From the NCBI RefSeq assembly GCF_004323595.1, contig NZ_AP019373.1, forward strand, positions 1,984,001 to 2,048,000: a DNA stretch of 64,000 nt, given 5' to 3'. Source of the stretch: Sulfuricystis thermophila (GTDB taxonomy: Bacteria; Pseudomonadota; Gammaproteobacteria; Burkholderiales; Rhodocyclaceae). Below, piece after piece: positions 1 through 64,000 of the stretch (its first letter is position 1; each line of letters starts with the position of its first letter). The notes beneath the pieces are model-generated. The model saw only the letters and a list, made by a program, of their open reading frames with translations. It had not been told where the DNA came from and ran no database searches. A program made the position numbers and the translations under genes.

Positions 1-42
1 GCCGGCCAGCAGCGCGGCGTAAAGGATGCGGATCGGAAACAT
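1..42 (-). CDS. 5' end of an exported protein (partial)
   Basis: Only the first 14 codons are in the window (MFPIRILYAALLAG), and the gene runs off the left edge. The start is supported by an AAGGAG ribosome-binding site about 8 bases upstream. The residues look like the start of a signal peptide: one Arg, then a hydrophobic stretch. It follows nirT on the same strand, separated by a mobile element, so it may be a further exported denitrification protein such as a c-type cytochrome; that is a guess from position only. Confidence 0.55.
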   Translation of the reverse strand, partial: MFPIRILYAALLAG

Positions 43-73
43 TGCACTATCTCCTTGTCGATGGATGATTGAA

Positions 74-279
74 CCCAGATTGTCCATTGGAACACGAGCG
101 GGTTTCGATGGCGAGGGCGAGCAGATTTACGTCCCCGCGACGAGCCAATAACGGTGTCTATTAGCGAGGAGCGGGGGCGCAAAGATGCCGCCCACAGCCC
201 GAAAGCCGCCGTGTAGGGCGATGAAATGAACGTTTTGCATGCTCATGGCGAATCAGCCCGGTCTAATGGACAATCTGGG
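74..279 (+). mobile_element. 206-base inverted-repeat element, copy 1
   Basis: The ends are CCCAGATTGTCCATT and its reverse complement. The flanks are TTGAA on the left and TTAAA on the right, a one-mismatch 5-base target duplication. There is no transposase inside, so it is a MITE-like non-autonomous element. It lies 6 bases from the nirT stop codon. Two further copies are at 2753-2958 (inverted) and 14827-15032, all 206 bases. Confidence 0.85.
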
Positions 280-285
280 TTAAAG

Positions 286-894
286 TCACACGTCGTCGTC
301 TTCGTCACCCTTCATGCCTTTCGGCTTCTGGTGCGCGATGCCCTTGTGACAGTCGATGCAGGTCTTGTTGGTTTTCTTGCCGATCTCGTGCTGCTTCTTG
401 CTGCGATCCTTCTGCGCGTCGAAGGACATGCCTTCGAAGGTATGGCAGTTACGGCATTCGCGCGAATCGCTCGCCTTCATACGCGCCCATTCGTGTTCAG
501 CCAGCGTCAGGCGCTTGGCTTCGAATTTCTCGGGCGTGTCGATCGTGCCGGTGATCTTGCCCCACACCTCGCCGCTCGCCTGGATCTTGCGGATCAGCTT
601 GTGCGTCCAGTCCTTCGGCACATGGCAATCGGAACAGATCGCCCGCACACCGGTGCGGTTGGCGTAATGGATGGTTTTCTTGTATTCCTGATACACGGTG
701 TCGCGCATCTCGTGACAGCCGATGCAGAATTCGAGCGTGTTGGTGGCTTCCATCGCGGTATTGAAACCGCCCCAGAACAGGATGCCCAGCACGAAAAAAG
801 TCGAGACGATGGCGAGGACCGAATAGCGGGCCGATGGACGCCTCAAGCGTTGCCAGAAGCCCATCTTCTCTTGCGGCTGATTTGCATTCCCCAT
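286..894 (-). CDS. nirT: NapC/NirT-family tetraheme cytochrome c
   Basis: This 202-residue protein has one N-terminal membrane anchor (about residues 24-43) and four haem motifs: CIGCH, CSDCH, CRNCH and CIDCH. NapC/NirT proteins take electrons from quinol and pass them to periplasmic reductases. Immediately downstream of nirS, the natural partner is the cd1 nitrite reductase. The start at 894 (MGNANQ) was chosen because a GGGGGAAG ribosome site precedes it; an upstream in-frame codon would add 18 residues of non-signal sequence. The last residues are an acidic tail (GDEDDDV). The stop codon is 6 bases from mobile-element copy 1. A strong hairpin lies just upstream, between nirS and this gene. 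Confidence 0.92.
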   Translation of the reverse strand: MGNANQPQEKMGFWQRLRRPSARYSVLAIVSTFFVLGILFWGGFNTAMEATNTLEFCIGCHEMRDTVYQEYKKTIHYANRTGVRAICSDCHVPKDWTHKLIRKIQASGEVWGKITGTIDTPEKFEAKRLTLAEHEWARMKASDSRECRNCHTFEGMSFDAQKDRSKKQHEIGKKTNKTCIDCHKGIAHQKPKGMKGDEDDDV

Positions 895-921
895 GATGCA
901 TCTTCCCCCTGGATGCCCGGC

Positions 922-943
922 GGCGACGGCAGTTGCCGTCGCC
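922..943 (-). other. Stem-loop between nirS and nirT
   Basis: Two perfect 10-base arms (GGCGACGGCA and its complement) surround a 2-base loop in the short nirS-nirT gap. No T-run follows on the minus strand, so it is more likely an mRNA-stabilising or attenuating hairpin than a terminator. This could set a high nirS to nirT ratio. Confidence 0.5.
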
Positions 944-959
944 ACCATTTCGCTGCGAC

Positions 960-2639
960 TTAGTAAATGTCGTGCTGCGTGTTGTAGACGTTGAACTTGC
1001 CGGTCGGCGTGATCATCTTGGGATCGGTGATCACCTTCTTGACCTTCAGCGTCTTGTCGTCATAGACGACGATCGCCGACTGATCGGTCTTGCCGCCCCA
1101 CAGCGAGATCCACACTTCGGAGGCATCGGCGCTGTATTCCGGATGCACGGCGCGACGGATCGCCTTGGTCTCCGGCAGACCTGAATCCTTGGCGACGTTG
1201 AGCACCACCGGCGGCTTCGACAGATCCCTGATGTCATAGACGGCGACCGATTCGGCGATTTCCCGCTCGGGGTTCTGCGGTGCATCGGCCCACAGATGCG
1301 TCGACTTCGGATGGGTCTTGACGAACAGGTTGCCGGAGCCGATGTGCTTGACTTCCTGCACCACCTTCCAGGCATTATCTTTGTATTGCGGATACTTCGG
1401 ATGCGGCGTGCCGATCAGCGTCAGCACGTCGGCGCCGAGATGCCCAGTGGTCCACACCGGACCGAACTGCGGATGCACGAAGTTGGCGCCGCGACCGGGG
1501 TGCGGGATCTTCTTGACGTCGATCAGCGCCGCCAGCTTGCCTTCCTTGGTATCGACCGCCGCGATCTTGTTCGAGGCGTTGGCCGCGACGAGGAAGTAGC
1601 GCTGCGTCATGTCCCAGCCACCATCGTGCAGGAACTTGGCCGATTCGATCGTGGTGGTCTTCAGGTTCTTGATGTCGCTGTAATCGACCAGCAGGATCTG
1701 GCCGGTTTCCTTGACGTTGATCACCCACTCGGGCTTGATCTGCGACGAGACGATCGACGCGACGCGCGGCTCGGGGTGATATTCGCCATCGACGGTCATG
1801 CCGCGGGTGCTGACGATCTTCAAGGGCTTCAGCGTCTCGCCTTCCATGATCACATACTGCGGCGGCCAGTAAGAGCCGGCCACGGCATACTTGTCCTCAT
1901 AGCCCTTGAACTTGGAGGTATCGACCGAGCGCGCATCGAAGCCGACCTTGATTTCGGCGACCACCGCAGGTTTTTCCATCCACAGGTCGATCAGCGACAG
2001 ACGCCCGTCACGGCCGATCACATACACATAGCGGCCGGAGGCCGACAGACGCGAGATATGCACGGCATAGCCGGTCTTGACGATGCTGCGGATCTCCTTG
2101 GTATCGCCGTCGATCAGCGCCACCTCGCCGGTATCACGCAGGGTGACCGAGAACATGTTCTTCAGATTGAAGTTGTTCATCTGCTTCTTCGGCCGCTGCT
2201 CGACCGGCACGATCAGCTTCCACGAATCCATCGTCTCCTTGAAGCTGTATTCGGGCGGCACATCCGGCGTGGTCTGGATGTAGCGGGCCATCAGGTTGAT
2301 TTCTTCCTTCGTCAGGATGTCATCGAAGTTCACCATGCCGCCTTCGGTACCGTAGGAGATGATCTTTTGCAGACGTTCGGTGCCGAGCTTCAGGGTGCCC
2401 CCTTCCTGCTTGGTGCCATCCTTCAAGGTCTTGGTCCAGTGCGGTTCGAGATTCTTGCCGGTGGCGCCCTTGCGCAACACGCCGTGACAGCCGGCGCAGC
2501 GCTCGAAATAGATCTTCTTCGCCTGCGCCTTCTCCTCTGGCGTCAAGGTCGGCGCCCCTTCCTGCGCGCGCGCCTGGCCGAAGACGGCGGAGACGGCGAC
2601 CGGCAACACTGCAAACGCGAAATACTTCAGCTTCTTCAT
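960..2639 (-). CDS. nirS: Cytochrome cd1 nitrite reductase
   Basis: This 559-residue periplasmic enzyme reduces nitrite to nitric oxide. A signal peptide (about residues 1-25, ending ARA) is followed by a small cytochrome c domain with the haem motif CAGCH (48-52). The rest is the eight-bladed d1 propeller, with the family signatures NLKNMFSVTLRDTG, GYAVHISRLSASGRY, AGSYWPPQYVIM and HPGRGANFVHP, and the conserved end GKFNVYNT. Histidines in these motifs match known d1 ligand and active-site positions. GGGAGG precedes the ATG. An FNR/Dnr box is centred about 88 bases upstream, and mobile-element copy 2 separates the gene from nirN. Length is normal for the family. Confidence 0.97.
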   Translation of the reverse strand: MKKLKYFAFAVLPVAVSAVFGQARAQEGAPTLTPEEKAQAKKIYFERCAGCHGVLRKGATGKNLEPHWTKTLKDGTKQEGGTLKLGTERLQKIISYGTEGGMVNFDDILTKEEINLMARYIQTTPDVPPEYSFKETMDSWKLIVPVEQRPKKQMNNFNLKNMFSVTLRDTGEVALIDGDTKEIRSIVKTGYAVHISRLSASGRYVYVIGRDGRLSLIDLWMEKPAVVAEIKVGFDARSVDTSKFKGYEDKYAVAGSYWPPQYVIMEGETLKPLKIVSTRGMTVDGEYHPEPRVASIVSSQIKPEWVINVKETGQILLVDYSDIKNLKTTTIESAKFLHDGGWDMTQRYFLVAANASNKIAAVDTKEGKLAALIDVKKIPHPGRGANFVHPQFGPVWTTGHLGADVLTLIGTPHPKYPQYKDNAWKVVQEVKHIGSGNLFVKTHPKSTHLWADAPQNPEREIAESVAVYDIRDLSKPPVVLNVAKDSGLPETKAIRRAVHPEYSADASEVWISLWGGKTDQSAIVVYDDKTLKVKKVITDPKMITPTGKFNVYNTQHDIY

Positions 2640-2720
2640 TTCCTGCCCTCCCGGGAAAATGATGGAAAAAAACTGGATACAGCCGAGCCGCTAGCTTCCT
2701 ACTGCGATCATTTCACTACC

Positions 2721-2734
2721 TTGACAAGGGTCAA
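2721..2734 (-). promoter_or_regulatory. FNR/Dnr-type box upstream of nirS
   Basis: TTGACAAGGGTCAA is a perfect TTGAC-N4-GTCAA inverted repeat centred about 88 bases from the nirS ATG. Boxes of this form bind FNR or Dnr/NnrR regulators that switch on denitrification genes under low oxygen and NO. Which regulator acts here cannot be told from the sequence. Confidence 0.8.
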
Positions 2735-2752
2735 TTTTCCTGTCGCATTCAA

Positions 2753-2958
2753 CCCAGATTGTCCATTAGACCGGGCTGATGCGCGATGAGCATGCGAAAC
2801 GATCATTTCAGCGCCCTACACGGCGGGTAGCGGGCTGCGGGCGGCATCTTCGCGCCCCCGCTCCTCGCCAATAGACACCGTTATTGGCTCGTCGCGGGAA
2901 CACAAATCTGCTCGCCCTCGCCTGCGCTACCCGCTCGTGTTCCAATGGACAATCTGGG
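2753..2958 (-). mobile_element. 206-base inverted-repeat element, copy 2
   Basis: It is inverted relative to the other two copies, with the same 15-base terminal inverted repeats. A perfect 5-base duplication TTCAA flanks it on both sides. The right-hand TTCAA supplies the T of the nirN stop codon (TGA at 2960-2962), so it lies exactly at the nirN 3' end. It separates nirN from nirS and its FNR box. Confidence 0.88.
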
Positions 2959-2959
2959 T

Positions 2960-4531
2960 TCAATGTGAAGTGCCTTCGGACTTGGTGATCTTGTTGAAGA
3001 GGTTGTACTTGCCGACCGGCTTGTCCATCGGGATGCGCTTCACCTCTCTGAAAGTCTGCGCATCGAAGACGATCAGCGCACCGCCATCGGCCCTGCGCTC
3101 CCACAGGCTGGCCAAGGCATATTTCCCGTAGCGATCGAATTCGATGTGCGCGAGCGTTTTGCCGGGATCGGTCTTCACTTCGGCGACGAGGGCGAGGCTG
3201 CGCTTGTCGATGATTTGCAGTGTGTCCTTGCCCTGGCGATCCATCATCGAGTCGGTCCAGGCGTAAGGCGTTGCCTCATGGCTGCGCATGAAAAAACCGG
3301 GGCCGCGCGTCGCAATGGTTTTGACGGTTTTCCAATCCTGCATGTCGATCACCGAAATGAGGCCCTCCTTCAGATTCGGCGAGGCCATCACGCGCCGTCC
3401 GTTCCAGTCGAAGGTGATGCCGGAACCCAGATGCGGCATGCCGGGCAGATCGAGATCGGCGATCTTCCTGCGCGCATCGAGATTGACCACCTGCCCTTTG
3501 CCGGCAGTGCGCGAGGCACCCATCAGCTCCGCATAGTCCTGGGTGAAAAAGAAATCGTCGAGCGGCTCGTCGAGCACGGTGCGGCGCGGATTGAGGAAGC
3601 CGGGGATGAAGGCGCCCTCGCGATACTTGAAATCGTGGATCACGCCGGCCGGGATGTCTTCGACCTGCGGGTCGTAGCTGATTTCCCAGACTTCGGGGAT
3701 GTCCTTCAACGCAGCGACGAAGCTCTTCCGCGGCGTCGCATCATAGACGGCGGAAACGCGCGAGCTCTCCTTGCCTGCCCGATCCTTTACCTCGAGCACC
3801 TTGATGAGATTCAGATTGGCGTCGAGCAGCACCAGCGTTTGCGGCAGATAATTGGCCACCGCGACGTATTTGCCGTCGCCGGAGACGGCGACGTTGCGCG
3901 TATTGAGGCCGGCGCGGATTTCGACGACGGTTTTCAGGTTCCACAGGTCGAACTTGCTGATCCAGCCGTCGCGCGAGGCGAAGAACACGTAACGGCCGTC
4001 CGGGGTGAATTTCGGCCCACCGTGCAGCGCATAGCGCGTCGGCACGCGCGCGATCGGTTCCAGCCGGTCGCCATCGAGCACCGTCACATGGTGATCGCCG
4101 GTCTCGACGACGATGAACAGGTTCATCATGTCGGCACCCTTGAAAGCCGCCGCGGGCTGATCCGGCAGGGTGGAGAAATGGACGATGCGCGACGCGCGCA
4201 TCTGCGCTTCCGTCCATTGCGGTGCCGGGACGATCGGCGTGTAGATCCAATCGACCAGCGCGGCGATTTCTTCCTTGGTCAGCTTGTCGGCAAAACCCTG
4301 CATCTGCGTCGCCTCGCGGCCTGCGATGATCGTCTTGATGGCCTCCGCCTTGCGCAGACGGACGAGGCTTTCCGGCAGCAGCGCCGGGCCCGTCAGCCCC
4401 AGCCGATCGGGACCATGACAGGCGGCGCAGTGGGCCTGGTAGAGCGCCTGCGGCGCTTCGGCGGCGAAAGTCGGCGCTGGCAGGACGGCACCGGTAAGCG
4501 CGATACCGAGTGCAAAGATGAGCCTGTTCAT
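2960..4531 (-). CDS. nirN: NirN-like d1-binding cytochrome c
   Basis: The 523-residue protein has a signal peptide (cut near residue 23), a cytochrome c domain with CAACH (35-39) and a cd1-like beta-propeller. NirN oxidises dihydro-haem d1 in the last step of d1 synthesis and hands it to NirS. NirF, the other paralogue, lacks the cytochrome c domain, so NirN is the better call. The ATG overlaps the nirJ stop by ATGA. A copy of the 25-base dispersed repeat encodes part of the signal peptide (GAVLPAPT, about residues 14-21). The stop codon abuts mobile-element copy 2. The shared architecture with NirS leaves some room for misnaming. Confidence 0.85.
   Translation of the reverse strand: MNRLIFALGIALTGAVLPAPTFAAEAPQALYQAHCAACHGPDRLGLTGPALLPESLVRLRKAEAIKTIIAGREATQMQGFADKLTKEEIAALVDWIYTPIVPAPQWTEAQMRASRIVHFSTLPDQPAAAFKGADMMNLFIVVETGDHHVTVLDGDRLEPIARVPTRYALHGGPKFTPDGRYVFFASRDGWISKFDLWNLKTVVEIRAGLNTRNVAVSGDGKYVAVANYLPQTLVLLDANLNLIKVLEVKDRAGKESSRVSAVYDATPRKSFVAALKDIPEVWEISYDPQVEDIPAGVIHDFKYREGAFIPGFLNPRRTVLDEPLDDFFFTQDYAELMGASRTAGKGQVVNLDARRKIADLDLPGMPHLGSGITFDWNGRRVMASPNLKEGLISVIDMQDWKTVKTIATRGPGFFMRSHEATPYAWTDSMMDRQGKDTLQIIDKRSLALVAEVKTDPGKTLAHIEFDRYGKYALASLWERRADGGALIVFDAQTFREVKRIPMDKPVGKYNLFNKITKSEGTSH
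4467..4491 (-). repeat. 25-base dispersed repeat, in nirN signal peptide
   Basis: This is a full copy with one change from consensus. It is read in frame as GAVLPAPT within the signal peptide of nirN. The core of the consensus is CCGCCAGCGCCGACTTT. Confidence 0.85.
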
Positions 4532-5664
4532 GCGATTTCCTCGTCGGTCAGATAGCAGCCCGGGTCTTCGGCCCATGGGTCCCCCGTCAGTTGCTGTGCC
4601 CGCACGCGGGTGTTGCCGTTGCAGATCGAAAGATAGGCGCAGGTCGCACAACGCCCCTTGACCGGGCGCGGACGCTGCTTGAGCCCATTCATCAGCGGAT
4701 CGGAGACGTCCTGCCAGATTTCCCCGAATGGCCTTTCGCGCACATTGCCGAGCGTGTGATGCCACCACATGGTGTCCGGATGTACGTTGGCCAGATTGTC
4801 GATGTTGGCGACATTCACACCGGAAGCATTGCCACCCCATTGCCTGAGTTTTGCCTCGATGTGCGCGGCGCGCTGCGGAAACCGTCGCCGCACCCAGTGG
4901 AGCAGATAGACGCCGTCGGCATCGTTGTTGCCGCTGGTGAATTCCTTCGTTAGCCCCTGCTGCTGATAGGACCAGCAGGTGTCGAACAGGAGCTCCATCG
5001 CCTGTCGCGTCATGCGGTGCTGGGCGTCGTCCTTGCGGTTCTTGTTGCCACGGCCAGCGTAGTTGAGGTGCGAGAAGTAGAAGCGGTCGACGCCCTCGTC
5101 CTCGATGAGCTGGAGCAGGCCGGGCAGATCGGCGAAGTTGTCCTGGGTGAGCGTGAAGCGCACGCCGATCTTGAGACCGGCATCGCGACACAGACGGATC
5201 GCCGCGAGCGATTGGTCGAACGCGCCGGCCAGGCGACGGAAGCGATCGTGCGTTTCACCGAGGCCGTCGAGGCTGATGCCGACATAATCGAAGCCGACCG
5301 GCACGATTTTCTCCATCATCTTCGCATCGATCAGCGTGCCGTTCGAGGACAGCGCGGTGAAGAAACCGAGCGCCTTGCACTGCTGGGCGATGGTGAAGAA
5401 ATCGGGGCGCAGCAGCGGTTCGCCGCCGGAGAGGATCAAGGCCGGCACCTTGAACGCCTTGAGGTCTTCGAGGACGCGCAACACCTCGTCGGTCGTCAGC
5501 TCGCCGGCGAAATCCTTGTCGGCGGAAATCGAGTAGCAATGCTTGCAGGTGAGATTGCAGCGCCGGATCAGGTTCCAGATCACCACCGGGCCCGGCGGCT
5601 GACGCAGCGGGCCGAGCGGTGTCGGCGCAGCGATTTCCTGCATGAACTGGGAGATGCGGAACAT
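4528..5664 (-). CDS. nirJ: Radical SAM haem d1 biosynthesis protein NirJ
   Basis: This 378-residue protein has the radical SAM cluster motif CNLTCKHCY (C36, C40, C43), followed by SGGEP and a C-terminal SPASM-like cysteine region (CATCAYLSIC onward). NirJ removes two propionate side chains from the 12,18-didecarboxysiroheme intermediate of haem d1, in the cytoplasm. It leads a two-gene unit with nirN (ATGA overlap). An FNR/Dnr box lies 36-49 bases upstream of the ATG, so the pair is probably induced together with nirS and norCB. The other d1 genes (nirE, nirDLGH) are not in this window and must lie elsewhere if the pathway is complete. Confidence 0.92.
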   Translation of the reverse strand: MFRISQFMQEIAAPTPLGPLRQPPGPVVIWNLIRRCNLTCKHCYSISADKDFAGELTTDEVLRVLEDLKAFKVPALILSGGEPLLRPDFFTIAQQCKALGFFTALSSNGTLIDAKMMEKIVPVGFDYVGISLDGLGETHDRFRRLAGAFDQSLAAIRLCRDAGLKIGVRFTLTQDNFADLPGLLQLIEDEGVDRFYFSHLNYAGRGNKNRKDDAQHRMTRQAMELLFDTCWSYQQQGLTKEFTSGNNDADGVYLLHWVRRRFPQRAAHIEAKLRQWGGNASGVNVANIDNLANVHPDTMWWHHTLGNVRERPFGEIWQDVSDPLMNGLKQRPRPVKGRCATCAYLSICNGNTRVRAQQLTGDPWAEDPGCYLTDEEIA

Positions 5665-5699
5665 GCGCCCATTGAAGCGTAAACCGCCGGTGGCGCACG

Positions 5700-5713
5700 T
5701 TGATGGCGGTCAA
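5700..5713 (-). promoter_or_regulatory. FNR/Dnr-type box upstream of nirJ
   Basis: TTGATGGCGGTCAA fits TTGAT-N4-GTCAA and is nearly identical to the box before norC. It is centred about 42 bases upstream of the nirJ start codon, close enough to imply a short leader. Confidence 0.72.
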
Positions 5714-5740
5714 TTCTTGCGCGATTCGGCTTTGCGCCTC

Positions 5741-5882
5741 GAAACCCCTGCGAAACGCCGCGAGCGGGATGATAGCTCGGCGCCCGGAGCGCAGCGACCG
5801 AGACATATCAGCGAGATAGGCGAGGGAGTGAGCACCGCGCAACGCAGCAGACCGCCCGCGCAGCCAGTTTCGCAGGGGTTTC
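5741..5882 (+). repeat. Composite repeat, GAAACCCCTGCGAAAC-ended type, copy 1
   Basis: It is 142 bases long with inverted ends GAAACCCCTGCGAAAC and GTTTCGCAGGGGTTTC. GCCTC is found on both sides (5736-5740 and 5883-5887), a possible 5-base target duplication. It sits between norF (stop 4 bases away) and nirJ. A second copy of the same length, near-identical, is at 36505-36646. The central about 67 bases are shared with the different-ended element at 8800-8948. Confidence 0.8.
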
Positions 5883-5885
5883 GCC

Positions 5886-6146
5886 TCATCTCACTCCCAG
5901 CCAGTAGGCGATCAGGATCACCGCCAACACCGCCAGCAGCCAGCCGAGCACGAGGCCGCGCCACAGCAGCCGCACCCGGCGCAGGGCCATGAAGTCCTGG
6001 ATGATCATCCAGCCCTTGATCGCGGCGATGACGAGGATGGCGCTCACCGCGAGAGGGCCGGCATGGCCGGTCTTGCCGATCAGCCAGGTGAGCACGGTGG
6101 CGACCAGCAGCGCCACCCAGAGGACGTTCAGCAGATGGGTATTCAT
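5886..6146 (-). CDS. norF: NorF-like small membrane protein (cytochrome oxidase subunit IV family)
   Basis: This 86-residue protein has three predicted hydrophobic segments (about 5-23, 31-50 and 63-83). Its size and position directly after a COX3-like gene fit NorF, an accessory subunit linked to nitric oxide reductase function. The ATG overlaps the norE stop by ATGA, so the two are translationally coupled. The stop codon lies just outside a composite repeat, and its first two bases fall in the repeat's possible GCCTC duplication. Such small proteins have weak sequence signatures, so the call leans on context. Confidence 0.75.
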   Translation of the reverse strand: MNTHLLNVLWVALLVATVLTWLIGKTGHAGPLAVSAILVIAAIKGWMIIQDFMALRRVRLLWRGLVLGWLLAVLAVILIAYWLGVR

Positions 6147-6727
6147 CGCATCACATAGACGAGCGGAAACAGCACGATCCAGACCAGATCGACCATGTGC
6201 CAGTAGGAGGCGCCGGTTTCCATCCCGTGGTGATCGTGCGCCGAGTAGCCGCCACGGCGGGTCTTGTTCCAGACGAACAGCAGGATCACCATGCCCAGCA
6301 CGACATGCAGCGCGTGGAACATGGTGAGCGAAATGTAAAAGGTGTAGAAGAGATTGGTTTCCAGGGTGACGCCGGCGGCGAACTTGGCTCCGTATTCGAA
6401 ATACTTGACGATCAGGAAGCCCACGCCGCTCATGATCGCCATCAAGAGCCAGTTCGCGCTGGCGCGGACGTGATTCGCCTTGATCGCCGCCACCGCACGG
6501 GCCACGCCCCAGCTGCCGGTGATCAACAACAGCGTGTTGATCATGCCGGCCGTGCTGTCGAGCGTTTTCTGCATCTCGTTGAACAGCTCGAGGTGCGTCA
6601 GGCGCGTGAAGGCATAGGCGGCGAACAGCGCGAAGAAGGCGGCGAGCTCGGCGAGGATGAACACCCAGATCGCGAGATCGCCGGGTGGATAGGGACGCAG
6701 CGCATGCCCGTGGTGGCGGGGATTCAT
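6143..6727 (-). CDS. norE: NorE-like COX3-family membrane protein
   Basis: This 194-residue protein resembles cytochrome c oxidase subunit III, with about five membrane segments. Typical features include an N-terminal PPGDLAIWVFILAELAAF segment and a late TMFHALHVVLGM helix. NorE is an accessory protein that raises NO reductase activity or stabilises the complex. The start at 6727 (MNPRHH) was chosen because the upstream in-frame extension runs through a terminator-like hairpin and does not look like protein; the ribosome site here is weak. It is followed by norF with an ATGA overlap. Confidence 0.8.
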   Translation of the reverse strand: MNPRHHGHALRPYPPGDLAIWVFILAELAAFFALFAAYAFTRLTHLELFNEMQKTLDSTAGMINTLLLITGSWGVARAVAAIKANHVRASANWLLMAIMSGVGFLIVKYFEYGAKFAAGVTLETNLFYTFYISLTMFHALHVVLGMVILLFVWNKTRRGGYSAHDHHGMETGASYWHMVDLVWIVLFPLVYVMR

Positions 6728-6744
6728 GTCTTGAGATACGGAGA

Positions 6745-6786
6745 GGGAAAACGGAAAGCCGGCGCAAGCTTCAGTGCCGGCTTTCC
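6745..6786 (-). terminator. Terminator-like hairpin between norB and norE
   Basis: A perfect 11-base inverted repeat (GGAAAGCCGGC with its complement, 6753-6786) is followed on the minus strand by TTTTCCCTCT. It lies downstream of norB and just upstream of norE, so it probably lowers norEF expression relative to norCB. Confidence 0.65.
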
Positions 6787-6874
6787 AGGAGGAGGAGAAC
6801 GTGGGCAAAGCGCCTTTGCATGCCGACCGCAACCACGCGTTCAAACCGCGGGTGGCTGGGTCGGCGATACGGCG

Positions 6875-8711
<1,837 letters not shown>

Positions 8712-8782
8712 ATGGGCCCCCTTGTGATTTGTCGCCACCAACCGTGGCGGCGTCACTTTAGGGGGCCGCGCAGTAAAGTTCC

Positions 8783-8796
8783 TTGATGCGGGTCAA
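8783..8796 (-). promoter_or_regulatory. FNR/Dnr-type box upstream of norC
   Basis: TTGATGCGGGTCAA matches TTGAT-N4-GTCAA and is centred about 78 bases upstream of the norC ATG. A composite repeat begins 4 bases beyond it on the distal side, leaving the box intact. Confidence 0.78.
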
Positions 8797-8799
8797 GTC

Positions 8800-8948
8800 T
8801 AACAGGTCGTTGAAAAACTACTGCGGTAGGCCATCTGCGGCGTTGCGCGGTGCTCGCTCCCTCGCCTATCTATTTGATATGTCTCGGTCGCTGCGCTCCG
8901 TGCGCCTTGCATCTGGCCATCCTCGCTACGTTTTTCAACAGCCTGTTA
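8800..8948 (+). repeat. Composite repeat, TTGAAAAAC-ended type
   Basis: It is 149 bases long with inverted ends TAACAGG-N2-GTTGAAAAAC. Bases 8841-8906 are nearly identical to the centre of the GAAACCCC-ended elements at 5741-5882 and 36505-36646 on the opposite strand. It therefore shares a core with them but carries different ends. It lies between the norC control region and the alaS 3' end. Confidence 0.75.
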
Positions 8949-9009
8949 AGGAAACACTGAATAAGCCTGCTGCGCGACCGGATGGCTGTGTTGCGCGGTG
9001 TTGGCTTCG

Positions 9010-9051
9010 GCCGCCCCCAAGATGGCAAGCGCAGCAGAATTTTTCACGAGC

Positions 9052-9054
<3 letters not shown>
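9010..9054 (+). repeat. Partial copy of the GAGCTTRTGAAAAAATTC-ended repeat
   Basis: About 45 bases match, in reverse complement, the left end of the element at 25866-26009 (the segment AAGATGGCAAGCG and the GAATTTTTCACGAGCTC end). Its terminus overlaps the alaS stop codon. The stretch 8949-9009 before it holds no gene and may be the degraded rest of this element. Confidence 0.6.
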
Positions 9055-11673
<2,619 letters not shown>

Positions 11674-11726
11674 GGCCTTGCCCGGAAGTGCTTGACGAAG
11701 CGCAGGATTCTACGCGAAGCCGGCAA

Positions 11727-11750
11727 CAAAAAGCCCGCCGGCGGCGGGCT
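11727..11750 (-). terminator. Rho-independent terminator after the small exported protein
   Basis: On the minus strand an inverted repeat of GCCCGCCG/CGGCGGGC is followed directly by TTTTTGTT. It ends the transcript of the gene at 11774-12088 before alaS. Confidence 0.8.
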
Positions 11751-11773
11751 GCGACGACTCGGCAGGCACGGGC

Positions 11774-12088
11774 TCAGCGATGCTGACGGTCATGCTTCTG
11801 GCGATAGATACGGCGGCTCTCGACGTTCTGGGCATGCTGGATGCGGGCGCGCTCGCGGGCGGTGACCACGCCGTCGGCTTTGGCGCGGTTCTCCATCGCA
11901 TCGATGCGATCCTGGCCGCGCTCGAGGCGGGCGGCTTCGCGCGCGGTCAATTGCCCGGAAGCGATGCCCTGATCGATACGCCGCTCCTGGTTCATCTGGC
12001 GCTGGTCGATGCCCGGCGTGGCGGTCTGGGCAAAAGCGGGAAAGGTGATCGAAGCGATGACGACGGCGGCAAGCAGGCGGGTTTTCAT
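11774..12088 (-). CDS. Small exported helical protein of unknown function
   Basis: This 104-residue protein has a clear signal peptide (MKTRLLAAVVIASITFPAFA) and then a charged, probably all-helical body. The body contains GQLTAREAARLERGQDRI and ADGVVTARERARI, an EF-hand-like helix-loop-helix rhythm. It ends in a basic tail (YRQKHDRQHR). AAAGGAG lies before the ATG. I recall similar small periplasmic proteins in many proteobacteria but know no function. It is a single gene with its own terminator; calcium or metal binding is possible but unproven. Confidence 0.75.
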   Translation of the reverse strand: MKTRLLAAVVIASITFPAFAQTATPGIDQRQMNQERRIDQGIASGQLTAREAARLERGQDRIDAMENRAKADGVVTARERARIQHAQNVESRRIYRQKHDRQHR

Positions 12089-12193
12089 GGATTTCTCTCC
12101 TTTGATGACATGGGACATCCCACGCCGCGCATTACCGCAGAAAGTTGTAAGTGCGTCATGGCGCGATTGCAAGCAATTGTTTCAACGCTCGGC

Positions 12194-12871
12194 CTACCAC
12201 AGGTCGGGCCGGTCGGTGAAGATCGCCGCGGCGCCCAGCGTGAACAGGCGCTCGGCCGTCGCCCGATCATTCACCGTCCACGCCGCCCAGGGAATGCCCG
12301 CGCTGGCCAGGTCATGTGCCGTCGCCTCGTCCGCATGGACCGCATTCAGATGCACGGCAACGGCGCCCAGACGCGAAAGGCGCGCCTGCCAGTCCTCGGG
12401 CAGCCGATCGCACAAGAGCGCGAAGGCCGCTTCCGGCAATTCGTGCCGTGCCGCCAGCGCCGACTTTTCGCTGAACGAGGAGATCACGCCCTGGCCATGC
12501 CAGTGGCGCGCCAGCCAGCGGCCGACGACCGCGCCCGTCTCCTCCTCGTGACCGGCCGCGGGTTTCAACTCGACGTTCGCCCACAGACCGAGCCGCTCAC
12601 ACATGCCGATCGCCTCAGCGAGCGTCGGCACGCGCGGATCGCAGGCGCGGATCTCGGCCAGTGTCAGGGCGGCCACCGCGCCTTTGCAGTGCGTGGTGCG
12701 CTCGAGCGTCTCGTCGTGCATCAGGATCGGCACGCCATCACGGGTGAGCATCACGTCGAACTCGACGGCGCGGCAGCCGGCCCGTTTCGCCGCCAGCAGG
12801 CCGGCAATGGAGTTCTCCATCGCCAGATGCCCGCCGCAGCGATGCGCGATGATTCGCGGATAGCGGATCAC
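12194..12871 (-). CDS. ugpQ: Glycerophosphodiester phosphodiesterase
   Basis: This 225-residue TIM-barrel enzyme of the GDPD family cleaves glycerophosphodiesters to sn-glycerol-3-phosphate and an alcohol. Visible catalytic motifs are IAHRCGG with MENS, EFDVMLTRDG and LMHDETLERTT, and the ANVELKP strand. It lacks a signal peptide, so it acts in the cytoplasm like UgpQ. The start is GTG at 12871, overlapping the ugpB stop (GTGA). A 25-base dispersed repeat encodes EKSALAARH near residue 138. Confidence 0.9.
   Translation of the reverse strand: MIRYPRIIAHRCGGHLAMENSIAGLLAAKRAGCRAVEFDVMLTRDGVPILMHDETLERTTHCKGAVAALTLAEIRACDPRVPTLAEAIGMCERLGLWANVELKPAAGHEEETGAVVGRWLARHWHGQGVISSFSEKSALAARHELPEAAFALLCDRLPEDWQARLSRLGAVAVHLNAVHADEATAHDLASAGIPWAAWTVNDRATAERLFTLGAAAIFTDRPDLW
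12443..12467 (-). repeat. 25-base dispersed repeat, inside ugpQ
   Basis: This full copy matches the consensus except for one base. It is read in the frame giving KSALAARH, at a place where other family members have a similar SF-S-x-x-AL-x-x-AR pattern. Confidence 0.8.
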
Positions 12872-14181
12872 GGCTTCGCCGCCGGGGCGAAGAGTGGCTG
12901 AGCACGCGCCACCGCCGCATCGAGCGCGGCTTTCGGCGGCTTTTGGTTACCCCAGACGAATTCGACCTCTTCGTCGAGAATGGCGCGGATGCGGCTCTTG
13001 CCGAAGCCGTTCTTGGTGCGCGCCGCGTCACGCTTCGGCATCGACAGCCGGGCATCGGCCTGGGCGAGGATCGCCGGATCGACGCCGGATTCGCGCAGCG
13101 CCTGCATGGCGGCCGGGGTCATCGGCAAAAAGCCGGTGGCGCGCACCCAGTCGCGCTGCACGTCGGGACGCATCAGGAAGGCGATGAAGCGCGCAATGAC
13201 CTGCTGCTCCGGCTTCTTGTCCGCCGCCAGCACCCACAACGAGGCGCCGTCGGGCAGCACCTGTTTGGGCTTCGCGCCATAGACGTCGTCGTAATGGGGC
13301 AGCGCGGCGACGCCGAGCGGAAATTCCGGCTGCTGCCGTTTGAGTAGTGCATAGAGGGAGGACTCGCCGGTGAGCATCGCGCATTCGCCTTTGGCGAAAC
13401 GCTCGTCGCCTTCGCGGCCCGGACCGGAATAGACGAAATAATGGCTCTTCTGCCAGCTCGTCAACAGCGCCATGTGCTTGACATTGACCATGTTGTTGAT
13501 CGCCAGCCGATCCTGCTTGCCGTCCTTCACCACCAGTGGCTCGCCATGCTGGGCGGCGACGTTCTCGACATGCACCCAGGCAAAACGCGAGCTGGTGAGC
13601 GGGCACTGCCAGCCGGCTTCGCGCAGCTTGCCGGCGGCCTCCTGCACCTCCCACCAGGTTTTCGGCGGCGTATTCGGATCGAGTCCCGCCTTGGTGAAGG
13701 CCGTCTTGTTGTAGAACAGCACCGGCAACGACAACGCGATCGGCAGGGCCTGCATGCGGCCGGCGAGGTCATCGACGGCATCGAACACCTGCGGGTAGAA
13801 AGCCTTCACATCGAAAGCCTGCTTGCCGGTGGCCATCACCTGATGGAGCGGCCGGAAGCGCGGTCGGGTGCCGAACATCGCCAGCGCATCGTCCTCGTCG
13901 AACAAGGCCAGATGCGGCAGCCGCGCGCGCTCGGCGACACCTTGCGCGTCTTCGAGCACGATGCGTCCGGCGCCGCTCTTCAGCTTCGCCTCCGCGTCGT
14001 TGAAACGCAACACCAGCGTCGCGAAGGCATCGAGCGCCGGCCCGGACAAGGCATGGCGCAAGACGATTTCCTGGGGCGGTGCCACCGGCGCGGCGGCGGG
14101 CTTCGTCTTGGGGGCAGCCTGGAGCAGGCCGGGCATGGCCAGCAGCACGCCAGCGGCGAGAGAGAGAAAACTGTGTTTCAT
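12868..14181 (-). CDS. ugpB: sn-Glycerol-3-phosphate ABC transporter binding protein
   Basis: The 437-residue periplasmic binding protein has a signal peptide (MKHSFLSLAAGVLLAMPGLLQA). UgpB hallmarks include LPVLFYNKTAFTKAGLDP, PPKTWWEVQEAAGKL, GWQCPLTSSRFAWVHVEN and GESSLYALL. It would capture glycerol-3-phosphate or glycerophosphodiesters. It is coupled to ugpQ, but the permease and ATPase genes (ugpA, ugpE, ugpC) are absent from the neighbourhood. Either they lie elsewhere or this protein works with another transporter. The start was chosen at the signal peptide Met. Confidence 0.92.
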   Translation of the reverse strand: MKHSFLSLAAGVLLAMPGLLQAAPKTKPAAAPVAPPQEIVLRHALSGPALDAFATLVLRFNDAEAKLKSGAGRIVLEDAQGVAERARLPHLALFDEDDALAMFGTRPRFRPLHQVMATGKQAFDVKAFYPQVFDAVDDLAGRMQALPIALSLPVLFYNKTAFTKAGLDPNTPPKTWWEVQEAAGKLREAGWQCPLTSSRFAWVHVENVAAQHGEPLVVKDGKQDRLAINNMVNVKHMALLTSWQKSHYFVYSGPGREGDERFAKGECAMLTGESSLYALLKRQQPEFPLGVAALPHYDDVYGAKPKQVLPDGASLWVLAADKKPEQQVIARFIAFLMRPDVQRDWVRATGFLPMTPAAMQALRESGVDPAILAQADARLSMPKRDAARTKNGFGKSRIRAILDEEVEFVWGNQKPPKAALDAAVARAQPLFAPAAKP

Positions 14182-14295
14182 CGTATCCAATCGAGCGAAG
14201 AAGGAAAGCGCGCAGTGTAACGCGGCGGAAGCCGCGCCTTTCCACCGTCTGTTCCGGCGACAGGACAGGGGTGGTTTTGCCGTAAACTGCATCGC

Positions 14296-14697
14296 ATGGT
14301 CCGATCTTTCCGCGCTCTCGCCCCCATCCTGCTGGGTGCTCTGCTGCTCGCCGGCTGCGAGCAGCTCGGCTTTCCCGATCCCGCCAAGGTGGAAGCGGCG
14401 CGCGAGGCCGAAGGCCGCGCGATCGGCGGCGCCTGCCGGCACAGCGGCCGCGCGCTCGAAGACTGCTACAAGCTCAACCCGAAGGCCTCCAAGGCGGCGA
14501 TCTATGCCGGCTGGCGCGACATGGATGCCTACATGCGCGAGAACAACATCGCCATCGTGCCGAGCGGCTCGAGCGCGGCTCGCAAGCCCGCCGAGGACAA
14601 ACCCGAAACCGACGAGCCCGCCGCGAAGGCGAAGCCCAGCCCGGCCGCGGCGTCACCGAGCGACGCCCCAACAGCCCCAGGGCGCAGATCCTCTTGA
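14296..14697 (+). CDS. Small lipoprotein
   Basis: The 133-residue protein has a lipobox (LLLAGC, Cys at about 21), so it is probably anchored in the outer membrane. The middle carries GGACRHSGRALEDCYKLNPKA with two cysteines, then AAIYAGWRDMDAYMREN. The last 40 residues are Pro/Ala/Lys-rich and low in complexity. I do not recognise the family beyond similarity to small proteobacterial lipoproteins with an alternating Cys pair. It is not coupled to a neighbour; the next gene starts about 280 bases on, within a mobile element. Confidence 0.75.
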   Translation: MVRSFRALAPILLGALLLAGCEQLGFPDPAKVEAAREAEGRAIGGACRHSGRALEDCYKLNPKASKAAIYAGWRDMDAYMRENNIAIVPSGSSAARKPAEDKPETDEPAAKAKPSPAAASPSDAPTAPGRRSS

Positions 14698-14826
14698 ACT
14701 GCCGTAGAATCAGCGCCGGTCCCGCCGGTTGGACCCGCATCACATCCGCATCGTCGCCCTGCCTGAACCGGCACAGTCTCCTGAGAGCTGGCGCGCGACT
14801 ACAACCAACCGGAGCACCGATTTGAA

Positions 14827-15032
14827 CCCAGATTGTCCATTGGAACACGAGCGGGTATCGATGGCGAGGGCGAGCAGGTTTGCGTCCCCGCGACGAGCCA
14901 ATAACGGTGTCTATTGGCGAGGAGCGGGGGCGCGAAAATGCCGCCCGCAGCCTGATAGCCGCCGTGTAGGGCGCTGAAATGAACGTTTCGCATGCTCATG
15001 GCGCATCAGCCCGGTCTAATGGACAGTCTGGG
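14827..15032 (+). mobile_element. 206-base inverted-repeat element, copy 3
   Basis: It has the same ends as copies 1 and 2, flanked by a perfect TTGAA duplication. It is inserted at the 5' end of the RhlE-type helicase gene. The element carries AGGGCGCTGAAATG near its right side, so it gives the downstream gene a ribosome site and start codon. If excised with one TTGAA, the gene would read GGAG-N7-TTG-AAATTC. Confidence 0.88.
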
Positions 15033-16499
15033 TTGAAATTCAGCGACCTCGGGCTGGCGCCCGAAATCTTGCGGGCCGTGCAAGATGCCGGCTATCTCGA
15101 ACCGACGCCGATCCAGGCGCAGGCGATTCCCGCCGTGCTGGCCGGCCATGACGTGATGGGCGGCGCGCAGACCGGCACCGGCAAGACCGCCAGCTTCACC
15201 CTGCCGCTGTTGCACAAGCTCGCCCGCCATGCCAACACCAGCCCTTCCCCCGCCCGCCATCCGGTGCGCGCACTGATCCTGACGCCGACGCGCGAACTGG
15301 CGATGCAGGTCGAGGAATCGGTCAAGACCTACGGCAAGTATCTGCCGCTACGCTCGGTGTGCATCTACGGCGGCGTAGACATGAAGGCCCAGATCACCGC
15401 GCTCAAGGAAGGGCGCGAGATCGTCGTCGCCACGCCCGGGCGGCTGCTCGATCACGTCGAGCAGAAGACGGTGAATTTCGGCGCCGTCGAATTCCTCGTG
15501 CTCGACGAAGCCGACCGCATGCTCGACATGGGCTTCATCCCGGACATCAAGCGCATCCTCGCGCTCTTGCCGACGACGCGCCAGAGCCTGCTGTTCTCGG
15601 CGACCTTCTCGGACGAGATCAAAAAGCTCGCCGACGCGATGTTGAAAAGCCCGCTGCTGATCGAGGTCGCGCGCCGCAACACGGTGTCCGAGACCATCAC
15701 CCACCGCGTGCATCCGGTCGCCGCCGAGCGGAAACGTTACCTGCTCAAGCATCTGCTCGAGGACCCGGCGATGCGCCAGGTGCTGGTCTTCGTCGGCACC
15801 AAGTTCGGCGCCGCGCGACTCGCCACCTGGCTCGCACGCCAGGGCATCCAGGCCACCGCGATCCACGGCGACAAGAGCCAGCAGGAGAGGACCCGCGCGC
15901 TCGACGCCTTCAAGTCGGGTCAGGCGCGCGTGCTGGTCGCCACCGACGTCGCGGCACGCGGCCTCGACATCGACGACCTGCCGCACGTGATCAATTACGA
16001 GCTGCCGCGCGTCGCCGAAGATTACGTGCATCGCATCGGCCGCACCGGCCGGGCCGGCAAGACGGGCGAGGCGACTTCGCTGGTCGCGCCCGAGGAGATG
16101 AAGCAACTGGCCGAAATCGAAAAGCTCACGCGCTTCAAGATCGAACGCGTCGTCGTCCCGGGCTTCGAGCCCGGTGCGGCTGGCCCCGCGGCCGAACGCG
16201 AGGAACGGCCGGAACGCGCTGGCCGCGGGCACAAGCAGGACAGACGCGCCGGCCACGGGCCGAAGGCGCCGATCGACCATCTGCCCGCCCCTGCCGCGCA
16301 TCTGCCGCGCGTGCCGCAGCAGCCAATGATCGCTGCCGACGGCTTCGATTTTTCCCAGCCCTACACGCCGAAGGAAGTCCCTGCCGCACCGCCGAGTGAC
16401 ACAAAGTCGGCGCTGGCGGAACGGCACCCGCGCAAGCCCCTGCGCCCCGTTGCCGCCCTGTTGGGCGGTTTTGCCAAGAAACCGGAGAATCCCGCATGA
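14979..16499 (+). CDS. rhlE: DEAD-box RNA helicase, RhlE type
   Basis: This 506-residue ATP-dependent RNA helicase has all core motifs: AQTGTGKT (63-70), [32 protein letters not shown] and [12 protein letters not shown] basic, disordered tail follows. The first about 19 residues ([19 protein letters not shown]) are encoded by mobile-element copy 3; the normal protein begins at [16 protein letters not shown] at 15033 preceded by the original GGAG before the insertion was probably the ancestral start. The true present start (ATG 14979 or TTG 15033) is uncertain. The 3' end overlaps the next gene by ATGA and carries a 25-base repeat (TKSALAERH). Confidence 0.93.
16403..16427 (-). repeat. 25-base dispersed repeat, in the rhlE tail
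   Basis: This copy has one change from consensus and is read as KSALAERH in the disordered C-terminal tail of the helicase. The reading frame differs from that in nirN or pntB. Confidence 0.8.
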
Positions 16500-17338
16500 A
16501 ACTCGTCCGCTTCGGCCCGCAGGGCCGTGAAAAACCCGGCCTGATCGACCGAGACGGCCGCCTGCGCGACCTGTCCGCCCATTGCGCCACGATCGGCTGG
16601 GAGGAACTGTCGCCCGCCGGCCTCAAGCGACTGTCCCGCATCGATCCGGCCACGCTGCCCGTCGTCAAAGGCAAACCGCGGCTGGGCGTGCCTTTCACGG
16701 GCATCAGCAAGATCGTCGGCGTCGGTCTCAACTACCGCGACCACGCCAAAGAGACCGGCGCCGCAATCCCGACCGAACCGGTGTTGTTCATGAAGGCCAC
16801 CACGGCGATCAACGGCCCTTTCGATGACATCGTGCTTCCCCGCGGCTCGACGATGACCGACTGGGAAGCCGAGCTCGGCGTCGTCATCGGCAAGACGGCC
16901 CGTTACGTCGAGGAAAGCCAGGCGCTCGCCCATGTCGCCGGCTATGTCACCTTCCACGACGTTTCCGAACGCGACTTCCAGAAGAACCGCGGCGGCAGCT
17001 GGGACAAGGGCAAGGGCTGCGACAGCTTCGCGCCGATCGGCCCCTGGCTCGTCACGCGCGACGAGGTGCCGGATCCGCAACGCTTGCGCGTCTGGTGTGA
17101 AGTCAATGGCGAGCGGCGCCAGGACGGCAACACCGCCGACATGATCTTCCCGGTCGCACATCTGGTCAGCTACATCTCGCAGTTCATGACGCTCTTGCCG
17201 GGTGATGTGATCTGCACCGGCACGCCGGCCGGTGTCGGGCTGGGCATGAAGCCGCCGCGTTTCCTCAAGGCCGGCGATGTCGTCAGGATCGGCGTCGAAG
17301 GATTGGGCGAACAATGCCAGAAAGTGGTCGCTTCCTGA
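16496..17338 (+). CDS. Fumarylacetoacetate hydrolase-family enzyme
   Basis: The 280-residue protein has the FAH C-terminal fold. It shows [28 protein letters not shown] (metal ligands E and D), a [17 protein letters not shown] segment, and [12 protein letters not shown] near the end. Members include ureidoglycolate lyase, fumarylpyruvate hydrolase and 2-keto-4-pentenoate hydratases; the substrate cannot be fixed from sequence. It is translationally coupled to rhlE (ATGA), though no functional link is obvious. Confidence 0.88.
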
Positions 17339-17345
17339 TTTCTGC

Positions 17346-17897
17346 ATGAGCCAGGCGATCCATGCCACCCTCGCCGCTCATCCCGACAATCCGCAGGGCT
17401 TCGTGCAGCGCGTTGGCGTCACCGTGCTGCAAAAGGACGACGGGACGCTGAAGCTCGCCTACACGATCCACTGCCCGGCGGGTCTGATGCGGGTACCGAC
17501 GCGCGAGGCCCCGGCGCCCGCTGGCGCACTGTGGCAGACCACCTGCTGCGAACTTTTCGTCGCCGCCGACAGCGATTGCGCCTACCGTGAATTCAATTTC
17601 TCGCCCTCCGGTCAGTGGGCCGCGTACGATTTCGCCGCTTACCGCGAGCCGCTGAAGCCTGGCGCACCGATCCCGGCGCCGTTGCTGTGGTCGCACTACC
17701 GGGATGGCAGCCTGCGCCTCGATGCGAGTCTTTCGCCTTCGGCGCTGCCGGCCGGCAGGCATCTGCGCTGCGCGCTCGCGGTGGTCGTCGAGCGCCATGA
17801 CGGCCGGCTCGGCTACTGGGCGCTGGCCCATCCTGCGGGCCCCCCCGACTTCCATCACCCCACCAGCTTCCTGCTCGCCTTCCCCCGCCCCCGATGA
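17346..17897 (+). CDS. DOMON-like domain protein
   Basis: The 183-residue protein is mostly beta. Recognisable stretches are LWQTTCCELFVA, YREFNFSPSGQWAAYDF and a GPPDFHHPTSF end, which fit the DOMON-like domain found beside MurNAc-processing genes. DOMON domains bind haem or sugars. It overlaps the following NamZ-type gene (ATGA), so the pair probably acts on sugars from cell-wall recycling. There is no signal peptide at the chosen start 17346; an upstream in-frame start would overlap the FAH gene. Confidence 0.75.
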   Translation: MSQAIHATLAAHPDNPQGFVQRVGVTVLQKDDGTLKLAYTIHCPAGLMRVPTREAPAPAGALWQTTCCELFVAADSDCAYREFNFSPSGQWAAYDFAAYREPLKPGAPIPAPLLWSHYRDGSLRLDASLSPSALPAGRHLRCALAVVVERHDGRLGYWALAHPAGPPDFHHPTSFLLAFPRPR

Positions 17898-19102
17898 AAT
17901 TCGGTCTCGACCGCCTGATCGAAGATGCCGCCCTACGCCGGCCGCTCGCCGGCCGTCGCGTCGCGCTGCTCGCCCACCCGGCCTCGACGACGCGCGCATT
18001 GACGCATGCGCTCGATGCCCTCGCCGCGCTGCCGGAGATTCGGCTCACTGCCGCCTTCGGCCCGCAGCATGGCCTCAGGGGCGACAAACAGGACAACATG
18101 ATCGAATCGGCGGACTTCGTCGATCCGCGACACGGCATCCCGGTCTTCAGCCTCTACGGCGCGGTGCGCCGGCCGACCGCGGCGATGATGGAAAGCTTCG
18201 ACGTGCTGCTCGTCGACTTGCAAGACCTCGGCTGCCGCGTCTATACCTTCGTCACCACGCTGCGTTACGTCCTCGAAGCCGCCGCGCGGCATGGCAAGGC
18301 GGTGTGGGTGCTCGACCGGCCGAATCCGGTCGGCCGTCCGATCGAGGGGCTGCTGCTTGAGCCGGGCTGGGAGAGCTTCGTCGGCGCCGGGCCGATGCCG
18401 ATGCGCCACGGCCTGACGCTAGGCGAGTTGGCGCGCTGGTTCGTCGTCAGCTTGAGGCTCGATGTCGAGTGTGAGGTGATCACGATGCAGGGCTGGGACG
18501 CGGACGCCGCGCCCGGCTTCGGCTGGCCGCTTCTCGAACGCGCTTGGATCAATCCCAGCCCCAATGCGCCGAATCTCTCGATGGCGCGCTGCTACGCCGG
18601 CACCGTGATGCTGGAGGGTACGACGCTTTCCGAAGGGCGCGGCACGACGCGGCCGCTGGAGCTCTTCGGTGCGCCCGACATCGATTCCGCGCGGCTGCTC
18701 GCCGAAATGCAACGGCTCGCGCCCGATTGGCTCGCCGGCTGCATCTTGCGCCCCTGCTGGTTCGAGCCGACCTTCCACAAGCATGCCGGCAAGCTCTGCC
18801 AAGGGCTGCAGATCCATGTCGACGATCCGGCGCACTACGATCATCGACGCTTCAAACCCTGGCGGCTGATGGCGCTCGCCTTCAAGGCGATCCGCCGGCT
18901 TTGGCCCGACTACCCGCTCTGGCGCGATTTTCCTTACGAATACGAAACTCAGCGGCTGGCCATCGATGTGATCAACGGCGGGCCCACACTGCGCGCATGG
19001 GTCGACGACCCGGCCGCCACCCCTGCCGATCTCGACGCGCTCGCCGCGAAGGACGAGGCCGCCTGGCAGGAGGCCAGCACCAGCTACTTGCTCTACGCCT
19101 GA
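17894..19102 (+). CDS. Exo-beta-N-acetylmuramidase NamZ / DUF1343 protein
   Basis: The 402-residue protein is a full-length DUF1343 member, with GPQHGLRGDKQDNM, DLQDLGCRVYTFVTTL, VLDRPNPVGR, EGTTLSEGRGTTRPLELFGAP and a late FPYEYETQRLAIDVINGG. The characterised relative NamZ removes terminal MurNAc from peptidoglycan fragments. No signal peptide is seen, which suggests cytoplasmic recycling. It follows the DOMON-like gene with an ATGA overlap. Substrate assignment is by family only. Confidence 0.85.
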   Translation: MKFGLDRLIEDAALRRPLAGRRVALLAHPASTTRALTHALDALAALPEIRLTAAFGPQHGLRGDKQDNMIESADFVDPRHGIPVFSLYGAVRRPTAAMMESFDVLLVDLQDLGCRVYTFVTTLRYVLEAAARHGKAVWVLDRPNPVGRPIEGLLLEPGWESFVGAGPMPMRHGLTLGELARWFVVSLRLDVECEVITMQGWDADAAPGFGWPLLERAWINPSPNAPNLSMARCYAGTVMLEGTTLSEGRGTTRPLELFGAPDIDSARLLAEMQRLAPDWLAGCILRPCWFEPTFHKHAGKLCQGLQIHVDDPAHYDHRRFKPWRLMALAFKAIRRLWPDYPLWRDFPYEYETQRLAIDVINGGPTLRAWVDDPAATPADLDALAAKDEAAWQEASTSYLLYA

Positions 19103-19112
19103 AAGCGCACCC

Positions 19113-19140
19113 CTTGAAGTTTTGCCGCCAGCGCACATAT
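19113..19140 (+). promoter_or_regulatory. Possible heat-shock (sigma-32) promoter
   Basis: CTTGAAG and CACATAT are separated by about 14 bases and lie 60 bases upstream of the first Hsp20 gene. The -35 element is a good match to the sigma-32 consensus; the -10 element is only partial. Confidence 0.45.
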
Positions 19141-19199
19141 CGCCGGCAAGAGGCGAGTATCCCGTTCGCCTGTTCAGCAAAGAACCAAGGAGAATGCGC

Positions 19200-19628
19200 A
19201 TGTACACTCGTAACCTGTTTCCCCGCGACCTGTTCGCGGAACTGGAGCGCCTGCAGCGCGACATGCAGCAGGCATTCGACCTGAGCATCCGCGGCGGTGC
19301 GCGCGGCGGCTTTCCGGCGCTGAACATCGGCAGCACGCCGAAATCGGTCGAAATCTACGCCTTCGCGCCGGGCATCGATCCAGCGGCGATCGAAGTGCAG
19401 ATCGAGAAGGGTGTGCTCACCATCGCCGGCGAACGCGCCGAGGAGACCTTGCCGGAAAAGGCGATGCTGCACATCGGCGAGCGTTTCGCCGGCCGCTTCC
19501 GCCGCGTCATCACCCTGCCGGACGACATCGACCCGAACAGCGCGACGGCGAAGTATCGCGACGGCGTGCTGCACATCAGCATCGCCCGCCAGGAAGCCGC
19601 GATCCCGCGCCGCATCGCCATCCAGTGA
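19200..19628 (+). CDS. Hsp20-family small heat-shock protein (first of pair)
   Basis: The 142-residue protein has a short N-terminal arm (MYTRNLFPRDLFAELERLQRDMQ) and an alpha-crystallin domain. The domain holds VEIYAFAPGIDPAAIEVQIEKGVLTIAGER and an RVITLPDDID-x-YRDGVLHI core. It would bind unfolding proteins in the cytoplasm. Two ATGs lie 6 bases apart; the second (19200) has better spacing from AAGGAG. It is followed 14 bases later by a second Hsp20 gene. Confidence 0.92.
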   Translation: MYTRNLFPRDLFAELERLQRDMQQAFDLSIRGGARGGFPALNIGSTPKSVEIYAFAPGIDPAAIEVQIEKGVLTIAGERAEETLPEKAMLHIGERFAGRFRRVITLPDDIDPNSATAKYRDGVLHISIARQEAAIPRRIAIQ

Positions 19629-19642
19629 AGGAGGAAGTCGAC

Positions 19643-20020
19643 ATGACGACAGCCGTTGAAAAGACCCCAGGCAAGACGACCCAGCCCGAGGCCAGCCTGC
19701 TGCCGCCGGTGAATGTCATCGAGGATGCGAACGGCATCACGCTGACGGCGGATCTGCCCGGCGTGCCGAAGGACAAGCTGAACCTGCTGGTCGAGGCGGA
19801 TACGCTGACCATCGAAGGAGAAGTGGCGCTCGCCATGCCGGAGGGTATGGAATCGCTGCATGCCGAGGTGAATCTGCCGCGTTACCGGCGCGTATTCACG
19901 CTCTCCAAGGAGCTGGACAGCGAGAAGGTCGCCGCGGAGTTCGCCAATGGCGTGCTCAAGCTGCGCATCCCGAAGGCGGCACACGCGCAACCCAAGCGCA
20001 TCGAAATCCGCGTCGAATGA
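19643..20020 (+). CDS. Hsp20-family small heat-shock protein (second of pair)
   Basis: The 125-residue alpha-crystallin-domain protein shows LPPVNVIEDANGITLTADLPGV, the strand LTIEGE, YRRVFTLSKELD, and FANGVLKLRIPK with a following basic end. It starts at the ATG after AAGGAGG; a GTG 18 bases upstream lies inside that ribosome site and is rejected. Tandem Hsp20 pairs often form mixed oligomers. Sequence divergence from its neighbour suggests an old duplication. Confidence 0.92.
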   Translation: MTTAVEKTPGKTTQPEASLLPPVNVIEDANGITLTADLPGVPKDKLNLLVEADTLTIEGEVALAMPEGMESLHAEVNLPRYRRVFTLSKELDSEKVAAEFANGVLKLRIPKAAHAQPKRIEIRVE

Positions 20021-20060
20021 GCACGGCCCGGCGCGGGGGGCAGCGCCTGCGCCGGACTCA

Positions 20061-21467
20061 CTACTTCAGTGCCGCAAGCACCTCATCGAGCGTCTTCTTC
20101 GCGTCGCCGAACAGCATCCGGTTGTTCTCCTTGTAGAACAGCGGATTGTCGACGCCGGCATAGCCGGAGGCCATCGAGCGTTTCATGACGATCGAGGTCT
20201 TCGCCTTCCACACTTCGAGCACCGGCATGCCGGCGATCGGGCTGCCCGGCACTTCCTGCGCCGCCGGATTGACGATGTCGTTGGCGCCGATCACCAGCGC
20301 CACGTCGGTGTCCGGAAAGTCCGGGTTGATCTCGTCCATTTCCAGCACGATGTCGTAGGGCACCTTGGCCTCGGCGAGCAGCACGTTCATGTGCCCCGGC
20401 ATGCGGCCGGCCACCGGATGGATGCCGAAGCGCACCTCGACGCCCTTCTCGCGCAGCAGTCTGACGATTTCCGAGACGGTGTGCTGTGCCTGCGCCACCG
20501 CCATGCCGTAGCCGGGCACGATGATCACTTTTTTCGCTTCGCGCAGCAGTTCCGCGGTTTCCTGCGCCGTGATCGGATTCACCTCGCCGGCCGGTGCCGT
20601 CCCGCCAGCGCCGACTTTCTGTCCTTCCCCGGTGCCGAAGCCGCCACTGATCACGCTGATGAAGTTGCGGTTCATCGCCCGGCACATGATGTAGGAGAGG
20701 ATCGCGCCCGAGGATCCCACCAGCGCGCCGACGACGATCAACAGGTCGTTGGCGAGCATGAAGCCGGTGGCGGCCGCCGCCCAGCCCGAGTAGGAATTGA
20801 GCATCGAGACGACCACCGGCATGTCGGCGCCGCCGATCGCCATCACCATGTGGATGCCGAACAAGAGGCCGATCACAGTCATCACGATCAGCGGTGTCAT
20901 GCCCGTCGCGACGTTCTCGGCCTGCAGGAAGGCATAACCGAAGTAGATCACCACCAGTGCCAGCACGAGATTGAGCGCATGGCGGCCCGGCAGCAGCACC
21001 GGCTTGCCGGAAATCTTGCCGGAGAGTTTGCCGAAGGCGATCAGCGAGCCCGAGAAGGTCACCGCACCGATGTAGATGCCGACATAAATTTCGAGCTCGT
21101 GGATCGCCTTCTCGGCACCCGTAAAGACGACCGAGGTGTCGATGTAGCTGGCGAAGCCGACCAGACAGGCCGCCAGGCCCACCAGACTGTGCATCAACGC
21201 CACCAGTTCCGGCATCTGCGTCATCTGCACCTTTTTCGCGGCGATCAGACCGATCAGACCGCCAATGGCCAGCGCGCCGACGATCCACGGCAGTCCTGCC
21301 ATCGTCACGCGCGGGCCGAAGACGGTGGCGAGCACCGCGATCGTCATGCCAATGATGCCGTAGAGGTTGCCGCGCCGCGCGGTCTCGGGGTTCGACAGCC
21401 CGCCGAGACTGAGGATGAACAGGATGGTGGCGCCCAGATAGGCGACGGCGGAGAGATTTGCGCTCAT
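20061..21467 (-). CDS. pntB: NAD(P) transhydrogenase subunit beta
   Basis: The 468-residue membrane protein has about nine N-terminal helices and a C-terminal NADP(H)-binding domain ([50 protein letters not shown]). With PntA it couples proton flow to hydride transfer from NADH to NADP. It starts at MSANLS, 10 bases after the pntA stop. A 25-base dispersed repeat encodes KVGAGGTA in the linker between membrane and NADP domains (about residue 285), where extra residues are likely tolerated. Confidence 0.97.
20594..20618 (+). repeat. 25-base dispersed repeat, in the pntB linker
   Basis: This is an exact match to the consensus. It is antisense to the gene and read there as KVGAGGTA. Confidence 0.88.
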
Positions 21468-21477
21468 CGGGACGACC

Positions 21478-23064
21478 TCACTTCCTGAACATCGCCAGCA
21501 TGCGGCGCGTGACGGCAAAGCCGCCGAACATGTTGATCGCCACCAGCAGCACGGCGACGAACGCCAGACCGAGGATCAGGGCATCGGGCCGGCCGGCCAT
21601 GCCGGACTCGGGCGGCGCGATCTGGATCAGCGCACCGATGGCGATGATCGACGAGATCGCGTTGGTGACGCTCATCAAGGGCGTATGCAGCGCAGGGGTG
21701 ACGTTCCAGATCACCATGTAGCCGACGAAGCAGGCCAGCACGAAAACCGTGAAGTGCGACAGGAACGAGGTCGGAGCGAAGGCGCCGACGAGCCAGAACA
21801 AGACGGCGCCGATGGCGAACAGGATCGCGAGCGTCTTGCCGGCCATCGGCGCACCGGCGCCATGACCGTGCGCCGCAGGTTTCGCCGGCGCGGCGGCAGC
21901 GGGCACGGGCTTGGGCGCTGCGGCCGGCAGTTTCGGTGGCGGCGCGGGCCAGGTGATCTCGCCCTCTTTGATCACGGTCAGGCCGCGGATCGCATCGTCA
22001 TTGAAATCGACGTCGATCGTGCCGTCCTTGTTCTTGCAGAGCTCCTCGGTCAGGCGCAGCAGGTTGGTGGCATACAGCGTCGAAGACTGGCGCGCCAGCC
22101 TTGAGGGCAGATCGGTGTAGCCGATGATCGTCACGCCGTGGCGCACCACCGCCTCGCCCGGCACGGTCAGCTCGCAGTTGCCGCCCTGCTCGGCCGCCAT
22201 GTCCACGATCACGCTGCCCGGGCGCATGCTCTGCACCATCTCGGCGGTGATCAGCTTCGGCGCCGGTTTGCCCGGAATCAGCGCGGTGGTGATGACGATG
22301 TCGGCTTCCGCCACCTCGCGCGCATACATCGCGCGCTGCGCCGCCTTGAAGCCCTCCGACATCTCTTTCGCATAGCCGCCGGCGCCTGCGCCTTCCTCTT
22401 CGTAATCGACCTTGACGAACTCGCCGCCGAGCGATTTCACCTGGTCGGCGACTTCCGAGCGCGTGTCGTTGGCGCGCACGATGGCGCCGAGATTCGCCGC
22501 CGTGCCGATCGCCGCCAAGCCAGCGACGCCGGCGCCGGCGATGAACACCTTGGCCGGCGGCACCTTGCCGGCGGCGGTGACCTGGCCGGCGAAGAAACGG
22601 CCGAAGGCGTTCGCCGCCTCGATGACGGCGCGATAACCGGCGATGCCGGCCATCGAGGTCAGCGCGTCCATCTTTTGCGCACGCGACAGTTGCCGCGGCA
22701 GGCAGTCCAGCGCCAGCACGGTGGCGCGCTTCGCGGCCAGCGCCTGCATCAGTTCCGGATTCTGCGCCGGCCAGACGAAGCCGATCAGCGTTGCGCCTTC
22801 CTTCATCAGCGCGACCTCGGCCAGGGTGGGCGGACGCACCTTGAAGACGATGTCGGCGCTGCTCCACAGCGCCGCCGCATCGGCAAGCACCTGCGCCCCG
22901 GCAGCCTGATACGCCGCATCGCTGAAATTGGCGGCCGCGCCGGCATCGTGCTCGATGGCGACGGCAAAGCCGAGTTTGATCAGTTTTTCGACGACTTCCG
23001 GAACCGTCGCGACGCGTTTCTCGCCCGGGTAGGTTTCCCTGGGCACACCGATGGTCAATGGCAT
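21478..23064 (-). CDS. pntA: NAD(P) transhydrogenase subunit alpha
   Basis: The 528-residue protein is an unsplit alpha subunit. Its N-terminal NAD(H) domain has [41 protein letters not shown] and the mobile-loop region YTDLPSRL. A Pro/Ala-rich linker and about four C-terminal helices follow (from [13 protein letters not shown]). Many relatives split this subunit in two, so the fusion is the E. coli-like form. GAGGAG precedes the ATG. It is cotranscribed with pntB. Confidence 0.97.
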
Positions 23065-23075
23065 CGAGCCTCTCC

Positions 23076-23870
23076 TCATTCTTTGGGCGGTGTCCGCCGC
23101 CACGGCGGCACCGGACGTTCTTCGGCAACGTACTTGACGCGCAGGACGATACACGAGACGTTGTCGCCGCGCCCGGCGGCGCGCTCCCGCGCGCCCTGGA
23201 TCAGGCGTTCGGCCGCCTCGCGCGGCGGAAGCTCCGAGAGCAGCTGGCCGAGCTCCTGGTCGGAAAAATACGCCCACAGACCGTCGGAGCACAGCAGGAA
23301 GCTGTCGCCTTCGGCGAGCGGGTCGGCGCTGCCGAATTCGATTTGCGGCGGCGACTCGTCACCGAGACAGGAGATCAGGAGATTCTTCTGCGGATGCTCG
23401 GCGGCCTGAGCCTCGGTCAGATAACCCTGCCGGACGAGGTTCATCACATGGGAATGGTCCCAGGTTTTCGAGACTAGGGCACCGGCGCGGAAATGATAGA
23501 CGCGTGAATCGCCGCAATGCGCCCAGTCGGCCTTGCCATGATGGACGATCAGCAGACAGGCGGTGCTGTGCGGTTCCTGCTCGCTGGTCAGATGCGCCAG
23601 CCGGATCGCGGCATGGGCATCGTTGATGCTGCTGGCGAGGATGTCGCGGATCTCACCGGCTTCCAGCGGATTGCTGACGAAATTGGTACGCGCGGAATGC
23701 ACCACCTGTTCGGCGGCCAGCGCCCCGCCCGTGTGCCCGCCCATGCCGTCGGCCACCACTGCGAGCAATGCGCCCTTCCGGATCGGATGTGCGAACAGGC
23801 CGACACGGTCCTGCTGCTCGTCGCGGTCGCCGATGTGTTGCGCAGTGCAAGTCTCGATGATGAAGGGCAT
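23076..23870 (-). CDS. PP2C-type protein serine/threonine phosphatase
   Basis: The 264-residue protein has the metal-dependent PP2C signature. Visible motifs are [41 protein letters not shown] and [13 protein letters not shown]. The Asp residues that bind Mn/Mg are in place. It lies directly upstream of pntA in the same direction (11-base gap), which could mean co-expression. No partner kinase is visible in the window, although stand-alone PP2C proteins often pair with Hanks kinases or type VI secretion. Confidence 0.92.
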
Positions 23871-23915
23871 GTTTCGATTATATTTGCTTCCATTCTGTCC
23901 TGAAGGAGAATGCAG

Positions 23916-24353
23916 ATGCTGCCCGGACGTGGTTACAACGAACTCAACCTCGGCGATGTCTATGAATCCGCGATGACCCTGACCGAAACGCACGTCGTCC
24001 TCGGCGCCGGGCTGTTCGGCGACTTCAATCCCCTGCATGTCAATGAAAGCTGGGCGAAGAAAGGCAAGTTCGGCACGCGCATCGCCCACGGCTATCTGAC
24101 CAGCAACGTGATGGCGGCGCAGTTCGGCATGCTGCTCTACGGCACGGCGATCGCCTATCTCGAGCACGCGATCAAATTCACCGCGCCGGTCAAACCCGGC
24201 GACACGCTGCACGTCGCCTGGACGGTCACGGCCAAGGAAGACAAGCCCAAGCACGGCGGTGGCGTGGTGAGCTTTTCCGGCGTCTGCAAGAACCAGGACG
24301 GCACCGTGGTCGCCGAGGCGAGCGCCAAGCTGTTGGTGAAGAACAACGGCTAA
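23916..24353 (+). CDS. MaoC-like hot-dog dehydratase
   Basis: The 145-residue single hot-dog domain carries the hydratase-2 motif FGDFNPLHVNESWAKKGKFG with catalytic D and H, then RIAHGYLTSNV. Such proteins hydrate enoyl-CoA, for example for PHA or fatty-acid metabolism. The second of two close ATGs (23916) has correct spacing from GGAG. It is a single gene, divergent from the phosphatase and convergent with the gene at 24350. Confidence 0.87.
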   Translation: MLPGRGYNELNLGDVYESAMTLTETHVVLGAGLFGDFNPLHVNESWAKKGKFGTRIAHGYLTSNVMAAQFGMLLYGTAIAYLEHAIKFTAPVKPGDTLHVAWTVTAKEDKPKHGGGVVSFSGVCKNQDGTVVAEASAKLLVKNNG

Positions 24354-24598
24354 GCCGCGGGCTGGCGGCCGTGGGAGAACACACGACGCGCGGCCTCGAC
24401 GAGGATCTGCACTTCCTGCGGCGACATCTGCGGGAAACGCTCGTGTAGGGCGCGATAGGCGAGGTACTCGTGCGCATGACCCGCCCACACGTTCGCCGGG
24501 TCGAAGAACGGTTTGAGCACTTCGTAGACTTCGAGAAACCGCGCACGGATCTCGGGATTCTGACGCCGTTCTTCGCTGGCAACCCCAGGGTCTGTCAA
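24350..24598 (-). CDS. Small conserved protein after glcF
   Basis: The 82-residue soluble protein begins MTDPGVASEERRQNPEIRA, continues with FFDPANVWAGHAHEYLAYRALHERF and ends in SPQEVQILVEAARRVF. It starts with TTG overlapping the glcF stop codon (TTGA), as shown by strong protein-like composition from that point. I do not know its function. Coupling to glcF suggests a role around glycolate oxidase. It overlaps the 3' end of the convergent MaoC gene by 4 bases. Confidence 0.7.
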   Translation of the reverse strand: MTDPGVASEERRQNPEIRARFLEVYEVLKPFFDPANVWAGHAHEYLAYRALHERFPQMSPQEVQILVEAARRVFSHGRQPAA

Positions 24599-25863
24599 CT
24601 GCGGTCTCCCGGCAAGGCTTGCAGCCTTTCGTCGAGCCACTCGATCCAATGCTTGATCGGCACCGCGGTGCCGGCCGCCAGATGCGCGATGCAGCCGATG
24701 TTGGCGCTGGCGATCATTGCGGGCTGGCCGGCGAGCAAGGCCGCGAGCTTGCGGCCGCGCAGCCGCTGCGAGAGCTCCGGCTGCAGGATCGAATAGGTGC
24801 CGGCCGAGCCGCAGCAGAGGTGGGCATCGGCGACCGGCGTCAGATCGAAACCGGCGGCGGTGAGAATCGGTTCGACCACGCCGCGCAGTTTCAGGCCATG
24901 CTGCAGGCTGCACGGCGCGTGGAAGGCTATCTTGTGCCGTCCCCATGTTGGCAAATGAGGCGCCGAGTTTTCGAGCAGCTTCAGGAGGGCATCCTTTTCC
25001 GCGGCGACGACCTCGGCGACATCGCGCGCCAGCGCGCCGACGCGTGCCGCTTTCGCCGCGTAGGCCGGATCGTCCTGCAGCAGATGACCATAGTCTTTGA
25101 CCTCGACGCCGCAGCCGGAAGCGGTGATGACGATGGCTTCGGCGCCGGCTTCGAGATGCGGCCACCAGGCATCGATGTTGCGCCGTGCATTTTCGCGTGC
25201 GCCTTCGGCATCCCCCAGGTGCAGCCGGATTGCGCCGCAGCAGCCGGCTCCGGCCGCCTCGAACAGATGGATGCCGAGCCGCGCCAGCACGCGCTTGGCC
25301 GCGCCGTTGATGTTCGGATACATCGATGGCTGGGCGCAGCCGGCCAAGAGCAGCATCTTGCGGGCCTGGGGCGCGATGACCGGCTCCGGCCCGGCCGAAG
25401 CGAGCGGCGGCACCTTGGCTTTCAGGGCGGTGGGCAGGAAGGGTCGCACCAACTGACCCAGGCGCATCGCGCTGCCGAACAGCGCCGGCCGCGGCAGCCC
25501 TTCGCGCAATGCGATGCGCATCAGCTTGTCCGCTCCTTGGCGCGGCAGGCGGGCTTCGAGCAGCTCGCGGCCGATGTCGAGCAGGCGCGCGTAGCGCACC
25601 CCTGACGGACAGGTGGTTTCGCAGGAACGGCAGGTCAGGCAGCGGTCGAGATGCAGGCGCGTCTTTTCCGTCACCTCGGCGCCTTCGAGCAGCTGTTTGA
25701 TCAGGTAGATGCGGCCGCGCGGGCCGTCGAGCTCGTCACCGAGCAACTGATAGGTCGGGCAGGTCGCGGTGCAAAAACCGCAGTGCACGCACTTCCTGAG
25801 GATTTCCTCGGCTTCCCGTCCTGCCGGCGTGTCGCGGATGAAATCGACGAGATGGGTTTCCAT
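24595..25863 (-). CDS. glcF: Glycolate oxidase iron-sulfur subunit
   Basis: This 422-residue protein has two 4Fe-4S motifs, CVHCGFCTATCP (C25-C35) and CLTCRSCETTCP. Two CCG domains follow (GCCGAIRLHLGD and LCCGSAGTYS regions). It carries electrons from GlcD/GlcE to the membrane quinone pool. It is the last large gene of a glcDEF set; a 144-base repeat sits between glcE and glcF, right up to its ATG, so its ribosome site must lie in the repeat. Length is normal. Confidence 0.95.
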   Translation of the reverse strand: METHLVDFIRDTPAGREAEEILRKCVHCGFCTATCPTYQLLGDELDGPRGRIYLIKQLLEGAEVTEKTRLHLDRCLTCRSCETTCPSGVRYARLLDIGRELLEARLPRQGADKLMRIALREGLPRPALFGSAMRLGQLVRPFLPTALKAKVPPLASAGPEPVIAPQARKMLLLAGCAQPSMYPNINGAAKRVLARLGIHLFEAAGAGCCGAIRLHLGDAEGARENARRNIDAWWPHLEAGAEAIVITASGCGVEVKDYGHLLQDDPAYAAKAARVGALARDVAEVVAAEKDALLKLLENSAPHLPTWGRHKIAFHAPCSLQHGLKLRGVVEPILTAAGFDLTPVADAHLCCGSAGTYSILQPELSQRLRGRKLAALLAGQPAMIASANIGCIAHLAAGTAVPIKHWIEWLDERLQALPGDRS

Positions 25864-25865
25864 CA

Positions 25866-26009
25866 GAGCTTGTGAAAAATTCTGCTACGCTTGCCATCTT
25901 GGGGTCGGGCGGTGCTCGCCATCCTCATGTATTGCTTTATACACTCCGGTGGCTGCGCGCCGGCCTCCCCCAACCTGGCTGCGCTCGCGACGAATTTTTT
26001 CATAAGCTC
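25866..26009 (+). repeat. Composite repeat, GAGCTTRTGAAAAAATTC-ended type
   Basis: About 144 bases long with inverted ends GAGCTTGTGAAAAATTC and GAATTTTTTCATAAGCTC. The centre (GCGGTGCTCGC ... TGGCTGCGC) resembles the core of the other two composite types. It fills the glcE-glcF gap and overlaps the glcE stop codon. A partial copy ends at the alaS stop. Confidence 0.75.
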
Positions 26010-27060
26010 AGAGCTCCGGGTAGAGGCGGCCGGGATTGAAGATGCCGCGCGGGTCGAAGGCGGCCTTGAGGTTCTGGTGCAATGTCATCAGCGGTGCAGG
26101 CAGCGGCGCGAAGGCGCCGACGCGCTCTTTGAGTTCGGGTGGCGCGCGCCACAAGGTCGCATGACCGCCGACTGCCGCCGCCGCGGCGCGGATCGCCTCC
26201 GCCGGCAGATCGGTTTTCAGCCAGCGCAGGCCGCCGCGCCACTCGATCAGCTGCTCGCCTGGCAGGTCGAGCGGTGGCGTGGTCGGCGGCACGGAGAGCC
26301 GCCAGAGCGTCTCGCTGGCGAAGAACGGCAGCCGCTGGTCGCGCAAGTCGTCCCAGAAAGTTTCCGGTGCCGTGTCGCCAGCGCCGAGTTTGGTTTGTGC
26401 CGCCTCGACCGCCGCGCGCGCACCGGCGAGCTCGATCGTCAGCATACCCTCATGCCAGGCGCTGGCGACGATCGGCAAGGGTTGCGCCGCCCAGCGGTTC
26501 AACCGTTCGAGCGCCTCGGCCTGTGAGAGGGCAAACCTCAGCGTCGCTGTGGCTGCCGGCCGCGGCATCACCTTGAGCGACACTTCGAGAAGAATCCCCA
26601 GCGTGCCGAGGCTGCCGGCCATCAGGCGCGCGACGTCGTAGCCGGCGACGTTCTTCATCACCTGACCGCCGAAGACCAGCTCATGCCCGCGGCCGTCGAG
26701 CAGCTTCACGCCGAGCAGATAGTCGCGCAGGCTGCCGGCGCTCACCCGACGCGGGCCGGAGAGTCCTGCCGCCACGACACCGCCGATCGTGCTTTCCGCC
26801 GCGAAACGCGGCGGCTCGAAGGGCAGACACTGGCCTTTCTCCGCGAGCACCGCCTCGATTTCGGTAAGCAGAGTGCCGCAGCGCGCGGTGATCACCAGCT
26901 CGCTAGGCTCATAAGCGACGATGCCGCGATGGGCGCTCACTTCGAGCACTTCGCCGCGCGGCGCGTTGCCATACCAGTCCTTGCTGCCGCCGCCGCGGAT
27001 GCACAGCGGGGCCGTAGCACTCTTCACGCGCTCGATGAATTGTTGGCTCAGATCGTTCAT
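26008..27060 (-). CDS. glcE: Glycolate oxidase FAD-binding subunit GlcE
   Basis: The 350-residue protein has the FAD-binding PCMH fold: CIRGGGSKDWYG, ESTIGGVVAAGLSGPRR, SLRDYLLGVKLLDG and VMKNVAGYDVARLMAGSLGTLG, ending DPRGIFNPGRLYPEL. It is a paralogue of GlcD that works in the same complex. It overlaps glcD by ATGA. Its stop codon lies within the end of the composite repeat. A variant 25-base repeat encodes KLGAGDTA near residue 225. Confidence 0.95.
   Translation of the reverse strand: MNDLSQQFIERVKSATAPLCIRGGGSKDWYGNAPRGEVLEVSAHRGIVAYEPSELVITARCGTLLTEIEAVLAEKGQCLPFEPPRFAAESTIGGVVAAGLSGPRRVSAGSLRDYLLGVKLLDGRGHELVFGGQVMKNVAGYDVARLMAGSLGTLGILLEVSLKVMPRPAATATLRFALSQAEALERLNRWAAQPLPIVASAWHEGMLTIELAGARAAVEAAQTKLGAGDTAPETFWDDLRDQRLPFFASETLWRLSVPPTTPPLDLPGEQLIEWRGGLRWLKTDLPAEAIRAAAAAVGGHATLWRAPPELKERVGAFAPLPAPLMTLHQNLKAAFDPRGIFNPGRLYPEL
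26367..26391 (+). repeat. 25-base dispersed repeat, inside glcE
   Basis: The copy has three changes from consensus (GTGTC centre and GAGTTT end). It is antisense to glcE and read there as KLGAGDTA. Confidence 0.65.
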
Positions 27061-28523
27061 CGCGCCGTCCCCGTCAGCCGATATTCGGAACAGCGCCGTG
27101 GTGTTGGCACCGCCTTGCCCGGATTGAGCAGGCCGTGCGGGTCGAAGGCGGCCTTCACGGCATGGAAGGCGGCGAGCTCGTCGGGGGTGAATTGCACGCA
27201 CATCTGGCCGACCTTTTCGATGCCGACGCCATGCTCGCCGGTGATCGTGCCGCCGACATCGACCGAGAGTTCGAGGATGCGCGCGCCGAATTCGGTGGCG
27301 CGTTCCAGCTCGCCCGGCACGTTGGCATCGAACATGATCAGCGGATGCAGGTTGCCATCCCCTGCGTGGAAGACGTTGGCGCAGCGCAGGCCGTAGCGCG
27401 CCGACAATTCACCGATGCGCGTCAAGACCGTGGCGAGATGCTTCCTCGGGATCGTGCCGTCCATACACAGATAGTCCGGCGTGATGCGGCCGACCGCCGG
27501 GAAGGCGGCCTTGCGGCCGGCCCAGAACAGCAGCCGCTCGGCTTCGTCCTGCGAGACGCGCAGATCACGCGCGCCGGCCTTCTCCAGCACGGTCTGCATC
27601 GCCGCGATCTCTTCCTCGACTTCTTCCGGCGTGCCGTCCGATTCGGCGAGCAAAATCGCCGCGGCGGAAAGATCATAGCCGGCATGGACGAAGTCCTCGA
27701 CCGCCGCGGTGGCCGGCATGTCCATCATCTCCAGCCCGGCGGGAATGATCCCGGCGGCGATGATGTCGGCCACCGCATTGCCCGCCTGGGTCAGATCGTC
27801 GAACGAGGCCATCACCACGCGCGCCGTCTGCGGCTTCGGCGTGAGCTTTACCCATGCTTCGAGCACCACCGCGAGCATGCCCTCGGAGCCGATGAGCAGC
27901 GCGAGAAGATCATAGCCGGGGCTGTCGAAGGCATTCGAACCGATTTCGACGACCGTGCCGTCGATCAGCGCGATGCGCAGCTTGAGGATGTTATGCACCG
28001 TGAGGCCGTATTTCAGGCAATGCACGCCGCCGGAGTTCTCGGCGACGTTGCCGCCGATCGTGCAGGCGAGCTGGGAGGAGGGATCGGGCGCGTAGTAGAG
28101 CCCGTAGGCCGCGGCCGCCTCGCTGATGGCGAGATTCCTCACACCCGGCTGCACGCGCGCCGTGCACGCTTGCGGGTCGATCGCCAGGATGTGCATGAAT
28201 TTCGCCAGCGACAGGATCACCCCGCCCGCCACCGGCGTCGCGCCGCCCGAGAGCCCCGTGCCGGCGCCGCGCGCCACCACCGGCACGCGATGGCGATGGC
28301 AGGCTTTCAGTATCGCGACCACCTGTTCTTCGGTCTCGGGCAGCGTCACCAGCCAGGGCAGCTGACGATAGGCGGTGAGCCCGTCGCACTCATAGGGCTT
28401 GAGCTCTTCGGGGTGAGTGATCAGCGCGGCGGGCGGCAGGATGGCCGCCAGCTCATGAAACAGCGCATCGCGCGCCTCGACCGGCACTTCCGGCACGTCG
28501 GCCGATGATGGGGAATGGCTCAT
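27057..28523 (-). CDS. glcD: Glycolate oxidase FAD-linked subunit GlcD
   Basis: The 488-residue flavoprotein oxidises glycolate (or D-lactate) to glyoxylate. Motifs are the FAD-binding VVARGAGTGLSGGATP, GGNVAENSGGVHCLKYG and FDSPGYDLLALLIGSEGMLAVV, then the C-terminal GEHGVGIEKVGQM and FDPHGLLNPGK. It is the first subunit gene of glcDEF and is coupled on both sides by ATGA (hyi upstream, glcE downstream). This makes glycolate salvage through hydroxypyruvate plausible and fits a CO2-fixing lifestyle. Confidence 0.96.
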   Translation of the reverse strand: MSHSPSSADVPEVPVEARDALFHELAAILPPAALITHPEELKPYECDGLTAYRQLPWLVTLPETEEQVVAILKACHRHRVPVVARGAGTGLSGGATPVAGGVILSLAKFMHILAIDPQACTARVQPGVRNLAISEAAAAYGLYYAPDPSSQLACTIGGNVAENSGGVHCLKYGLTVHNILKLRIALIDGTVVEIGSNAFDSPGYDLLALLIGSEGMLAVVLEAWVKLTPKPQTARVVMASFDDLTQAGNAVADIIAAGIIPAGLEMMDMPATAAVEDFVHAGYDLSAAAILLAESDGTPEEVEEEIAAMQTVLEKAGARDLRVSQDEAERLLFWAGRKAAFPAVGRITPDYLCMDGTIPRKHLATVLTRIGELSARYGLRCANVFHAGDGNLHPLIMFDANVPGELERATEFGARILELSVDVGGTITGEHGVGIEKVGQMCVQFTPDELAAFHAVKAAFDPHGLLNPGKAVPTPRRCSEYRLTGTAR

Positions 28524-29293
28524 CGATAGGGCTCCAGCCAGGAGAAGCTGTCGGCAGTCGCGCCGCTCGGCTGATATTCGCAGCCGATCCAGCCGGCATA
28601 GCCGAGCGCTGCGAGACGACGCAAGAGAAAGGGAAAATTGATCTCGCCGCTGCCCGGCTCGTGGCGGCCGGGATTGTCGGCGATCTGGATGTGGCCGATT
28701 TTCGGCAGCAGGCGTTCGAGCGTCGCGGCAAGCTCGCCTTCCATGCGCTGCGCGTGATAGACGTCGTATTGCAGGAAGAGGTTCTTGCTGCCGACGGCGT
28801 CGATGACTTCCATCGCCTGTGCCGTCGTGGCGATCAGGAAGCCCGGCACATCGCGCGTGTTGAGCGGTTCGAGCATGAGCCGGATGCCGGCGCGCTGCGT
28901 CACGGCGGCGGCGAAGGCAAGGTTGTCGATCAGGGTTTCGATCGCCTTGGCGCGATCACCCTCCGGAATGCCGGCCAGGCAGTTGAGCCGCGTGCAGCCC
29001 AACGCCTCGGCGTATTCGACGGCGAGGCCCACACCGTCCTGAAACTCCGCCTTGCGCGCGGGCTGACAGGCGATGCCGCGCTCACCAGCCGCCCAGTCGC
29101 CGGCCGGCAGATTGAACAGCACCACCTCGACGCCGGAGGTGAGCGCCACTTCGACCAGCGCCGCCTTCTCGTGCGCATAGGGGAAATGGAACTCGACGCC
29201 GGCAAAACCCGCGCGTGCCGCGGCGCCGAAGCGGTCGAGGAAGTCGTGTTCCTGAAACAGCAAGGACAAATTGGCGGAAAACTTTAGCGGCAT
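28520..29293 (-). CDS. hyi: Hydroxypyruvate isomerase
   Basis: The 257-residue TIM-barrel protein interconverts hydroxypyruvate and tartronate semialdehyde. It has FSANLSLLFQEHDFLDRF, AGVEFHFPYAHEK, LMLEPLNTRDVPGFL, FLQYDVYHAQRMEG and HIQIADNPGRHEPGSGEINF, with metal-binding Glu and His residues. The start MPLKFS at 29293 begins the conserved part. It is coupled to glcD and joined upstream by only 7 bases to the gene at 29301, so it belongs to a long operon. Confidence 0.93.
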   Translation of the reverse strand: MPLKFSANLSLLFQEHDFLDRFGAAARAGFAGVEFHFPYAHEKAALVEVALTSGVEVVLFNLPAGDWAAGERGIACQPARKAEFQDGVGLAVEYAEALGCTRLNCLAGIPEGDRAKAIETLIDNLAFAAAVTQRAGIRLMLEPLNTRDVPGFLIATTAQAMEVIDAVGSKNLFLQYDVYHAQRMEGELAATLERLLPKIGHIQIADNPGRHEPGSGEINFPFLLRRLAALGYAGWIGCEYQPSGATADSFSWLEPYR

Positions 29294-29300
29294 GGGCGGA

Positions 29301-30332
29301 TTATGCCAAGGCCAGCGCAGCGACGTCGTGCGACAGCGCTGCGACGGCCTGTTCATCCGCCGCCAGCAGCCGACGCGCGACGCGCTCGAAATGCTCGGCG
29401 CCCTGCCGGATCATCTCCGCCAGTGCCGTCCCGCCAGCGCCGACTTTCGTCGCCTCGAAGTTCGCCAGTGCCGGCCACAACTCGCGTCGCATGCCGTCGA
29501 GATTGGCGAGCCAGAACAGCAGCGACGGCCAGGCTTCGCGTTCGAGCAAGGTCGGCAAGGTGACGAGGCTGTCGGCGAGGTGGTCGCGCACCGCGCGCAT
29601 CAGGATTTCGGCGCGCCGCGGGCAGCCGCTGGCGAGACGTTCTTCCCAGGCCGCGCCGAGGAGCCGGCCGGCCGTATGTTCGCCACGTTCGTGAAGGATC
29701 GCGGTTTCGGTCTCGGCATCGACCATGCGGGACAGCGCCGCTTCGGCATCGTCCTCGAAGCCGTGCGCCGCCAGCGCCAGCGCCAGTGGGCCGGGCGTCC
29801 TCTTCATCATCCAGGCCTCGGCTTTTTCCCATAGCCACTGGCGCATCGCCGCGCGCCGCACGAATGCGGTGTCCCCCTGCAGTGCCGCGGGCAGCGCGCC
29901 CAGATCGCGCGCATGCTCGCAGCCGCTGACCAGCACGGTCAGTCCATCGCGCACCTCGTGGCGCTCGAGTTCGCCGAGGAAGAAATGCGGCTTGCCGAAA
30001 CGGCCGATCCCGGCGCCATAGACGAGGCCATGCGGCACCAGCGCCTGGTTGATCGCCGCGACCTCGAACGGCGCATATTCCCTCCCAGCGACCGGCACAG
30101 GGGCGAAGTCTTCGGCTTCCAGCGTCTCCCACAGCGCCTCGCGTGCATTCAGCCAGGCGCCGACCGCGGCGCGCTCGAGCGGCGCGCCCGGTGCGATACC
30201 CGCCTCCCAGCGGTAGAACTCGCGCATTTCCAGGAGGTATGTGCACAGCGTCATGCCACGCGCATGACGGGCGTCACTGATGTGGCAGTTCTTCTGGACG
30301 GCGGCGACGAGGCGGTCGAAATCGGGGATCAT
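29301..30332 (-). CDS. Conserved protein of unknown function (Sfum_1244-like)
   Basis: The 343-residue soluble helical protein begins MIPDFDRLVAAVQKNCHISDARHARG. It includes LLEMREFYRWE, NQALVPHGLVYGAGIGRFGKPHFFLGELER and a DHLADSLVTLPTLLE helix. It resembles, from memory, proteins labelled Sfum_1244 family; no function is known to me. It overlaps the upstream gene by ATGA. A consensus 25-base repeat encodes KVGAGGTA near its C-terminus, probably in a loop. It is part of the 36.5-24.3 kb operon. Confidence 0.72.
   Translation of the reverse strand: MIPDFDRLVAAVQKNCHISDARHARGMTLCTYLLEMREFYRWEAGIAPGAPLERAAVGAWLNAREALWETLEAEDFAPVPVAGREYAPFEVAAINQALVPHGLVYGAGIGRFGKPHFFLGELERHEVRDGLTVLVSGCEHARDLGALPAALQGDTAFVRRAAMRQWLWEKAEAWMMKRTPGPLALALAAHGFEDDAEAALSRMVDAETETAILHERGEHTAGRLLGAAWEERLASGCPRRAEILMRAVRDHLADSLVTLPTLLEREAWPSLLFWLANLDGMRRELWPALANFEATKVGAGGTALAEMIRQGAEHFERVARRLLAADEQAVAALSHDVAALALA
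29423..29447 (+). repeat. 25-base dispersed repeat, in the gene at 29301
   Basis: This is an exact consensus copy, antisense to the gene, read as KVGAGGTA near the C-terminus. Confidence 0.88.
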
Positions 30333-30775
30333 GGCCGGGTCGGGGCGCGCTTGCGGATCTGCCAGTGGCTGATGCCCTGCACGATGCGCGAGAACGGCAG
30401 ACTTTCCAACGCGCCGTATTCGGCCTGGGCGCGCGTGACGAGCTTTTTCACGTCGGGCGCATGGGCTTCGGGATCGAGCAGGTCTTTCAAACCGGCCAGT
30501 CCGCCACACTGCACCTTCATCGTCATCGCATGCGGCAGGATGCGCTGCGTATCCTTGACCTTGAGCGCAAAGGCGGCGTTCTGGCGCAGGAGCAGCAGCA
30601 ACTGGCCGCAGGCGGCACGCACCAGCGGGTCGCGGCAGACGAACATCTCGCGCTCGGCCAGTAGCGCACGTTGAGCCGCCTCGCACACCGCCGCCTGACA
30701 GAGCAGCGCCTTCTCGAACACGCAGGGCAGCGGGTTGAGCTCCTTGCGGAGGTTGTGATAGCTGTGCTCGTCCAT
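30329..30775 (-). CDS. Cysteine-rich conserved protein of unknown function
   Basis: The 148-residue soluble protein has several cysteines: PCVFEKALLCQAAVC near the N-terminus, CRDPLVRAAC, and a single QCGG. The spacing could bind a metal or cluster but matches no motif I know. It lacks a signal peptide. The start at 30775 (MDEHSYHNL) opens the conserved-looking part. It is linked to the next gene by ATGA and lies 14 bases after the 76-residue gene, within the MoxR operon. Confidence 0.68.
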   Translation of the reverse strand: MDEHSYHNLRKELNPLPCVFEKALLCQAAVCEAAQRALLAEREMFVCRDPLVRAACGQLLLLLRQNAAFALKVKDTQRILPHAMTMKVQCGGLAGLKDLLDPEAHAPDVKKLVTRAQAEYGALESLPFSRIVQGISHWQIRKRAPTRP

Positions 30776-30789
30776 CCTCGAGCCGACGA

Positions 30790-31020
30790 CTACCAGTCGT
30801 CGCCGGTCAGCGGCTCGGCCGGCCGCACGGTGTTGAGCGCCTCTTCGGCCTGCAATTCGTTTTCGCCGAACACCACCTGGATCTTGCACTGGGTCAGGTC
30901 GGTGGTCTTGCGCATTTCCTTCGCGGCGGCGGAGGCGTCCTTGAACTTGGCGAACTCGGTCAGCTTTTCGAGGTTCTTGACCGGGCCGACCTGGGTGATA
31001 CGGTAGATGTAGTAAGGCAT
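30790..31020 (-). CDS. Small conserved protein of unknown function
   Basis: The 76-residue protein begins MPYYIYRITQVGPVKNLEKL and ends PAEPLTGDDW. It has no signal peptide or membrane segment. The N-terminal strand followed by a charged helix (FAKFKDASAAAKEMRK) and a strand-helix second half suggest a compact alpha/beta fold. I do not know its function. It sits 16 bases after the S24-like gene in the same operon, and its length and start look natural. Confidence 0.7.
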   Translation of the reverse strand: MPYYIYRITQVGPVKNLEKLTEFAKFKDASAAAKEMRKTTDLTQCKIQVVFGENELQAEEALNTVRPAEPLTGDDW

Positions 31021-31036
31021 GGCATCCCTGTGTGGG

Positions 31037-31429
31037 TCAATCGACGTAACGTTTTGCCGCTTTTCTGCGGCCGGGCTTGGATTTCTGGATGATCACCCCC
31101 TTGATGACCGAAAGGTCGGGGATGCTCGCCGTCGGATACTTGGGGTTGAGCGGGCGCAATTTCCAGTCCCCGGGGCCGCCGACGAGCTGGCGGAAGATCC
31201 ATTCGCCATCGAGCCAGGCCATCACGAAGGAGCCAGCGGTGGCCAGTCCTTCGGGTTCGACGATGATGATCTCGCCCTCGACGAACTCGGGCTCCATGCT
31301 GTCGCCGAGCACCATCAGCGCGAAGGGTTCCGCGGCGCTGCAATGGTCGAGCGCGGCATCGGGCGCGCTCTCACCTGCCGGCACGACGGGGATGGGGAAA
31401 GGTTTTTTCGGCGTGGGGAATTCGTTCAT
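31037..31429 (-). CDS. S24/LexA-like peptidase-fold protein lacking a DNA-binding domain
   Basis: The 130-residue protein is a stand-alone S24 fold. GDSMEPEFVEGEIIIVEPE carries the nucleophile Ser44, and GSFVMAWLDGEWIFRQL is the region that normally holds the catalytic Lys. Here the Lys position appears to be F or R (residues 79-80), so self-cleavage is doubtful. There is no helix-turn-helix, so it is not a repressor on its own. ATG 31429 was chosen; a GTG 9 bases upstream is also possible. Its role in the operon is unknown. Confidence 0.75.
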   Translation of the reverse strand: MNEFPTPKKPFPIPVVPAGESAPDAALDHCSAAEPFALMVLGDSMEPEFVEGEIIIVEPEGLATAGSFVMAWLDGEWIFRQLVGGPGDWKLRPLNPKYPTASIPDLSVIKGVIIQKSKPGRRKAAKRYVD

Positions 31430-31430
31430 G

Positions 31431-31679
31431 TCAATCACTCAGCCAGCGCACCAGGTAATAGAGACGAAACCCCTCCGAGGAGCGCGAGGGACCGACGACT
31501 TCGGCGGCATGGAGATTTTGCGCCGGGTCCTGCCGCTGCAAGGCGACCTCGGCCGAGTCGACCACCTCGACGACGTTTTCGGGAAAACGCTGGCGCTTGC
31601 CGCGTACCACCCGGACCAGCGCGAAATGCTGCTGGACGAGCTGCGGAGCTTCCGCATCGAGATAAACACCCCCCTTCAT
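31431..31679 (-). CDS. Small protein of unknown function
   Basis: The 82-residue soluble protein begins MKGGVYLDAEAPQLVQQHFALVR and ends FRLYYLVRWLSD. It is probably alpha/beta with no cysteines. It overlaps the upstream 339-residue gene by ATGA, and the next start lies 1 base past its stop, so it is firmly embedded in the operon. I find no family resemblance. The coupling pattern and strand continuity, rather than homology, support it as a real gene. Confidence 0.62.
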   Translation of the reverse strand: MKGGVYLDAEAPQLVQQHFALVRVVRGKRQRFPENVVEVVDSAEVALQRQDPAQNLHAAEVVGPSRSSEGFRLYYLVRWLSD

Positions 31680-32695
31680 TGTGCCGCCCTCAAACGACGT
31701 AGATGGCCAATGATAGGCCCGATCAGCGGTTCGAGATGACGCCGCATCAACGGCCCGACCGCCGTGGTGCGCGTCAGGATCGGCACGGCATCTTGCTGCG
31801 AAAGACGCGCCAGCGCCGCCAGCGCCGCCGCTTCCTCGCCCGCGATCGGCAGGGCGCCGGCCTCGGCGCCAGCGGCGAAATACTGGCCGAGGAGATCGAG
31901 CAGCAGATACACCGCCTCGTGCGTCGGCGCCTTGTCGAGCGCAAGCTCTGCGGCTTTCAGATAGCTCTGCCCGGCGCCGGAATAACAACGCGCCAACAAT
32001 TGCGCCGCTGGAGTATCGGGCAAGCCTTGCGGCAGCGGGCGTGCCGGTTCGGGCGGCAACTCGTCGGGCAAGTGTTCGAGGAAGCCGATCAGGTAGTGCG
32101 GTCGGCGTTTGCCCTTCGCCCACAGCTGCAGTCGCTCTTCCTCACCGAGCAGGCCGGCGGCGAGCACCACTCGCACCGTCTGCATCGCGGCGAGCGGGTC
32201 CTGCTCGAACGGCAGATAGTCGACCAGATGCCGGGTCAGCACCGGCCCCATTTGGCCGGCGCGCACCGCAGGATGCATCAGCATCACGCGCGCGATCTCC
32301 ATCGTCGCCAGCTGCTGGCCGGCCCACCAGGCGCGCCGCGCCAGCTCGTCGGTCAGCCCGGCGGCATGGGCGACGGCGAGCACCGCCTCGGGTTCGCCGA
32401 GCTTGAGCAACGCCTCGAGATTCTTTTCGCCCGCCTGCCCCATGCGCGTCCAGCGGCGCAAATACACCGGATAGCCGCCGGGCGAGCCGAGCACGTGACC
32501 CGCGAGCACTTCGCGCACCCGCTGCACATAGCGCTCGGCGCGTCCGACCGGATTCAGCACGATGCGCGCCTCGCCCTTCGGCGTCAGCGCATACAGCGTG
32601 CGCGCGCCCTCGTCGATGCGTACCGCATGCACCTCGCCGGCCAGCAGCACGTTGAGGCGCAGCGCATCTTCGGGAGAAAGTTCGACACTGCTCAA
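31676..32695 (-). CDS. Conserved protein downstream of the VWA gene, unknown function
   Basis: The 339-residue protein has an N-terminal strand-rich part (VHAVRIDEGARTLYALTPKGEARIVL) and then a helical, repeat-like body. It reads naturally from a TTG at 32695 that overlaps the VWA gene stop (TTGA). It includes GQMGPVLTRHLVDYLPFEQDP and LLARCYSGAGQSYLKAAELAL, which recall TPR-like helices. I do not recognise the family. Its constant place after a MoxR-VWA pair suggests it is a partner or substrate adaptor of that chaperone system. Confidence 0.7.
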   Translation of the reverse strand: MSSVELSPEDALRLNVLLAGEVHAVRIDEGARTLYALTPKGEARIVLNPVGRAERYVQRVREVLAGHVLGSPGGYPVYLRRWTRMGQAGEKNLEALLKLGEPEAVLAVAHAAGLTDELARRAWWAGQQLATMEIARVMLMHPAVRAGQMGPVLTRHLVDYLPFEQDPLAAMQTVRVVLAAGLLGEEERLQLWAKGKRRPHYLIGFLEHLPDELPPEPARPLPQGLPDTPAAQLLARCYSGAGQSYLKAAELALDKAPTHEAVYLLLDLLGQYFAAGAEAGALPIAGEEAAALAALARLSQQDAVPILTRTTAVGPLMRRHLEPLIGPIIGHLRRLRAAQ

Positions 32696-33936
32696 TTCAG
32701 CTGGATCCTGCGACCAAAGGGCACCGGCGCCTTGCCCTTGACGAGCCAGAGCACCGGATAATTCGGCGCTTGCCGGGGAAATTCGCCGTCCGCGTCGGTG
32801 AAATAGATCAGCGCATCGGGCTGCTGGCCGGCGCGTTCGATCCATTCGAAGACCGGCGTGAATGCCGTGCCGCCACCGCCGGAAAACTGCTTGGGCAGCC
32901 GCAATTCGTCCCAAGGCTCGAAGACCCACGGTCCGCCTTCCGCCAGCGCGCTGTCGCAGGCATGGAGCGTGATGCGCACCGGCAGCGCGCCCTTCAGCGC
33001 ATTCAGTTCGGCGAGGAAATCGGCGAGATCCTTTTCCGTCACCGAGCCGGAAATATCGAGTGCGACATGGAGGTCGCCGCCGTGGCTGCGTAAGGAAGGC
33101 CAGATCACTTCGCCTTCGCGGCGCGACGGACGCTGCCAGGTGTAATCGCTGCGGGCGACCTGCGACAGATATTGCGCCAGCAGCGCGCGCCAGGAGACCT
33201 GCGCGGCGAGCGCCGCATCGGCGAGCCGCGCGAGCTGGCCGGAGAGCTTGCCGGCCTCGCGCGCACGCTGCGCCGCGGCCGCCAGATGCCGTTGCCATTG
33301 TTCCTTGAGCTGCTCTTTCTCCCGGGCGCCGAGCGGCGGCGGCGGGCCGTCTTCCTCATCCCCTGCCGTGCCGCCAGCGCCGGATTTCTGCGGCTTGCTG
33401 CCGCCGGCGTTCGCGTCGAGCTCCTCGGCGCGGCTTCCGCCCTTGCCCTGCGCCTCGTTGTGCTCGCCCTGTCCGCCGCCGTCGCCGCCCTCCGCGCCGT
33501 CCCAGACATGCTCGTCCATCATGCGGCTGTCGTCATTGCTGTCGTCGATGCAGGGATAGATCTCCTCCGCAGCCATGCCGCGATAGATGTCGAGCACGAC
33601 GGCTTCAGCCGGCGGTGTGAGCCCCTCGTCGACGAGCAGCGGATTGATCGCAAAGTCACAGGCCATGTCCCACTTGCGCTGGATGCGGTGGCCGCGCCGC
33701 GCGAAATGGCCGAGCGCGCAATGCAGCGCCTCGTGCGCGAGCGCGAACTGAACCTGTGCCGCGGAAAGGCCTTCGATCCAGCGCGGGTTGTAGTAGAGCG
33801 TGCGCGCGTCGGTCGCGGTGGTGCGACACCAAGTCGCCGCCTTGAGCGGCAGCCGCAGCACCAGGGCGCCGAGGAAGGGCTTGTCGAGGATCAGGCGCGT
33901 CCTGGCCGCCGCGAGTTTGGTTTCGACCTCATTCAT
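32692..33936 (-). CDS. Putative metallopeptidase with C-terminal VWA-like domain (DUF2201 type)
   Basis: The 414-residue protein has an N-terminal zinc-peptidase-like domain with HEALHCALGH (H68, E69, H72, H77). A low-complexity Gly/Glu linker follows, then a C-terminal VWA-like domain with DISGSVTEKDL (MIDAS DxSxS) and FTDADGEF. Proteins of this type pair with MoxR AAA ATPases. It overlaps the MoxR gene by 8 bases. The linker contains a 25-base repeat read as KSGAGGTA. Whether it is proteolytic is unproven. Confidence 0.85.
   Translation of the reverse strand: MNEVETKLAAARTRLILDKPFLGALVLRLPLKAATWCRTTATDARTLYYNPRWIEGLSAAQVQFALAHEALHCALGHFARRGHRIQRKWDMACDFAINPLLVDEGLTPPAEAVVLDIYRGMAAEEIYPCIDDSNDDSRMMDEHVWDGAEGGDGGGQGEHNEAQGKGGSRAEELDANAGGSKPQKSGAGGTAGDEEDGPPPPLGAREKEQLKEQWQRHLAAAAQRAREAGKLSGQLARLADAALAAQVSWRALLAQYLSQVARSDYTWQRPSRREGEVIWPSLRSHGGDLHVALDISGSVTEKDLADFLAELNALKGALPVRITLHACDSALAEGGPWVFEPWDELRLPKQFSGGGGTAFTPVFEWIERAGQQPDALIYFTDADGEFPRQAPNYPVLWLVKGKAPVPFGRRIQLN
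33363..33387 (+). repeat. 25-base dispersed repeat, in the VWA-protein linker
   Basis: The copy has four changes from consensus and is read antisense as KSGAGGTA in the disordered linker between the peptidase-like and VWA domains. Confidence 0.7.
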
Positions 33937-34981
33937 AGAGCATCAAGTCGGCGACCGCGTTGGCCCAGCCGGCAAACTGCGGCACGGCAAAGAGCGGCTG
34001 GCCGATGCCGCGGTGCATGTCGGAGACCAGCATCACGCCCATCTCGCGCTGCGGGAACCTCTGAGCGTAATCGAGGATGTGGCCCCAGACGCGCGTCGCA
34101 TCTGGCGTGCCGCGCGCGCGCAAGGCGCGGCCGGCGAGCGCCGCCGCGACCGCATATTGCAGATCGATCTCCTGTGGCACCGGCACGTCCTCGCCGGCAC
34201 ACACCGCGTCGAGATCGGGCAGGCGGTCGAGACTGTCGATGAAGGCCGCGCATTCGATGCCGGCCGCATGACCGACGCAGGCGGAGAGCGCACCGGGCAG
34301 CAGCTGGGCATGGTCACCGAACTTGCGCAGCGCGCGATGGGCGAATTCCCACGAGCGCGGGCTGGGAAAGGCCATCTCGCCGCCGGCGTTCTTCGCCGGA
34401 TCGAAGTCGAACAGGAGCTCGGGCTTGAAGCGCAGAAAGGCGATGATGCGCTCGTCGATGCCATTGGCGTAGGCCCAGGTCACCCAGTCGTCGAGATTGA
34501 CATCGACCTCGAAGTGCGAGAAACGGTTGGCGAGCGGCGCCGGCATTGCGTAGGTAACACCGCGGTCGCCCTGGCGGTTGCCGGCGGCGAAGATCGCCCA
34601 GCCCGGCGGCACGCGGTATTCGCCCAACCGCCGGTCGAGGATCAGCTGGTAGGCGGCGGCCGAGACGGCGGGCGGCGCCGAGGTGATCTCGTCGAGGAAC
34701 AGGATGCCGGCCGGCCAGTGGCGCTCGGCGTCCGGCAGCATCGCCGGCACCGCCCATTCGACGCGGTCGTCGACGCGGAAGGGGATGCCGCGCAGATCGG
34801 AAGGTTCCATCTGCGAGAGGCGGATGTCGATCACCGGCACGCCGTGGCGGGCCGCAACCTGCGCGACGAGCTGCGACTTGCCGACCCCGGGCGGCCCCCA
34901 CAGCATCACCGGCGTGTGATGGCCAGCGGCGGTACTTTCGAATTCGCGGTCGAGAATGAAGGCAAGTTGGGCAGGGCGCAT
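33929..34981 (-). CDS. MoxR-type AAA+ ATPase
   Basis: The 350-residue ATPase has Walker A GPPGVGKS (29-36), Walker B ILFLDEI, and a sensor-1 region AIFAAGNRQGD. The C-terminal lid helices complete a single AAA module. MoxR proteins act as chaperones that insert cofactors or assemble complexes, usually with a VWA protein, as here. The ATG overlaps the stop of the upstream reductase (TGATG), so all four large genes are translationally coupled. The client complex is not evident from the sequence. Confidence 0.9.
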   Translation of the reverse strand: MRPAQLAFILDREFESTAAGHHTPVMLWGPPGVGKSQLVAQVAARHGVPVIDIRLSQMEPSDLRGIPFRVDDRVEWAVPAMLPDAERHWPAGILFLDEITSAPPAVSAAAYQLILDRRLGEYRVPPGWAIFAAGNRQGDRGVTYAMPAPLANRFSHFEVDVNLDDWVTWAYANGIDERIIAFLRFKPELLFDFDPAKNAGGEMAFPSPRSWEFAHRALRKFGDHAQLLPGALSACVGHAAGIECAAFIDSLDRLPDLDAVCAGEDVPVPQEIDLQYAVAAALAGRALRARGTPDATRVWGHILDYAQRFPQREMGVMLVSDMHRGIGQPLFAVPQFAGWANAVADLMLYE

Positions 34982-36453
34982 CAGATCGTCTCGTATCTCA
35001 GGTGATCGGCAGGCAACCCCGCCGTCTTCAGGTGGTTCGTCACACTTTCGATGAATTCGGCAGGGCCGGCGACATAGACCTCGCGGCGGGCGAAATCCGG
35101 GATGGCGAGGACCTGGCCGGCCGCCGCGGCGCCGGCAGCGGCGGCATCGGGCGCGGTCAGTGTCTCGAAGCTGAAAGTTTCCAGCGCTTCGGCCCAGGCG
35201 CGGCACTGGTTTGCCAGGTAATGACCATCGGGACGGGTCGCCGCCCAGATGAGATGCATGAGGCCGGGCAGGTCGGCCGCGGCGGCATTCTCGATCAGGC
35301 TCTTGATCGGCGCGAAGCCGGTGTCGCAAGCGATGAACAGCAGGTCGTCGCTGCTGTCCTTCTGCAACACGAATTCGCCGAATGGCCCGAACACGCTGAC
35401 CAGGTCGCCGGGCTTGAAGGGGTCCGAGAACAGCCGGCTGGCGAAGGCGTCGTTGTCATCGCGACGGATGTGGAACAGCAGATTACGATCGTCGCAGGGA
35501 CAGGAGGCGATCGGATAATCGCCCTGGAAATTGGTGGTGGCGCCGGAAACGGAGAGCGTCACCGATTGGCCGGCGAGGAAACGCAGGCGCTGGCTGCGCG
35601 GTGTCTGCAAATGCAGCAGCAGGATGTCGCTCGATAGCGGCGTGACCTGCTTCACCTTCGCCGTCACCTCCTGCTCGGGGATGTCGCTGGGCTGGGTCGC
35701 CTCGATCATCTCGATGACGAGATCGGTGACGGCGGTGTTGGAACACAGTAAGGCATGCCCCTGGGCACGCTCGCTGGCCGAGAGCGGATAGTCGGTCGGA
35801 TGGATCTGCTTGACCTGTCCGGAGACGATGCGCGCCTTGCACAGCCCGCAATTGCCATTGCGGCAGCCATAGGACGGGGCGAGGCCCGCGCGCAGCGCCG
35901 CTTCGAGCACCGATTCGTTGCCTTCGACGAAAAACTCGCGGCCCGAGGGCCGCACCTTGACCTGCGCCGTCATGACACGCAACACATCATCGAGCACCTC
36001 CAATCGATCGGCGGGTTCTTCGCTGGCCAGCACCGCGGCCAGCCCGTCGTCGAGCAGGCGGGCCAGTTCGGCAAGCTGTGGGGAAGGCGCCGTTTTCTGC
36101 ATTTCGTCGATACGCGTGCTGAGCGCTTCGACGAGGCGATGATACTCGGCCAGATGGCGGCGCACCTCTTCGAGTTCCTCGCTCTGGGCGGCCAGCCGCT
36201 GGGCGAGGATTTCCTGATTGGGCAGGATGCGCTCGCGCACCCGCTTGGCGAACGCCTGTTCCTTGATCTGCATAATGCGTTCGAAAGCGCCGGAATCCTC
36301 GAGCTTGATGTCGGGATAGAGCTTTTCCAGATCCTCGCTCAACACCATGCCGTCATGAGACGGAAGCTCGCCTGCAGCGATGTGCTTTTGCAGCACCGCG
36401 CGGGGCACACCCAGCAACTGCGCCGCGCGCGAAAGTGTCAGGGGCAGGGACAT
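34981..36453 (-). CDS. HTH/coiled-coil - 2Fe-2S ferredoxin - flavin reductase fusion
   Basis: The 490-residue protein has three parts. Residues 5-45 look like a MerR/excisionase-type helix-turn-helix (LSRAAQLLGVPRAVLQKHI). Residues 55-120 form a coiled coil. From about 165 there is a plant-type 2Fe-2S domain (C197, C202, C205, C237), followed by an FAD/NAD reductase with GDYPIASCP and ACDTGFAPIKSLIE. The back half resembles phenol-hydroxylase or CDP-glucoseen-type reductases that feed electrons to an oxygenase or other partner. GAGGAG precedes the ATG. It heads the operon. The N-terminal domain is unusual for a reductase. Confidence 0.85.
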   Translation of the reverse strand: MSLPLTLSRAAQLLGVPRAVLQKHIAAGELPSHDGMVLSEDLEKLYPDIKLEDSGAFERIMQIKEQAFAKRVRERILPNQEILAQRLAAQSEELEEVRRHLAEYHRLVEALSTRIDEMQKTAPSPQLAELARLLDDGLAAVLASEEPADRLEVLDDVLRVMTAQVKVRPSGREFFVEGNESVLEAALRAGLAPSYGCRNGNCGLCKARIVSGQVKQIHPTDYPLSASERAQGHALLCSNTAVTDLVIEMIEATQPSDIPEQEVTAKVKQVTPLSSDILLLHLQTPRSQRLRFLAGQSVTLSVSGATTNFQGDYPIASCPCDDRNLLFHIRRDDNDAFASRLFSDPFKPGDLVSVFGPFGEFVLQKDSSDDLLFIACDTGFAPIKSLIENAAAADLPGLMHLIWAATRPDGHYLANQCRAWAEALETFSFETLTAPDAAAAGAAAAGQVLAIPDFARREVYVAGPAEFIESVTNHLKTAGLPADHLRYETI

Positions 36454-36504
36454 GATCGTCTCCTCTTCATTCGTAATTATTGTTTTGCTGATGATACAGA
36501 AAAG

Positions 36505-36646
36505 GAAACCCCTGCGAAACGCCGCGAGCGGGATGATAGCTCGGCGCCCGGAGCGCAGCGACCGAGACATATCAAATAGATAGGCGAGGGAGCGAGCACC
36601 GCGCAACGCAGCAGACCGCCCGCGCAGCCAGTTTCGCAGGGGTTTC
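36505..36646 (+). repeat. Composite repeat, GAAACCCCTGCGAAAC-ended type, copy 2
   Basis: It is 142 bases, near-identical to copy 1 at 5741-5882 and in the same orientation. It lies in the divergent region between the reductase fusion and chrA. No clear target duplication is seen. The following 36647-36763 holds a short stretch (ATTCTGCTACACTGCC) resembling the end of the 25866-26009 repeat, and nothing else recognisable. Confidence 0.8.
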
Positions 36647-36763
36647 AAATGATGGCAGCGATATTCTGCTACACTGCCTCGGTCGGGAATCGCGGACTCC
36701 CGGCTTGCCCAAGACGGTGTCCCGTCCAAGTTCCGTCAGCGCGATTTCTTGCGAGGTCTTGCC

Positions 36764-38203
36764 ATGGACACCGTCGACACGACTTCCCCTACTTCTTCTC
36801 CTACTTCCACATCCGCGGGTGCCGTCCCGCCAGCGCCGACTCTTCGAAACAAGGCGGCGCCCGGCGGGACGCCCTCACCCCCGCCAGCGCCGACTTTGGG
36901 CGAGGCTTTCAAATACTGGCTCAAACTCGGCTTCATCAGCTTCGGCGGCCCGGCCGGCCAAATTTCGATGATGCACCATGAACTGGTCGAGAAGCGCCGC
37001 TGGATTTCCGAGCAGCGTTTCCTGCATGCGCTCAACTACTGCATGCTGCTGCCGGGGCCGGAAGCCATCCAGCTCGCCATCTACATCGCCTGGCTGATGC
37101 ACGGCATCGGTGGTGCGATCGCCGCCGGCGTGCTGTTCTTCCTGCCGGCCTTCGTGTTGTTGTCCGCCCTGGCCGCCACCTACCTCGCTTTCGGCGATCT
37201 GCCGCTGGTGCAGGGCATCTTCTCCGGCATCCGTCCGGCCGTCGTCGCGGTGGTGCTGTTCGCCGCCTGGCGCATCGGTTCGAAGGCGATCAAGAACGAA
37301 GTGCTGGCCGGCATCGCCGTCTTGGCCTTCATCGGCATTTTCTTCTTCAAGATCGGCTTTCCCTGGATCGTGCTCTCCGCCGCTGGCTTGGGCGTGCTCG
37401 GCAACGCCATGGGCGGCAAGCTCGCCGCCAAATTCAAGGCGGGGGGCGGTCATGGTGCCACGCACAAGGTCTCCGGCCCGGCGGTGATCGACGACGACAC
37501 GCCGCCGCCGGCGCACGCCCGGTTCAGCTGGGCCAAGCTGGTGATGAGCACGGGGATCTTCCTCGTCATCGGCATCGCTTGCCTGCTGGCATTGCAGGGC
37601 AGCCGCGATCTCTTCCACATGGGCGAGTTCTTCACCAAGGCCGCCTTTCTCACCATCGGCGGCGCCTATGCCGTGCTGCCCTATGTCTATCAGGGCGCCG
37701 TCGAGCACTTCAATTGGCTCACCGGCCCGCAGATGATCGATGGCCTCGCGCTCGGCGAAACCACGCCCGGCCCGCTGATCATGGTCGTCACCTGGGTCGG
37801 CTACATCGGCGGGGTGACGAAGGCTGTGCTCGATGCCCCGATCGCCGCCGGTCTGGCCGGCGCCACGGTGGCGACGTTCTTCACCTTCCTGCCGAGCTTC
37901 TGGTTCATCATCGCTGGCGGACCACTGGTCGAAGCGACCCGCGGCGAGCTCAAATTCACCGCGCCGCTCACCGCGATCACCGCCGCAGTCGTCGGCGTGA
38001 TCATGAACCTCGCCGTTTTCTTCGCCTGGCATACCTTCTGGCCCAAGGCCAGCGAAGCAGCGCCCTTCTCCGGGCCGTTCGAAGGCTTGGCCGTTATCGT
38101 CACCATCGCCGCCTTCCTGGCGCTGTGGAAGTACAAGATCGACATCATGAAAGTAATCGGCGCCTGCGCGCTGCTTGGGCTACTGCTCACGTTCATCCGC
38201 TGA
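36764..38203 (+). CDS. chrA: ChrA-family chromate transporter
   Basis: The 479-residue protein is a full two-domain CHR transporter. Each half carries the family pattern: FISFGGPAGQI with YCMLLPGPEAIQLAIYIAWL in the first half, and FLTIGGAYAVLPYV with DGLALGETTPGPLIMVVTWVGYIGG in the second. It probably exports chromate or a related anion. The first 50 residues before GEAFKYWLKLG are Ser/Thr/Pro-rich and contain two copies of the 25-base repeat (GAVPPAPT and PPAPT), an unusual extension. The start at MDTVDT (36764) has GAGG upstream. Confidence 0.92.
   Translation: MDTVDTTSPTSSPTSTSAGAVPPAPTLRNKAAPGGTPSPPPAPTLGEAFKYWLKLGFISFGGPAGQISMMHHELVEKRRWISEQRFLHALNYCMLLPGPEAIQLAIYIAWLMHGIGGAIAAGVLFFLPAFVLLSALAATYLAFGDLPLVQGIFSGIRPAVVAVVLFAAWRIGSKAIKNEVLAGIAVLAFIGIFFFKIGFPWIVLSAAGLGVLGNAMGGKLAAKFKAGGGHGATHKVSGPAVIDDDTPPPAHARFSWAKLVMSTGIFLVIGIACLLALQGSRDLFHMGEFFTKAAFLTIGGAYAVLPYVYQGAVEHFNWLTGPQMIDGLALGETTPGPLIMVVTWVGYIGGVTKAVLDAPIAAGLAGATVATFFTFLPSFWFIIAGGPLVEATRGELKFTAPLTAITAAVVGVIMNLAVFFAWHTFWPKASEAAPFSGPFEGLAVIVTIAAFLALWKYKIDIMKVIGACALLGLLLTFIR
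36819..36843 (+). repeat. 25-base dispersed repeat, 5' end of chrA (copy 1)
   Basis: It matches the consensus except for one base near the end, and is read in frame as GAVPPAPT in the N-terminal tail. Confidence 0.85.
36879..36897 (+). repeat. 25-base repeat, 3' half copy in chrA
   Basis: CCGCCAGCGCCGACTTT is preserved exactly; the first part of the repeat is missing or diverged. It is read as PPAPT in the same frame as the full copy 42 bases upstream. Confidence 0.75.
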
Positions 38204-38205
38204 TG

Positions 38206-38628
38206 TCAGCGAATCCGGTACGAGGCGTGACAGGCGACACAGGTGCCGAGCAGCGTGGGCAGCTCGGCCAACGCCTTGTCGCGGTCGCCGCTGGCGGCAA
38301 CACGCGCGAAATCGGTAGCGGCGATATGGCCGCTGATCGCCAACTGATGCATCTCACGCGGCATCTGCGGGCCCGGTCGCGCATCGAACGGCAACGTGGC
38401 GTTTTTGCCCATCGCACTGCGTCCCAGTTCCTTTTCCGCCACCTCGCCCGCCTCCTTGACCTGGTTCGCGGCCAGCAGAGAGACGATCGAGTTGAGCGCG
38501 ATCAGGTTGTCGAGCATTTCCTTGCGCAAGGTTTCCTGCGCGGCGGGCTTGAGCTCGGCGAGCTGCCGGGTGTCTTCCGCCACCGCCGGCAGGGCCAGCA
38601 GCGAGAGGATCAACAGGGGTTTTTTCAT
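38206..38628 (-). CDS. Exported c-type cytochrome with C-terminal haem
   Basis: The 140-residue protein has a signal peptide (MKKPLLILSLLALPAVA), a helical body, and a single haem motif CVACH near the C-terminus followed by ASYRIR. That layout is typical of cytochrome c-prime/c-556 four-helix proteins, which bind NO or transfer electrons. A perfect FNR-type box is centred 88 bases from its ATG, the same distance as at nirS, which supports a role in nitrogen-oxide respiration or NO handling. It is convergent with chrA; the stops are 2 bases apart. Confidence 0.85.
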   Translation of the reverse strand: MKKPLLILSLLALPAVAEDTRQLAELKPAAQETLRKEMLDNLIALNSIVSLLAANQVKEAGEVAEKELGRSAMGKNATLPFDARPGPQMPREMHQLAISGHIAATDFARVAASGDRDKALAELPTLLGTCVACHASYRIR

Positions 38629-38709
38629 GATCGGGAGCCTCCGAAAAACGTGTGAGCACATCTTAAGGGAAAGGAGATCGTGCCCGCGTTGCTTTCATCA
38701 GCAAAACAA

Positions 38710-38723
38710 TTGATACACATCAA
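38710..38723 (-). promoter_or_regulatory. Perfect FNR-type box between the cytochrome and porin genes
   Basis: TTGATACACATCAA is the full FNR consensus. It lies between divergent genes: 88 bases from the cytochrome ATG (38628) and about 133 bases from the porin ATG (38850). The shorter distance and the match to nirS geometry favour the cytochrome, but both may respond. Confidence 0.8.
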
Positions 38724-38849
38724 TATCCAAATATTGAAAATTACTAAACTTTTTTCGGTTCTGCCCGATCGGGCCTGCAGCTTTGCTCGATGCTGAGGGA
38801 AAGACCGGACAGGTTGATCGTCATTGTGTTCATTTACAGGGGGCATTCC

Positions 38850-40616
38850 ATGAAACAACAGCAGATGAAGCGGACCCTGCTCGCGGCGCTCGTCTCGGGC
38901 ATCTTTCTGCCGGTCGGCGCACAGGCGGCGACCGAAGCCGAACTCCTCCAGAAACTCGAAGCGCTGACCAAGGAGGTGGAAGCGCTCAAGGCGCAGGTGG
39001 CCGCGCAGCAGAAGGCAACGCAACAAGTGGCCGACAAGGTCGAGGTCGCCGAAAGCAAGTCGCTCGGCAAGTGGCTCGATATCGGTGGCGACTATCAGTT
39101 CCGTGTGGATAGCATGCGGGGTGAGACGAAGGCCTATACCGATGTCGCCGGGACATTTGCAAACGCGCAAAACGCCTTGCAGGCGGATTTCTTCGCCAAT
39201 CCCTCGACAACAGCCGGCTCCTCAACCTATTTCGGCAGTATGGGCATGTCGACTTCCTCGGCCCTGACGGCGCTGATGCAATTTGCACAAGGCATGTCAG
39301 CAGTGCGGACTTACAACGACGCCGTCAGCTTTACAACCAATCCGATGAATGCTGGCTTGATTCAAGGAATCGGCGGTTTTGCCGCCACCGTTCCCGCCTA
39401 CAAACCCAAGAACGACACCCTCTACACCCACCGCTTCGGTCTCGACCTGCATGCCAAGGTCGCGCAGGACGTTTCGCTCACCACGCGGCTGGCGATGTAC
39501 AAGACCTTCGGCGACCAGAGCCTCGATGTGCTCTCGAATGCGCCGAATACGCCCTACTTCGCCGACCGCGTCGGCGTATTCGACGGCACGCTCTCGCACG
39601 TGCCCTCCGACAGCTACCTGAACGTCGATCGCGCCTATGTGACCTGGAACAATCTGTTCGACGAGGACATCTGGTTCTCGGTCGGCCGGCGTCCCTCGAC
39701 CAACGGCGCGCCGCTCAACCTCAGATACAACGCCGAATGGCCCGGTCGCGGCGGCACGCCGGCACTGCTGGTCGATTACGCCTTCGATGGCATGACGCTC
39801 GGCTATGGCTTCGACAGCGACGCGCTGCCCGGCGGCTATGCCAAGCTCTGTTATGGCCGCGGCTTCGAGAGCGGCTTCAAGTGGTCGCCCGGCAATTCGC
39901 TCGAAGACACCGACATGATCGGCATCTCGATCGTGCCGATCGACACCGGCGCGACGCGCGTCTGGCTGCAATGGAACCGCGGCATGAACATCTTCGATGC
40001 GCCGAAGATGCAAAACACCTATTTCGGCACGACGATGCCGAAGGCCAATCTCGGCGACATCGACTGGTTCGGCGCCGGCATCATGGGCAAGCTCAAGAAC
40101 GTCGGCAAGGGCGAACTCTATTACTTCGCCGATCTGGGCCTGAGCCGTACCCATCCGAACGACAACGTCTCCGCCCAGTTCGGCTTCCAGGGCCTGCTGA
40201 CCGGCGCATTCTTCGCGCCCGAAGCGCCGAAGGACAAGACCGGCGGCGCCGTGTTCCTCGGCCTGCGCTACGATCTGCCGTCGAAGACCAAGATCGGCTT
40301 CGAATACAACCACGGCAGCAAGAACTGGATCACCTTCGCGCCGGCCTCCGCCGACATGTGGACCTCGAAGGTTGGCACGCGCGGCAACGTGTATGAGGTC
40401 TATCTGATCCAGGAATTCGACGCCAAGCCGATTGCCTCGACGCAGGCGAAGAGCTTCTTCCGCCTCGGCTTCCAGTACTACGACTTCAAATACACCGGCA
40501 GCAACAACTGGGTCGGCGCTCCGGTCAAGATCTCCGACGTGAATGGCCAGATGATGACCATGACGCCGCTCTCCAAGGCCTATGACCTGTATGGCACGCT
40601 AGAAGTGAAGTTCTGA
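38850..40616 (+). CDS. DUF3373-family outer-membrane porin
   Basis: The 588-residue protein has a signal peptide ending AQA and a short coiled coil (LLQKLEALTKEVEALKAQVAAQQ, 31-53). A beta-barrel follows, with SLGKWLDIGGDYQFRVDS at its start and a terminal aromatic residue (LEVKF), as in outer-membrane barrels. I recall DUF3373 porins from sulfur and methylotrophic proteobacteria. Residues about 95-180 are Ser/Thr/Asn-rich and less GC-biased, probably an extracellular loop. AGGGGG lies before the ATG. The transported solute is unknown. Confidence 0.85.
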   Translation: MKQQQMKRTLLAALVSGIFLPVGAQAATEAELLQKLEALTKEVEALKAQVAAQQKATQQVADKVEVAESKSLGKWLDIGGDYQFRVDSMRGETKAYTDVAGTFANAQNALQADFFANPSTTAGSSTYFGSMGMSTSSALTALMQFAQGMSAVRTYNDAVSFTTNPMNAGLIQGIGGFAATVPAYKPKNDTLYTHRFGLDLHAKVAQDVSLTTRLAMYKTFGDQSLDVLSNAPNTPYFADRVGVFDGTLSHVPSDSYLNVDRAYVTWNNLFDEDIWFSVGRRPSTNGAPLNLRYNAEWPGRGGTPALLVDYAFDGMTLGYGFDSDALPGGYAKLCYGRGFESGFKWSPGNSLEDTDMIGISIVPIDTGATRVWLQWNRGMNIFDAPKMQNTYFGTTMPKANLGDIDWFGAGIMGKLKNVGKGELYYFADLGLSRTHPNDNVSAQFGFQGLLTGAFFAPEAPKDKTGGAVFLGLRYDLPSKTKIGFEYNHGSKNWITFAPASADMWTSKVGTRGNVYEVYLIQEFDAKPIASTQAKSFFRLGFQYYDFKYTGSNNWVGAPVKISDVNGQMMTMTPLSKAYDLYGTLEVKF

Positions 40617-40703
40617 TTTGGCGCCGCGCGACCGGCGGTGTAAACTTTGCGCCGCTGGTCGCGTTATTGGACTCGTAGTTCCCTTTTCAGGAGGATTCCA
40701 ACC

Positions 40704-41015
40704 ATGCTGAAGAAGTTTGCCGTTGCCGCCGCGCTCGCCGCTTCCGTCGTCGCCTTCTCTCCCGTCGCTTCGGCCGCCGATGTCAAGATGGTCGGCACCG
40801 TGCAGGAAATCAAAATGGCGCCCGACGGCAAGTCGGCCACGGTCGTGTTGAAGAACGTCAAGGGCGGAGCGGAAGTGACCGTGCTGATCAAGGACGACCT
40901 GACGCTCGACAAATTCAAGGACAAGCGTATCGTCAAGGGCGACGAAGTCCGCGTGAAGTATGACGACGCCCAGAACAACCTGAGCTCCTCGTTCAAGAAG
41001 ACCGCCGGCTGCTAA
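40704..41015 (+). CDS. Small periplasmic protein of unknown function
   Basis: The 103-residue protein has a signal peptide (about 1-24, ending SASA-A). A small beta-rich body follows (VKMVGTVQEIKMAPDGKSATVVLKNV, then DEVRVKYDDAQNNL), ending in a lone cysteine (KKTAGC). The pattern suggests an OB-like or SH3-like fold. GGAGG precedes the ATG and a strong terminator follows. A role in metal or ligand binding is possible, but I know no function. It lies downstream of the porin with an 87-base gap. Confidence 0.75.
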   Translation: MLKKFAVAAALAASVVAFSPVASAADVKMVGTVQEIKMAPDGKSATVVLKNVKGGAEVTVLIKDDLTLDKFKDKRIVKGDEVRVKYDDAQNNLSSSFKKTAGC

Positions 41016-41035
41016 ACCGCGTCTTCTCCCACGAT

Positions 41036-41066
41036 ACGGCGGCCTGCGGGCCGCCGTTGTTTTTTT
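41036..41066 (+). terminator. Rho-independent terminator after the small periplasmic protein
   Basis: The GC-rich inverted repeat ACGGCGGCC/GGCCGCCGT is followed by TTGTTTTTTT. It ends the plus-strand transcript. Confidence 0.9.
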
Positions 41067-41077
41067 GCGGCCGTGTC

Positions 41078-41102
41078 AGAGTCGGCGCCGGCGACACGGC
41101 AC
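41078..41102 (-). repeat. 25-base dispersed repeat between two terminators
   Basis: A variant copy (GGCGCCGGCGACACGGCAC). With CCGTGTC just before it, it can form a hairpin. It occupies the gap between the convergent terminators at 41036-41066 and 41119-41144. Confidence 0.6.
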
Positions 41103-41118
41103 CTTCGCTGGTCCAAGG

Positions 41119-41144
41119 CAAAAAAATCCCCGCGCAGCGGGGAT
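41119..41144 (-). terminator. Rho-independent terminator of the otr operon
   Basis: On the minus strand ATCCCCGC-TGC-GCGGGGAT is followed by seven T. It lies 30 bases after the cytochrome b stop codon. Confidence 0.88.
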
Positions 41145-41173
41145 CAACTTGAGGCCATCAATCAACTTGGCAA

Positions 41174-41773
41174 TCAGTGCACTTCCTCCCAGCCGGTGAT
41201 CATCGCCTTGATGTGCGACAGCGGCGTCGCGCCGGTGGTCGTCAGATAGACATGGGCGATCAGGAACAGCAGCATCATGTAGGCACCGATCAGATGACCC
41301 AGCGCGACGACATCGAGCGAGAGCTTGCCATCCAGCCCCCAGGCCGGCCACTGGTCATAGAACAGATAGAGCCAGCCAGTCACCCAGATCAGCGGCCCGA
41401 CGATCACCAGGATGAACAGATAGGCCAGGCGCTGCAGCGGGTTGTGCTTCGAGAGCTGGGTCTGGCGGTGCGGGTGCGGCGCGTTCCTGAAGATGCCGAA
41501 CAGATAGTAGTTCGCCATCGCCATCACGTTCTTGGTGGTCGGGATGTACTGCTTCCACTCACCGGTCGTGAAGTGCCAGAAGATCGCGAACACCCACAAT
41601 CCGACCAGAGACCAGGCGGCGATGGTGTGCAGATTCACCGCCCTTTCGAAGCCGAAGTTGCTGTAGAGACCGTGGATCTCGAAGCCGGTGACCATCAGGA
41701 AGATGATCAATCCTGCCTGGGCCCAGTGCCAGAAGCGTTCGAAGCGCTTGAAGATATAGATTTTTTCGGACAT
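41174..41773 (-). CDS. Cytochrome b561-type membrane subunit paired with Otr
   Basis: The 199-residue membrane protein has about four helices with paired histidines (FERFWHWAQAG, AVNLHTIAAW, GHLIGAYMM, IAHVYLTTTG). It is the two-haem cytochrome b type seen in thiosulfate or tetrathionate reductase and formate dehydrogenase gamma subunits. It would pass electrons between quinol and the octaheme protein encoded just upstream (11-base gap). GAGGGG precedes the ATG. The operon ends in a strong terminator. Confidence 0.88.
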   Translation of the reverse strand: MSEKIYIFKRFERFWHWAQAGLIIFLMVTGFEIHGLYSNFGFERAVNLHTIAAWSLVGLWVFAIFWHFTTGEWKQYIPTTKNVMAMANYYLFGIFRNAPHPHRQTQLSKHNPLQRLAYLFILVIVGPLIWVTGWLYLFYDQWPAWGLDGKLSLDVVALGHLIGAYMMLLFLIAHVYLTTTGATPLSHIKAMITGWEEVH

Positions 41774-41784
41774 GTCGGTTCCCC

Positions 41785-43386
41785 TCAATGTTTCTTGCTC
41801 GAGAAAATGCGCAGCAGGCCGTGGCCGAGCACACCCAGTAGCGTCAGCAGCGCGAGCACCTTGACGGCGTTGTCGAGCCATTCGATGTGGTCGCGCCCCG
41901 GCAGATATACACCGGGAATGCCTTCGAGCCGCCCCCCCTTCGTATGGCACTCGTTGCAGGCCACGGCCTGGTCCTTCGGCGCCACCATATGGGTGATCGG
42001 CCACTGGCTGATGGTCTCGATGAAGTCGATCTTGCCCGAGAACGGCAGCCCGGCGGCCTTCATGCCGGATTCGATGGCCTTCTCCCAATCAAGGTTGGTC
42101 CAGTAGGCCGTATCGTCGGCACCCGCCAGATGGTTCACGGTCAGGATTTTGTATTCCGCATCGAACGGCTGCTTGCCGCGGAACGTCTTCACCGGCCAGA
42201 TGCGTGAGCGGCCGTCATTCGGGCTGCCCAAGAATTTGTTGATGTAGATCGGCTGCTGCGCCTTGTCGACCTTGGCGTCGCGCAGCGTGTAGTTCACGTC
42301 GCCATTGAACCAGACATAGTCGGGCTTGACGTTCTCGCCATACTTGAAGTCGCCCTTGATGCCCATATAGATGGCATGGCCGTTTTCATCCTTGACCACC
42401 AGCGGTTTGCCATCCGCGCCACGTTTGCCGGCGGTGGACCAGTCCCAGAACATCTTGGTCGGGATTTCGCCGCGCGCGAAGGCCGGCACATGGCAGGTCT
42501 GGCAGGCCAGCTTGTTGGTATGGTTGTTCAGCTTCGCGGCATTCTTCTCCTTGTGCGGCTTCTGGCCGTGGCAGGACTGGCAGGTCGCCGGGTTGCGGTC
42601 CTTTTCCTTGCCGCGGATCATCACGCCTTCCTTGTCGACCGCGGTCGGCGCATAACGGCTGCCCGGCACGTTGTGCCCGTCGGTCTTGTGGCAGGTGGCG
42701 CAGGTGAAGTTGAGGCCTTCGGCATCCATATGGACGTCGAGCTTCTTGTCGGGATCCTCGAGCGAGCTGTCCAGATCGCCGTGCTTGACCCCATCGCCGC
42801 CGCCACCGTTGAAGTGGCAGCTGCCGCAGGTCTTGCGGCTGGTCTTGCCGACCTTCTGCGCCATCTTCTGCAGATTGAGGCCCTTGATGATCTTGCCGGA
42901 GCCCGGCGGCATCTCGATATCCTTGGCATACACCATGCCGCCGAGACCGGAGGGTTTCGAATAGGCCCCCGTCGTGTCGTGGCAGGCCAGGCAATCGACG
43001 AGCGTCTCATCGTCCTTCACGCCCTTGTCGGTCATCGCCGCATAACCGATGTGGCAGCTCGCACAGGCTTTCAGGTTCGATTGCGACGAAGTGCAGAAGT
43101 TGTTGATCACGTGGATCTTGCCGAGCTTCTGATCGGTCTTCGGATTGAGATACTCCCACTTCCAGTGCTCGGTATGCATGATCTGCTTGGCCGCCTCGGT
43201 GTGGCAGGCCAAACAGGCTTTGGTCACTTCCGGACCCGACTGGAACTCCTGCTGCAACTCCTTGAATTTGCTATGGTCGGCGGTGCTACCGGCTTTGGGC
43301 TGATCGGCGGCCTGGGCGAAGCTGCCGGCCGTGATGGCCAGCCAGCCGATGAACAGCGCCTTGACGATGCGATAACGACGTTGCAT
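41785..43386 (-). CDS. otr: Octaheme tetrathionate reductase (Otr) family cytochrome
   Basis: The 533-residue exported multihaem protein has a signal peptide and eight CXXCH motifs: CLACH, CASCH, CLACH, CGSCH, CATCH, CQSCH, CQTCH and CNECH. A C-terminal helix (VLALLTLLGVLGHGLLRIF) anchors it in the membrane. The Otr family reduces tetrathionate, nitrite and hydroxylamine in vitro; the natural substrate here is open. It is cotranscribed with a cytochrome b, and divergent from a sulfur-compound transporter, which favours a sulfur role. The start MQRRYR has no strong ribosome site; an earlier in-frame codon would add 8 residues. Confidence 0.92.
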   Translation of the reverse strand: MQRRYRIVKALFIGWLAITAGSFAQAADQPKAGSTADHSKFKELQQEFQSGPEVTKACLACHTEAAKQIMHTEHWKWEYLNPKTDQKLGKIHVINNFCTSSQSNLKACASCHIGYAAMTDKGVKDDETLVDCLACHDTTGAYSKPSGLGGMVYAKDIEMPPGSGKIIKGLNLQKMAQKVGKTSRKTCGSCHFNGGGGDGVKHGDLDSSLEDPDKKLDVHMDAEGLNFTCATCHKTDGHNVPGSRYAPTAVDKEGVMIRGKEKDRNPATCQSCHGQKPHKEKNAAKLNNHTNKLACQTCHVPAFARGEIPTKMFWDWSTAGKRGADGKPLVVKDENGHAIYMGIKGDFKYGENVKPDYVWFNGDVNYTLRDAKVDKAQQPIYINKFLGSPNDGRSRIWPVKTFRGKQPFDAEYKILTVNHLAGADDTAYWTNLDWEKAIESGMKAAGLPFSGKIDFIETISQWPITHMVAPKDQAVACNECHTKGGRLEGIPGVYLPGRDHIEWLDNAVKVLALLTLLGVLGHGLLRIFSSKKH

Positions 43387-43695
43387 GACGACTCCCTCTG
43401 TTCGTAGCAATGCGTGAATCCTAGTCGAGCACGTTGCGGCGCGCCATTACCCCTAAGGGGTAGGGGTTTCCGACCAGCCAGCTACGATATGACAGCCTGG
43501 CTTTGCCGTTTGCATATTAGATTCTTAGAGTTTTCTTATATTTAGGCATTGCCACTAACCCTTTTGGCTAGTCGCGGCGGAATGACTTTGGTGCTAACGT
43601 AGCTTTGCGTTCGACCAAAGGGGTGCGGCCCAGGGCGGCACGGACCGAACGCAGTGTGCATTTTCAATCATTCCGATGTCAGGGAGCAATCGTCC
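43387..43695. other. Divergent control region between otr and the YeeE/YedE transporter
   Basis: The 309 bases hold no gene. They include the TACCCCT-AGGGGTA inverted repeat at 43448-43462, an AT-rich stretch (43514-43547) suited to promoters, and an imperfect CTAACC/GGCTAG repeat near 43555-43571. No FNR-type box is present. Confidence 0.6.
43448..43462. promoter_or_regulatory. Inverted heptamer repeat, candidate operator for otr
   Basis: TACCCCTAAGGGGTA is two inverted heptamers with 1 base between them, 62 bases upstream of the otr ATG. The heptamers fit the NarL-type TACYYMT pattern, though NarL pairs normally have 2 bases between them. A response-regulator site is plausible. Confidence 0.5.
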
Positions 43696-44925
43696 ATGAG
43701 TAACTGGCTCGCCGGCTTCAAGGCCGACTACGAGAAGATCTTCGTCGAGGAATGGTCGCATTACCTCGGTGCCATCCTGCTGATCATGATCATCCTGGCG
43801 ATGATGGTCAACGGCACGGTATGGGGCGTGTTTGGCGGCGTGCGCTACTGGGGCGACCGGATCAACGGCCTCATCGGTCTCGCCCCGCTGCTGGAGATCC
43901 AGGTGCCCGAAGAAGGTCTGCTGACCCACCGCATGTCGCTGATGAACATCATGCTGCTGATCGGCGCCTTCACCGCCGCGCTGATGTCACGGCAGTTCCA
44001 GGTGAACCGACCGCCCAAACTCGAATATCTCTGGGCGGCGCTCGGTGGCATGCTGATGGGCATCGGCGCCTCGTTCGCTGGTGGCTGCACCACCGGTGCT
44101 TTCTTCAATCCGGTCGTGCATTCTTCTCCCTCCGGCTGGATCATGGCCGGCGGCCTGATGATCGGCGCAGTGATCGGCCTCAAGCTGCTGCTGTGGACGC
44201 TCGAACACATCAGCTGGGGCATGGAGGCCCCGCCGACGCTCAACGCTCCCGCTGGGCTGGTGAAAAACTATCCGCTGCTCGGTTTCCTGATCATCGCCGG
44301 CATCGTCGTCTGGTCCTACAACTGGTATCACTCCGATGACCGCATCTGGGCGAGCCGCGCGGTGATCGTCGTGCTCGGCTTCGCGATCGGTTTCGTGATG
44401 CACCGGGCACGGCTGTGCTTCGCCCGCGCCTTCCGCGAGCCCTTCATGACCGCCGAAGGCGACATGACGAAGGCGATCATCCTCGCCCTGGCGATCGGCA
44501 TCCCGATCGCCGCCTTCCTGTTCCAGCGCAAGGTCATCGATCCGTTCTCGGCCATCCCGGCGTCGTTCTGGATCGGCTCGCTGATTGGTGGCGTGATCTT
44601 CGGCATCGGCATGGTGTTCGCCGGTGGCTGCGCCTCCGGATCGCTGTGGCGCATGGGCGAAGGCCACCTGAAGCTGTGGGTGGCGATGCTGTTCTTCGCC
44701 TGGATGGGCTCGACCGCCAGCGCGATCCTGAAGATGAGCGGGCTGACACGTTCGATCCCGGACAACGACGCCGACTTCGAAATCACCGCCGTGGGTTATC
44801 AGGCCTACTGGCCGGACATGCTCGGCGGCTGGGCGCCGACGCTGCTACTTGCTGGCATCCTGCTATTCGTCTGGTATGCCCTGGTTCGCTACAACGAATC
44901 GACTGAGAAATTCACGGTCTTGTGA
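43696..44925 (+). CDS. YeeE/YedE-family sulfur-compound transporter
   Basis: The 409-residue membrane protein has about ten helices in two halves. Each half has the cysteine motif of the family: FAGGCTTGAFFNP in the first and FAGGCASGSLWR in the second, with HRARLCFARAF between. The characterised relative TsuA (YeeE) takes up thiosulfate through such cysteines. It is transcribed away from otr from a shared control region, so uptake of thiosulfate or a related sulfur anion is likely linked to it. No TusA-like gene follows. A GGAG lies before the ATG. Confidence 0.9.
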   Translation: MSNWLAGFKADYEKIFVEEWSHYLGAILLIMIILAMMVNGTVWGVFGGVRYWGDRINGLIGLAPLLEIQVPEEGLLTHRMSLMNIMLLIGAFTAALMSRQFQVNRPPKLEYLWAALGGMLMGIGASFAGGCTTGAFFNPVVHSSPSGWIMAGGLMIGAVIGLKLLLWTLEHISWGMEAPPTLNAPAGLVKNYPLLGFLIIAGIVVWSYNWYHSDDRIWASRAVIVVLGFAIGFVMHRARLCFARAFREPFMTAEGDMTKAIILALAIGIPIAAFLFQRKVIDPFSAIPASFWIGSLIGGVIFGIGMVFAGGCASGSLWRMGEGHLKLWVAMLFFAWMGSTASAILKMSGLTRSIPDNDADFEITAVGYQAYWPDMLGGWAPTLLLAGILLFVWYALVRYNESTEKFTVL

Positions 44926-44952
44926 ATAGCAAGTGCTGGCTGACACAGCGAC

Positions 44953-44980
44953 AGACCCGCCGCGCCAGGCGCGGCGGTCT
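44953..44980. terminator. GC-rich hairpin between two convergent genes
   Basis: AGAC-C-CGCCGCG pairs with CGCGGCG-GTCT around a short loop, between the transporter stop and the EptA stop. No T-run is present on either strand, so it may stop transcription only weakly in both directions. Confidence 0.5.
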
Positions 44981-44981
44981 C

Positions 44982-46598
44982 TCACCAGTCACCCTTGCGT
45001 GCGCCGGTCAGGATATCGAGTTCCGGCCGGTAAATCGCCGTCTCGATCTCGAAGAAGCCAAGCACGGTGTGGAACAGATGATCGTGGCTGTAGGGCTGGT
45101 TGTGCTTCGCGCGCAGCGCTGCGACATCCACTTCGTGATGCCGGCCGCCGAACCACATCAGCGCCGGTACGTGTAATTGCGCTTTTGGCGCGATCGCGCG
45201 CGGCAGACCATGCAACCAGGTGCCGCCTTCGCCGAGCGATTCGCCATGATCGCTGACGTAGAACAGCGCGGTTTCGAAGCGATCGCTGTTGCGCTTGAGC
45301 AGTTCGATGGTCTTGGCAAGAAAATAATCGGTGTAGAGCAGCGCATTGTCGTAGGCATTGATGATCTCCTCTGCCGTGCACTGGCTCAAATCGTTGTTCT
45401 GGCAGGTCGGCTTGAAGCGCTCGAAGGCGGGCGGATAGCGCTTGTAATAGGCCGGGCCGTGGTTGCCCATCTGATGCAGCACGATCAGGATGTCGCCTGC
45501 CGGATGGCTGTCGATGTAGGCCTGCAGCGGCACGAGCATGCCTTCGTCGCGACATTCGACATCGCAGACAGTATTCACCGCGGGCGACTTGAAGTCCTGG
45601 TAGGGAACGCGCAGCGCGACCCCCTTCGAGTCGGAATTGTTGTCGAGCCAGAGCACGGCAACGCCAGCGCGCTGCACGACATCGAGCAGGCTTTCCTGGC
45701 CTTCCGCCTTGCCGTTGCTGCCATTGACCGAAAACATGCAGGGCACGGACACTGCCGTCGAAGTGCCGCAGGCATGGAAGTCTCCGAAACTGACGACCCC
45801 GGGCTCCTGCTTCAGCAGTGGATTGGTCTCGCGTGCGTAGCCGTTGAGCGAGAAGTGATCCGCCCGTGCGGTCTCACCCACGACCAGGATCACCAGTTCG
45901 CGGTGCGGATCGGCACGTGGGATACGCGCATCGAGGCCGATCGGCTGAATGGTCTTGTCCGCCGGCGAGGCGAAACGGCCACGCGCATACTTGACGACCG
46001 AATAGAGCGGAAAGGCCGGGTTCGCATACGAGCGCAGCGGCTTGTGTTCGCGCACGAACGAGGCATAGAAGCCACCGAACAGCAGCACCGGCACGACGAT
46101 CGCCAACAGCATCACACCGAGCAGCTTGAGCCGTGCCACGAGTTCGACACGCCAGCCGCGCCAGACGAGGCGTACTCGGCCGACCAGCCAGGCCGGCACG
46201 ATGCCGAGTCCGACGAAATAAGCGAGCAGGCGGAAATTGAAGAGATCGCGTGCCTCGGCCGGATTCGTCTGTACGACGTTCTGCAGCATCTCGTCGTTGA
46301 TGACGACACCGTAACTGTCCATGAAATAAGCCGTCAGTGCCGAGATGAGCAGCAGGACGATCAGCACCGGCTTGGTCGCCCGGCCGAACGCGAATGGCGC
46401 CACCAAGAGCACGCTCACCGCAGCGAAGGCGAGCACCAGCGACATTAATGCCGGCAGCATGGCCGGTGCCGTGCCGTAGGTCTTCAGCACGTTGCCGAAG
46501 AAACTGAAATTGTCGACGCCGATCACCCAGCCGGTGACCAGCAACAGCAACGCATTGCCGGTCAGGCCACGGGCTGACATCCCTGCTTTGCGTGCCAC
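44982..46598 (-). CDS. eptA: Lipid A phosphoethanolamine transferase
   Basis: The 538-residue inner-membrane enzyme has five N-terminal helices (to about residue 190) and a periplasmic sulfatase-fold domain. Catalytic features are VGETARADHFSLNGY, the phosphate-accepting Thr in CGTSTAVSVPC, and FYVSDHGESLGE. It adds phosphoethanolamine to lipid A and can lower cationic-peptide binding. Paired cysteines (NTVCDVECRDEG, KPTCQNNDLSQC) are the usual disulfides. It starts 2 bases after the flavoprotein gene, so the two are cotranscribed without an obvious shared function. Confidence 0.93.
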   Translation of the reverse strand: MARKAGMSARGLTGNALLLLVTGWVIGVDNFSFFGNVLKTYGTAPAMLPALMSLVLAFAAVSVLLVAPFAFGRATKPVLIVLLLISALTAYFMDSYGVVINDEMLQNVVQTNPAEARDLFNFRLLAYFVGLGIVPAWLVGRVRLVWRGWRVELVARLKLLGVMLLAIVVPVLLFGGFYASFVREHKPLRSYANPAFPLYSVVKYARGRFASPADKTIQPIGLDARIPRADPHRELVILVVGETARADHFSLNGYARETNPLLKQEPGVVSFGDFHACGTSTAVSVPCMFSVNGSNGKAEGQESLLDVVQRAGVAVLWLDNNSDSKGVALRVPYQDFKSPAVNTVCDVECRDEGMLVPLQAYIDSHPAGDILIVLHQMGNHGPAYYKRYPPAFERFKPTCQNNDLSQCTAEEIINAYDNALLYTDYFLAKTIELLKRNSDRFETALFYVSDHGESLGEGGTWLHGLPRAIAPKAQLHVPALMWFGGRHHEVDVAALRAKHNQPYSHDHLFHTVLGFFEIETAIYRPELDILTGARKGDW

Positions 46599-46600
46599 CG

Positions 46601-47452
46601 TCAGTAGAGCACCTCGTACCAGCGGCCGGATGCCTTGATCTGGTCACGCACCGCCTGCCAGCGAGCCGCCGAACCCGCCGCAGCGACGAGCGCCTTTTCC
46701 ACCTGCGGCCAAAGCCGATCGACACCGGCGAGATACAGGTGGGTTTCAGGCTGCTGGAGCATTTCCCAGACTTCCGCGGCATTTTGGGCGATCGCCCTGT
46801 CGAGCTCGATCGGCGCATCCAGCGCCGGGCGCGGGCTGACGGCTTTGAAAGCCTTGAAGGTGGGCTGATGGACGTATTGGGCCAGATCCTTGTTTTCGTC
46901 GTTCATGTAGAGCATGTCCAAGCCGGTCTTTGCCCCATAGAACAGCCGCACCTTGCCTTCCCAGCTGCCGTAAAGCTCGTAGAGGGTGCGAATCAAGGCG
47001 CGGAACGGCGCGATGCCCGTGCCCATGCCGATCATCAGGATACCCGCCTTGCGATCGACCGGCAGCGCGAACGGATAGCCGACCGGGCCCTGGAATTCGA
47101 CTGTCGCGCCAGGCTTGAGATCGCACAGATAGTTGCTGGCAACGCCTGGATAGCGTTCGCCGTTGAACTCGTCGATGTAGTCATGGCGTTTGACGCAGAG
47201 GGAGAATTCCACACCCTCGTCGCGCTCGACCGGGGCATCGGCCACCAAGTAGAGGCGCGCATGATGGACATTGCCAAACTGGCCCGGCGCAAGAATACGG
47301 ATGCATTGACCGAGCCGAGGCGCAAAATCCGCGTCGCCACAGTGAAAGACGAGATGCCGCACCTCCTCCGGCATTTGTTCCGGGGTGAGGCGGTCGGAAC
47401 GCACCAGGGTGGCACGCCGGATCAAGTGGATCGAGGCTTCGTCGCCGGACAT
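46601..47452 (-). CDS. Ferredoxin-NADP reductase-like flavoprotein
   Basis: The 283-residue protein is of plant-type FNR fold. The FAD part has ARLYLVAD and SLCVKRHDY, the NADP part GMGTGIAPFRALIRTLYE and RLFYGAKTGLDMLYM, and a terminal Tyr (WYEVLY) as in plant FNR. It should move electrons between NADPH and a ferredoxin or similar carrier in the cytoplasm. It is divergent from the iron alcohol dehydrogenase (44-base gap) and upstream of eptA. The partner is not encoded nearby. Confidence 0.87.
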   Translation of the reverse strand: MSGDEASIHLIRRATLVRSDRLTPEQMPEEVRHLVFHCGDADFAPRLGQCIRILAPGQFGNVHHARLYLVADAPVERDEGVEFSLCVKRHDYIDEFNGERYPGVASNYLCDLKPGATVEFQGPVGYPFALPVDRKAGILMIGMGTGIAPFRALIRTLYELYGSWEGKVRLFYGAKTGLDMLYMNDENKDLAQYVHQPTFKAFKAVSPRPALDAPIELDRAIAQNAAEVWEMLQQPETHLYLAGVDRLWPQVEKALVAAAGSAARWQAVRDQIKASGRWYEVLY

Positions 47453-47496
47453 CGTTGACTCTCATTGCTGGAAAGAATTGGCAGGATAATACGCGA

Positions 47497-48675
47497 ATGC
47501 TTCCCGCCTTCTCCATCGGCCGTCTGCCGCGGATCGAGTTCGGCAGCGGCGCCCTGCAAAAAGTTCCCGGCATCGCCGCCAATTTCGGCCAGCGCCTGCT
47601 CATCGTCACGGGGAAGCAGAGCTTCCTCGCCTCTCCACATGCGCCGCCGCTCTTCGAAGCCCTACGCCAGCGCGGCTGCACATGGGAAACCGTTCATGTC
47701 GCAGGCGAGCCCACCGTGGCGTTCATCGATGCCACCGTCGGCCAGCTGCGCGGTGAAGATTTCGCCGCGGTGATCGGTATCGGCGGCGGATCCGTGCTCG
47801 ACGCCGCGAAGGCGATCGCAGGACTCCTCAAACCCGGCAACTCGGTACTCGACCATCTCGAAGGCGTCGGCCCCGAGTTGCCCTACCGCGGCCCGGCCAC
47901 GCCCTTCATCGCCGTGCCCACGACCGCCGGCACCGGCTCGGAAGTGACGAAGAACGCCGTGATCGGCGAGCCGGGCAAATTCAAGAAATCCTTCCGCGAC
48001 GAGCAGCTGGTGGCCGCCTGGGCAGTCGTCGATCCGGACCTACTCGCCAGCTGCTCACCAAAGCTCATCGCCGCCGATGGCATGGATGCCTTCACCCAGC
48101 TCCTGGAGAGCTTCGTCTCGCGGCGTGCGAATCCACTCACCGACGCACTGGCGAGGAGCGGCATCATGGCGGTGAAGGACGGCCTGCTGCCCTTTTACCG
48201 CGATCCGCAGAACGCCGCGGCACGGGAAAAGATGGCTTATGCCGCGCTCGTTTCCGGCATTTGCCTCGCCAATACCGGGCTGGGCGCGGTGCATGGGCTG
48301 GCCGCGCCCCTGGGGGCCTTCTTTCCGATTCCACATGGTCTGGCGTGCGGCACCTTGCTGGCGACGACGACGGCGGTCAATATCGACGCGCTGAAACAAC
48401 GCGCGCCCGACAGCCCGGCGCTGCCGAAATATGCCGAAATCGGCCGGCGCTTCGCGATGCAGAAGGGCCTGAACGGCGACGCTGCCCGCGCCTTCCTGAT
48501 CGACACCCTGCAGCAATGGGAGCGCGAGCTCGACCTGCCACGGCTGTCGGCGTGCCGTGTCACCAGCGCCGACTTGCCACGCATCGTCGCCAACTGCCGC
48601 GGCAGCAGCATGCAGACCAACCCGGTCGAACTGAGCGATGACGAAATCACCCACATCCTGCAAGAAAGGCTCTGA
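47497..48675 (+). CDS. Iron-containing alcohol dehydrogenase
   Basis: The 392-residue group III dehydrogenase has the NAD-binding GIGGGSVLDAAKAIA, PTTAGTGSEVTKNAVI, and the metal-binding DGMDAFTQLLES plus GAVHGLAAPLGAFFPIPHG with its two His ligands. It would oxidise or reduce a short alcohol/aldehyde. The start MLPAFS at 47497 was preferred to an upstream Met that overlaps the divergent gene region. A diverged 25-base repeat encodes CRVTSADL near residue 355. Two bases separate it from the carbonic-anhydrase-like gene, so they are cotranscribed. Confidence 0.92.
   Translation: MLPAFSIGRLPRIEFGSGALQKVPGIAANFGQRLLIVTGKQSFLASPHAPPLFEALRQRGCTWETVHVAGEPTVAFIDATVGQLRGEDFAAVIGIGGGSVLDAAKAIAGLLKPGNSVLDHLEGVGPELPYRGPATPFIAVPTTAGTGSEVTKNAVIGEPGKFKKSFRDEQLVAAWAVVDPDLLASCSPKLIAADGMDAFTQLLESFVSRRANPLTDALARSGIMAVKDGLLPFYRDPQNAAAREKMAYAALVSGICLANTGLGAVHGLAAPLGAFFPIPHGLACGTLLATTTAVNIDALKQRAPDSPALPKYAEIGRRFAMQKGLNGDAARAFLIDTLQQWERELDLPRLSACRVTSADLPRIVANCRGSSMQTNPVELSDDEITHILQERL
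48552..48576 (+). repeat. 25-base dispersed repeat, in the alcohol dehydrogenase
   Basis: Three differences from consensus; read as CRVTSADL, a third reading frame of the repeat. Confidence 0.6.
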
Positions 48676-48677
48676 TC

Positions 48678-49751
48678 ATGGCCATCCACCGTCGCCCGAT
48701 TCAGGAACGCATCGACTGGTTGTACGATCTTGCCGATCGCCACAGCACGAGCTTTTCCAGTCCCGAGGCATGGCTGGCGCGGCAACGCTATCTGGCCGAA
48801 CATCCGACCGCCATCGCGGTGTTCAAATGTATGGATGGACGGGTGAATATCCCGGTGGTCACCAACACGCCGGTCGGCATCCTGATGCCATTCCGCAATC
48901 TCGGCGGCCGCTTCGACCTGGGCTGGCCGCATCTGGGCGAAGTGCTAGCCAGCCATGTCCAGCGCGTGGTGAGCAGCGGACGGCGCGTGCTGCTGATCAT
49001 CAACTATCACTTTTCGCAAGGCGATCCGCGCCGTGGCTGTGCCGGCTTCGATTACGACACGTCCGCAGCGTTTGCCCATACATTGGAAATCCAGCAACAG
49101 GTCGAAACCATCTTTGGCGCTGCCCACGGGACGGTCTATCCCCTCGTCATCGGCTTGGAAACCGATGAGGATGCCCTGATCATCCATGGCCGCGACGGCG
49201 AAAGCCTGGAACTCGCCAAGCTTTCAGCCGACGAACGCGCCACGCTCGATCTCCGTCTGGCAAAGTTACTACCGGACATGCCGGCGCAAATGCGCGCCGA
49301 CCTGTTGCCGCTGCTTCACGGCAATCTCGAACACATCGACGAGGTGCGCGAGCAAATCCGCCGCAACGAGCGGATGCTCGACATCGAACACCGTGAATGG
49401 ATGATCTGTCTCGGTCGCGGCTTCGACTTCCTGCACACACCGAACGTTGCGCTGATCATCGGCCCCTACAGCCCGAATCTCGCCGAGCCGATCCACCGCG
49501 CCGCCGGCATCATCGAATCGAACATGGTTGCCGGCCGTATCCCGGACGATGGCCTATTGCTGCTCGCGTCCGTCCCTTATGACGAAATCGGCGTCGATCG
49601 GGCGCGCGCCGAGGTAAAAAGCCGCTTCCTCACTCGCTTCGCCACCGACGTGATCCGGCGCGAATTCCCCGCGCTGGCCGACAAGATGACGATCCACACC
49701 GCCGTGCTCGACTGGCGCTCGCGGCGGCTGGAGATCATCGGCACGCAATAA
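48678..49751 (+). CDS. Free-standing CsoSCA-like (beta-type) carbonic anhydrase
   Basis: The 357-residue soluble protein has the beta-carbonic anhydrase zinc and dyad pattern. C51, D53 and R55 lie in KCMDGRVN, and H111 with C121 in NYHFSQGDPRRGCAG. This C...H-x9-C layout resembles the carboxysome shell enzyme CsoSCA, but there is no carboxysome operon or shell N-terminal domain. It would interconvert CO2 and bicarbonate. It is cotranscribed with the alcohol dehydrogenase. A 25-base repeat overlaps its stop codon. I am confident of the zinc-site pattern; activity is inferred. Confidence 0.75.
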   Translation: MAIHRRPIQERIDWLYDLADRHSTSFSSPEAWLARQRYLAEHPTAIAVFKCMDGRVNIPVVTNTPVGILMPFRNLGGRFDLGWPHLGEVLASHVQRVVSSGRRVLLIINYHFSQGDPRRGCAGFDYDTSAAFAHTLEIQQQVETIFGAAHGTVYPLVIGLETDEDALIIHGRDGESLELAKLSADERATLDLRLAKLLPDMPAQMRADLLPLLHGNLEHIDEVREQIRRNERMLDIEHREWMICLGRGFDFLHTPNVALIIGPYSPNLAEPIHRAAGIIESNMVAGRIPDDGLLLLASVPYDEIGVDRARAEVKSRFLTRFATDVIRREFPALADKMTIHTAVLDWRSRRLEIIGTQ

Positions 49752-49773
49752 ATCGGCGCTGACGGGACGGCAC
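49749..49773 (-). repeat. 25-base dispersed repeat at the carbonic-anhydrase stop codon
   Basis: It begins within the TAA stop codon of the preceding gene. It has three or four changes from consensus, including GCTGACGGGACGGCAC. Confidence 0.75.
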
Positions 49774-49877
49774 GCCCCGTCGAATACAACTGCCGAAAAC
49801 AGGGTAATTACGGCAAAATGCGCAGCACGCGTCCGCCACCCCGCTAGCCGCCACGCCTCAAGACAAGAATTCACGCC

Positions 49878-50639
49878 ATGACCGACAGAGCCATGACCCG
49901 CCATACAGAATGGCTACGGGCTGCCCAACTAGCCTTGCTGGCCCTGTGGATGGGCACATCTCCTGCGCTGCACGCCGAGCCCCTTCGCCTCAACAGCGGC
50001 GTGCGGGCACCCTACTTCCAGCCTGACAAGACGGGCTTCATCGACCGGCTCGTCCCCGAAGTCTTCCGCCGCCTCGGCATCGAGGCCGAGGCGGTGCAGT
50101 ACGCCGCCTCAGAGCGTGCCATGATCAATGCCAACAACGGCGTCGATGACGGCCTCGTGCTGCGCATCCGCGGCCTCGAGAAGAACTACCCCAATCTGGT
50201 CATCATCGACGAGAAGATCATCGACAACGACTTCGTCGCCTATACCAGGAAGGCCAGATTTGCCACTACGAGCTTCGCCGCCCTGAAGGGCCGCCAGGTC
50301 GGTTTCATCAACGGCTGGAAGATCTTCGAGACGAACATTCCTGGCGACGTCTCGGTAACGAAGGTGCAGGAGGCAACTCAGCTCTTCAAACTGCTCGAGC
50401 AGGATCGTGTCGACGTCGTGCTCTACGAGCGTTGGCAGGGCAACCAGATCCTCAGGGAAAGCGGTATCCGGGCGCAAGTGCTGGAACCGCCGCTCGCCAC
50501 CCGCGAGATGTTCATGTACCTGCACAAGAAGCACGCCCATCTGGCCGGGCCGGCCGCGCAGGCACTGCGGGCGATGAAGGCCGACGGCACCTGGCAGCGC
50601 ATCGCCGCCGAGAGCCTGCCAGGTTTCACGGCGCGATGA
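49878..50639 (+). CDS. Periplasmic solute-binding protein (family 3 type) linked to a GGDEF-EAL sensor
   Basis: The 253-residue exported protein has a signal peptide (ending ALHA) and two alpha/beta lobes of the amino-acid-binding type: LRLNSGVRAPYFQPDKTGFIDRL, GRQVGFINGWKIFETN and VDVVLYERWQGNQIL. Such stand-alone binding proteins feed ligand signals to sensors. Its stop overlaps the start of the GGDEF-EAL gene by ATGA, so it is probably the ligand receptor for that protein's periplasmic domain. The ligand is unknown. A second Met 15 bases downstream is an alternative start. Confidence 0.85.
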   Translation: MTDRAMTRHTEWLRAAQLALLALWMGTSPALHAEPLRLNSGVRAPYFQPDKTGFIDRLVPEVFRRLGIEAEAVQYAASERAMINANNGVDDGLVLRIRGLEKNYPNLVIIDEKIIDNDFVAYTRKARFATTSFAALKGRQVGFINGWKIFETNIPGDVSVTKVQEATQLFKLLEQDRVDVVLYERWQGNQILRESGIRAQVLEPPLATREMFMYLHKKHAHLAGPAAQALRAMKADGTWQRIAAESLPGFTAR

Positions 50640-52984
50640 GTCATCAGGGCTTCGCACACGGCGGGCACCGTCTCGCCCGTCGCCTGGTGCTGCTGACGCT
50701 GCTGGCCAGCGGCCTGATCGCGACCTTTATCACCCTGGCGCAGATCTATCTCGAATACGACCGCGAGATGGCCGAGATCGAGGGCCGATTCAGCGAAATC
50801 GAGACCGCCTACCTGCCGAGCATCAAGCAGGGGCTGTGGGTGATGGATCGCCCTGCGCTGCAGACGCTCGCCGATGGCATTCGCAAGCTGCCCGATTTCG
50901 AATACGCGATGATCCAGGACGAGAACGGGATCGTCGCGCAAAGCGGCAACCCGCCGCAGGATCGCCGATTATCACGGCGCTTCGAGATCACCTACGACTA
51001 CCGCGGCGCTACCCAACAGATCGGCACGCTTGAAGTGACCGCCTCGAATGCCGGCCCGGTGACGCGTGCCTGGCAGCGGCTGTGGCTGACACTGATCCTC
51101 AACAGCTTCAAGGCCGCGCTGGTGGCCACGCTGCTGCTGCTGTTCGTCCAGCGCATGATCACCACGCCGGTCGAACGCATCCATGAGCATACCCGCCGCA
51201 TGGCGGCGGGCCAGCTCGGCGAGCCGCTGCGCATCGAGACCCGCTTCCCATCCACCCCGAACGACGAGATCCACGAACTGGCACAGGCCGTCGATACGAT
51301 GCGCGAGAGCCTGCGTCAGCGCAATGCCGAACTGGAGCTGGCCGCGGGCGTGTTCTCGCATGCCTTCGAGGGCATCATGATCACCGATGCCGAGGGCGTC
51401 ATCCTGTCGGTGAACCCGGCTTTCACCGCCATCACCGGCTATGCGCCGGAGGAAGCCATCGGCAAGACGCCACGCCTACTGCACTCTGACCACCAGGACG
51501 AGTATTTCTACCGCGACATGTGGGCCAAGCTGTCGCTGACCGGCGAATGGCGCGGCGAACTGTGGAACCGCCACAAGGACGGCCACGCCTACCTGCAATG
51601 GACCAGTATCACCACGATCTACGATGCCGAGGGAACCCCCTATCGCCGCATCGCCGTGATGACCGACATCACGGAAGAGCGGCGCAACGAAGAACGCATC
51701 CGCCACCAGGCGTTCCACGACGCGCTGACCGGCTTGCCGAACCGCACGCTGCTGCAAAACCGCCTCGAGCACGCGATAAAGTCCGCCAGTCGCGGCGGCG
51801 AGCGACTCGCCCTGCTGTTCATCGACCTCGACCGCTTCAAGGTGATCAACGACAGCCTCGGCCATCTGGTCGGCGATCAGCTGCTCAAGAAAGCGGCGCA
51901 GCGCATGGCGCAATGCGTACGAGCCGGCGACACGGTGGCCCGCCTCGGCGGCGACGAATTCGTCATCCTCGCGCCGATCAATGACAGCTCGGATGCCACA
52001 CAGATCGCCGAGAAGATCATCCACGAGGTCGCCCAGCCATTCGACCTCCAGGCGCAGACGCTGTATGTCGGCGCGAGTGTCGGTATCAGCGTGTACCCGG
52101 AGGATGGTAGCGATGCCGCCACCCTGCTGCGCAACGCTGACGTCGCCATGTATGCATCCAAGCAGGCCGGCCGAGGCACGCTACGCTTCTTCGACACCGG
52201 CATGAACGAGCGCGCCCAGCAGCGCCTGAGGATCGAGGCTGCCCTGCGGCGCGCCATCACCGCACAGGAATTCGAGCTCTATTACCAGACCAAGATCTGC
52301 CTGAAGGACGGACGGCACTGCGGCATGGAGGCGCTGATCCGCTGGAATGATCCGGAACTGGGCCTCGTGTCGCCGGTCGACTTCATCCCACTGGCAGAGG
52401 AAACCGGCCTGATCGTGCAGATCGGCGACTGGGTGCTCGATGCCGCCTGCGCCCAGATGCGCCGATGGCTCGACGGTGGCCACATCGCCGGACCGGTCGC
52501 CGTGAATGTCTCGGCGCTGCAGCTCAACGACGCCGGGTTCGCATCCCGTGTCGTCGACATCCTGCGGCGCCACGGCCTCAATGGCTGCCACCTGCAGATC
52601 GAAGTAACCGAATCGACCGTGATGGCCAATCCGGAGCAGGCGATCCGTGCCCTCAGCCGGCTCGCCGCCCTCGGCATCAGCATCGCTGTCGACGACTTCG
52701 GCACCGGCTATTCGAGTTTCAGCCACCTCAAGCGCCTGCCGATCAACATCCTCAAGATCGACCGCACCTTCGTCAATGACATCGGCAAGAGAAGCGAGGA
52801 CGAGCAGATCGTCACCGCAATCATCCAGGTCGCGCACGCTCTCAGGTTGCAGGTCGTCGCGGAGGGTGTCGAGACACAGGAACAGGCGGCGTTCCTCGCC
52901 GGTCTCGGCTGCCATTACGGCCAGGGCTACCTCTACGCGAAGCCTCTGCCGCTCGCCGAGTTCGAAAAACTGGTGACCGTCTGA
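50636..52984 (+). CDS. Membrane sensor with HAMP, PAS, GGDEF and EAL domains
   Basis: The 782-residue protein has a membrane helix (about 18-38), a periplasmic region, and a second helix near 155-180. Then come a HAMP domain (TTPVERIHEHTRRMAAG), a PAS domain (FSHAFEGIMITDAEG), GGDEF with RLGGDEF near 437 and EAL with MEALIRW near 563 and DDFGTGYSSFSHLKRLPI. Both the diguanylate cyclase and c-di-GMP phosphodiesterase motifs are intact. It is coupled to the upstream binding protein by ATGA, so ligand binding outside probably controls c-di-GMP turnover inside. Length is typical. Confidence 0.94.
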   Translation: MSHQGFAHGGHRLARRLVLLTLLASGLIATFITLAQIYLEYDREMAEIEGRFSEIETAYLPSIKQGLWVMDRPALQTLADGIRKLPDFEYAMIQDENGIVAQSGNPPQDRRLSRRFEITYDYRGATQQIGTLEVTASNAGPVTRAWQRLWLTLILNSFKAALVATLLLLFVQRMITTPVERIHEHTRRMAAGQLGEPLRIETRFPSTPNDEIHELAQAVDTMRESLRQRNAELELAAGVFSHAFEGIMITDAEGVILSVNPAFTAITGYAPEEAIGKTPRLLHSDHQDEYFYRDMWAKLSLTGEWRGELWNRHKDGHAYLQWTSITTIYDAEGTPYRRIAVMTDITEERRNEERIRHQAFHDALTGLPNRTLLQNRLEHAIKSASRGGERLALLFIDLDRFKVINDSLGHLVGDQLLKKAAQRMAQCVRAGDTVARLGGDEFVILAPINDSSDATQIAEKIIHEVAQPFDLQAQTLYVGASVGISVYPEDGSDAATLLRNADVAMYASKQAGRGTLRFFDTGMNERAQQRLRIEAALRRAITAQEFELYYQTKICLKDGRHCGMEALIRWNDPELGLVSPVDFIPLAEETGLIVQIGDWVLDAACAQMRRWLDGGHIAGPVAVNVSALQLNDAGFASRVVDILRRHGLNGCHLQIEVTESTVMANPEQAIRALSRLAALGISIAVDDFGTGYSSFSHLKRLPINILKIDRTFVNDIGKRSEDEQIVTAIIQVAHALRLQVVAEGVETQEQAAFLAGLGCHYGQGYLYAKPLPLAEFEKLVTV

Positions 52985-53098
52985 AGCGCACGCCAGTATG
53001 TCTTTGGCTTTAGCTCAGCGCGGCCGCGCACGCGCCTCTCTCCATCAGCGTTCGCGCTGGAAGAACTCGACGCATTGCTGGCGGATCGTCGGGTAGTC

Positions 53099-53113
53099 GT
53101 CAGCGCCGACTTC
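53099..53113 (+). repeat. 25-base repeat, 3' half copy
   Basis: CGTCAGCGCCGACTT lies 23 bases before a full copy and in the same orientation. The pair gives two in-frame repeats in the possible C-terminal extension of the gene at 53133. Confidence 0.65.
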
Positions 53114-53121
53114 TGAAGGAC

Positions 53122-53146
53122 TTGCCGTCCCGTCAGCGCCGATTTT
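53122..53146 (+). repeat. 25-base dispersed repeat at the end of the NuoB-like gene
   Basis: The repeat contains the stop codon of the gene at 53133 (TGA within GGCGCTGACGGG). A T5 run (A5 on the gene strand) in it is a plausible frameshift or sequencing-error site. Confidence 0.75.
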
Positions 53147-53657
53147 TGGCGACAGCGGCGAGAATGCCACGCATTAGATCAATGGGCGTCGGCGGGCAGC
53201 CGGGCACCTTGACATCGACGGGGATGACCGCCTCGACCGGGCCGACCGTTGCATAGTTCGGGCCGAAGAGCCGACCGATCTCGCCGCAGCCGCAACCGCA
53301 ATCGCCGACGGCGACGACCAGCTTCGGGTCGGGCGTGCACTCATAGGCGATCTTCAGCGCGTTCTCCATGTTCTTCGTCACCGGGCCGGTGACCAGCAAC
53401 ATGTCGGCGTGTCGGGGGCTGGCGACGAACTTGATGCCGCGCCCTTCGAGGTTGTAGTAGGGATTGTTGAGCGCGTGGATCTCCAGCTCACAGGCATTGC
53501 AGGAGCCGGCATCGACCTCGCGGATCGTCAGCGCACGGCCGAGGATGCGCAGCACCTCATCCTGCAGGCGGTCGATTTCGCGTCGCATGTCGCCTACCTC
53601 AGGCGTAGGCTCGCTGACGATGCCGGTCTTGGCGATACGTTTGAGGAGCGCGAGCAT
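53133..53657 (-). CDS. NuoB/HyfI-like iron-sulfur subunit of an Ehr-type complex
   Basis: The 174-residue protein keeps all four ligands of the proximal N2-type 4Fe-4S cluster: CNAC (C53, C56), a cysteine in GDCGCGCGE, and PGCPPTP. It is the small subunit next to the NuoD/HyfG-like protein and would sit at the cytoplasmic face. It overlaps that gene by TGATG and is the last gene of the operon. The stop lies within a 25-base repeat. One base fewer in the A5 run would extend it to 53045 with a plausible end (DDYPTIRQQCVEFFQRER). Confidence 0.87.
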   Translation of the reverse strand: MLALLKRIAKTGIVSEPTPEVGDMRREIDRLQDEVLRILGRALTIREVDAGSCNACELEIHALNNPYYNLEGRGIKFVASPRHADMLLVTGPVTKNMENALKIAYECTPDPKLVVAVGDCGCGCGEIGRLFGPNYATVGPVEAVIPVDVKVPGCPPTPIDLMRGILAAVAKNRR

Positions 53658-55216
53658 CAGATGTCCTGCCCCGAATAGGAGAGATTGAACGATTTGTTGA
53701 TGAGCGGGAAATCCGGCACGATGTCGCGCAAGACCGCATGTTCGAGCGCCGGCCACGCCTGCCAGGAAGGATCGTGCGGATGGCAGCGGGCGATCCGGCC
53801 ATCGGGGCCCAATTGCACGCCGACGATCACTTCGCCACGCCAGCCCTCGACGATACCGACGCCGGCTGCGCCCGGAACCGGGCTGACGGTGCACCGCGTC
53901 TCACCGTCCGGCAAATCGGCGCCAAGCAGGCGGATCAGCCGCAGCGATTCGTAGATTTCGGCGAAGCGCACCGCGGCGCGCGCCGCGACATCGCCGGTTT
54001 CGGCCGTCGCTGGCCGCACGGCCAGCTTGTTCCAGGGGGGAGGCGGCTCATAGCCGTGACGATGACATCGCGCATCGAGCAGCATGCCCGTGGCGCGCGC
54101 CGCCATGCCGGACAGGGAGAGCTCCTGCGCCAGCGCCGTGTCGATCGGCCCGGTGGTGAGAAAGCGATCCTGCAGGCCCGAATGCGCGTCGTAAATGCGC
54201 TGCAGTTCCTTGACCGCACGCCCGATCTCGTCGCACTGCGCGACGAGGGCGGCGATTTTCGCGGCATCGACATCGACCGCCACGCCGCCCGGCACGATGG
54301 TATCCATCAGGAAACGGTGGCCGAACACCTCGGCATTGAGGCGTACCCAGTCTTCCTTGAGGCGGAAGAACTGCGACAGACCAAAGGCCAGCGCGGCATC
54401 GTTGCCGAGCGCACCGAGATCGCCCAGATGGTTGGCGATACGCTCGCGCTCGAGCAGCAGCGCGCGAATGGCCAAGGCGCGCGGCGGCGGCGTCACGGCA
54501 CAAGCCGCCTCGATCGCATCGGCATAGGCCCAGGCGAAGGCGCAGGTCGAATCTCCCGAGACACGGCCGACCAGCTTTGCGCCAACGGCAAAGTCGGCGC
54601 CGGCGAGACGGCACTCGATGCCCTTGTGCTGGTAGCCGAGACGCTGTTCGAGACGCAACACGCGCTCGCCGACCACGGTGAAGCGGAAGTGGCCCGGTTC
54701 GATGATGCCGGCATGGATGGGGCCGACCGGAATTTCGTGTGCCCCCTCACCACCGACCCTGACGAAATCGTAATCGGTCGGCTGGTTTTCCCAGGGCGGC
54801 GGGTCACCCGCGTCATGACGCAGCGGGAACCAATCGGCGGGCCAGCCGCCATGCCGCAGCCAGGGACGCTGATCCTCGCCGTCGTGACGGATGCCGACCA
54901 GGTCAAAGGTGGCGCGCTGCATGCGGTTTGCCGCCGCGAAGATGCCGGAGAGGTCGGGATAGACCGGATTGTCGGCAGGCAGATCGAGCGTCAGATACTG
55001 CCAGCCTTCTGCCAGGGCGAATACCGCATGAACCCGAAAGCCGGCGCCATGGGCGCGTTCATCACTGCCCCACAGCGCGCACAGCCGCCCCTCGTGACGA
55101 TGCACGGAGATCGCGAAACGCAGCCAGTCTTCGGCATCGGCGGCACGACCGCGCCAGACTGGCGCGCCGCTGCCCGGCTGACGCTCGAATTCGATCGGTT
55201 CGGCATGAAAACGCAT
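53657..55216 (-). CDS. NuoCD/HyfG-like subunit lacking NiFe ligands
   Basis: The 519-residue protein has an N-terminal NuoC-like part (to about 160) fused to a NuoD/hydrogenase-large-subunit domain with EIPVGPIHAGIIEPGH, GYQHKGIE and ERERIANHLGDLGAL. Active NiFe enzymes have CxxC motifs after the GIE helix and near the C-terminus. Here those places read RVSGDSTCAFAW and NKSFNLSYSG, so no NiFe site is possible. This is the mark of energy-converting-hydrogenase-related (Ehr) complexes. A variant 25-base repeat lies near residue 205. Confidence 0.88.
   Translation of the reverse strand: MRFHAEPIEFERQPGSGAPVWRGRAADAEDWLRFAISVHRHEGRLCALWGSDERAHGAGFRVHAVFALAEGWQYLTLDLPADNPVYPDLSGIFAAANRMQRATFDLVGIRHDGEDQRPWLRHGGWPADWFPLRHDAGDPPPWENQPTDYDFVRVGGEGAHEIPVGPIHAGIIEPGHFRFTVVGERVLRLEQRLGYQHKGIECRLAGADFAVGAKLVGRVSGDSTCAFAWAYADAIEAACAVTPPPRALAIRALLLERERIANHLGDLGALGNDAALAFGLSQFFRLKEDWVRLNAEVFGHRFLMDTIVPGGVAVDVDAAKIAALVAQCDEIGRAVKELQRIYDAHSGLQDRFLTTGPIDTALAQELSLSGMAARATGMLLDARCHRHGYEPPPPWNKLAVRPATAETGDVAARAAVRFAEIYESLRLIRLLGADLPDGETRCTVSPVPGAAGVGIVEGWRGEVIVGVQLGPDGRIARCHPHDPSWQAWPALEHAVLRDIVPDFPLINKSFNLSYSGQDI
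54590..54614 (-). repeat. Possible 25-base dispersed repeat in the NuoCD-like gene
   Basis: It matches the consensus with about two or three changes (GGCGCCGGCGAGACGGCAC) and is read as CRLAGADF. The peptide also fits the protein family pattern, so chance or convergence is possible. Confidence 0.5.
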
Positions 55217-55222
55217 GATGCT

Positions 55223-56674
55223 TCACCCGAGCATGCGCGCGGCCTCCTGGAACCAGCGCGTCAGATACGGCGGAATCCACAGCCCCATCATCAGCGCCAG
55301 CCCGAGATGGACGAACACCGGCGTGATGGCGGGCGCGTGCGGCAGAGGCTTGGCCTCGGATTCGCCGAACACCATCGGATGCACCTTGGCGAAGATCGAG
55401 GCGAATGCCACCCCCAGACCGAGCAGCAGGAAGGGCGTGGCCCAGGGATGGAACTTCATCGCATGGGTGAGGATCATGAACTCGCTGGCGAAGACCCCGA
55501 AGGGGGGCATGCCAAGGATGGCGAGCGTGCCGAGCATCAGCCCCCAACCGATCAGCGGGTTGATGCGCTTCAAGCCACGGATGTCCTCCATCATCTGCGT
55601 GCCGCATTTCTGCGCGGCGTGGCCGACGGCGAAGAAGATCGCCGACTTGACCAGCGAATGCATCGTCATGTGCAGGAAGCCGGCGAAGCTCGCCACCGGG
55701 CCGCCCATGCCGAAGGCGAAGGTGATGATGCCCATGTGCTCGATCGACGAATAGGCGAACATGCGCTTGACATCACGCTGACGGCCGAGGAAGAAGGCGG
55801 CGGCGAGCAGTGTGAAGATGCCGAAGCCCATCATCAGGTTGCCGGCGAAATCGCTGTGCAGCGCGCCGTCGGCCAGCACCTTGCAGCGCAGGATGGCGTA
55901 GAGGGCGACATTGAGCAGCAGGCCGGAGAGCACCGCGGAGACCGGCGTTGGGCCTTCGGCGTGGGCATCGGGCAGCCAGTTGTGCATCGGCGCCAACCCC
56001 ACCTTGGTGCCGTAGCCGACCAGCAGAAAGATGAACGCGATCACCATGATGGTCGGATCGAGCTGGCCCTTGACATCGACGAGATGCGTCCATAACAGCG
56101 CGGTGCCCGTCTCGCCGAGCACACGCTCCGCCGCGAAATAGAGCAGGATGGTGCCGAACAGGGCCTGGGCGATGCCGACGCCGCAAAGGATGAAATATTT
56201 CCACGCCGCCTCGAGCGAGGCCGGTGTGCGGTAGAGCGAGACGAGCAGCACGGTGGTCAGCGTCGCTGCTTCCATCGCCACCCAGAGGATACCAAGATTG
56301 TTGGTGGTGAGCGCCACCAGCATCGTGCACATGAAGAGCTGATACATGCTCTTGTAGAGCCGCAGCCGCGCCGGCGTGAGCTTGCCGTGCGAGCGGTCGT
56401 TCTTCATGTAAGGATCGGAAAAGATCGCCGTCGTCATGCCGACGAAGGCAGTCAGCGTGACGAAGAAGACATTCATCGAGTCGATGAAGAATTGCTCGCC
56501 AAAGGCAAAGCGCGGGCCGCCGGCGACGATTTCGGCCGTCAGCCCGGCGGCGGAGAGAAAGGTCGCGGCGCTGGCCAGCACATTGATGTGTGGCGCCCAT
56601 TCACGCTCGCCGGCGAAGGACAGCAGGATGCCGGCGACGAGCGGGATGACCAGGGTCAGGATAAAGAAATCCAT
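55223..56674 (-). CDS. Antiporter-like membrane subunit (HyfF/NuoN type)
   Basis: The 483-residue protein has about 13-14 helices and belongs to the Mrp/NuoLMN antiporter-like family. Signatures are GILWVAMEAATLTTVLLVSLY, a YFILCGVGIAQALFG helix, GTKVGLAPMHNWLPDAHAEGPTPVSAVLSG and the HMTMHSLVKSAIFFAVGH segment. These helices hold the charged residues that move protons or sodium ions. It lies 6 bases upstream of the NuoCD-like gene and overlaps the HyfE-like gene, giving the complex one of its pumping modules. Confidence 0.9.
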   Translation of the reverse strand: MDFFILTLVIPLVAGILLSFAGEREWAPHINVLASAATFLSAAGLTAEIVAGGPRFAFGEQFFIDSMNVFFVTLTAFVGMTTAIFSDPYMKNDRSHGKLTPARLRLYKSMYQLFMCTMLVALTTNNLGILWVAMEAATLTTVLLVSLYRTPASLEAAWKYFILCGVGIAQALFGTILLYFAAERVLGETGTALLWTHLVDVKGQLDPTIMVIAFIFLLVGYGTKVGLAPMHNWLPDAHAEGPTPVSAVLSGLLLNVALYAILRCKVLADGALHSDFAGNLMMGFGIFTLLAAAFFLGRQRDVKRMFAYSSIEHMGIITFAFGMGGPVASFAGFLHMTMHSLVKSAIFFAVGHAAQKCGTQMMEDIRGLKRINPLIGWGLMLGTLAILGMPPFGVFASEFMILTHAMKFHPWATPFLLLGLGVAFASIFAKVHPMVFGESEAKPLPHAPAITPVFVHLGLALMMGLWIPPYLTRWFQEAARMLG

Positions 56675-57342
56675 CAGCGTTCCTTGAGCTGCTCCATGTG
56701 ATGGATGTCGAGGCTGTCGAACTGGTCGCGGATCTGGAAGAAGAACACGCCGAGGATGATCATGCCGACCAAGACGTCGAGCGCGATGCCGAGCTCGACC
56801 ACCATCGGCATGCCGTAGGTGGCGGAAGTCGCGGCAAGGAAGAGACCGTTTTCCATCGCCAGGAAGCCGACCACCTGGGTGATCGCCTTCCTGCGCGTGA
56901 TCATCATCAAGAAGGCGAGCATCACCGTCGCCAGCGCGATGCCGAGGGTACCGCGCGCGATGGTGGCAGACAGCTGCGAGATCGGCGAAGCGACATTGAA
57001 GGCGATGACGACCAGGCCGAGGCCGATCAGCATCGTCGTCGGAATGTTGATCAGCCCCTCGACCTCGCCCTTGATGTGCAGCTTTCTCACCAAGCGATGC
57101 AATATCCAGGGCAGCAGAATGACCTTCAGCCCCAGCGTCAGCCCCGCCGAATAGAACAGATGGTGCTGTCCGGTCTTGAACGCCATCACCAGTGACGACA
57201 GAAACAGCGCGAAACCCTGCAGGGCGAACAGGTCGATCAACTGGATGACGCGGCGCTGCGCCAGCATCGCGAAACCGAGCAGCAGGATCACCGCGGCCAG
57301 CAGGTTGATCAGCTGGGCGTAGAGAGGCACGGCGGCGGTCAT
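56674..57342 (-). CDS. HyfE-like membrane subunit
   Basis: The 222-residue membrane protein has about six helices, related to HyfE of hydrogenase-4 and to MnhC/NuoK-type subunits (INIPTTMLIGLGLVVIAFNVASPIS, then VVGFLAMENGLFLAA with the conserved Glu). Its size and position between the HyfC-like and HyfF-like genes match hyf operons. Start and stop are each coupled to neighbours by overlap. It forms part of the membrane arm. Confidence 0.85.
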   Translation of the reverse strand: MTAAVPLYAQLINLLAAVILLLGFAMLAQRRVIQLIDLFALQGFALFLSSLVMAFKTGQHHLFYSAGLTLGLKVILLPWILHRLVRKLHIKGEVEGLINIPTTMLIGLGLVVIAFNVASPISQLSATIARGTLGIALATVMLAFLMMITRRKAITQVVGFLAMENGLFLAATSATYGMPMVVELGIALDVLVGMIILGVFFFQIRDQFDSLDIHHMEQLKER

Positions 57343-58301
57343 ACCCGGCTCTCCAGCAGCAGACGCACCAAGAGGCCGAGCACCGCCAGCAGGAAAGCGG
57401 TGCCGAGGAATTCCGGCGCGCGGAAGATGCGCATCTTGGCGTTGATCGTCTCGATCAGCGCGACGACGGCGCCGCCGATCGTCAGTTTGAGGATCAGGAC
57501 CGGCAATGCGGCGATCATGGCCAGCAGGTTGTCACGCTCGGCGATGCCCCACGGGAAGAACAGCGCCAGTCCGAGGCAGGAGTAGGCGTAGAGCTTGAGG
57601 CTCGCCGCCCATTCGAGCAGCGCCAGATGCCGCCCTGAATATTCGAGGATCATCGCCTCGTGGATCATGGTCAGTTCGAGGTGGGTGGCCGGGTTGTCCA
57701 CCGGCACGCGCGCGTTCTCGGCGAAGGACACCATCGTGAAGGCGAGGCCGGCGAAAGCGATCGACGGGTAGATCACCAGTTCGCGATGCGCCAGCGTCTC
57801 GACGATGGTCGTCACCGAAGTGGACTGGGCGATCATCGCCATCGTGAAAATCACCATCAACAGCGCCGGTTCGGCGAGGAAGCCGATCAGCATCTCGCGC
57901 CGGCCGCCCAGCGTACCGAACGAGGTGCCGACGTCCATGCCGGCCAGGGCGATGAAGATGCGCGCCAGGCCAAACACACCGACCAGCGCCAGCGCGTCGG
58001 CGGCCGGCGCGAATGGCAGGTCGGTCGACAGGCTGGGGATGATCGCGCAGGCGAGCACCATGCAGCCGAAGATGATGAAGGGCGCAAAACGGAACAGCGC
58101 CGATGCGCCATGAGCCAACACCACGTCCTTATGAAACAGCTTGTGCAGCATGCGGTAGGGCTGCAGCAGGGGGGGCGCCTTGCGGTTCTGTAACCAGGCG
58201 CGGCACTGGTTCACCCAGCCGGTCAATAGCGGCGCCAGCGCCAGCGCCAGCACGATCGCGAACAATTGACCGAAGACGCCCGTCCAACTCAAGCTCATCA
58301 T
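57339..58301 (-). CDS. NuoH/HyfC-like membrane subunit
   Basis: The 320-residue protein has about eight helices and the NuoH-family patterns: GWVNQCRAWLQNRKAPPLLQPYRML at the start, FGLARIFIALAGMDVGTSFG, FAENARVPVDNPATHLELTMIHEAMILEYSGRHLAL and a late INAKMRIFRAPEFLG. It links the soluble subunits to the pumping subunits and forms the quinone-chamber side in complex I. The first of two adjacent ATGs (58301) overlaps the stop of the upstream HyfB-like gene. Confidence 0.91.
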   Translation of the reverse strand: MMSLSWTGVFGQLFAIVLALALAPLLTGWVNQCRAWLQNRKAPPLLQPYRMLHKLFHKDVVLAHGASALFRFAPFIIFGCMVLACAIIPSLSTDLPFAPAADALALVGVFGLARIFIALAGMDVGTSFGTLGGRREMLIGFLAEPALLMVIFTMAMIAQSTSVTTIVETLAHRELVIYPSIAFAGLAFTMVSFAENARVPVDNPATHLELTMIHEAMILEYSGRHLALLEWAASLKLYAYSCLGLALFFPWGIAERDNLLAMIAALPVLILKLTIGGAVVALIETINAKMRIFRAPEFLGTAFLLAVLGLLVRLLLESRV

Positions 58302-60298
58302 GGCCTGGCCACCAGCAACAAAAGAATGAGGGTCACGAAGCTGTACATCAGATAAAAGGCGATGCGGCCACCCTGGAGACGGGTGATCAGAGCGGAAACG
58401 GCATTGGCCAGGCGCGCGATCGGCAAATAAAGCCAGTACCAGAAGTGATCCTCGACCTTGACCGTATAGATCGGCTGGCGGTCGCGAATGCTCGGAAAAT
58501 GCCGGGTCATGCGGAACATCGGTTCGAAGATGCGGCGGATCGGCTGCGAAAAGCCCTCGGCCGTATCCTGCGCGCGCGGCCCCTGGAAGTGATAGCCGCA
58601 ATCCCAGGCCGGCGAGCGACGCACGCGGCCGTGATACAGCGTCCTGACGAGCCAGCGGCCCAACAGCAGCGTCGCCACGATCGTCGCGAGGAACAACACC
58701 GGCGCATAGCTGGCGCGCTCCGGCGAAATCGGCGCCAGCAGCCACCAGCCGGATTCGGTCACGCGCTCGGCGAGCCCCTTGCCGAGCAGTTGGCGCGTCG
58801 CGGCGTCGAGTTTCAGAATGATGGTGCTGGGCAGCACGCCGAGCGCCAGCGTCAGCCCCATCAGCCAGACGAGGCCCACCTTTTCCAGCGGACCGGCGTC
58901 ATGCGCATCCTTCAGACCGGGCTCGCGCATCTGGCCGAGGAAGATGATGCCGTAGAACTTGACCAGGGCGAAGCCGGCCAGGGCGGCGGTGAGCGCCACG
59001 GCCGCCGCGGCGACCGGCACGATCATGTTGAGCCAGGAATGCGGCAGGCCGGGCGAGAACAGGAAGGCCTGCAGCAACAGCCATTCCGAGACGAAACCAG
59101 ACAGGGGCGGCAGGCCGGCGCCGGCAATCACGCCGGCGAGCGCCAGCCAGGCCACCCAGGGCATGCGGTGGATCAGTCCGCCGAGCTTGCCGAGGCTACG
59201 CTCCTTGGTGGCATGCAGCACCGAACCGGTGCAGAGAAACAGCAGGCTCTTGAAGCCGGCATGGGCAAGACAGTGAAACAGCACCGCGGTGAGCGACAGG
59301 GCGGCCAGCGCCTCCATCTTGTAGGAATGGAACAACAGCGTCAGACCGATACCGACCGCCAGCAAGCCGATGTTCTCGATCGACGAATAGGCGAGCAGCC
59401 GTTTCATGTCCGACTGCACGGTGGCGTAGAGCACGCCGAACATCGCCGTGGCCAGACCGACGCCCAGCGCGACGACCCCCCACCACCACTGGGTCATGCC
59501 GACCAGATCGAAGCCGACACGCAGCAGGCCGTAGATCGCCGTCTTCAGCATCACCCCGCTCATCAGCGCGGAGACCGGCGACGGCGCCGCCGGGTGCGCC
59601 TCCGGCAGCCAGACATGGACGGGCAGCAGACCTGCCTTGGCACCAAACCCAAACAACGCCAGCAGGAAGGCGATCGACGCCCAGAACGGCGAAAGGTGTT
59701 GCGCACGCATGCCGGCAAACGTGTAATCACCGGCACCGCCGGTCATCACACCGAACGAGAGCAGGATCGCGATCGCGCCGACGTGGGCGACGAGCAGATA
59801 GAGGAAGCCTGCGCGGCGGATCGCCTCGTGCTTGTGATCGGTGGTCACCAGCAGGAATGAGGACAGCGCCATCGTTTCCCAGGCCACCATGAAGGCGTAG
59901 GCATCGTCCGCCAACAGCACCATCAGCATGCTGGCCAGGAACACGTGATATTCCAGACACAGGGCACCGAGGTTGATGCCATGATCATGGCTGAAATAGC
60001 CTGCGGCGTAAAGCGAGATGCCGGCCGACACCAAGCCGAGCAGCAGCAGGAAGACCGCGGCGAGGTTGTCGAGGCGCAGGTGGAACGGTAGTCCGGGCAG
60101 GCCGATGACCAGCTCGGCGGTCTGGGCCGGCCCGCCGAGCGAGCCGAGGCCGACGAAGCCGGCCGCGAGGCCGACGAGGGCGCCCAGCGGGAACAGCGTC
60201 TTGGCAACGAAGCGCATGTTGCGCGGCGCCGCGAGCCCCGCCAGCCCGATCGCCAGCCACAGACAGGCAGCGATCAAGAGCGCGTCGATGGCGAGCAT
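58298..60298 (-). CDS. HyfB-like large antiporter-type subunit
   Basis: The 666-residue protein has about 16 helices and an extended C-terminus, as in HyfB of hydrogenase-4. Family patterns are AYAFMVAWETMALSSFLLVTTDH, GLLPVHVWLPEAHPAAPSPVSALMSG, YSSIENIGLLAVGIGLTLLF and LAHAGFKSLLFLCTGSVLHATKERSLGKLGG. It would be the main ion-pumping subunit. It starts 10 bases after the gamma-carbonic anhydrase stop, making that enzyme the gene directly ahead of the complex in the operon. Confidence 0.92.
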   Translation of the reverse strand: MLAIDALLIAACLWLAIGLAGLAAPRNMRFVAKTLFPLGALVGLAAGFVGLGSLGGPAQTAELVIGLPGLPFHLRLDNLAAVFLLLLGLVSAGISLYAAGYFSHDHGINLGALCLEYHVFLASMLMVLLADDAYAFMVAWETMALSSFLLVTTDHKHEAIRRAGFLYLLVAHVGAIAILLSFGVMTGGAGDYTFAGMRAQHLSPFWASIAFLLALFGFGAKAGLLPVHVWLPEAHPAAPSPVSALMSGVMLKTAIYGLLRVGFDLVGMTQWWWGVVALGVGLATAMFGVLYATVQSDMKRLLAYSSIENIGLLAVGIGLTLLFHSYKMEALAALSLTAVLFHCLAHAGFKSLLFLCTGSVLHATKERSLGKLGGLIHRMPWVAWLALAGVIAGAGLPPLSGFVSEWLLLQAFLFSPGLPHSWLNMIVPVAAAAVALTAALAGFALVKFYGIIFLGQMREPGLKDAHDAGPLEKVGLVWLMGLTLALGVLPSTIILKLDAATRQLLGKGLAERVTESGWWLLAPISPERASYAPVLFLATIVATLLLGRWLVRTLYHGRVRRSPAWDCGYHFQGPRAQDTAEGFSQPIRRIFEPMFRMTRHFPSIRDRQPIYTVKVEDHFWYWLYLPIARLANAVSALITRLQGGRIAFYLMYSFVTLILLLLVARP

Positions 60299-60308
60299 GG
60301 CGAATCGA

Positions 60309-60869
60309 TCAGAATTCGTTGCGGATACGGTTGTACCCTTGCACCAAGGAGAGATTCGCCATCACCACGCTTTCGGAAAAACTCGTCGCGTCGCCGGTGA
60401 CGCGCTGGATGTTGGCGAGATCGGCATCCGAATGGACGTTGGTCGTCGAGGGGATGTAGAAGCCCGGCGGCACATGGCAGCCTTCGACCACCGAATTGTG
60501 GCGCACGACCGAGCCATCGCCCACCGTGCAGTTGAACAGCACCGAGTTGAAGCCGATGAAGACGTTGTCGCCGACCGTGCACGGCCCATGGACGATGGAA
60601 CGGTGCGCGATCGAAGTCGCACGGCCGATCGTCACCCCGCCGCCGGCCTTGCAGTGGATCACCACGCCATCTTGGATGTTGGAGCCGGCCTTGATGACGA
60701 TCGGCTCCATCTCGCCCTTTTCATCCACCTCGTCGGCACGGATCACCGCGTAGGGGCCGATGAAGACGTTTTCCTCGACGATCACCTTGCCGCACAAAAT
60801 CGCGGTCGGATCGACGAAGGCGGATTCATGGACGATGGGCAGGTGCCCGCTGGGGTTTTTGCGAATCAT
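60309..60869 (-). CDS. Gamma-type carbonic anhydrase-like protein
   Basis: The 186-residue left-handed beta-helix protein keeps the active-site pattern of Methanosarcina Cam: R44 and D46 in AVIRADE, Q66 in NIQDGVV, zinc ligand H72 in VVIH, and H89 and H94 in SIAHRSIVHG. All three zinc histidines are present with the right H-x4-H spacing, so CO2 hydration is plausible; some such proteins are inactive structural relatives. Gamma carbonic anhydrases are subunits of plant complex I, and this gene directly precedes a complex-I-like operon (10 bases). Confidence 0.87.
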   Translation of the reverse strand: MIRKNPSGHLPIVHESAFVDPTAILCGKVIVEENVFIGPYAVIRADEVDEKGEMEPIVIKAGSNIQDGVVIHCKAGGGVTIGRATSIAHRSIVHGPCTVGDNVFIGFNSVLFNCTVGDGSVVRHNSVVEGCHVPPGFYIPSTTNVHSDADLANIQRVTGDATSFSESVVMANLSLVQGYNRIRNEF

Positions 60870-60897
60870 GACTCAAAAAAACTAATTCTAATCCTCT

Positions 60898-62841
60898 TCA
60901 AAAAACGATGTTGAGCATCACCATCAGCACCGTGATGAACAGCACGGTCATGATGCCGCCGGCGCGCATGTAGTCGGCGACGCGATAGCCGCCCGGCCCC
61001 ATCAGCAGCGCATTGACCTGGTGGGTGGGCAGGAAGAAGGAGTTCGAGGTCGCGAGCGCCACGGTGAGCGCGAACACCGCCGGATTGGCGCCGGCGCCGA
61101 TCGCGATATTCACCGCCAGCGGCACCAACAGCACGGTGGCGCCGACGTTGGACATCACCAGCGTGAAGAACGTGGCCAGCACCGCGATGGCCAGCTGGAT
61201 CACCCACACCGGTGTGCCGCCGAGCAGCGTCAGCGTCTGCTCGGCGATCCATCTCGCCGTGCCGCTCGTCTCCACCGCCAGGCCGAGGGGAATCAGGCTC
61301 GCGAGCAGGAACACCGACTTCCAGCTCACCGCCCGGTAAGCTTCCTCGATGTTGAGCACCCGCGTCAGGATCATGCCGATCGCGCCGGTCATCAGGGCGA
61401 CCGAGAGCGTGATCTTGGAGAAGAGGATCAGGCCGAGTGCGATGCCGAAGCAGATCAACGCCGCCCTGACCTTGTGCGGCCGCAGCTCTTCGTGCGGGTA
61501 TTCGGTGGTGACGACGACGAAGTTGCGGTCTTTCTCGATGTGCGCGAGCGCCGCCCAGGGCGTGTGCACGATCAGCGCATCACCGGCCTGGAACGGCAGG
61601 TCGCGAATGCCATCGCCCTCGCGGAGCGTCTGCCCCGCGCGATGCAGCGCGACCAGTGCAAGGCCATAGGTTTTTCTCAACCAGACGTCGCGCGCACTCT
61701 TGCCGATCAGATCCGAGCCGGGCGGGATGACCACTTCGGCGATGCCGGCCTTGTTGGGCGCCAGCGTATCGGCAAAGGCGACGAGTTCGGGCCGGAAAAC
61801 CAGCCCATGCTCGGCGGCAAAGGCATCGAGTTTCTCCGGCGCACCCAACACCCCCAGCACGCTGCCGGCCTCGATGGCGACGTCGCGCGCCACGCCGCCA
61901 GGACCGATGCGCAGATCGTCTGCACCGCGCAGCATGGCGATGACGCGCAGCCGCCAGGGCTTTTCGATCTCTTCGAGCGTCTTGCCGACCAAGGGACTGC
62001 CCGCCGGCACCTCGACCTCGCGCAAGGCGTAATCGAGGCCATAGAGCTCGCGGTAGTAATCCATGGCGCTCGTGCCGCTGGTCATGTCCTCTTCGGCCTT
62101 GCCCGGCAGCACGTAACGGCCGGCGAGCACGAAATAGACGATGCCGGAAGCGAGCAGCGCCAGCCCGATCGGCGTGACGGTGAACAATGGCCAGGTCTGC
62201 ATCTGCTGATCCGGCGGCAACGCCTTGTTCGAGGCAAGGATCAGGTCATTGAGAAGAATCAACGGGGACGAGCCGACCATCGTGATGGTGCCGCCGAGGA
62301 TCGCGCAAAAACCCATCGGCATCAACAAGCGCGACATCGGCAACCCCGTGCGCGCCGAGATGCGCGCGACCACCGGCAGGAAGAGCGCCGCCGCACCGAC
62401 GTTCTGCATGAAGCTGGAAATGAAGCCGACCGTGCCGGAAATGGCCGGAATGATGCGCGCTTCGGTACGACCGGCGACGCGCAGGATGAAGCCGGCCACC
62501 TGACCCATCAGGCCGGTCTTGTCGAGCCCTGCGCCGATGATCATCACCGCGATGATCGACACCACCGCGTTGCCGGAAAAGCCGCGGAACAGCTCCGCCC
62601 CCGGCACCAGCGGACGGGCAAGCCCGAGCCAATCGTGAAAGTGGCTCACCAGGCCGAGGATCACCATCACCGTCACGGCGGCGACATCGACACCGACCAC
62701 CTCGAACGCGAACAGATAGACGGTCAGCATCAGGATGCCGAACGCGACGGCGATTTCACGCGACGGCACGACGTTGGCGACGACGAGCCAGACGAGGAAA
62801 AACAGCACTGCGGCAATGATGGACTTGAGATTTTTCTTCAT
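60898..62841 (-). CDS. SLC13/DASS-family permease with two TrkA-C domains
   Basis: The 647-residue inner-membrane protein has two halves of anion-transporter helices (SFMQNVGAAALFLPVVARI with ILGGTITMVGSSPLILLNDLI, and MSNVGATVLLVPLAVNIAIGAG with ATSNSFFLPTHQ). Between them lie two cytoplasmic RCK_C/TrkA-C domains (about 280-440). This layout is seen in sulfate and other inorganic-anion permeases of the family. It is cotranscribed between the SulP gene (48-base gap) and the carbonic anhydrase (28-base gap). Substrate could be sulfate, a dicarboxylate or bicarbonate-related; it is unresolved. Confidence 0.88.
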   Translation of the reverse strand: MKKNLKSIIAAVLFFLVWLVVANVVPSREIAVAFGILMLTVYLFAFEVVGVDVAAVTVMVILGLVSHFHDWLGLARPLVPGAELFRGFSGNAVVSIIAVMIIGAGLDKTGLMGQVAGFILRVAGRTEARIIPAISGTVGFISSFMQNVGAAALFLPVVARISARTGLPMSRLLMPMGFCAILGGTITMVGSSPLILLNDLILASNKALPPDQQMQTWPLFTVTPIGLALLASGIVYFVLAGRYVLPGKAEEDMTSGTSAMDYYRELYGLDYALREVEVPAGSPLVGKTLEEIEKPWRLRVIAMLRGADDLRIGPGGVARDVAIEAGSVLGVLGAPEKLDAFAAEHGLVFRPELVAFADTLAPNKAGIAEVVIPPGSDLIGKSARDVWLRKTYGLALVALHRAGQTLREGDGIRDLPFQAGDALIVHTPWAALAHIEKDRNFVVVTTEYPHEELRPHKVRAALICFGIALGLILFSKITLSVALMTGAIGMILTRVLNIEEAYRAVSWKSVFLLASLIPLGLAVETSGTARWIAEQTLTLLGGTPVWVIQLAIAVLATFFTLVMSNVGATVLLVPLAVNIAIGAGANPAVFALTVALATSNSFFLPTHQVNALLMGPGGYRVADYMRAGGIMTVLFITVLMVMLNIVF

Positions 62842-62860
62842 GGGATCACACTCGAAGTGG

Positions 62861-62885
62861 AAAATCGGCGCTGGCAGGACGGCAC
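62861..62885 (-). repeat. 25-base dispersed repeat between the SulP and SLC13 genes
   Basis: It lies 4 bases beyond the SulP stop codon, in the short gap before the SLC13 gene. Two changes from consensus (AAAATC and GGCAGG). Confidence 0.82.
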
Positions 62886-62889
62886 CGGT

Positions 62890-64000
62890 TCACGAGGCAG
62901 GGCGCAACAGCGTGCCGGCGGTCTCGATGCCGGCTGCGGCGGCGCGGCGGTAGGCTTCCTCGATCGCGGCATCGGCAGTGCCGAAGACGTTTTCGGCGCC
63001 GATCGCGTCCATCAGCCCGGTGGCTTGCATCACATCGCGCACCTGCTTCTTGAGGCCGCCGAAGAGCAGCGTCACGCCATTGGCGCGCAGGCGTTCGACG
63101 AGATGGTGGATCACCTCTTCGCCCGAGGCATCGAGCTCGTTGATCGCATCGCCGACGACGATCAGGTATTTCATCCGTGGATGCTCGGCCACCGCTTCGA
63201 GCACCGCATCCTCGAACCAGGCGACGTTGGCGAAATAGAGCCGTCCGTCGAAGCGCACCGCGACCACCGTTTTCGATTCCGGCAGACCGGCTACCCGGAT
63301 GTCGCGCAGCGTGCCGTCGGGATGGCGACCGAGAACGGCGACGCGCGGCGTCATCGTGCGGTAGAGGAACAGGCCGATGGCCAGACCGGCGCCGATCAGG
63401 ATGCCCTTGTCGAGATGTGGCGCCACGGCAAGGGTGGCGACGAAGGTGACGATCGCCGCGATGCCGTCGTGCCGACTCGCCTGCCAGGCGTGTTTGATCG
63501 CCGCGAAATTGACGAGCCCCACCACGGCCATGATGATCACCGCCGCCAGGGTCGCCTGCGGCAAGTGATAAAGCAATGGCGTCAGGAACAGCAGCGTGAG
63601 CAGCACGAACAGCGCGGTAAACACCGAGGACATGCCGGTCGCGGCGCCGGCGTTGAGATTGACCGCCGAACGCGAAAACGAGCCGGACACCGGAAAGGCC
63701 TGCGTCAGGCTGCCGACGATGTTGGAGAGCCCCTGACCGACCAGCTCCTGGTTCGGATCGAGCCGCTGTTTGGTCTTCGCCGCCATCGCCTTGGCGATCG
63801 AGATCGCTTCCATGAAGCCGACCAGCGAGATGACGATCGCCGTCGTGAGCAGCGTGCCGAGCATTTCCCAATTCATCTTCGGCAGCGCAAACGACGGCAA
63901 GCCCTCGGGAATCTTGCCGACCACCTGGCCGCCGCCGGAGAGTTTCACCTCGCCCTTCTCGCCATGCACGCCGCGCACGATGCGCCAGCGCAGACCATCG
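62890..64000 (-). CDS. SulP-family anion transporter with STAS domain (partial)
   Basis: The C-terminal 370 residues are present; the gene starts beyond the right edge. It has SulP membrane signatures (GFMEAISIAKAMAAKTKQRLDPNQELVGQG, GSFSRSAVNLNAGAATGMSSVFTALF) and a C-terminal STAS domain (LYFANVAWFEDAV, LIVVGDAINELDASGEEVI). The reading frame continues through the window end without a stop. SulP members carry sulfate, bicarbonate (BicA) or other anions. It heads, within this window, the operon containing the carbonic anhydrase and the complex-I-like genes, which makes bicarbonate a candidate. Confidence 0.92.
   Translation of the reverse strand, partial: DGLRWRIVRGVHGEKGEVKLSGGGQVVGKIPEGLPSFALPKMNWEMLGTLLTTAIVISLVGFMEAISIAKAMAAKTKQRLDPNQELVGQGLSNIVGSLTQAFPVSGSFSRSAVNLNAGAATGMSSVFTALFVLLTLLFLTPLLYHLPQATLAAVIIMAVVGLVNFAAIKHAWQASRHDGIAAIVTFVATLAVAPHLDKGILIGAGLAIGLFLYRTMTPRVAVLGRHPDGTLRDIRVAGLPESKTVVAVRFDGRLYFANVAWFEDAVLEAVAEHPRMKYLIVVGDAINELDASGEEVIHHLVERLRANGVTLLFGGLKKQVRDVMQATGLMDAIGAENVFGTADAAIEEAYRRAAAAGIETAGTLLRPAS

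Follow-up and report, generated by a model that had tools for sequence, protein, structure and literature searches.

What might a relative of hydrogenase-4 do for a bacterium once its nickel-iron site is gone? Complexes of this NiFe-less Hyf or Ehr (Ech-hydrogenase-related) type are common, and in the literature searched we found no tested function for them. The question is raised by a minus-strand operon of Sulfuricystis thermophila, at one end of the window analysed here (a 64,000-nucleotide stretch of contig NZ_AP019373.1), in which genes for a SulP permease, a DASS-like permease and a gamma-carbonic anhydrase (gCA) precede HyfBCEFGI. A cbbLSQO RuBisCO operon lies about 10 kb upstream. A first-pass annotation had proposed an energy-coupled CO2-hydrating or bicarbonate-accumulating complex; our analysis upholds its link to inorganic carbon, and not the gCA as a subunit.

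The nine genes stand in a row on one strand, as that annotation placed them (Table 1). The gaps it gave, 48 bases for SulP-DASS, 28 for DASS-gCA and 10 for gCA-HyfB, were confirmed, as were most of the overlaps said to follow (HyfB-C, -4; C-E, -4; E-F, -1; G-I, -1), the exception being F-G, spaced by +6. The SulP gene had been called partial; it does run beyond the window edge, but the gene itself is complete. TauE-Usp and a second SulP gene are also found upstream of the operon.

Table 1. Features of the operon and of the downstream flank, in window coordinates.
Feature	Position	Strand	Remarks
SulP permease, STAS domain	62890..64000, on to about 65025	-	711 aa, complete
CitMHS/DASS-like (SLC13-like) anion permease, TrkA_C domains	60898..62841	-	647 aa
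Gamma-carbonic anhydrase, Cam/CcmM type (predicted)	60309..60869	-	186 aa; H72/H89/H94, R44/D46/Q66/D67
HyfB-like antiporter-type subunit	58298..60298	-	666 aa; NF005086 over cut-off
HyfC-like (NuoH-type) subunit	57339..58301	-	320 aa; PF00146
HyfE-like membrane subunit	56674..57342	-	222 aa; NF008556 below cut-off; gene order conserved
HyfF-like antiporter-type subunit	55223..56674	-	483 aa; NF005045 over cut-off
HyfG-like large subunit, 30+49 kDa fusion	53657..55216	-	519 aa; PF00346+PF00329
HyfI-like (NuoB-type) small subunit	53133..53657	-	174 aa; PF01058
Free-standing CsoSCA-family (beta-class) carbonic anhydrase homologue	48678..49751	+	357 aa
Iron-containing alcohol dehydrogenase (FeADH)	47455..48675	+	downstream flank of exchange site in several genus members

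The operon has the NuoL-like, HyfE-like, large and small subunits without NiFe ligands by which Ehr complexes are defined, HyfE giving no Pfam match. HyfB and HyfF are its two PF00361 antiporter-type subunits, with Lys/Glu residues conserved in about 100 homologues. A family search of the operon proteins gave no HyfA/HyfH-type ferredoxin subunit, in agreement with the first-pass annotation, and neither a flavin subunit nor an FdhF/HycB-type partner was seen in the operon, which comprises six Hyf-type subunits only and not the full NuoA-N set with its NADH module. Complex I has a separate locus, marked by a NuoD-like match at 1.187 Mb and by three more PF00361 genes at about 1.195-1.200 Mb.

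The NiFe ligands were checked by aligning HyfG with true NiFe homologues and by counting columns over up to 115 clade rows. HyfG does lack the NiFe cysteines, as had been noticed, with S220, S223, S513 and G516 in their places; the true NiFe rows (L077, L079, L080) retain CGICG and DPCxSC in the same alignment. The counts are S97 C9 A9 at position 220, S103 T10 A2 at 223, S98 A8 N7 C1 at 513 and G112 A1 at 516, so that position 516 is never Cys, the other three have Cys in no more than 9 rows each and no counted clade row has all four. On the HyfG tree, L160, a locus from a Nitrospirae MAG, is placed with the NiFe-less rows. In HyfI, C53, C56, C120 and C154 are Cys in 114, 114, 108 and 112 of up to 114 rows counted. 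An AF2 model of HyfG (pLDDT 84) predicts the fold of a group-4 hydrogenase large subunit, its top structural match being E. coli FHL (7z0s_E; Foldseek TMq 0.86; VIA Z 41.6, rmsd 2.8 over 499), and among the matches listed VIA returned formate hydrogenlyase and complex I chains only. To judge from the alignment, the former metal site is rebuilt into a conserved pocket, with D222, N511, Y514 and mostly Ser at three of the former Cys positions; the model itself has pLDDT under 50 around that site (162-177, 184-196, 508-519).

Two kinds of carbonic anhydrase accompany the complex. The gCA belongs to the Hexapep family, and the three zinc histidines claimed for it are present, as they are in all eight homologues printed; we take H72, H89 and H94 to be the Zn ligands, and R44, D46, Q66 and D67, also present, to be the active-site Arg/Asp/Gln residues. 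Its closest PDB relatives are dGCA1, entries titled 'Carbonic anhydrase' (3oup and 1thj, for example) and CcmM-type entries (for example 3kwc), and from its residues it is a predicted enzyme of the Cam/CcmM type. The second anhydrase keeps C51, D53, R55, H111 and C121 in 16 of 16 homologues, residues that presumably fill the Cys-x-Asp-x-Arg, His and Cys roles of a beta-carbonic anhydrase, and its model (pLDDT 81) has a predicted beta-carbonic anhydrase fold (2fgy, 8thm; TMq 0.65-0.70). It does not reach the CsoSCA equivalog cut-off (TIGR02701, 44 bits vs 241), the Pfam beta-class family PF00484 is absent from the organism's own genome, and a carboxysome role was rejected because that genome has no BMC shell protein. 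In relatives this CsoSCA-type gene adjoins HyfI or a DAB cluster.

Whether gCA travels with the complex can be read from its positions. It adjoins HyfB in five loci (the window, L043, L048, L110, L131), but elsewhere it accompanies SulP or DAB and is often absent: it lies by another SulP in L047, L053 and L060, upstream of SulP and about 4.5 kb from HyfB in L093, and between SulP and the DAB cluster in G001 (L197). Between the window and G002, identity is 99% for gCA and 97% for the DASS-like permease against 73-90% for HyfB-I, and thus gCA, DASS and Hyf genes seem to move separately. With a position that varies and an exchange separate from that of Hyf, a gCA built into the complex as a subunit is not supported.

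SulP carries PF00916 and STAS, exceeds the TIGR00815 cut-off and has a charged insert at about residues 240-365; the BicA equivalog is not reached (NF050096, 140 bits vs cut-off 880). Its cluster is the commonest Hyf neighbour, at 22 of the 120 loci examined. The 'SLC13' label of the second permease stands in part, PF03600 (CitMHS) and TrkA_C being found and the DASS model TIGR00785 matched only below cut-off; one relative (G012) has this gene as a fragment. Both permease families, SulP and DASS, transport sulfate as well, and genera of the sulfur cycle are among the named relatives.

The strongest new evidence for an inorganic-carbon link is the exchange of Hyf with DAB that gene order indicates at one site in the genus. 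Between SulP and the CsoSCA-type gene, some genomes carry Hyf, four carry a DabA cluster and one carries both. The order SulP, HyfBCEFGI, CsoSCA-type anhydrase-FeADH is found in the window (G000, where two other genes separate HyfI from the anhydrase), G004 and G007, and SulP, antiporter-type gene-DabA-DabB-two antiporter-type genes, CsoSCA-type anhydrase in G008, G009, G010 and G012, with FeADH also at the site in G008, G010 and G012; in G001 the two modules stand in tandem. DabA (PF10070) is absent from the operon and from the whole of the organism's genome. Hyf and DabA do not exclude each other: both occur in 3 of 19 genus members, and 8 of 38 Hyf carriers have DabA (101 genomes, p = 1.0).

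The clade is carried by 38 of the 101 near-set genomes (own included) and, elsewhere in the class, by 33 of 273 genomes sampled. Complete HyfBCEFGI order is seen in 100 of the 115 NiFe-less loci among L042-L161, the other 15 being cut by contig ends, and in 29 of 34 class-level loci, where L284, L286 and L294 are cut in the same way and L274 and L277 gave only HyfF and HyfG, or HyfG, with the queries used; an order so recurrent is not due to chance. Of the 84 NiFe-less loci with enough flank, 23 are linked to cbb genes, SulP, DabA or an anhydrase, which amounts to 8 changes on the HyfG tree; the figure is 27 of 88 (11 changes) if four positives with short flanks (L084, L095, L130, L144) are admitted. 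The tree count omits a duplicate HyfG (L092 = L057) and 27 short-flank rows, the stricter 84-row count also those four and the outgroup rows L077-L080. Outside the genus, linked loci include SulP2-gCA-Hyf...cbbOQSL-cbbR in Thiobacillus (L110), SulP-gCA-Hyf (L131), SulP-Hyf-CsoSCA-type anhydrase with cbbR (L093) or alone (L061), Hyf-RuBisCO-cbbQ-cbbO in Thiomonas (L144) and DabA beside Hyf in Candidatus Accumulibacter (L118) and L076. Such a neighbour is absent from the other 61 of the 84 rows and was found at 2 of 34 class-level loci with the queries used (L269, CsoSCA-type anhydrase; L274, SulP2); in that class-level set each neighbour cluster is limited to 3 loci at most. The majority of homologues are free-standing, several of them in genomes that lack RuBisCO, and the recurrent partner clusters of stand-alone loci, among members tested or read (SpeE-like, MetG-like, DUF1275), give no clue to inorganic carbon.

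The expected enrichment in CO2-fixing species appears within the order and not class-wide. In the near set RuBisCO is found in 29 of 38 Hyf carriers vs 22 of 63 non-carriers (nine carriers have no match at E 1e-50), and with one genome per family in 10 of 15 vs 5 of 25 (p = 0.006); the class-wide sample shows no association (18/33 vs 114/240, p = 0.46), and RuBisCO as a general correlate of Hyf was discarded.

The gene composition, NiFe ligand loss, channel residues, DAB exchange and recurrent neighbours are all read directly from sequence. The reading we favour, to which we give about an even chance, is that the operon serves the neighbouring Calvin-cycle genes as a cassette for acquiring inorganic carbon, with a NiFe-less Hyf complex in the place of DAB. 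The link to inorganic carbon is drawn above all from replacement of Hyf by DabA clusters at the same site, or its tandem arrangement with them, and further from the adjacent SulP, the two carbonic anhydrases and the RuBisCO operon. SulP, perhaps with the DASS-like permease, would import bicarbonate; the gCA and the nearby CsoSCA-type enzyme would interconvert CO2 and bicarbonate; and HyfBCEFGI, a putative proton-translocating hydrogenase-4 relative that keeps [4Fe-4S] ligands and proton-channel residues, would couple the proton gradient, or some electron donor, to bicarbonate accumulation: it would either drive CO2 hydration, or energise SulP and carry protons away. That the Hyf complex itself performs energy-coupled CO2 hydration is a step that we infer. 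A complex that keeps [4Fe-4S] ligands yet lacks electron-input subunits matches neither a purely DAB-like nor a purely NDH-like model.

The nearest competitor, somewhat unlikely in our estimate, is an accessory pump: HyfBCEFGI would move H+ (or Na+) to energise an ion-dependent SulP/DASS bicarbonate importer or to export protons from cytoplasmic CO2 hydration, with no carbon chemistry of its own, and heterotrophs would retain it to balance pH or ions. The conserved Lys/Glu of both PF00361 subunits, the frequency of SulP as a neighbour and the spread of Hyf to genomes without RuBisCO agree with this, as do the SulP genes of N. marina, reported to lie next to those for NhaB antiporters (PMC8115632), and the Ehr complexes of Nitrospirales, described as of unknown function (PMC12342949). 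However, an ion pump would not call for anything as specific as the exchange with DAB and a tie to carbonic anhydrases of two kinds, and a bare antiporter would need neither the conserved [4Fe-4S] cysteines nor the HyfG pocket. A bolder idea, which we rate as unlikely, makes HyfBCEFGI a third class of energy-coupled CO2-hydrating or inorganic-carbon-accumulating complex beside NDH-1MS and DAB, whose rebuilt NiFe pocket (S220-G-D222-S223; N511-x-S513-Y514-x-G516) would handle CO2 or bicarbonate and protons; it would be interchangeable with DAB in autotrophs and serve anaplerotic carbon in heterotrophs.

Less probable again is a redox complex for autotrophy, in which HyfGI would trade electrons with some soluble carrier, coupled to proton transport, for example in reverse electron flow for Calvin-cycle reductant, the inorganic-carbon genes being neighbours within one autotrophy region. 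The nearly invariant HyfI cysteines, the closeness of the fold to formate hydrogenlyase and the complex I large subunit, and RuBisCO co-occurrence in the order would suit it, but neither a flavin subunit nor one of HyfA/HyfH type is seen in the operon, the genes that recur beside Hyf encode transporters and anhydrases, and some carriers lack RuBisCO. Chance or a sulfur neighbourhood, in which a sulfur oxidiser would export sulfate or sulfite through SulP, DASS and TauE and use Hyf for unrelated housekeeping, is more doubtful still: TauE-Usp and the second SulP, the presence of Sulfuritalea and Thiobacillus among named relatives and the lack of an inorganic-carbon neighbour at most Hyf loci speak for it, and the DabA exchange at the same flanks, the recurrence of both anhydrases and the nearby RuBisCO operon against it. 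A working group-4 NiFe hydrogenase of formate hydrogenlyase type, despite the NCBIfam names and the HypD found in the genome (its presence led us to drop an argument from missing Hyp maturation genes), is ruled out for practical purposes, contradicted already by the ligand counts; nor does the operon show a partner of FdhF/HycB type.

The favoured reading suggests that the Hyf complex helps CO2-fixing bacteria to gather inorganic carbon, and DAB exchange, SulP and two kinds of anhydrase together give it a specific and testable role in that supply. If true, it would be a new CO2-concentrating module for chemolithoautotrophs without carboxysomes, and would suggest why Burkholderia-type bacteria and Cupriavidus retain a hydrogenase-like complex unable to bind nickel-iron.

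Among known systems, cyanobacterial NDH-1MS is a complex-I-superfamily machine tied to CO2 hydration, and the literature also mentions a vectoral carbonic anhydrase associated with NADH dehydrogenase; the Hyf complex shares the superfamily, with the NDH-1 core set missing from its operon. The same six genes, hyfBCEFGI, are described in Cupriavidus metallidurans CH34 and C. necator H16 and judged very unlikely to act in lithotrophic growth (PMC2864759); unlike the inorganic-carbon setting of the window, that account, in its passages on these genes, offers no proposed function or description of neighbours, and 'carbonic anhydrase' does not occur in its main text. In Acidithiobacillus caldus core hyf genes co-occur with carbon-fixation genes, CO2/pH homeostasis has been suggested, and hyfBCEFG of the flexible genome adjoins a carbonic anhydrase as in the window, although that enzyme is of beta type rather than gamma and the passages on hyf read it as an H2-evolving hydrogenase (PMC3826726); we count this adjacency as an independent precedent for the favoured reading. 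The Ehr complexes of Geobacter and Nitrospirales are likewise group-4-hydrogenase-like (PMC7894505; PMC12342949), those of Nitrospirales being stated to lack NiFe sites (PMC12342949), and in the sections devoted to them neither account links them to inorganic carbon, unlike the Hyf of the window. SulP-carbonic anhydrase pairs and fusions have been described, with predicted bicarbonate transport (PMC6458275; PMC8115632), and to the pairs set out there the window adds a gamma-class enzyme and the Hyf complex. In the literature matches listed, from a search that subscription journals and supplements lay outside, we found no description of HyfBCEFGI as an inorganic-carbon system; the six-gene module and one Hyf-anhydrase adjacency are already in print. 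Closest in setting is DAB/DAC (DabA and DabB), presented as vectorial CO2 hydration, in which a NuoL-type proton channel is coupled to inorganic-carbon uptake (PMC13144422) and which takes the same site in sister genomes; the Hyf complex differs from it in having no DabA, and in bringing six subunits and a hydrogenase-type peripheral arm.

The operon on the minus strand runs SulP, a CitMHS/DASS-like permease (DASS), a gamma-carbonic anhydrase (gCA) and then the six Hyf genes HyfB, C, E, F, G and I. DASS, gCA and HyfB each begin 48, 28 and 10 bases, respectively, after the preceding gene, and successive Hyf genes are spaced by -4, -4, -1, 6 and -1 bases. These short gaps and overlaps from SulP to HyfI fit a single operon, and the nine-gene row, its order and its strand are as described in the first-pass annotation, except that HyfF and HyfG are separated and do not overlap. 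The SulP gene runs on beyond the window end; 5' of it are TauE–Usp, a response regulator gene, an ORF resembling histidine kinases and another SulP, which carries Usp domains. Farther upstream, on the operon's strand, come a gene resembling class II aldolases, genes similar to CbbY, CbbO and CbbQ, then CbbS and a CbbL of form I type; a CbbR-like gene is divergent from the cbb genes (CbbL was tested by search; the aldolase, kinase, CbbY, CbbO, CbbQ, CbbS and CbbR labels come from reading the sequence). Measured outward from the SulP start, the end of the CbbO-like gene is at about 10 kb and that of the gene for the RuBisCO large subunit at about 13.5 kb. Whole-genome search of the 2.74 Mb single contig (G000) found no DabA, no BMC shell protein and no PF00484 beta-carbonic anhydrase, and one further, weak gCA-like match (31% identity). 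About 70 kb from the operon the genome has another gene for the RuBisCO large subunit, and it also holds a likely Mrp-type antiporter cluster with two PF00361 genes, a label read from the ORFs. The window SulP has a charged insert (about residues 240-365), coiled-coil-looking by eye, which single alignments span in 13 Hyf-linked SulP proteins and some second SulP copies, and at which the alignments of loci L053, L130 and L131 break.

Coordinates of the individual features discussed
Feature	Coordinates	Strand	Remark
CsoSCA-family protein, 357 aa	48678-49751	+	PF20686 over cut-off; TIGR02701 partial, below cut-off
DASS–gCA pair	window 60309-62841	-	
Window SulP	L008 891-3026		
Second RuBisCO large-subunit gene	G000:C1:2118882-2119775		
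Likely Mrp-type multisubunit antiporter cluster (L009)	G000:C1 about 2497400-2502300		
Spermidine-synthase-like neighbour cluster (example)	L114 3741-4574		

The best evidence that the Hyf module and the DabA plus DabB complex (DAB) meet the same need is that, within the genus, one is exchanged for the other while the flanks are retained. These flanks are SulP upstream and, downstream, a CsoSCA-type carbonic anhydrase (csoCA) followed by an iron-containing alcohol dehydrogenase (FeADH), and Hyf lies between them in G000, where two extra genes separate HyfI from csoCA, and in genomes G004 and G007. In G008, G009, G010 and G012 a related SulP and csoCA enclose an antiporter-type gene, DabA (PF10070 confirmed in all four), DabB and two more antiporter-type genes; PF00361 was confirmed in one gene of G008 and four genes of G009, the rest being named by tblastn. 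FeADH lies past csoCA in G008, G010 and G012, the last also holding a DASS fragment at the site, and in G009 cbb genes come next. Both modules stand in tandem in G001, in the order SulP–gCA–antiporter-type gene–DabA–DabB–two PF00361 genes–HyfBCEFGI; csoCA and FeADH lie downstream, at 5.5 kb and beyond. Among 19 genus members, 10 have Hyf, eight DabA, three both and four neither; in three of these last four (G006, G011, G018) a CsoSCA-like match of greater length, in frames of about 500-547 aa, lies on the contig of a RuBisCO gene and within about 5 kb of it, as would be expected of putative carboxysome operons. The DAB clusters of the genus (L044, L193-L196, L197) carry two to three extra PF00361-like antiporter-type genes around DabA-DabB; DAB is described as a two-subunit system, with fewer genes than these clusters (PMC13144422).

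Clade HyfG homologues (best match at least 52% identity and more than about 300 bits; a split gene and a fragment at a contig end are among them) occur in 38 of the 101 near-set genomes, own genome counted. Forty loci were mapped from this set, of which L076-L080 are distant homologues or true hydrogenases, together with 80 named loci from GTDB species genomes, the best 80 of 570. Among the matches listed, those named homologues that stand closest to the window's HyfG belong to Betaproteobacteria, Sulfuritalea and Rhodocyclaceae MAGs, so that a Sulfuritalea-like host within Rhodocyclaceae is probable. The HyfBCEFGI order is complete in 100 of 115 NiFe-less loci, the other 15 being cut by contig ends. 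The commonest neighbour is a SulP cluster (22/120 loci), and the second commonest a cluster with a spermidine-synthase-like tested member (19/120). With one duplicate removed, SulP, gCA, csoCA, DabA or cbb genes (DIC neighbours) lie near HyfG in 27 of 119 rows and not in 92, 27 of the latter having flanks too short to judge. For NiFe-less rows with sufficient flank the link is present in 23 of 84, with at least 8 changes on the HyfG tree, or in 27 of 88, with 11 changes, once four short-flank positives are admitted, the tree being a quick one with long outgroup branches. Within the clade to which the window belongs, the link is found in 13 of the 15 rows that have sufficient flank; of the two unlinked rows, L051 has DabB-like and NuoX2-like genes at a contig edge and L045 has no DIC neighbour seen in its flank. 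Outside the genus, where neighbours were named by tblastn with proteins of the window's genome or L044, the arrangements include SulP2–gCA–Hyf followed by cbbOQSL and cbbR (Thiobacillus L110; SulP2 being a second SulP), SulP–Hyf–csoCA–cbbR (L093), SulP–gCA–Hyf (L131), Hyf–RuBisCO–cbbQ–cbbO–cbbR (Thiomonas L144) and Hyf with an antiporter-type gene, DabA and DabB coming after it (Candidatus Accumulibacter L118). Two Hyf-type clusters, tandem or nearby, occur in L102, L117, L135 and L088; one of the two has diverged further, its subunits showing 25-60% identity.

The expected enrichment of Hyf in CO2-fixing species is present among the near genomes and disappears at the level of the class. With RuBisCO called at E <= 1e-50, it is found in 29/38 Hyf+ vs 22/63 Hyf- near genomes (p = 8e-5) and within the family in 19/23 vs 17/38 (p = 0.007), both uncorrected for kinship, and with one genome per family in 10/15 vs 5/25 (p = 0.006); the DabA–RuBisCO association is not significant in the same three sets (p = 0.09, 0.07 and 1.0). 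Class-wide, the Hyf–RuBisCO association is gone in 273 other genomes (18/33 vs 114/240, p = 0.46), and with the queries used a DIC neighbour appears in two of 34 class-level loci (L269, csoCA; L274, SulP2 with TauE), no neighbour cluster recurring in more than three. In L274 (G277) the TauE and SulP2-like genes lie directly 5' of HyfF and HyfG, and nothing in between matches HyfB, C or E.

Alignment with true NiFe hydrogenase homologues (L077, L079, L080) bears out the reported lack of NiFe cysteines in HyfG, the L1 motif changing from CGIC to SGDS in the window and the L2 pair reading S..G. Across up to 115 clade loci of L042-L161 (L076-L080 excluded, one duplicate pair kept) the four positions read S97/C9/A9 (220), S103/T10/A2 (223), S98/A8/N7/C1 (513) and G112/A1 (516). 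Since D222 (115/115) and N511, Y514 and S509 (114/114 each) are unvarying, the site, judged from these columns, is remodelled under constraint and not decayed. The replaced cysteines rule out the complex as a hydrogenase. The structure closest to the HyfG model (pLDDT 84) is a subunit of formate hydrogenlyase from E. coli (7z0s_E, Z 41.6), with complex I next, and HyfI keeps C53 and C56 in 114 rows each, C120 in 108 (5 alignment gaps) and C154 in 112.

A serious alternative is that HyfBCEFGI is an accessory ion mover and not a carbon machine, transporting H+ or Na+ to energise SulP and DASS or to export protons. Conservation is consistent with ion movement, HyfF having E135, K224 and K343 in 107, 109 and 110 rows with no exception and HyfB E141 in 97/98, K221 in 98/98 and K350 in 101/101, Glu and Lys positions that we take, by analogy with complex I, to be channel residues; N255 of HyfF is invariant (109/109) where HyfB has Lys 252 (93/99). 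We nonetheless favour a cassette for inorganic-carbon acquisition in which the NiFe-less Hyf complex would stand in for DAB; of this reading, the make-up of the operon, the loss of the ligands, the conservation, the exchange with DAB and the gene linkage are shown. The complex may hold intracellular bicarbonate high via the proton gradient, or via electrons through the HyfI cluster, while gCA and csoCA would set the CO2/bicarbonate balance for RuBisCO; this energy source and direction, like the SulP/DASS substrate, we infer. The initial proposal of a CO2-hydrating or bicarbonate-accumulating complex is supported in part: the DAB exchange and the SulP/CA context favour a link to carbon acquisition, and carbon chemistry in the HyfG pocket stays conjectural.

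The gCA, of Cam/CcmM type, adjoins HyfB in the window, L043, L048, L110 and L131; elsewhere it lies beside a second SulP (L047, L053, L060), upstream of SulP (L093) or between SulP and DAB (G001). Between the window and G002 (L048) identity is 99% for gCA and 97% for DASS, against 83% for HyfB and 73% for HyfG (range for HyfB-I 73-90%), the SulP match covering only 96 residues; the far greater likeness of gCA and DASS suggests, at sequence level, that this pair was exchanged separately from Hyf, and recently. In our reading gCA serves with bicarbonate transport and is not a fixed Hyf subunit. The csoCA lies downstream of the operon on the opposite strand; its predicted model matches CsoSCA structures 2fgy and 8thm (TMq 0.65-0.70), and C51, D53, R55, H111 and C121 are invariant in 16/16 homologues. 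This free-standing CsoSCA-type family (about 355 aa) lies beside HyfI or a DAB cluster in the window, L193-L196, L199, L061, L093 and L269, and in G000 it occurs in a genome without a BMC protein.

Parts of this system have been described before. DAB2 is described as performing vectorial CO2 hydration coupled to membrane potential and as having a NuoL-like subunit (PMC13144422), and pairs of SulP with a CA are predicted to transport bicarbonate (PMC6458275). Ehr complexes are given as of unknown function in Nitrospirales (PMC12342949), and for G. sulfurreducens the physiological role is stated never to have been investigated (PMC7894505). HyfBCEFGI has been recorded for both Cupriavidus metallidurans CH34 and C. 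necator H16, a role in lithotrophic growth being thought very unlikely (PMC2864759), and the word 'hydrogenase' is absent from the main text of a minireview of the DIC toolkit (PMC10880623). The parts are thus already known, and apparently new are the exchange of NiFe-less Hyf with DAB and their shared SulP/CA context, of which we found no description in the literature searched. In A. caldus a core hyf copy co-occurs with carbon-fixation genes, and hyfBCEFG adjoins a carbonic anhydrase and was interpreted as H2-evolving, possibly aiding pH and CO2 homeostasis (PMC3826726); the anhydrase there is, however, of beta type, whereas in the window it is gCA that stands beside HyfB.
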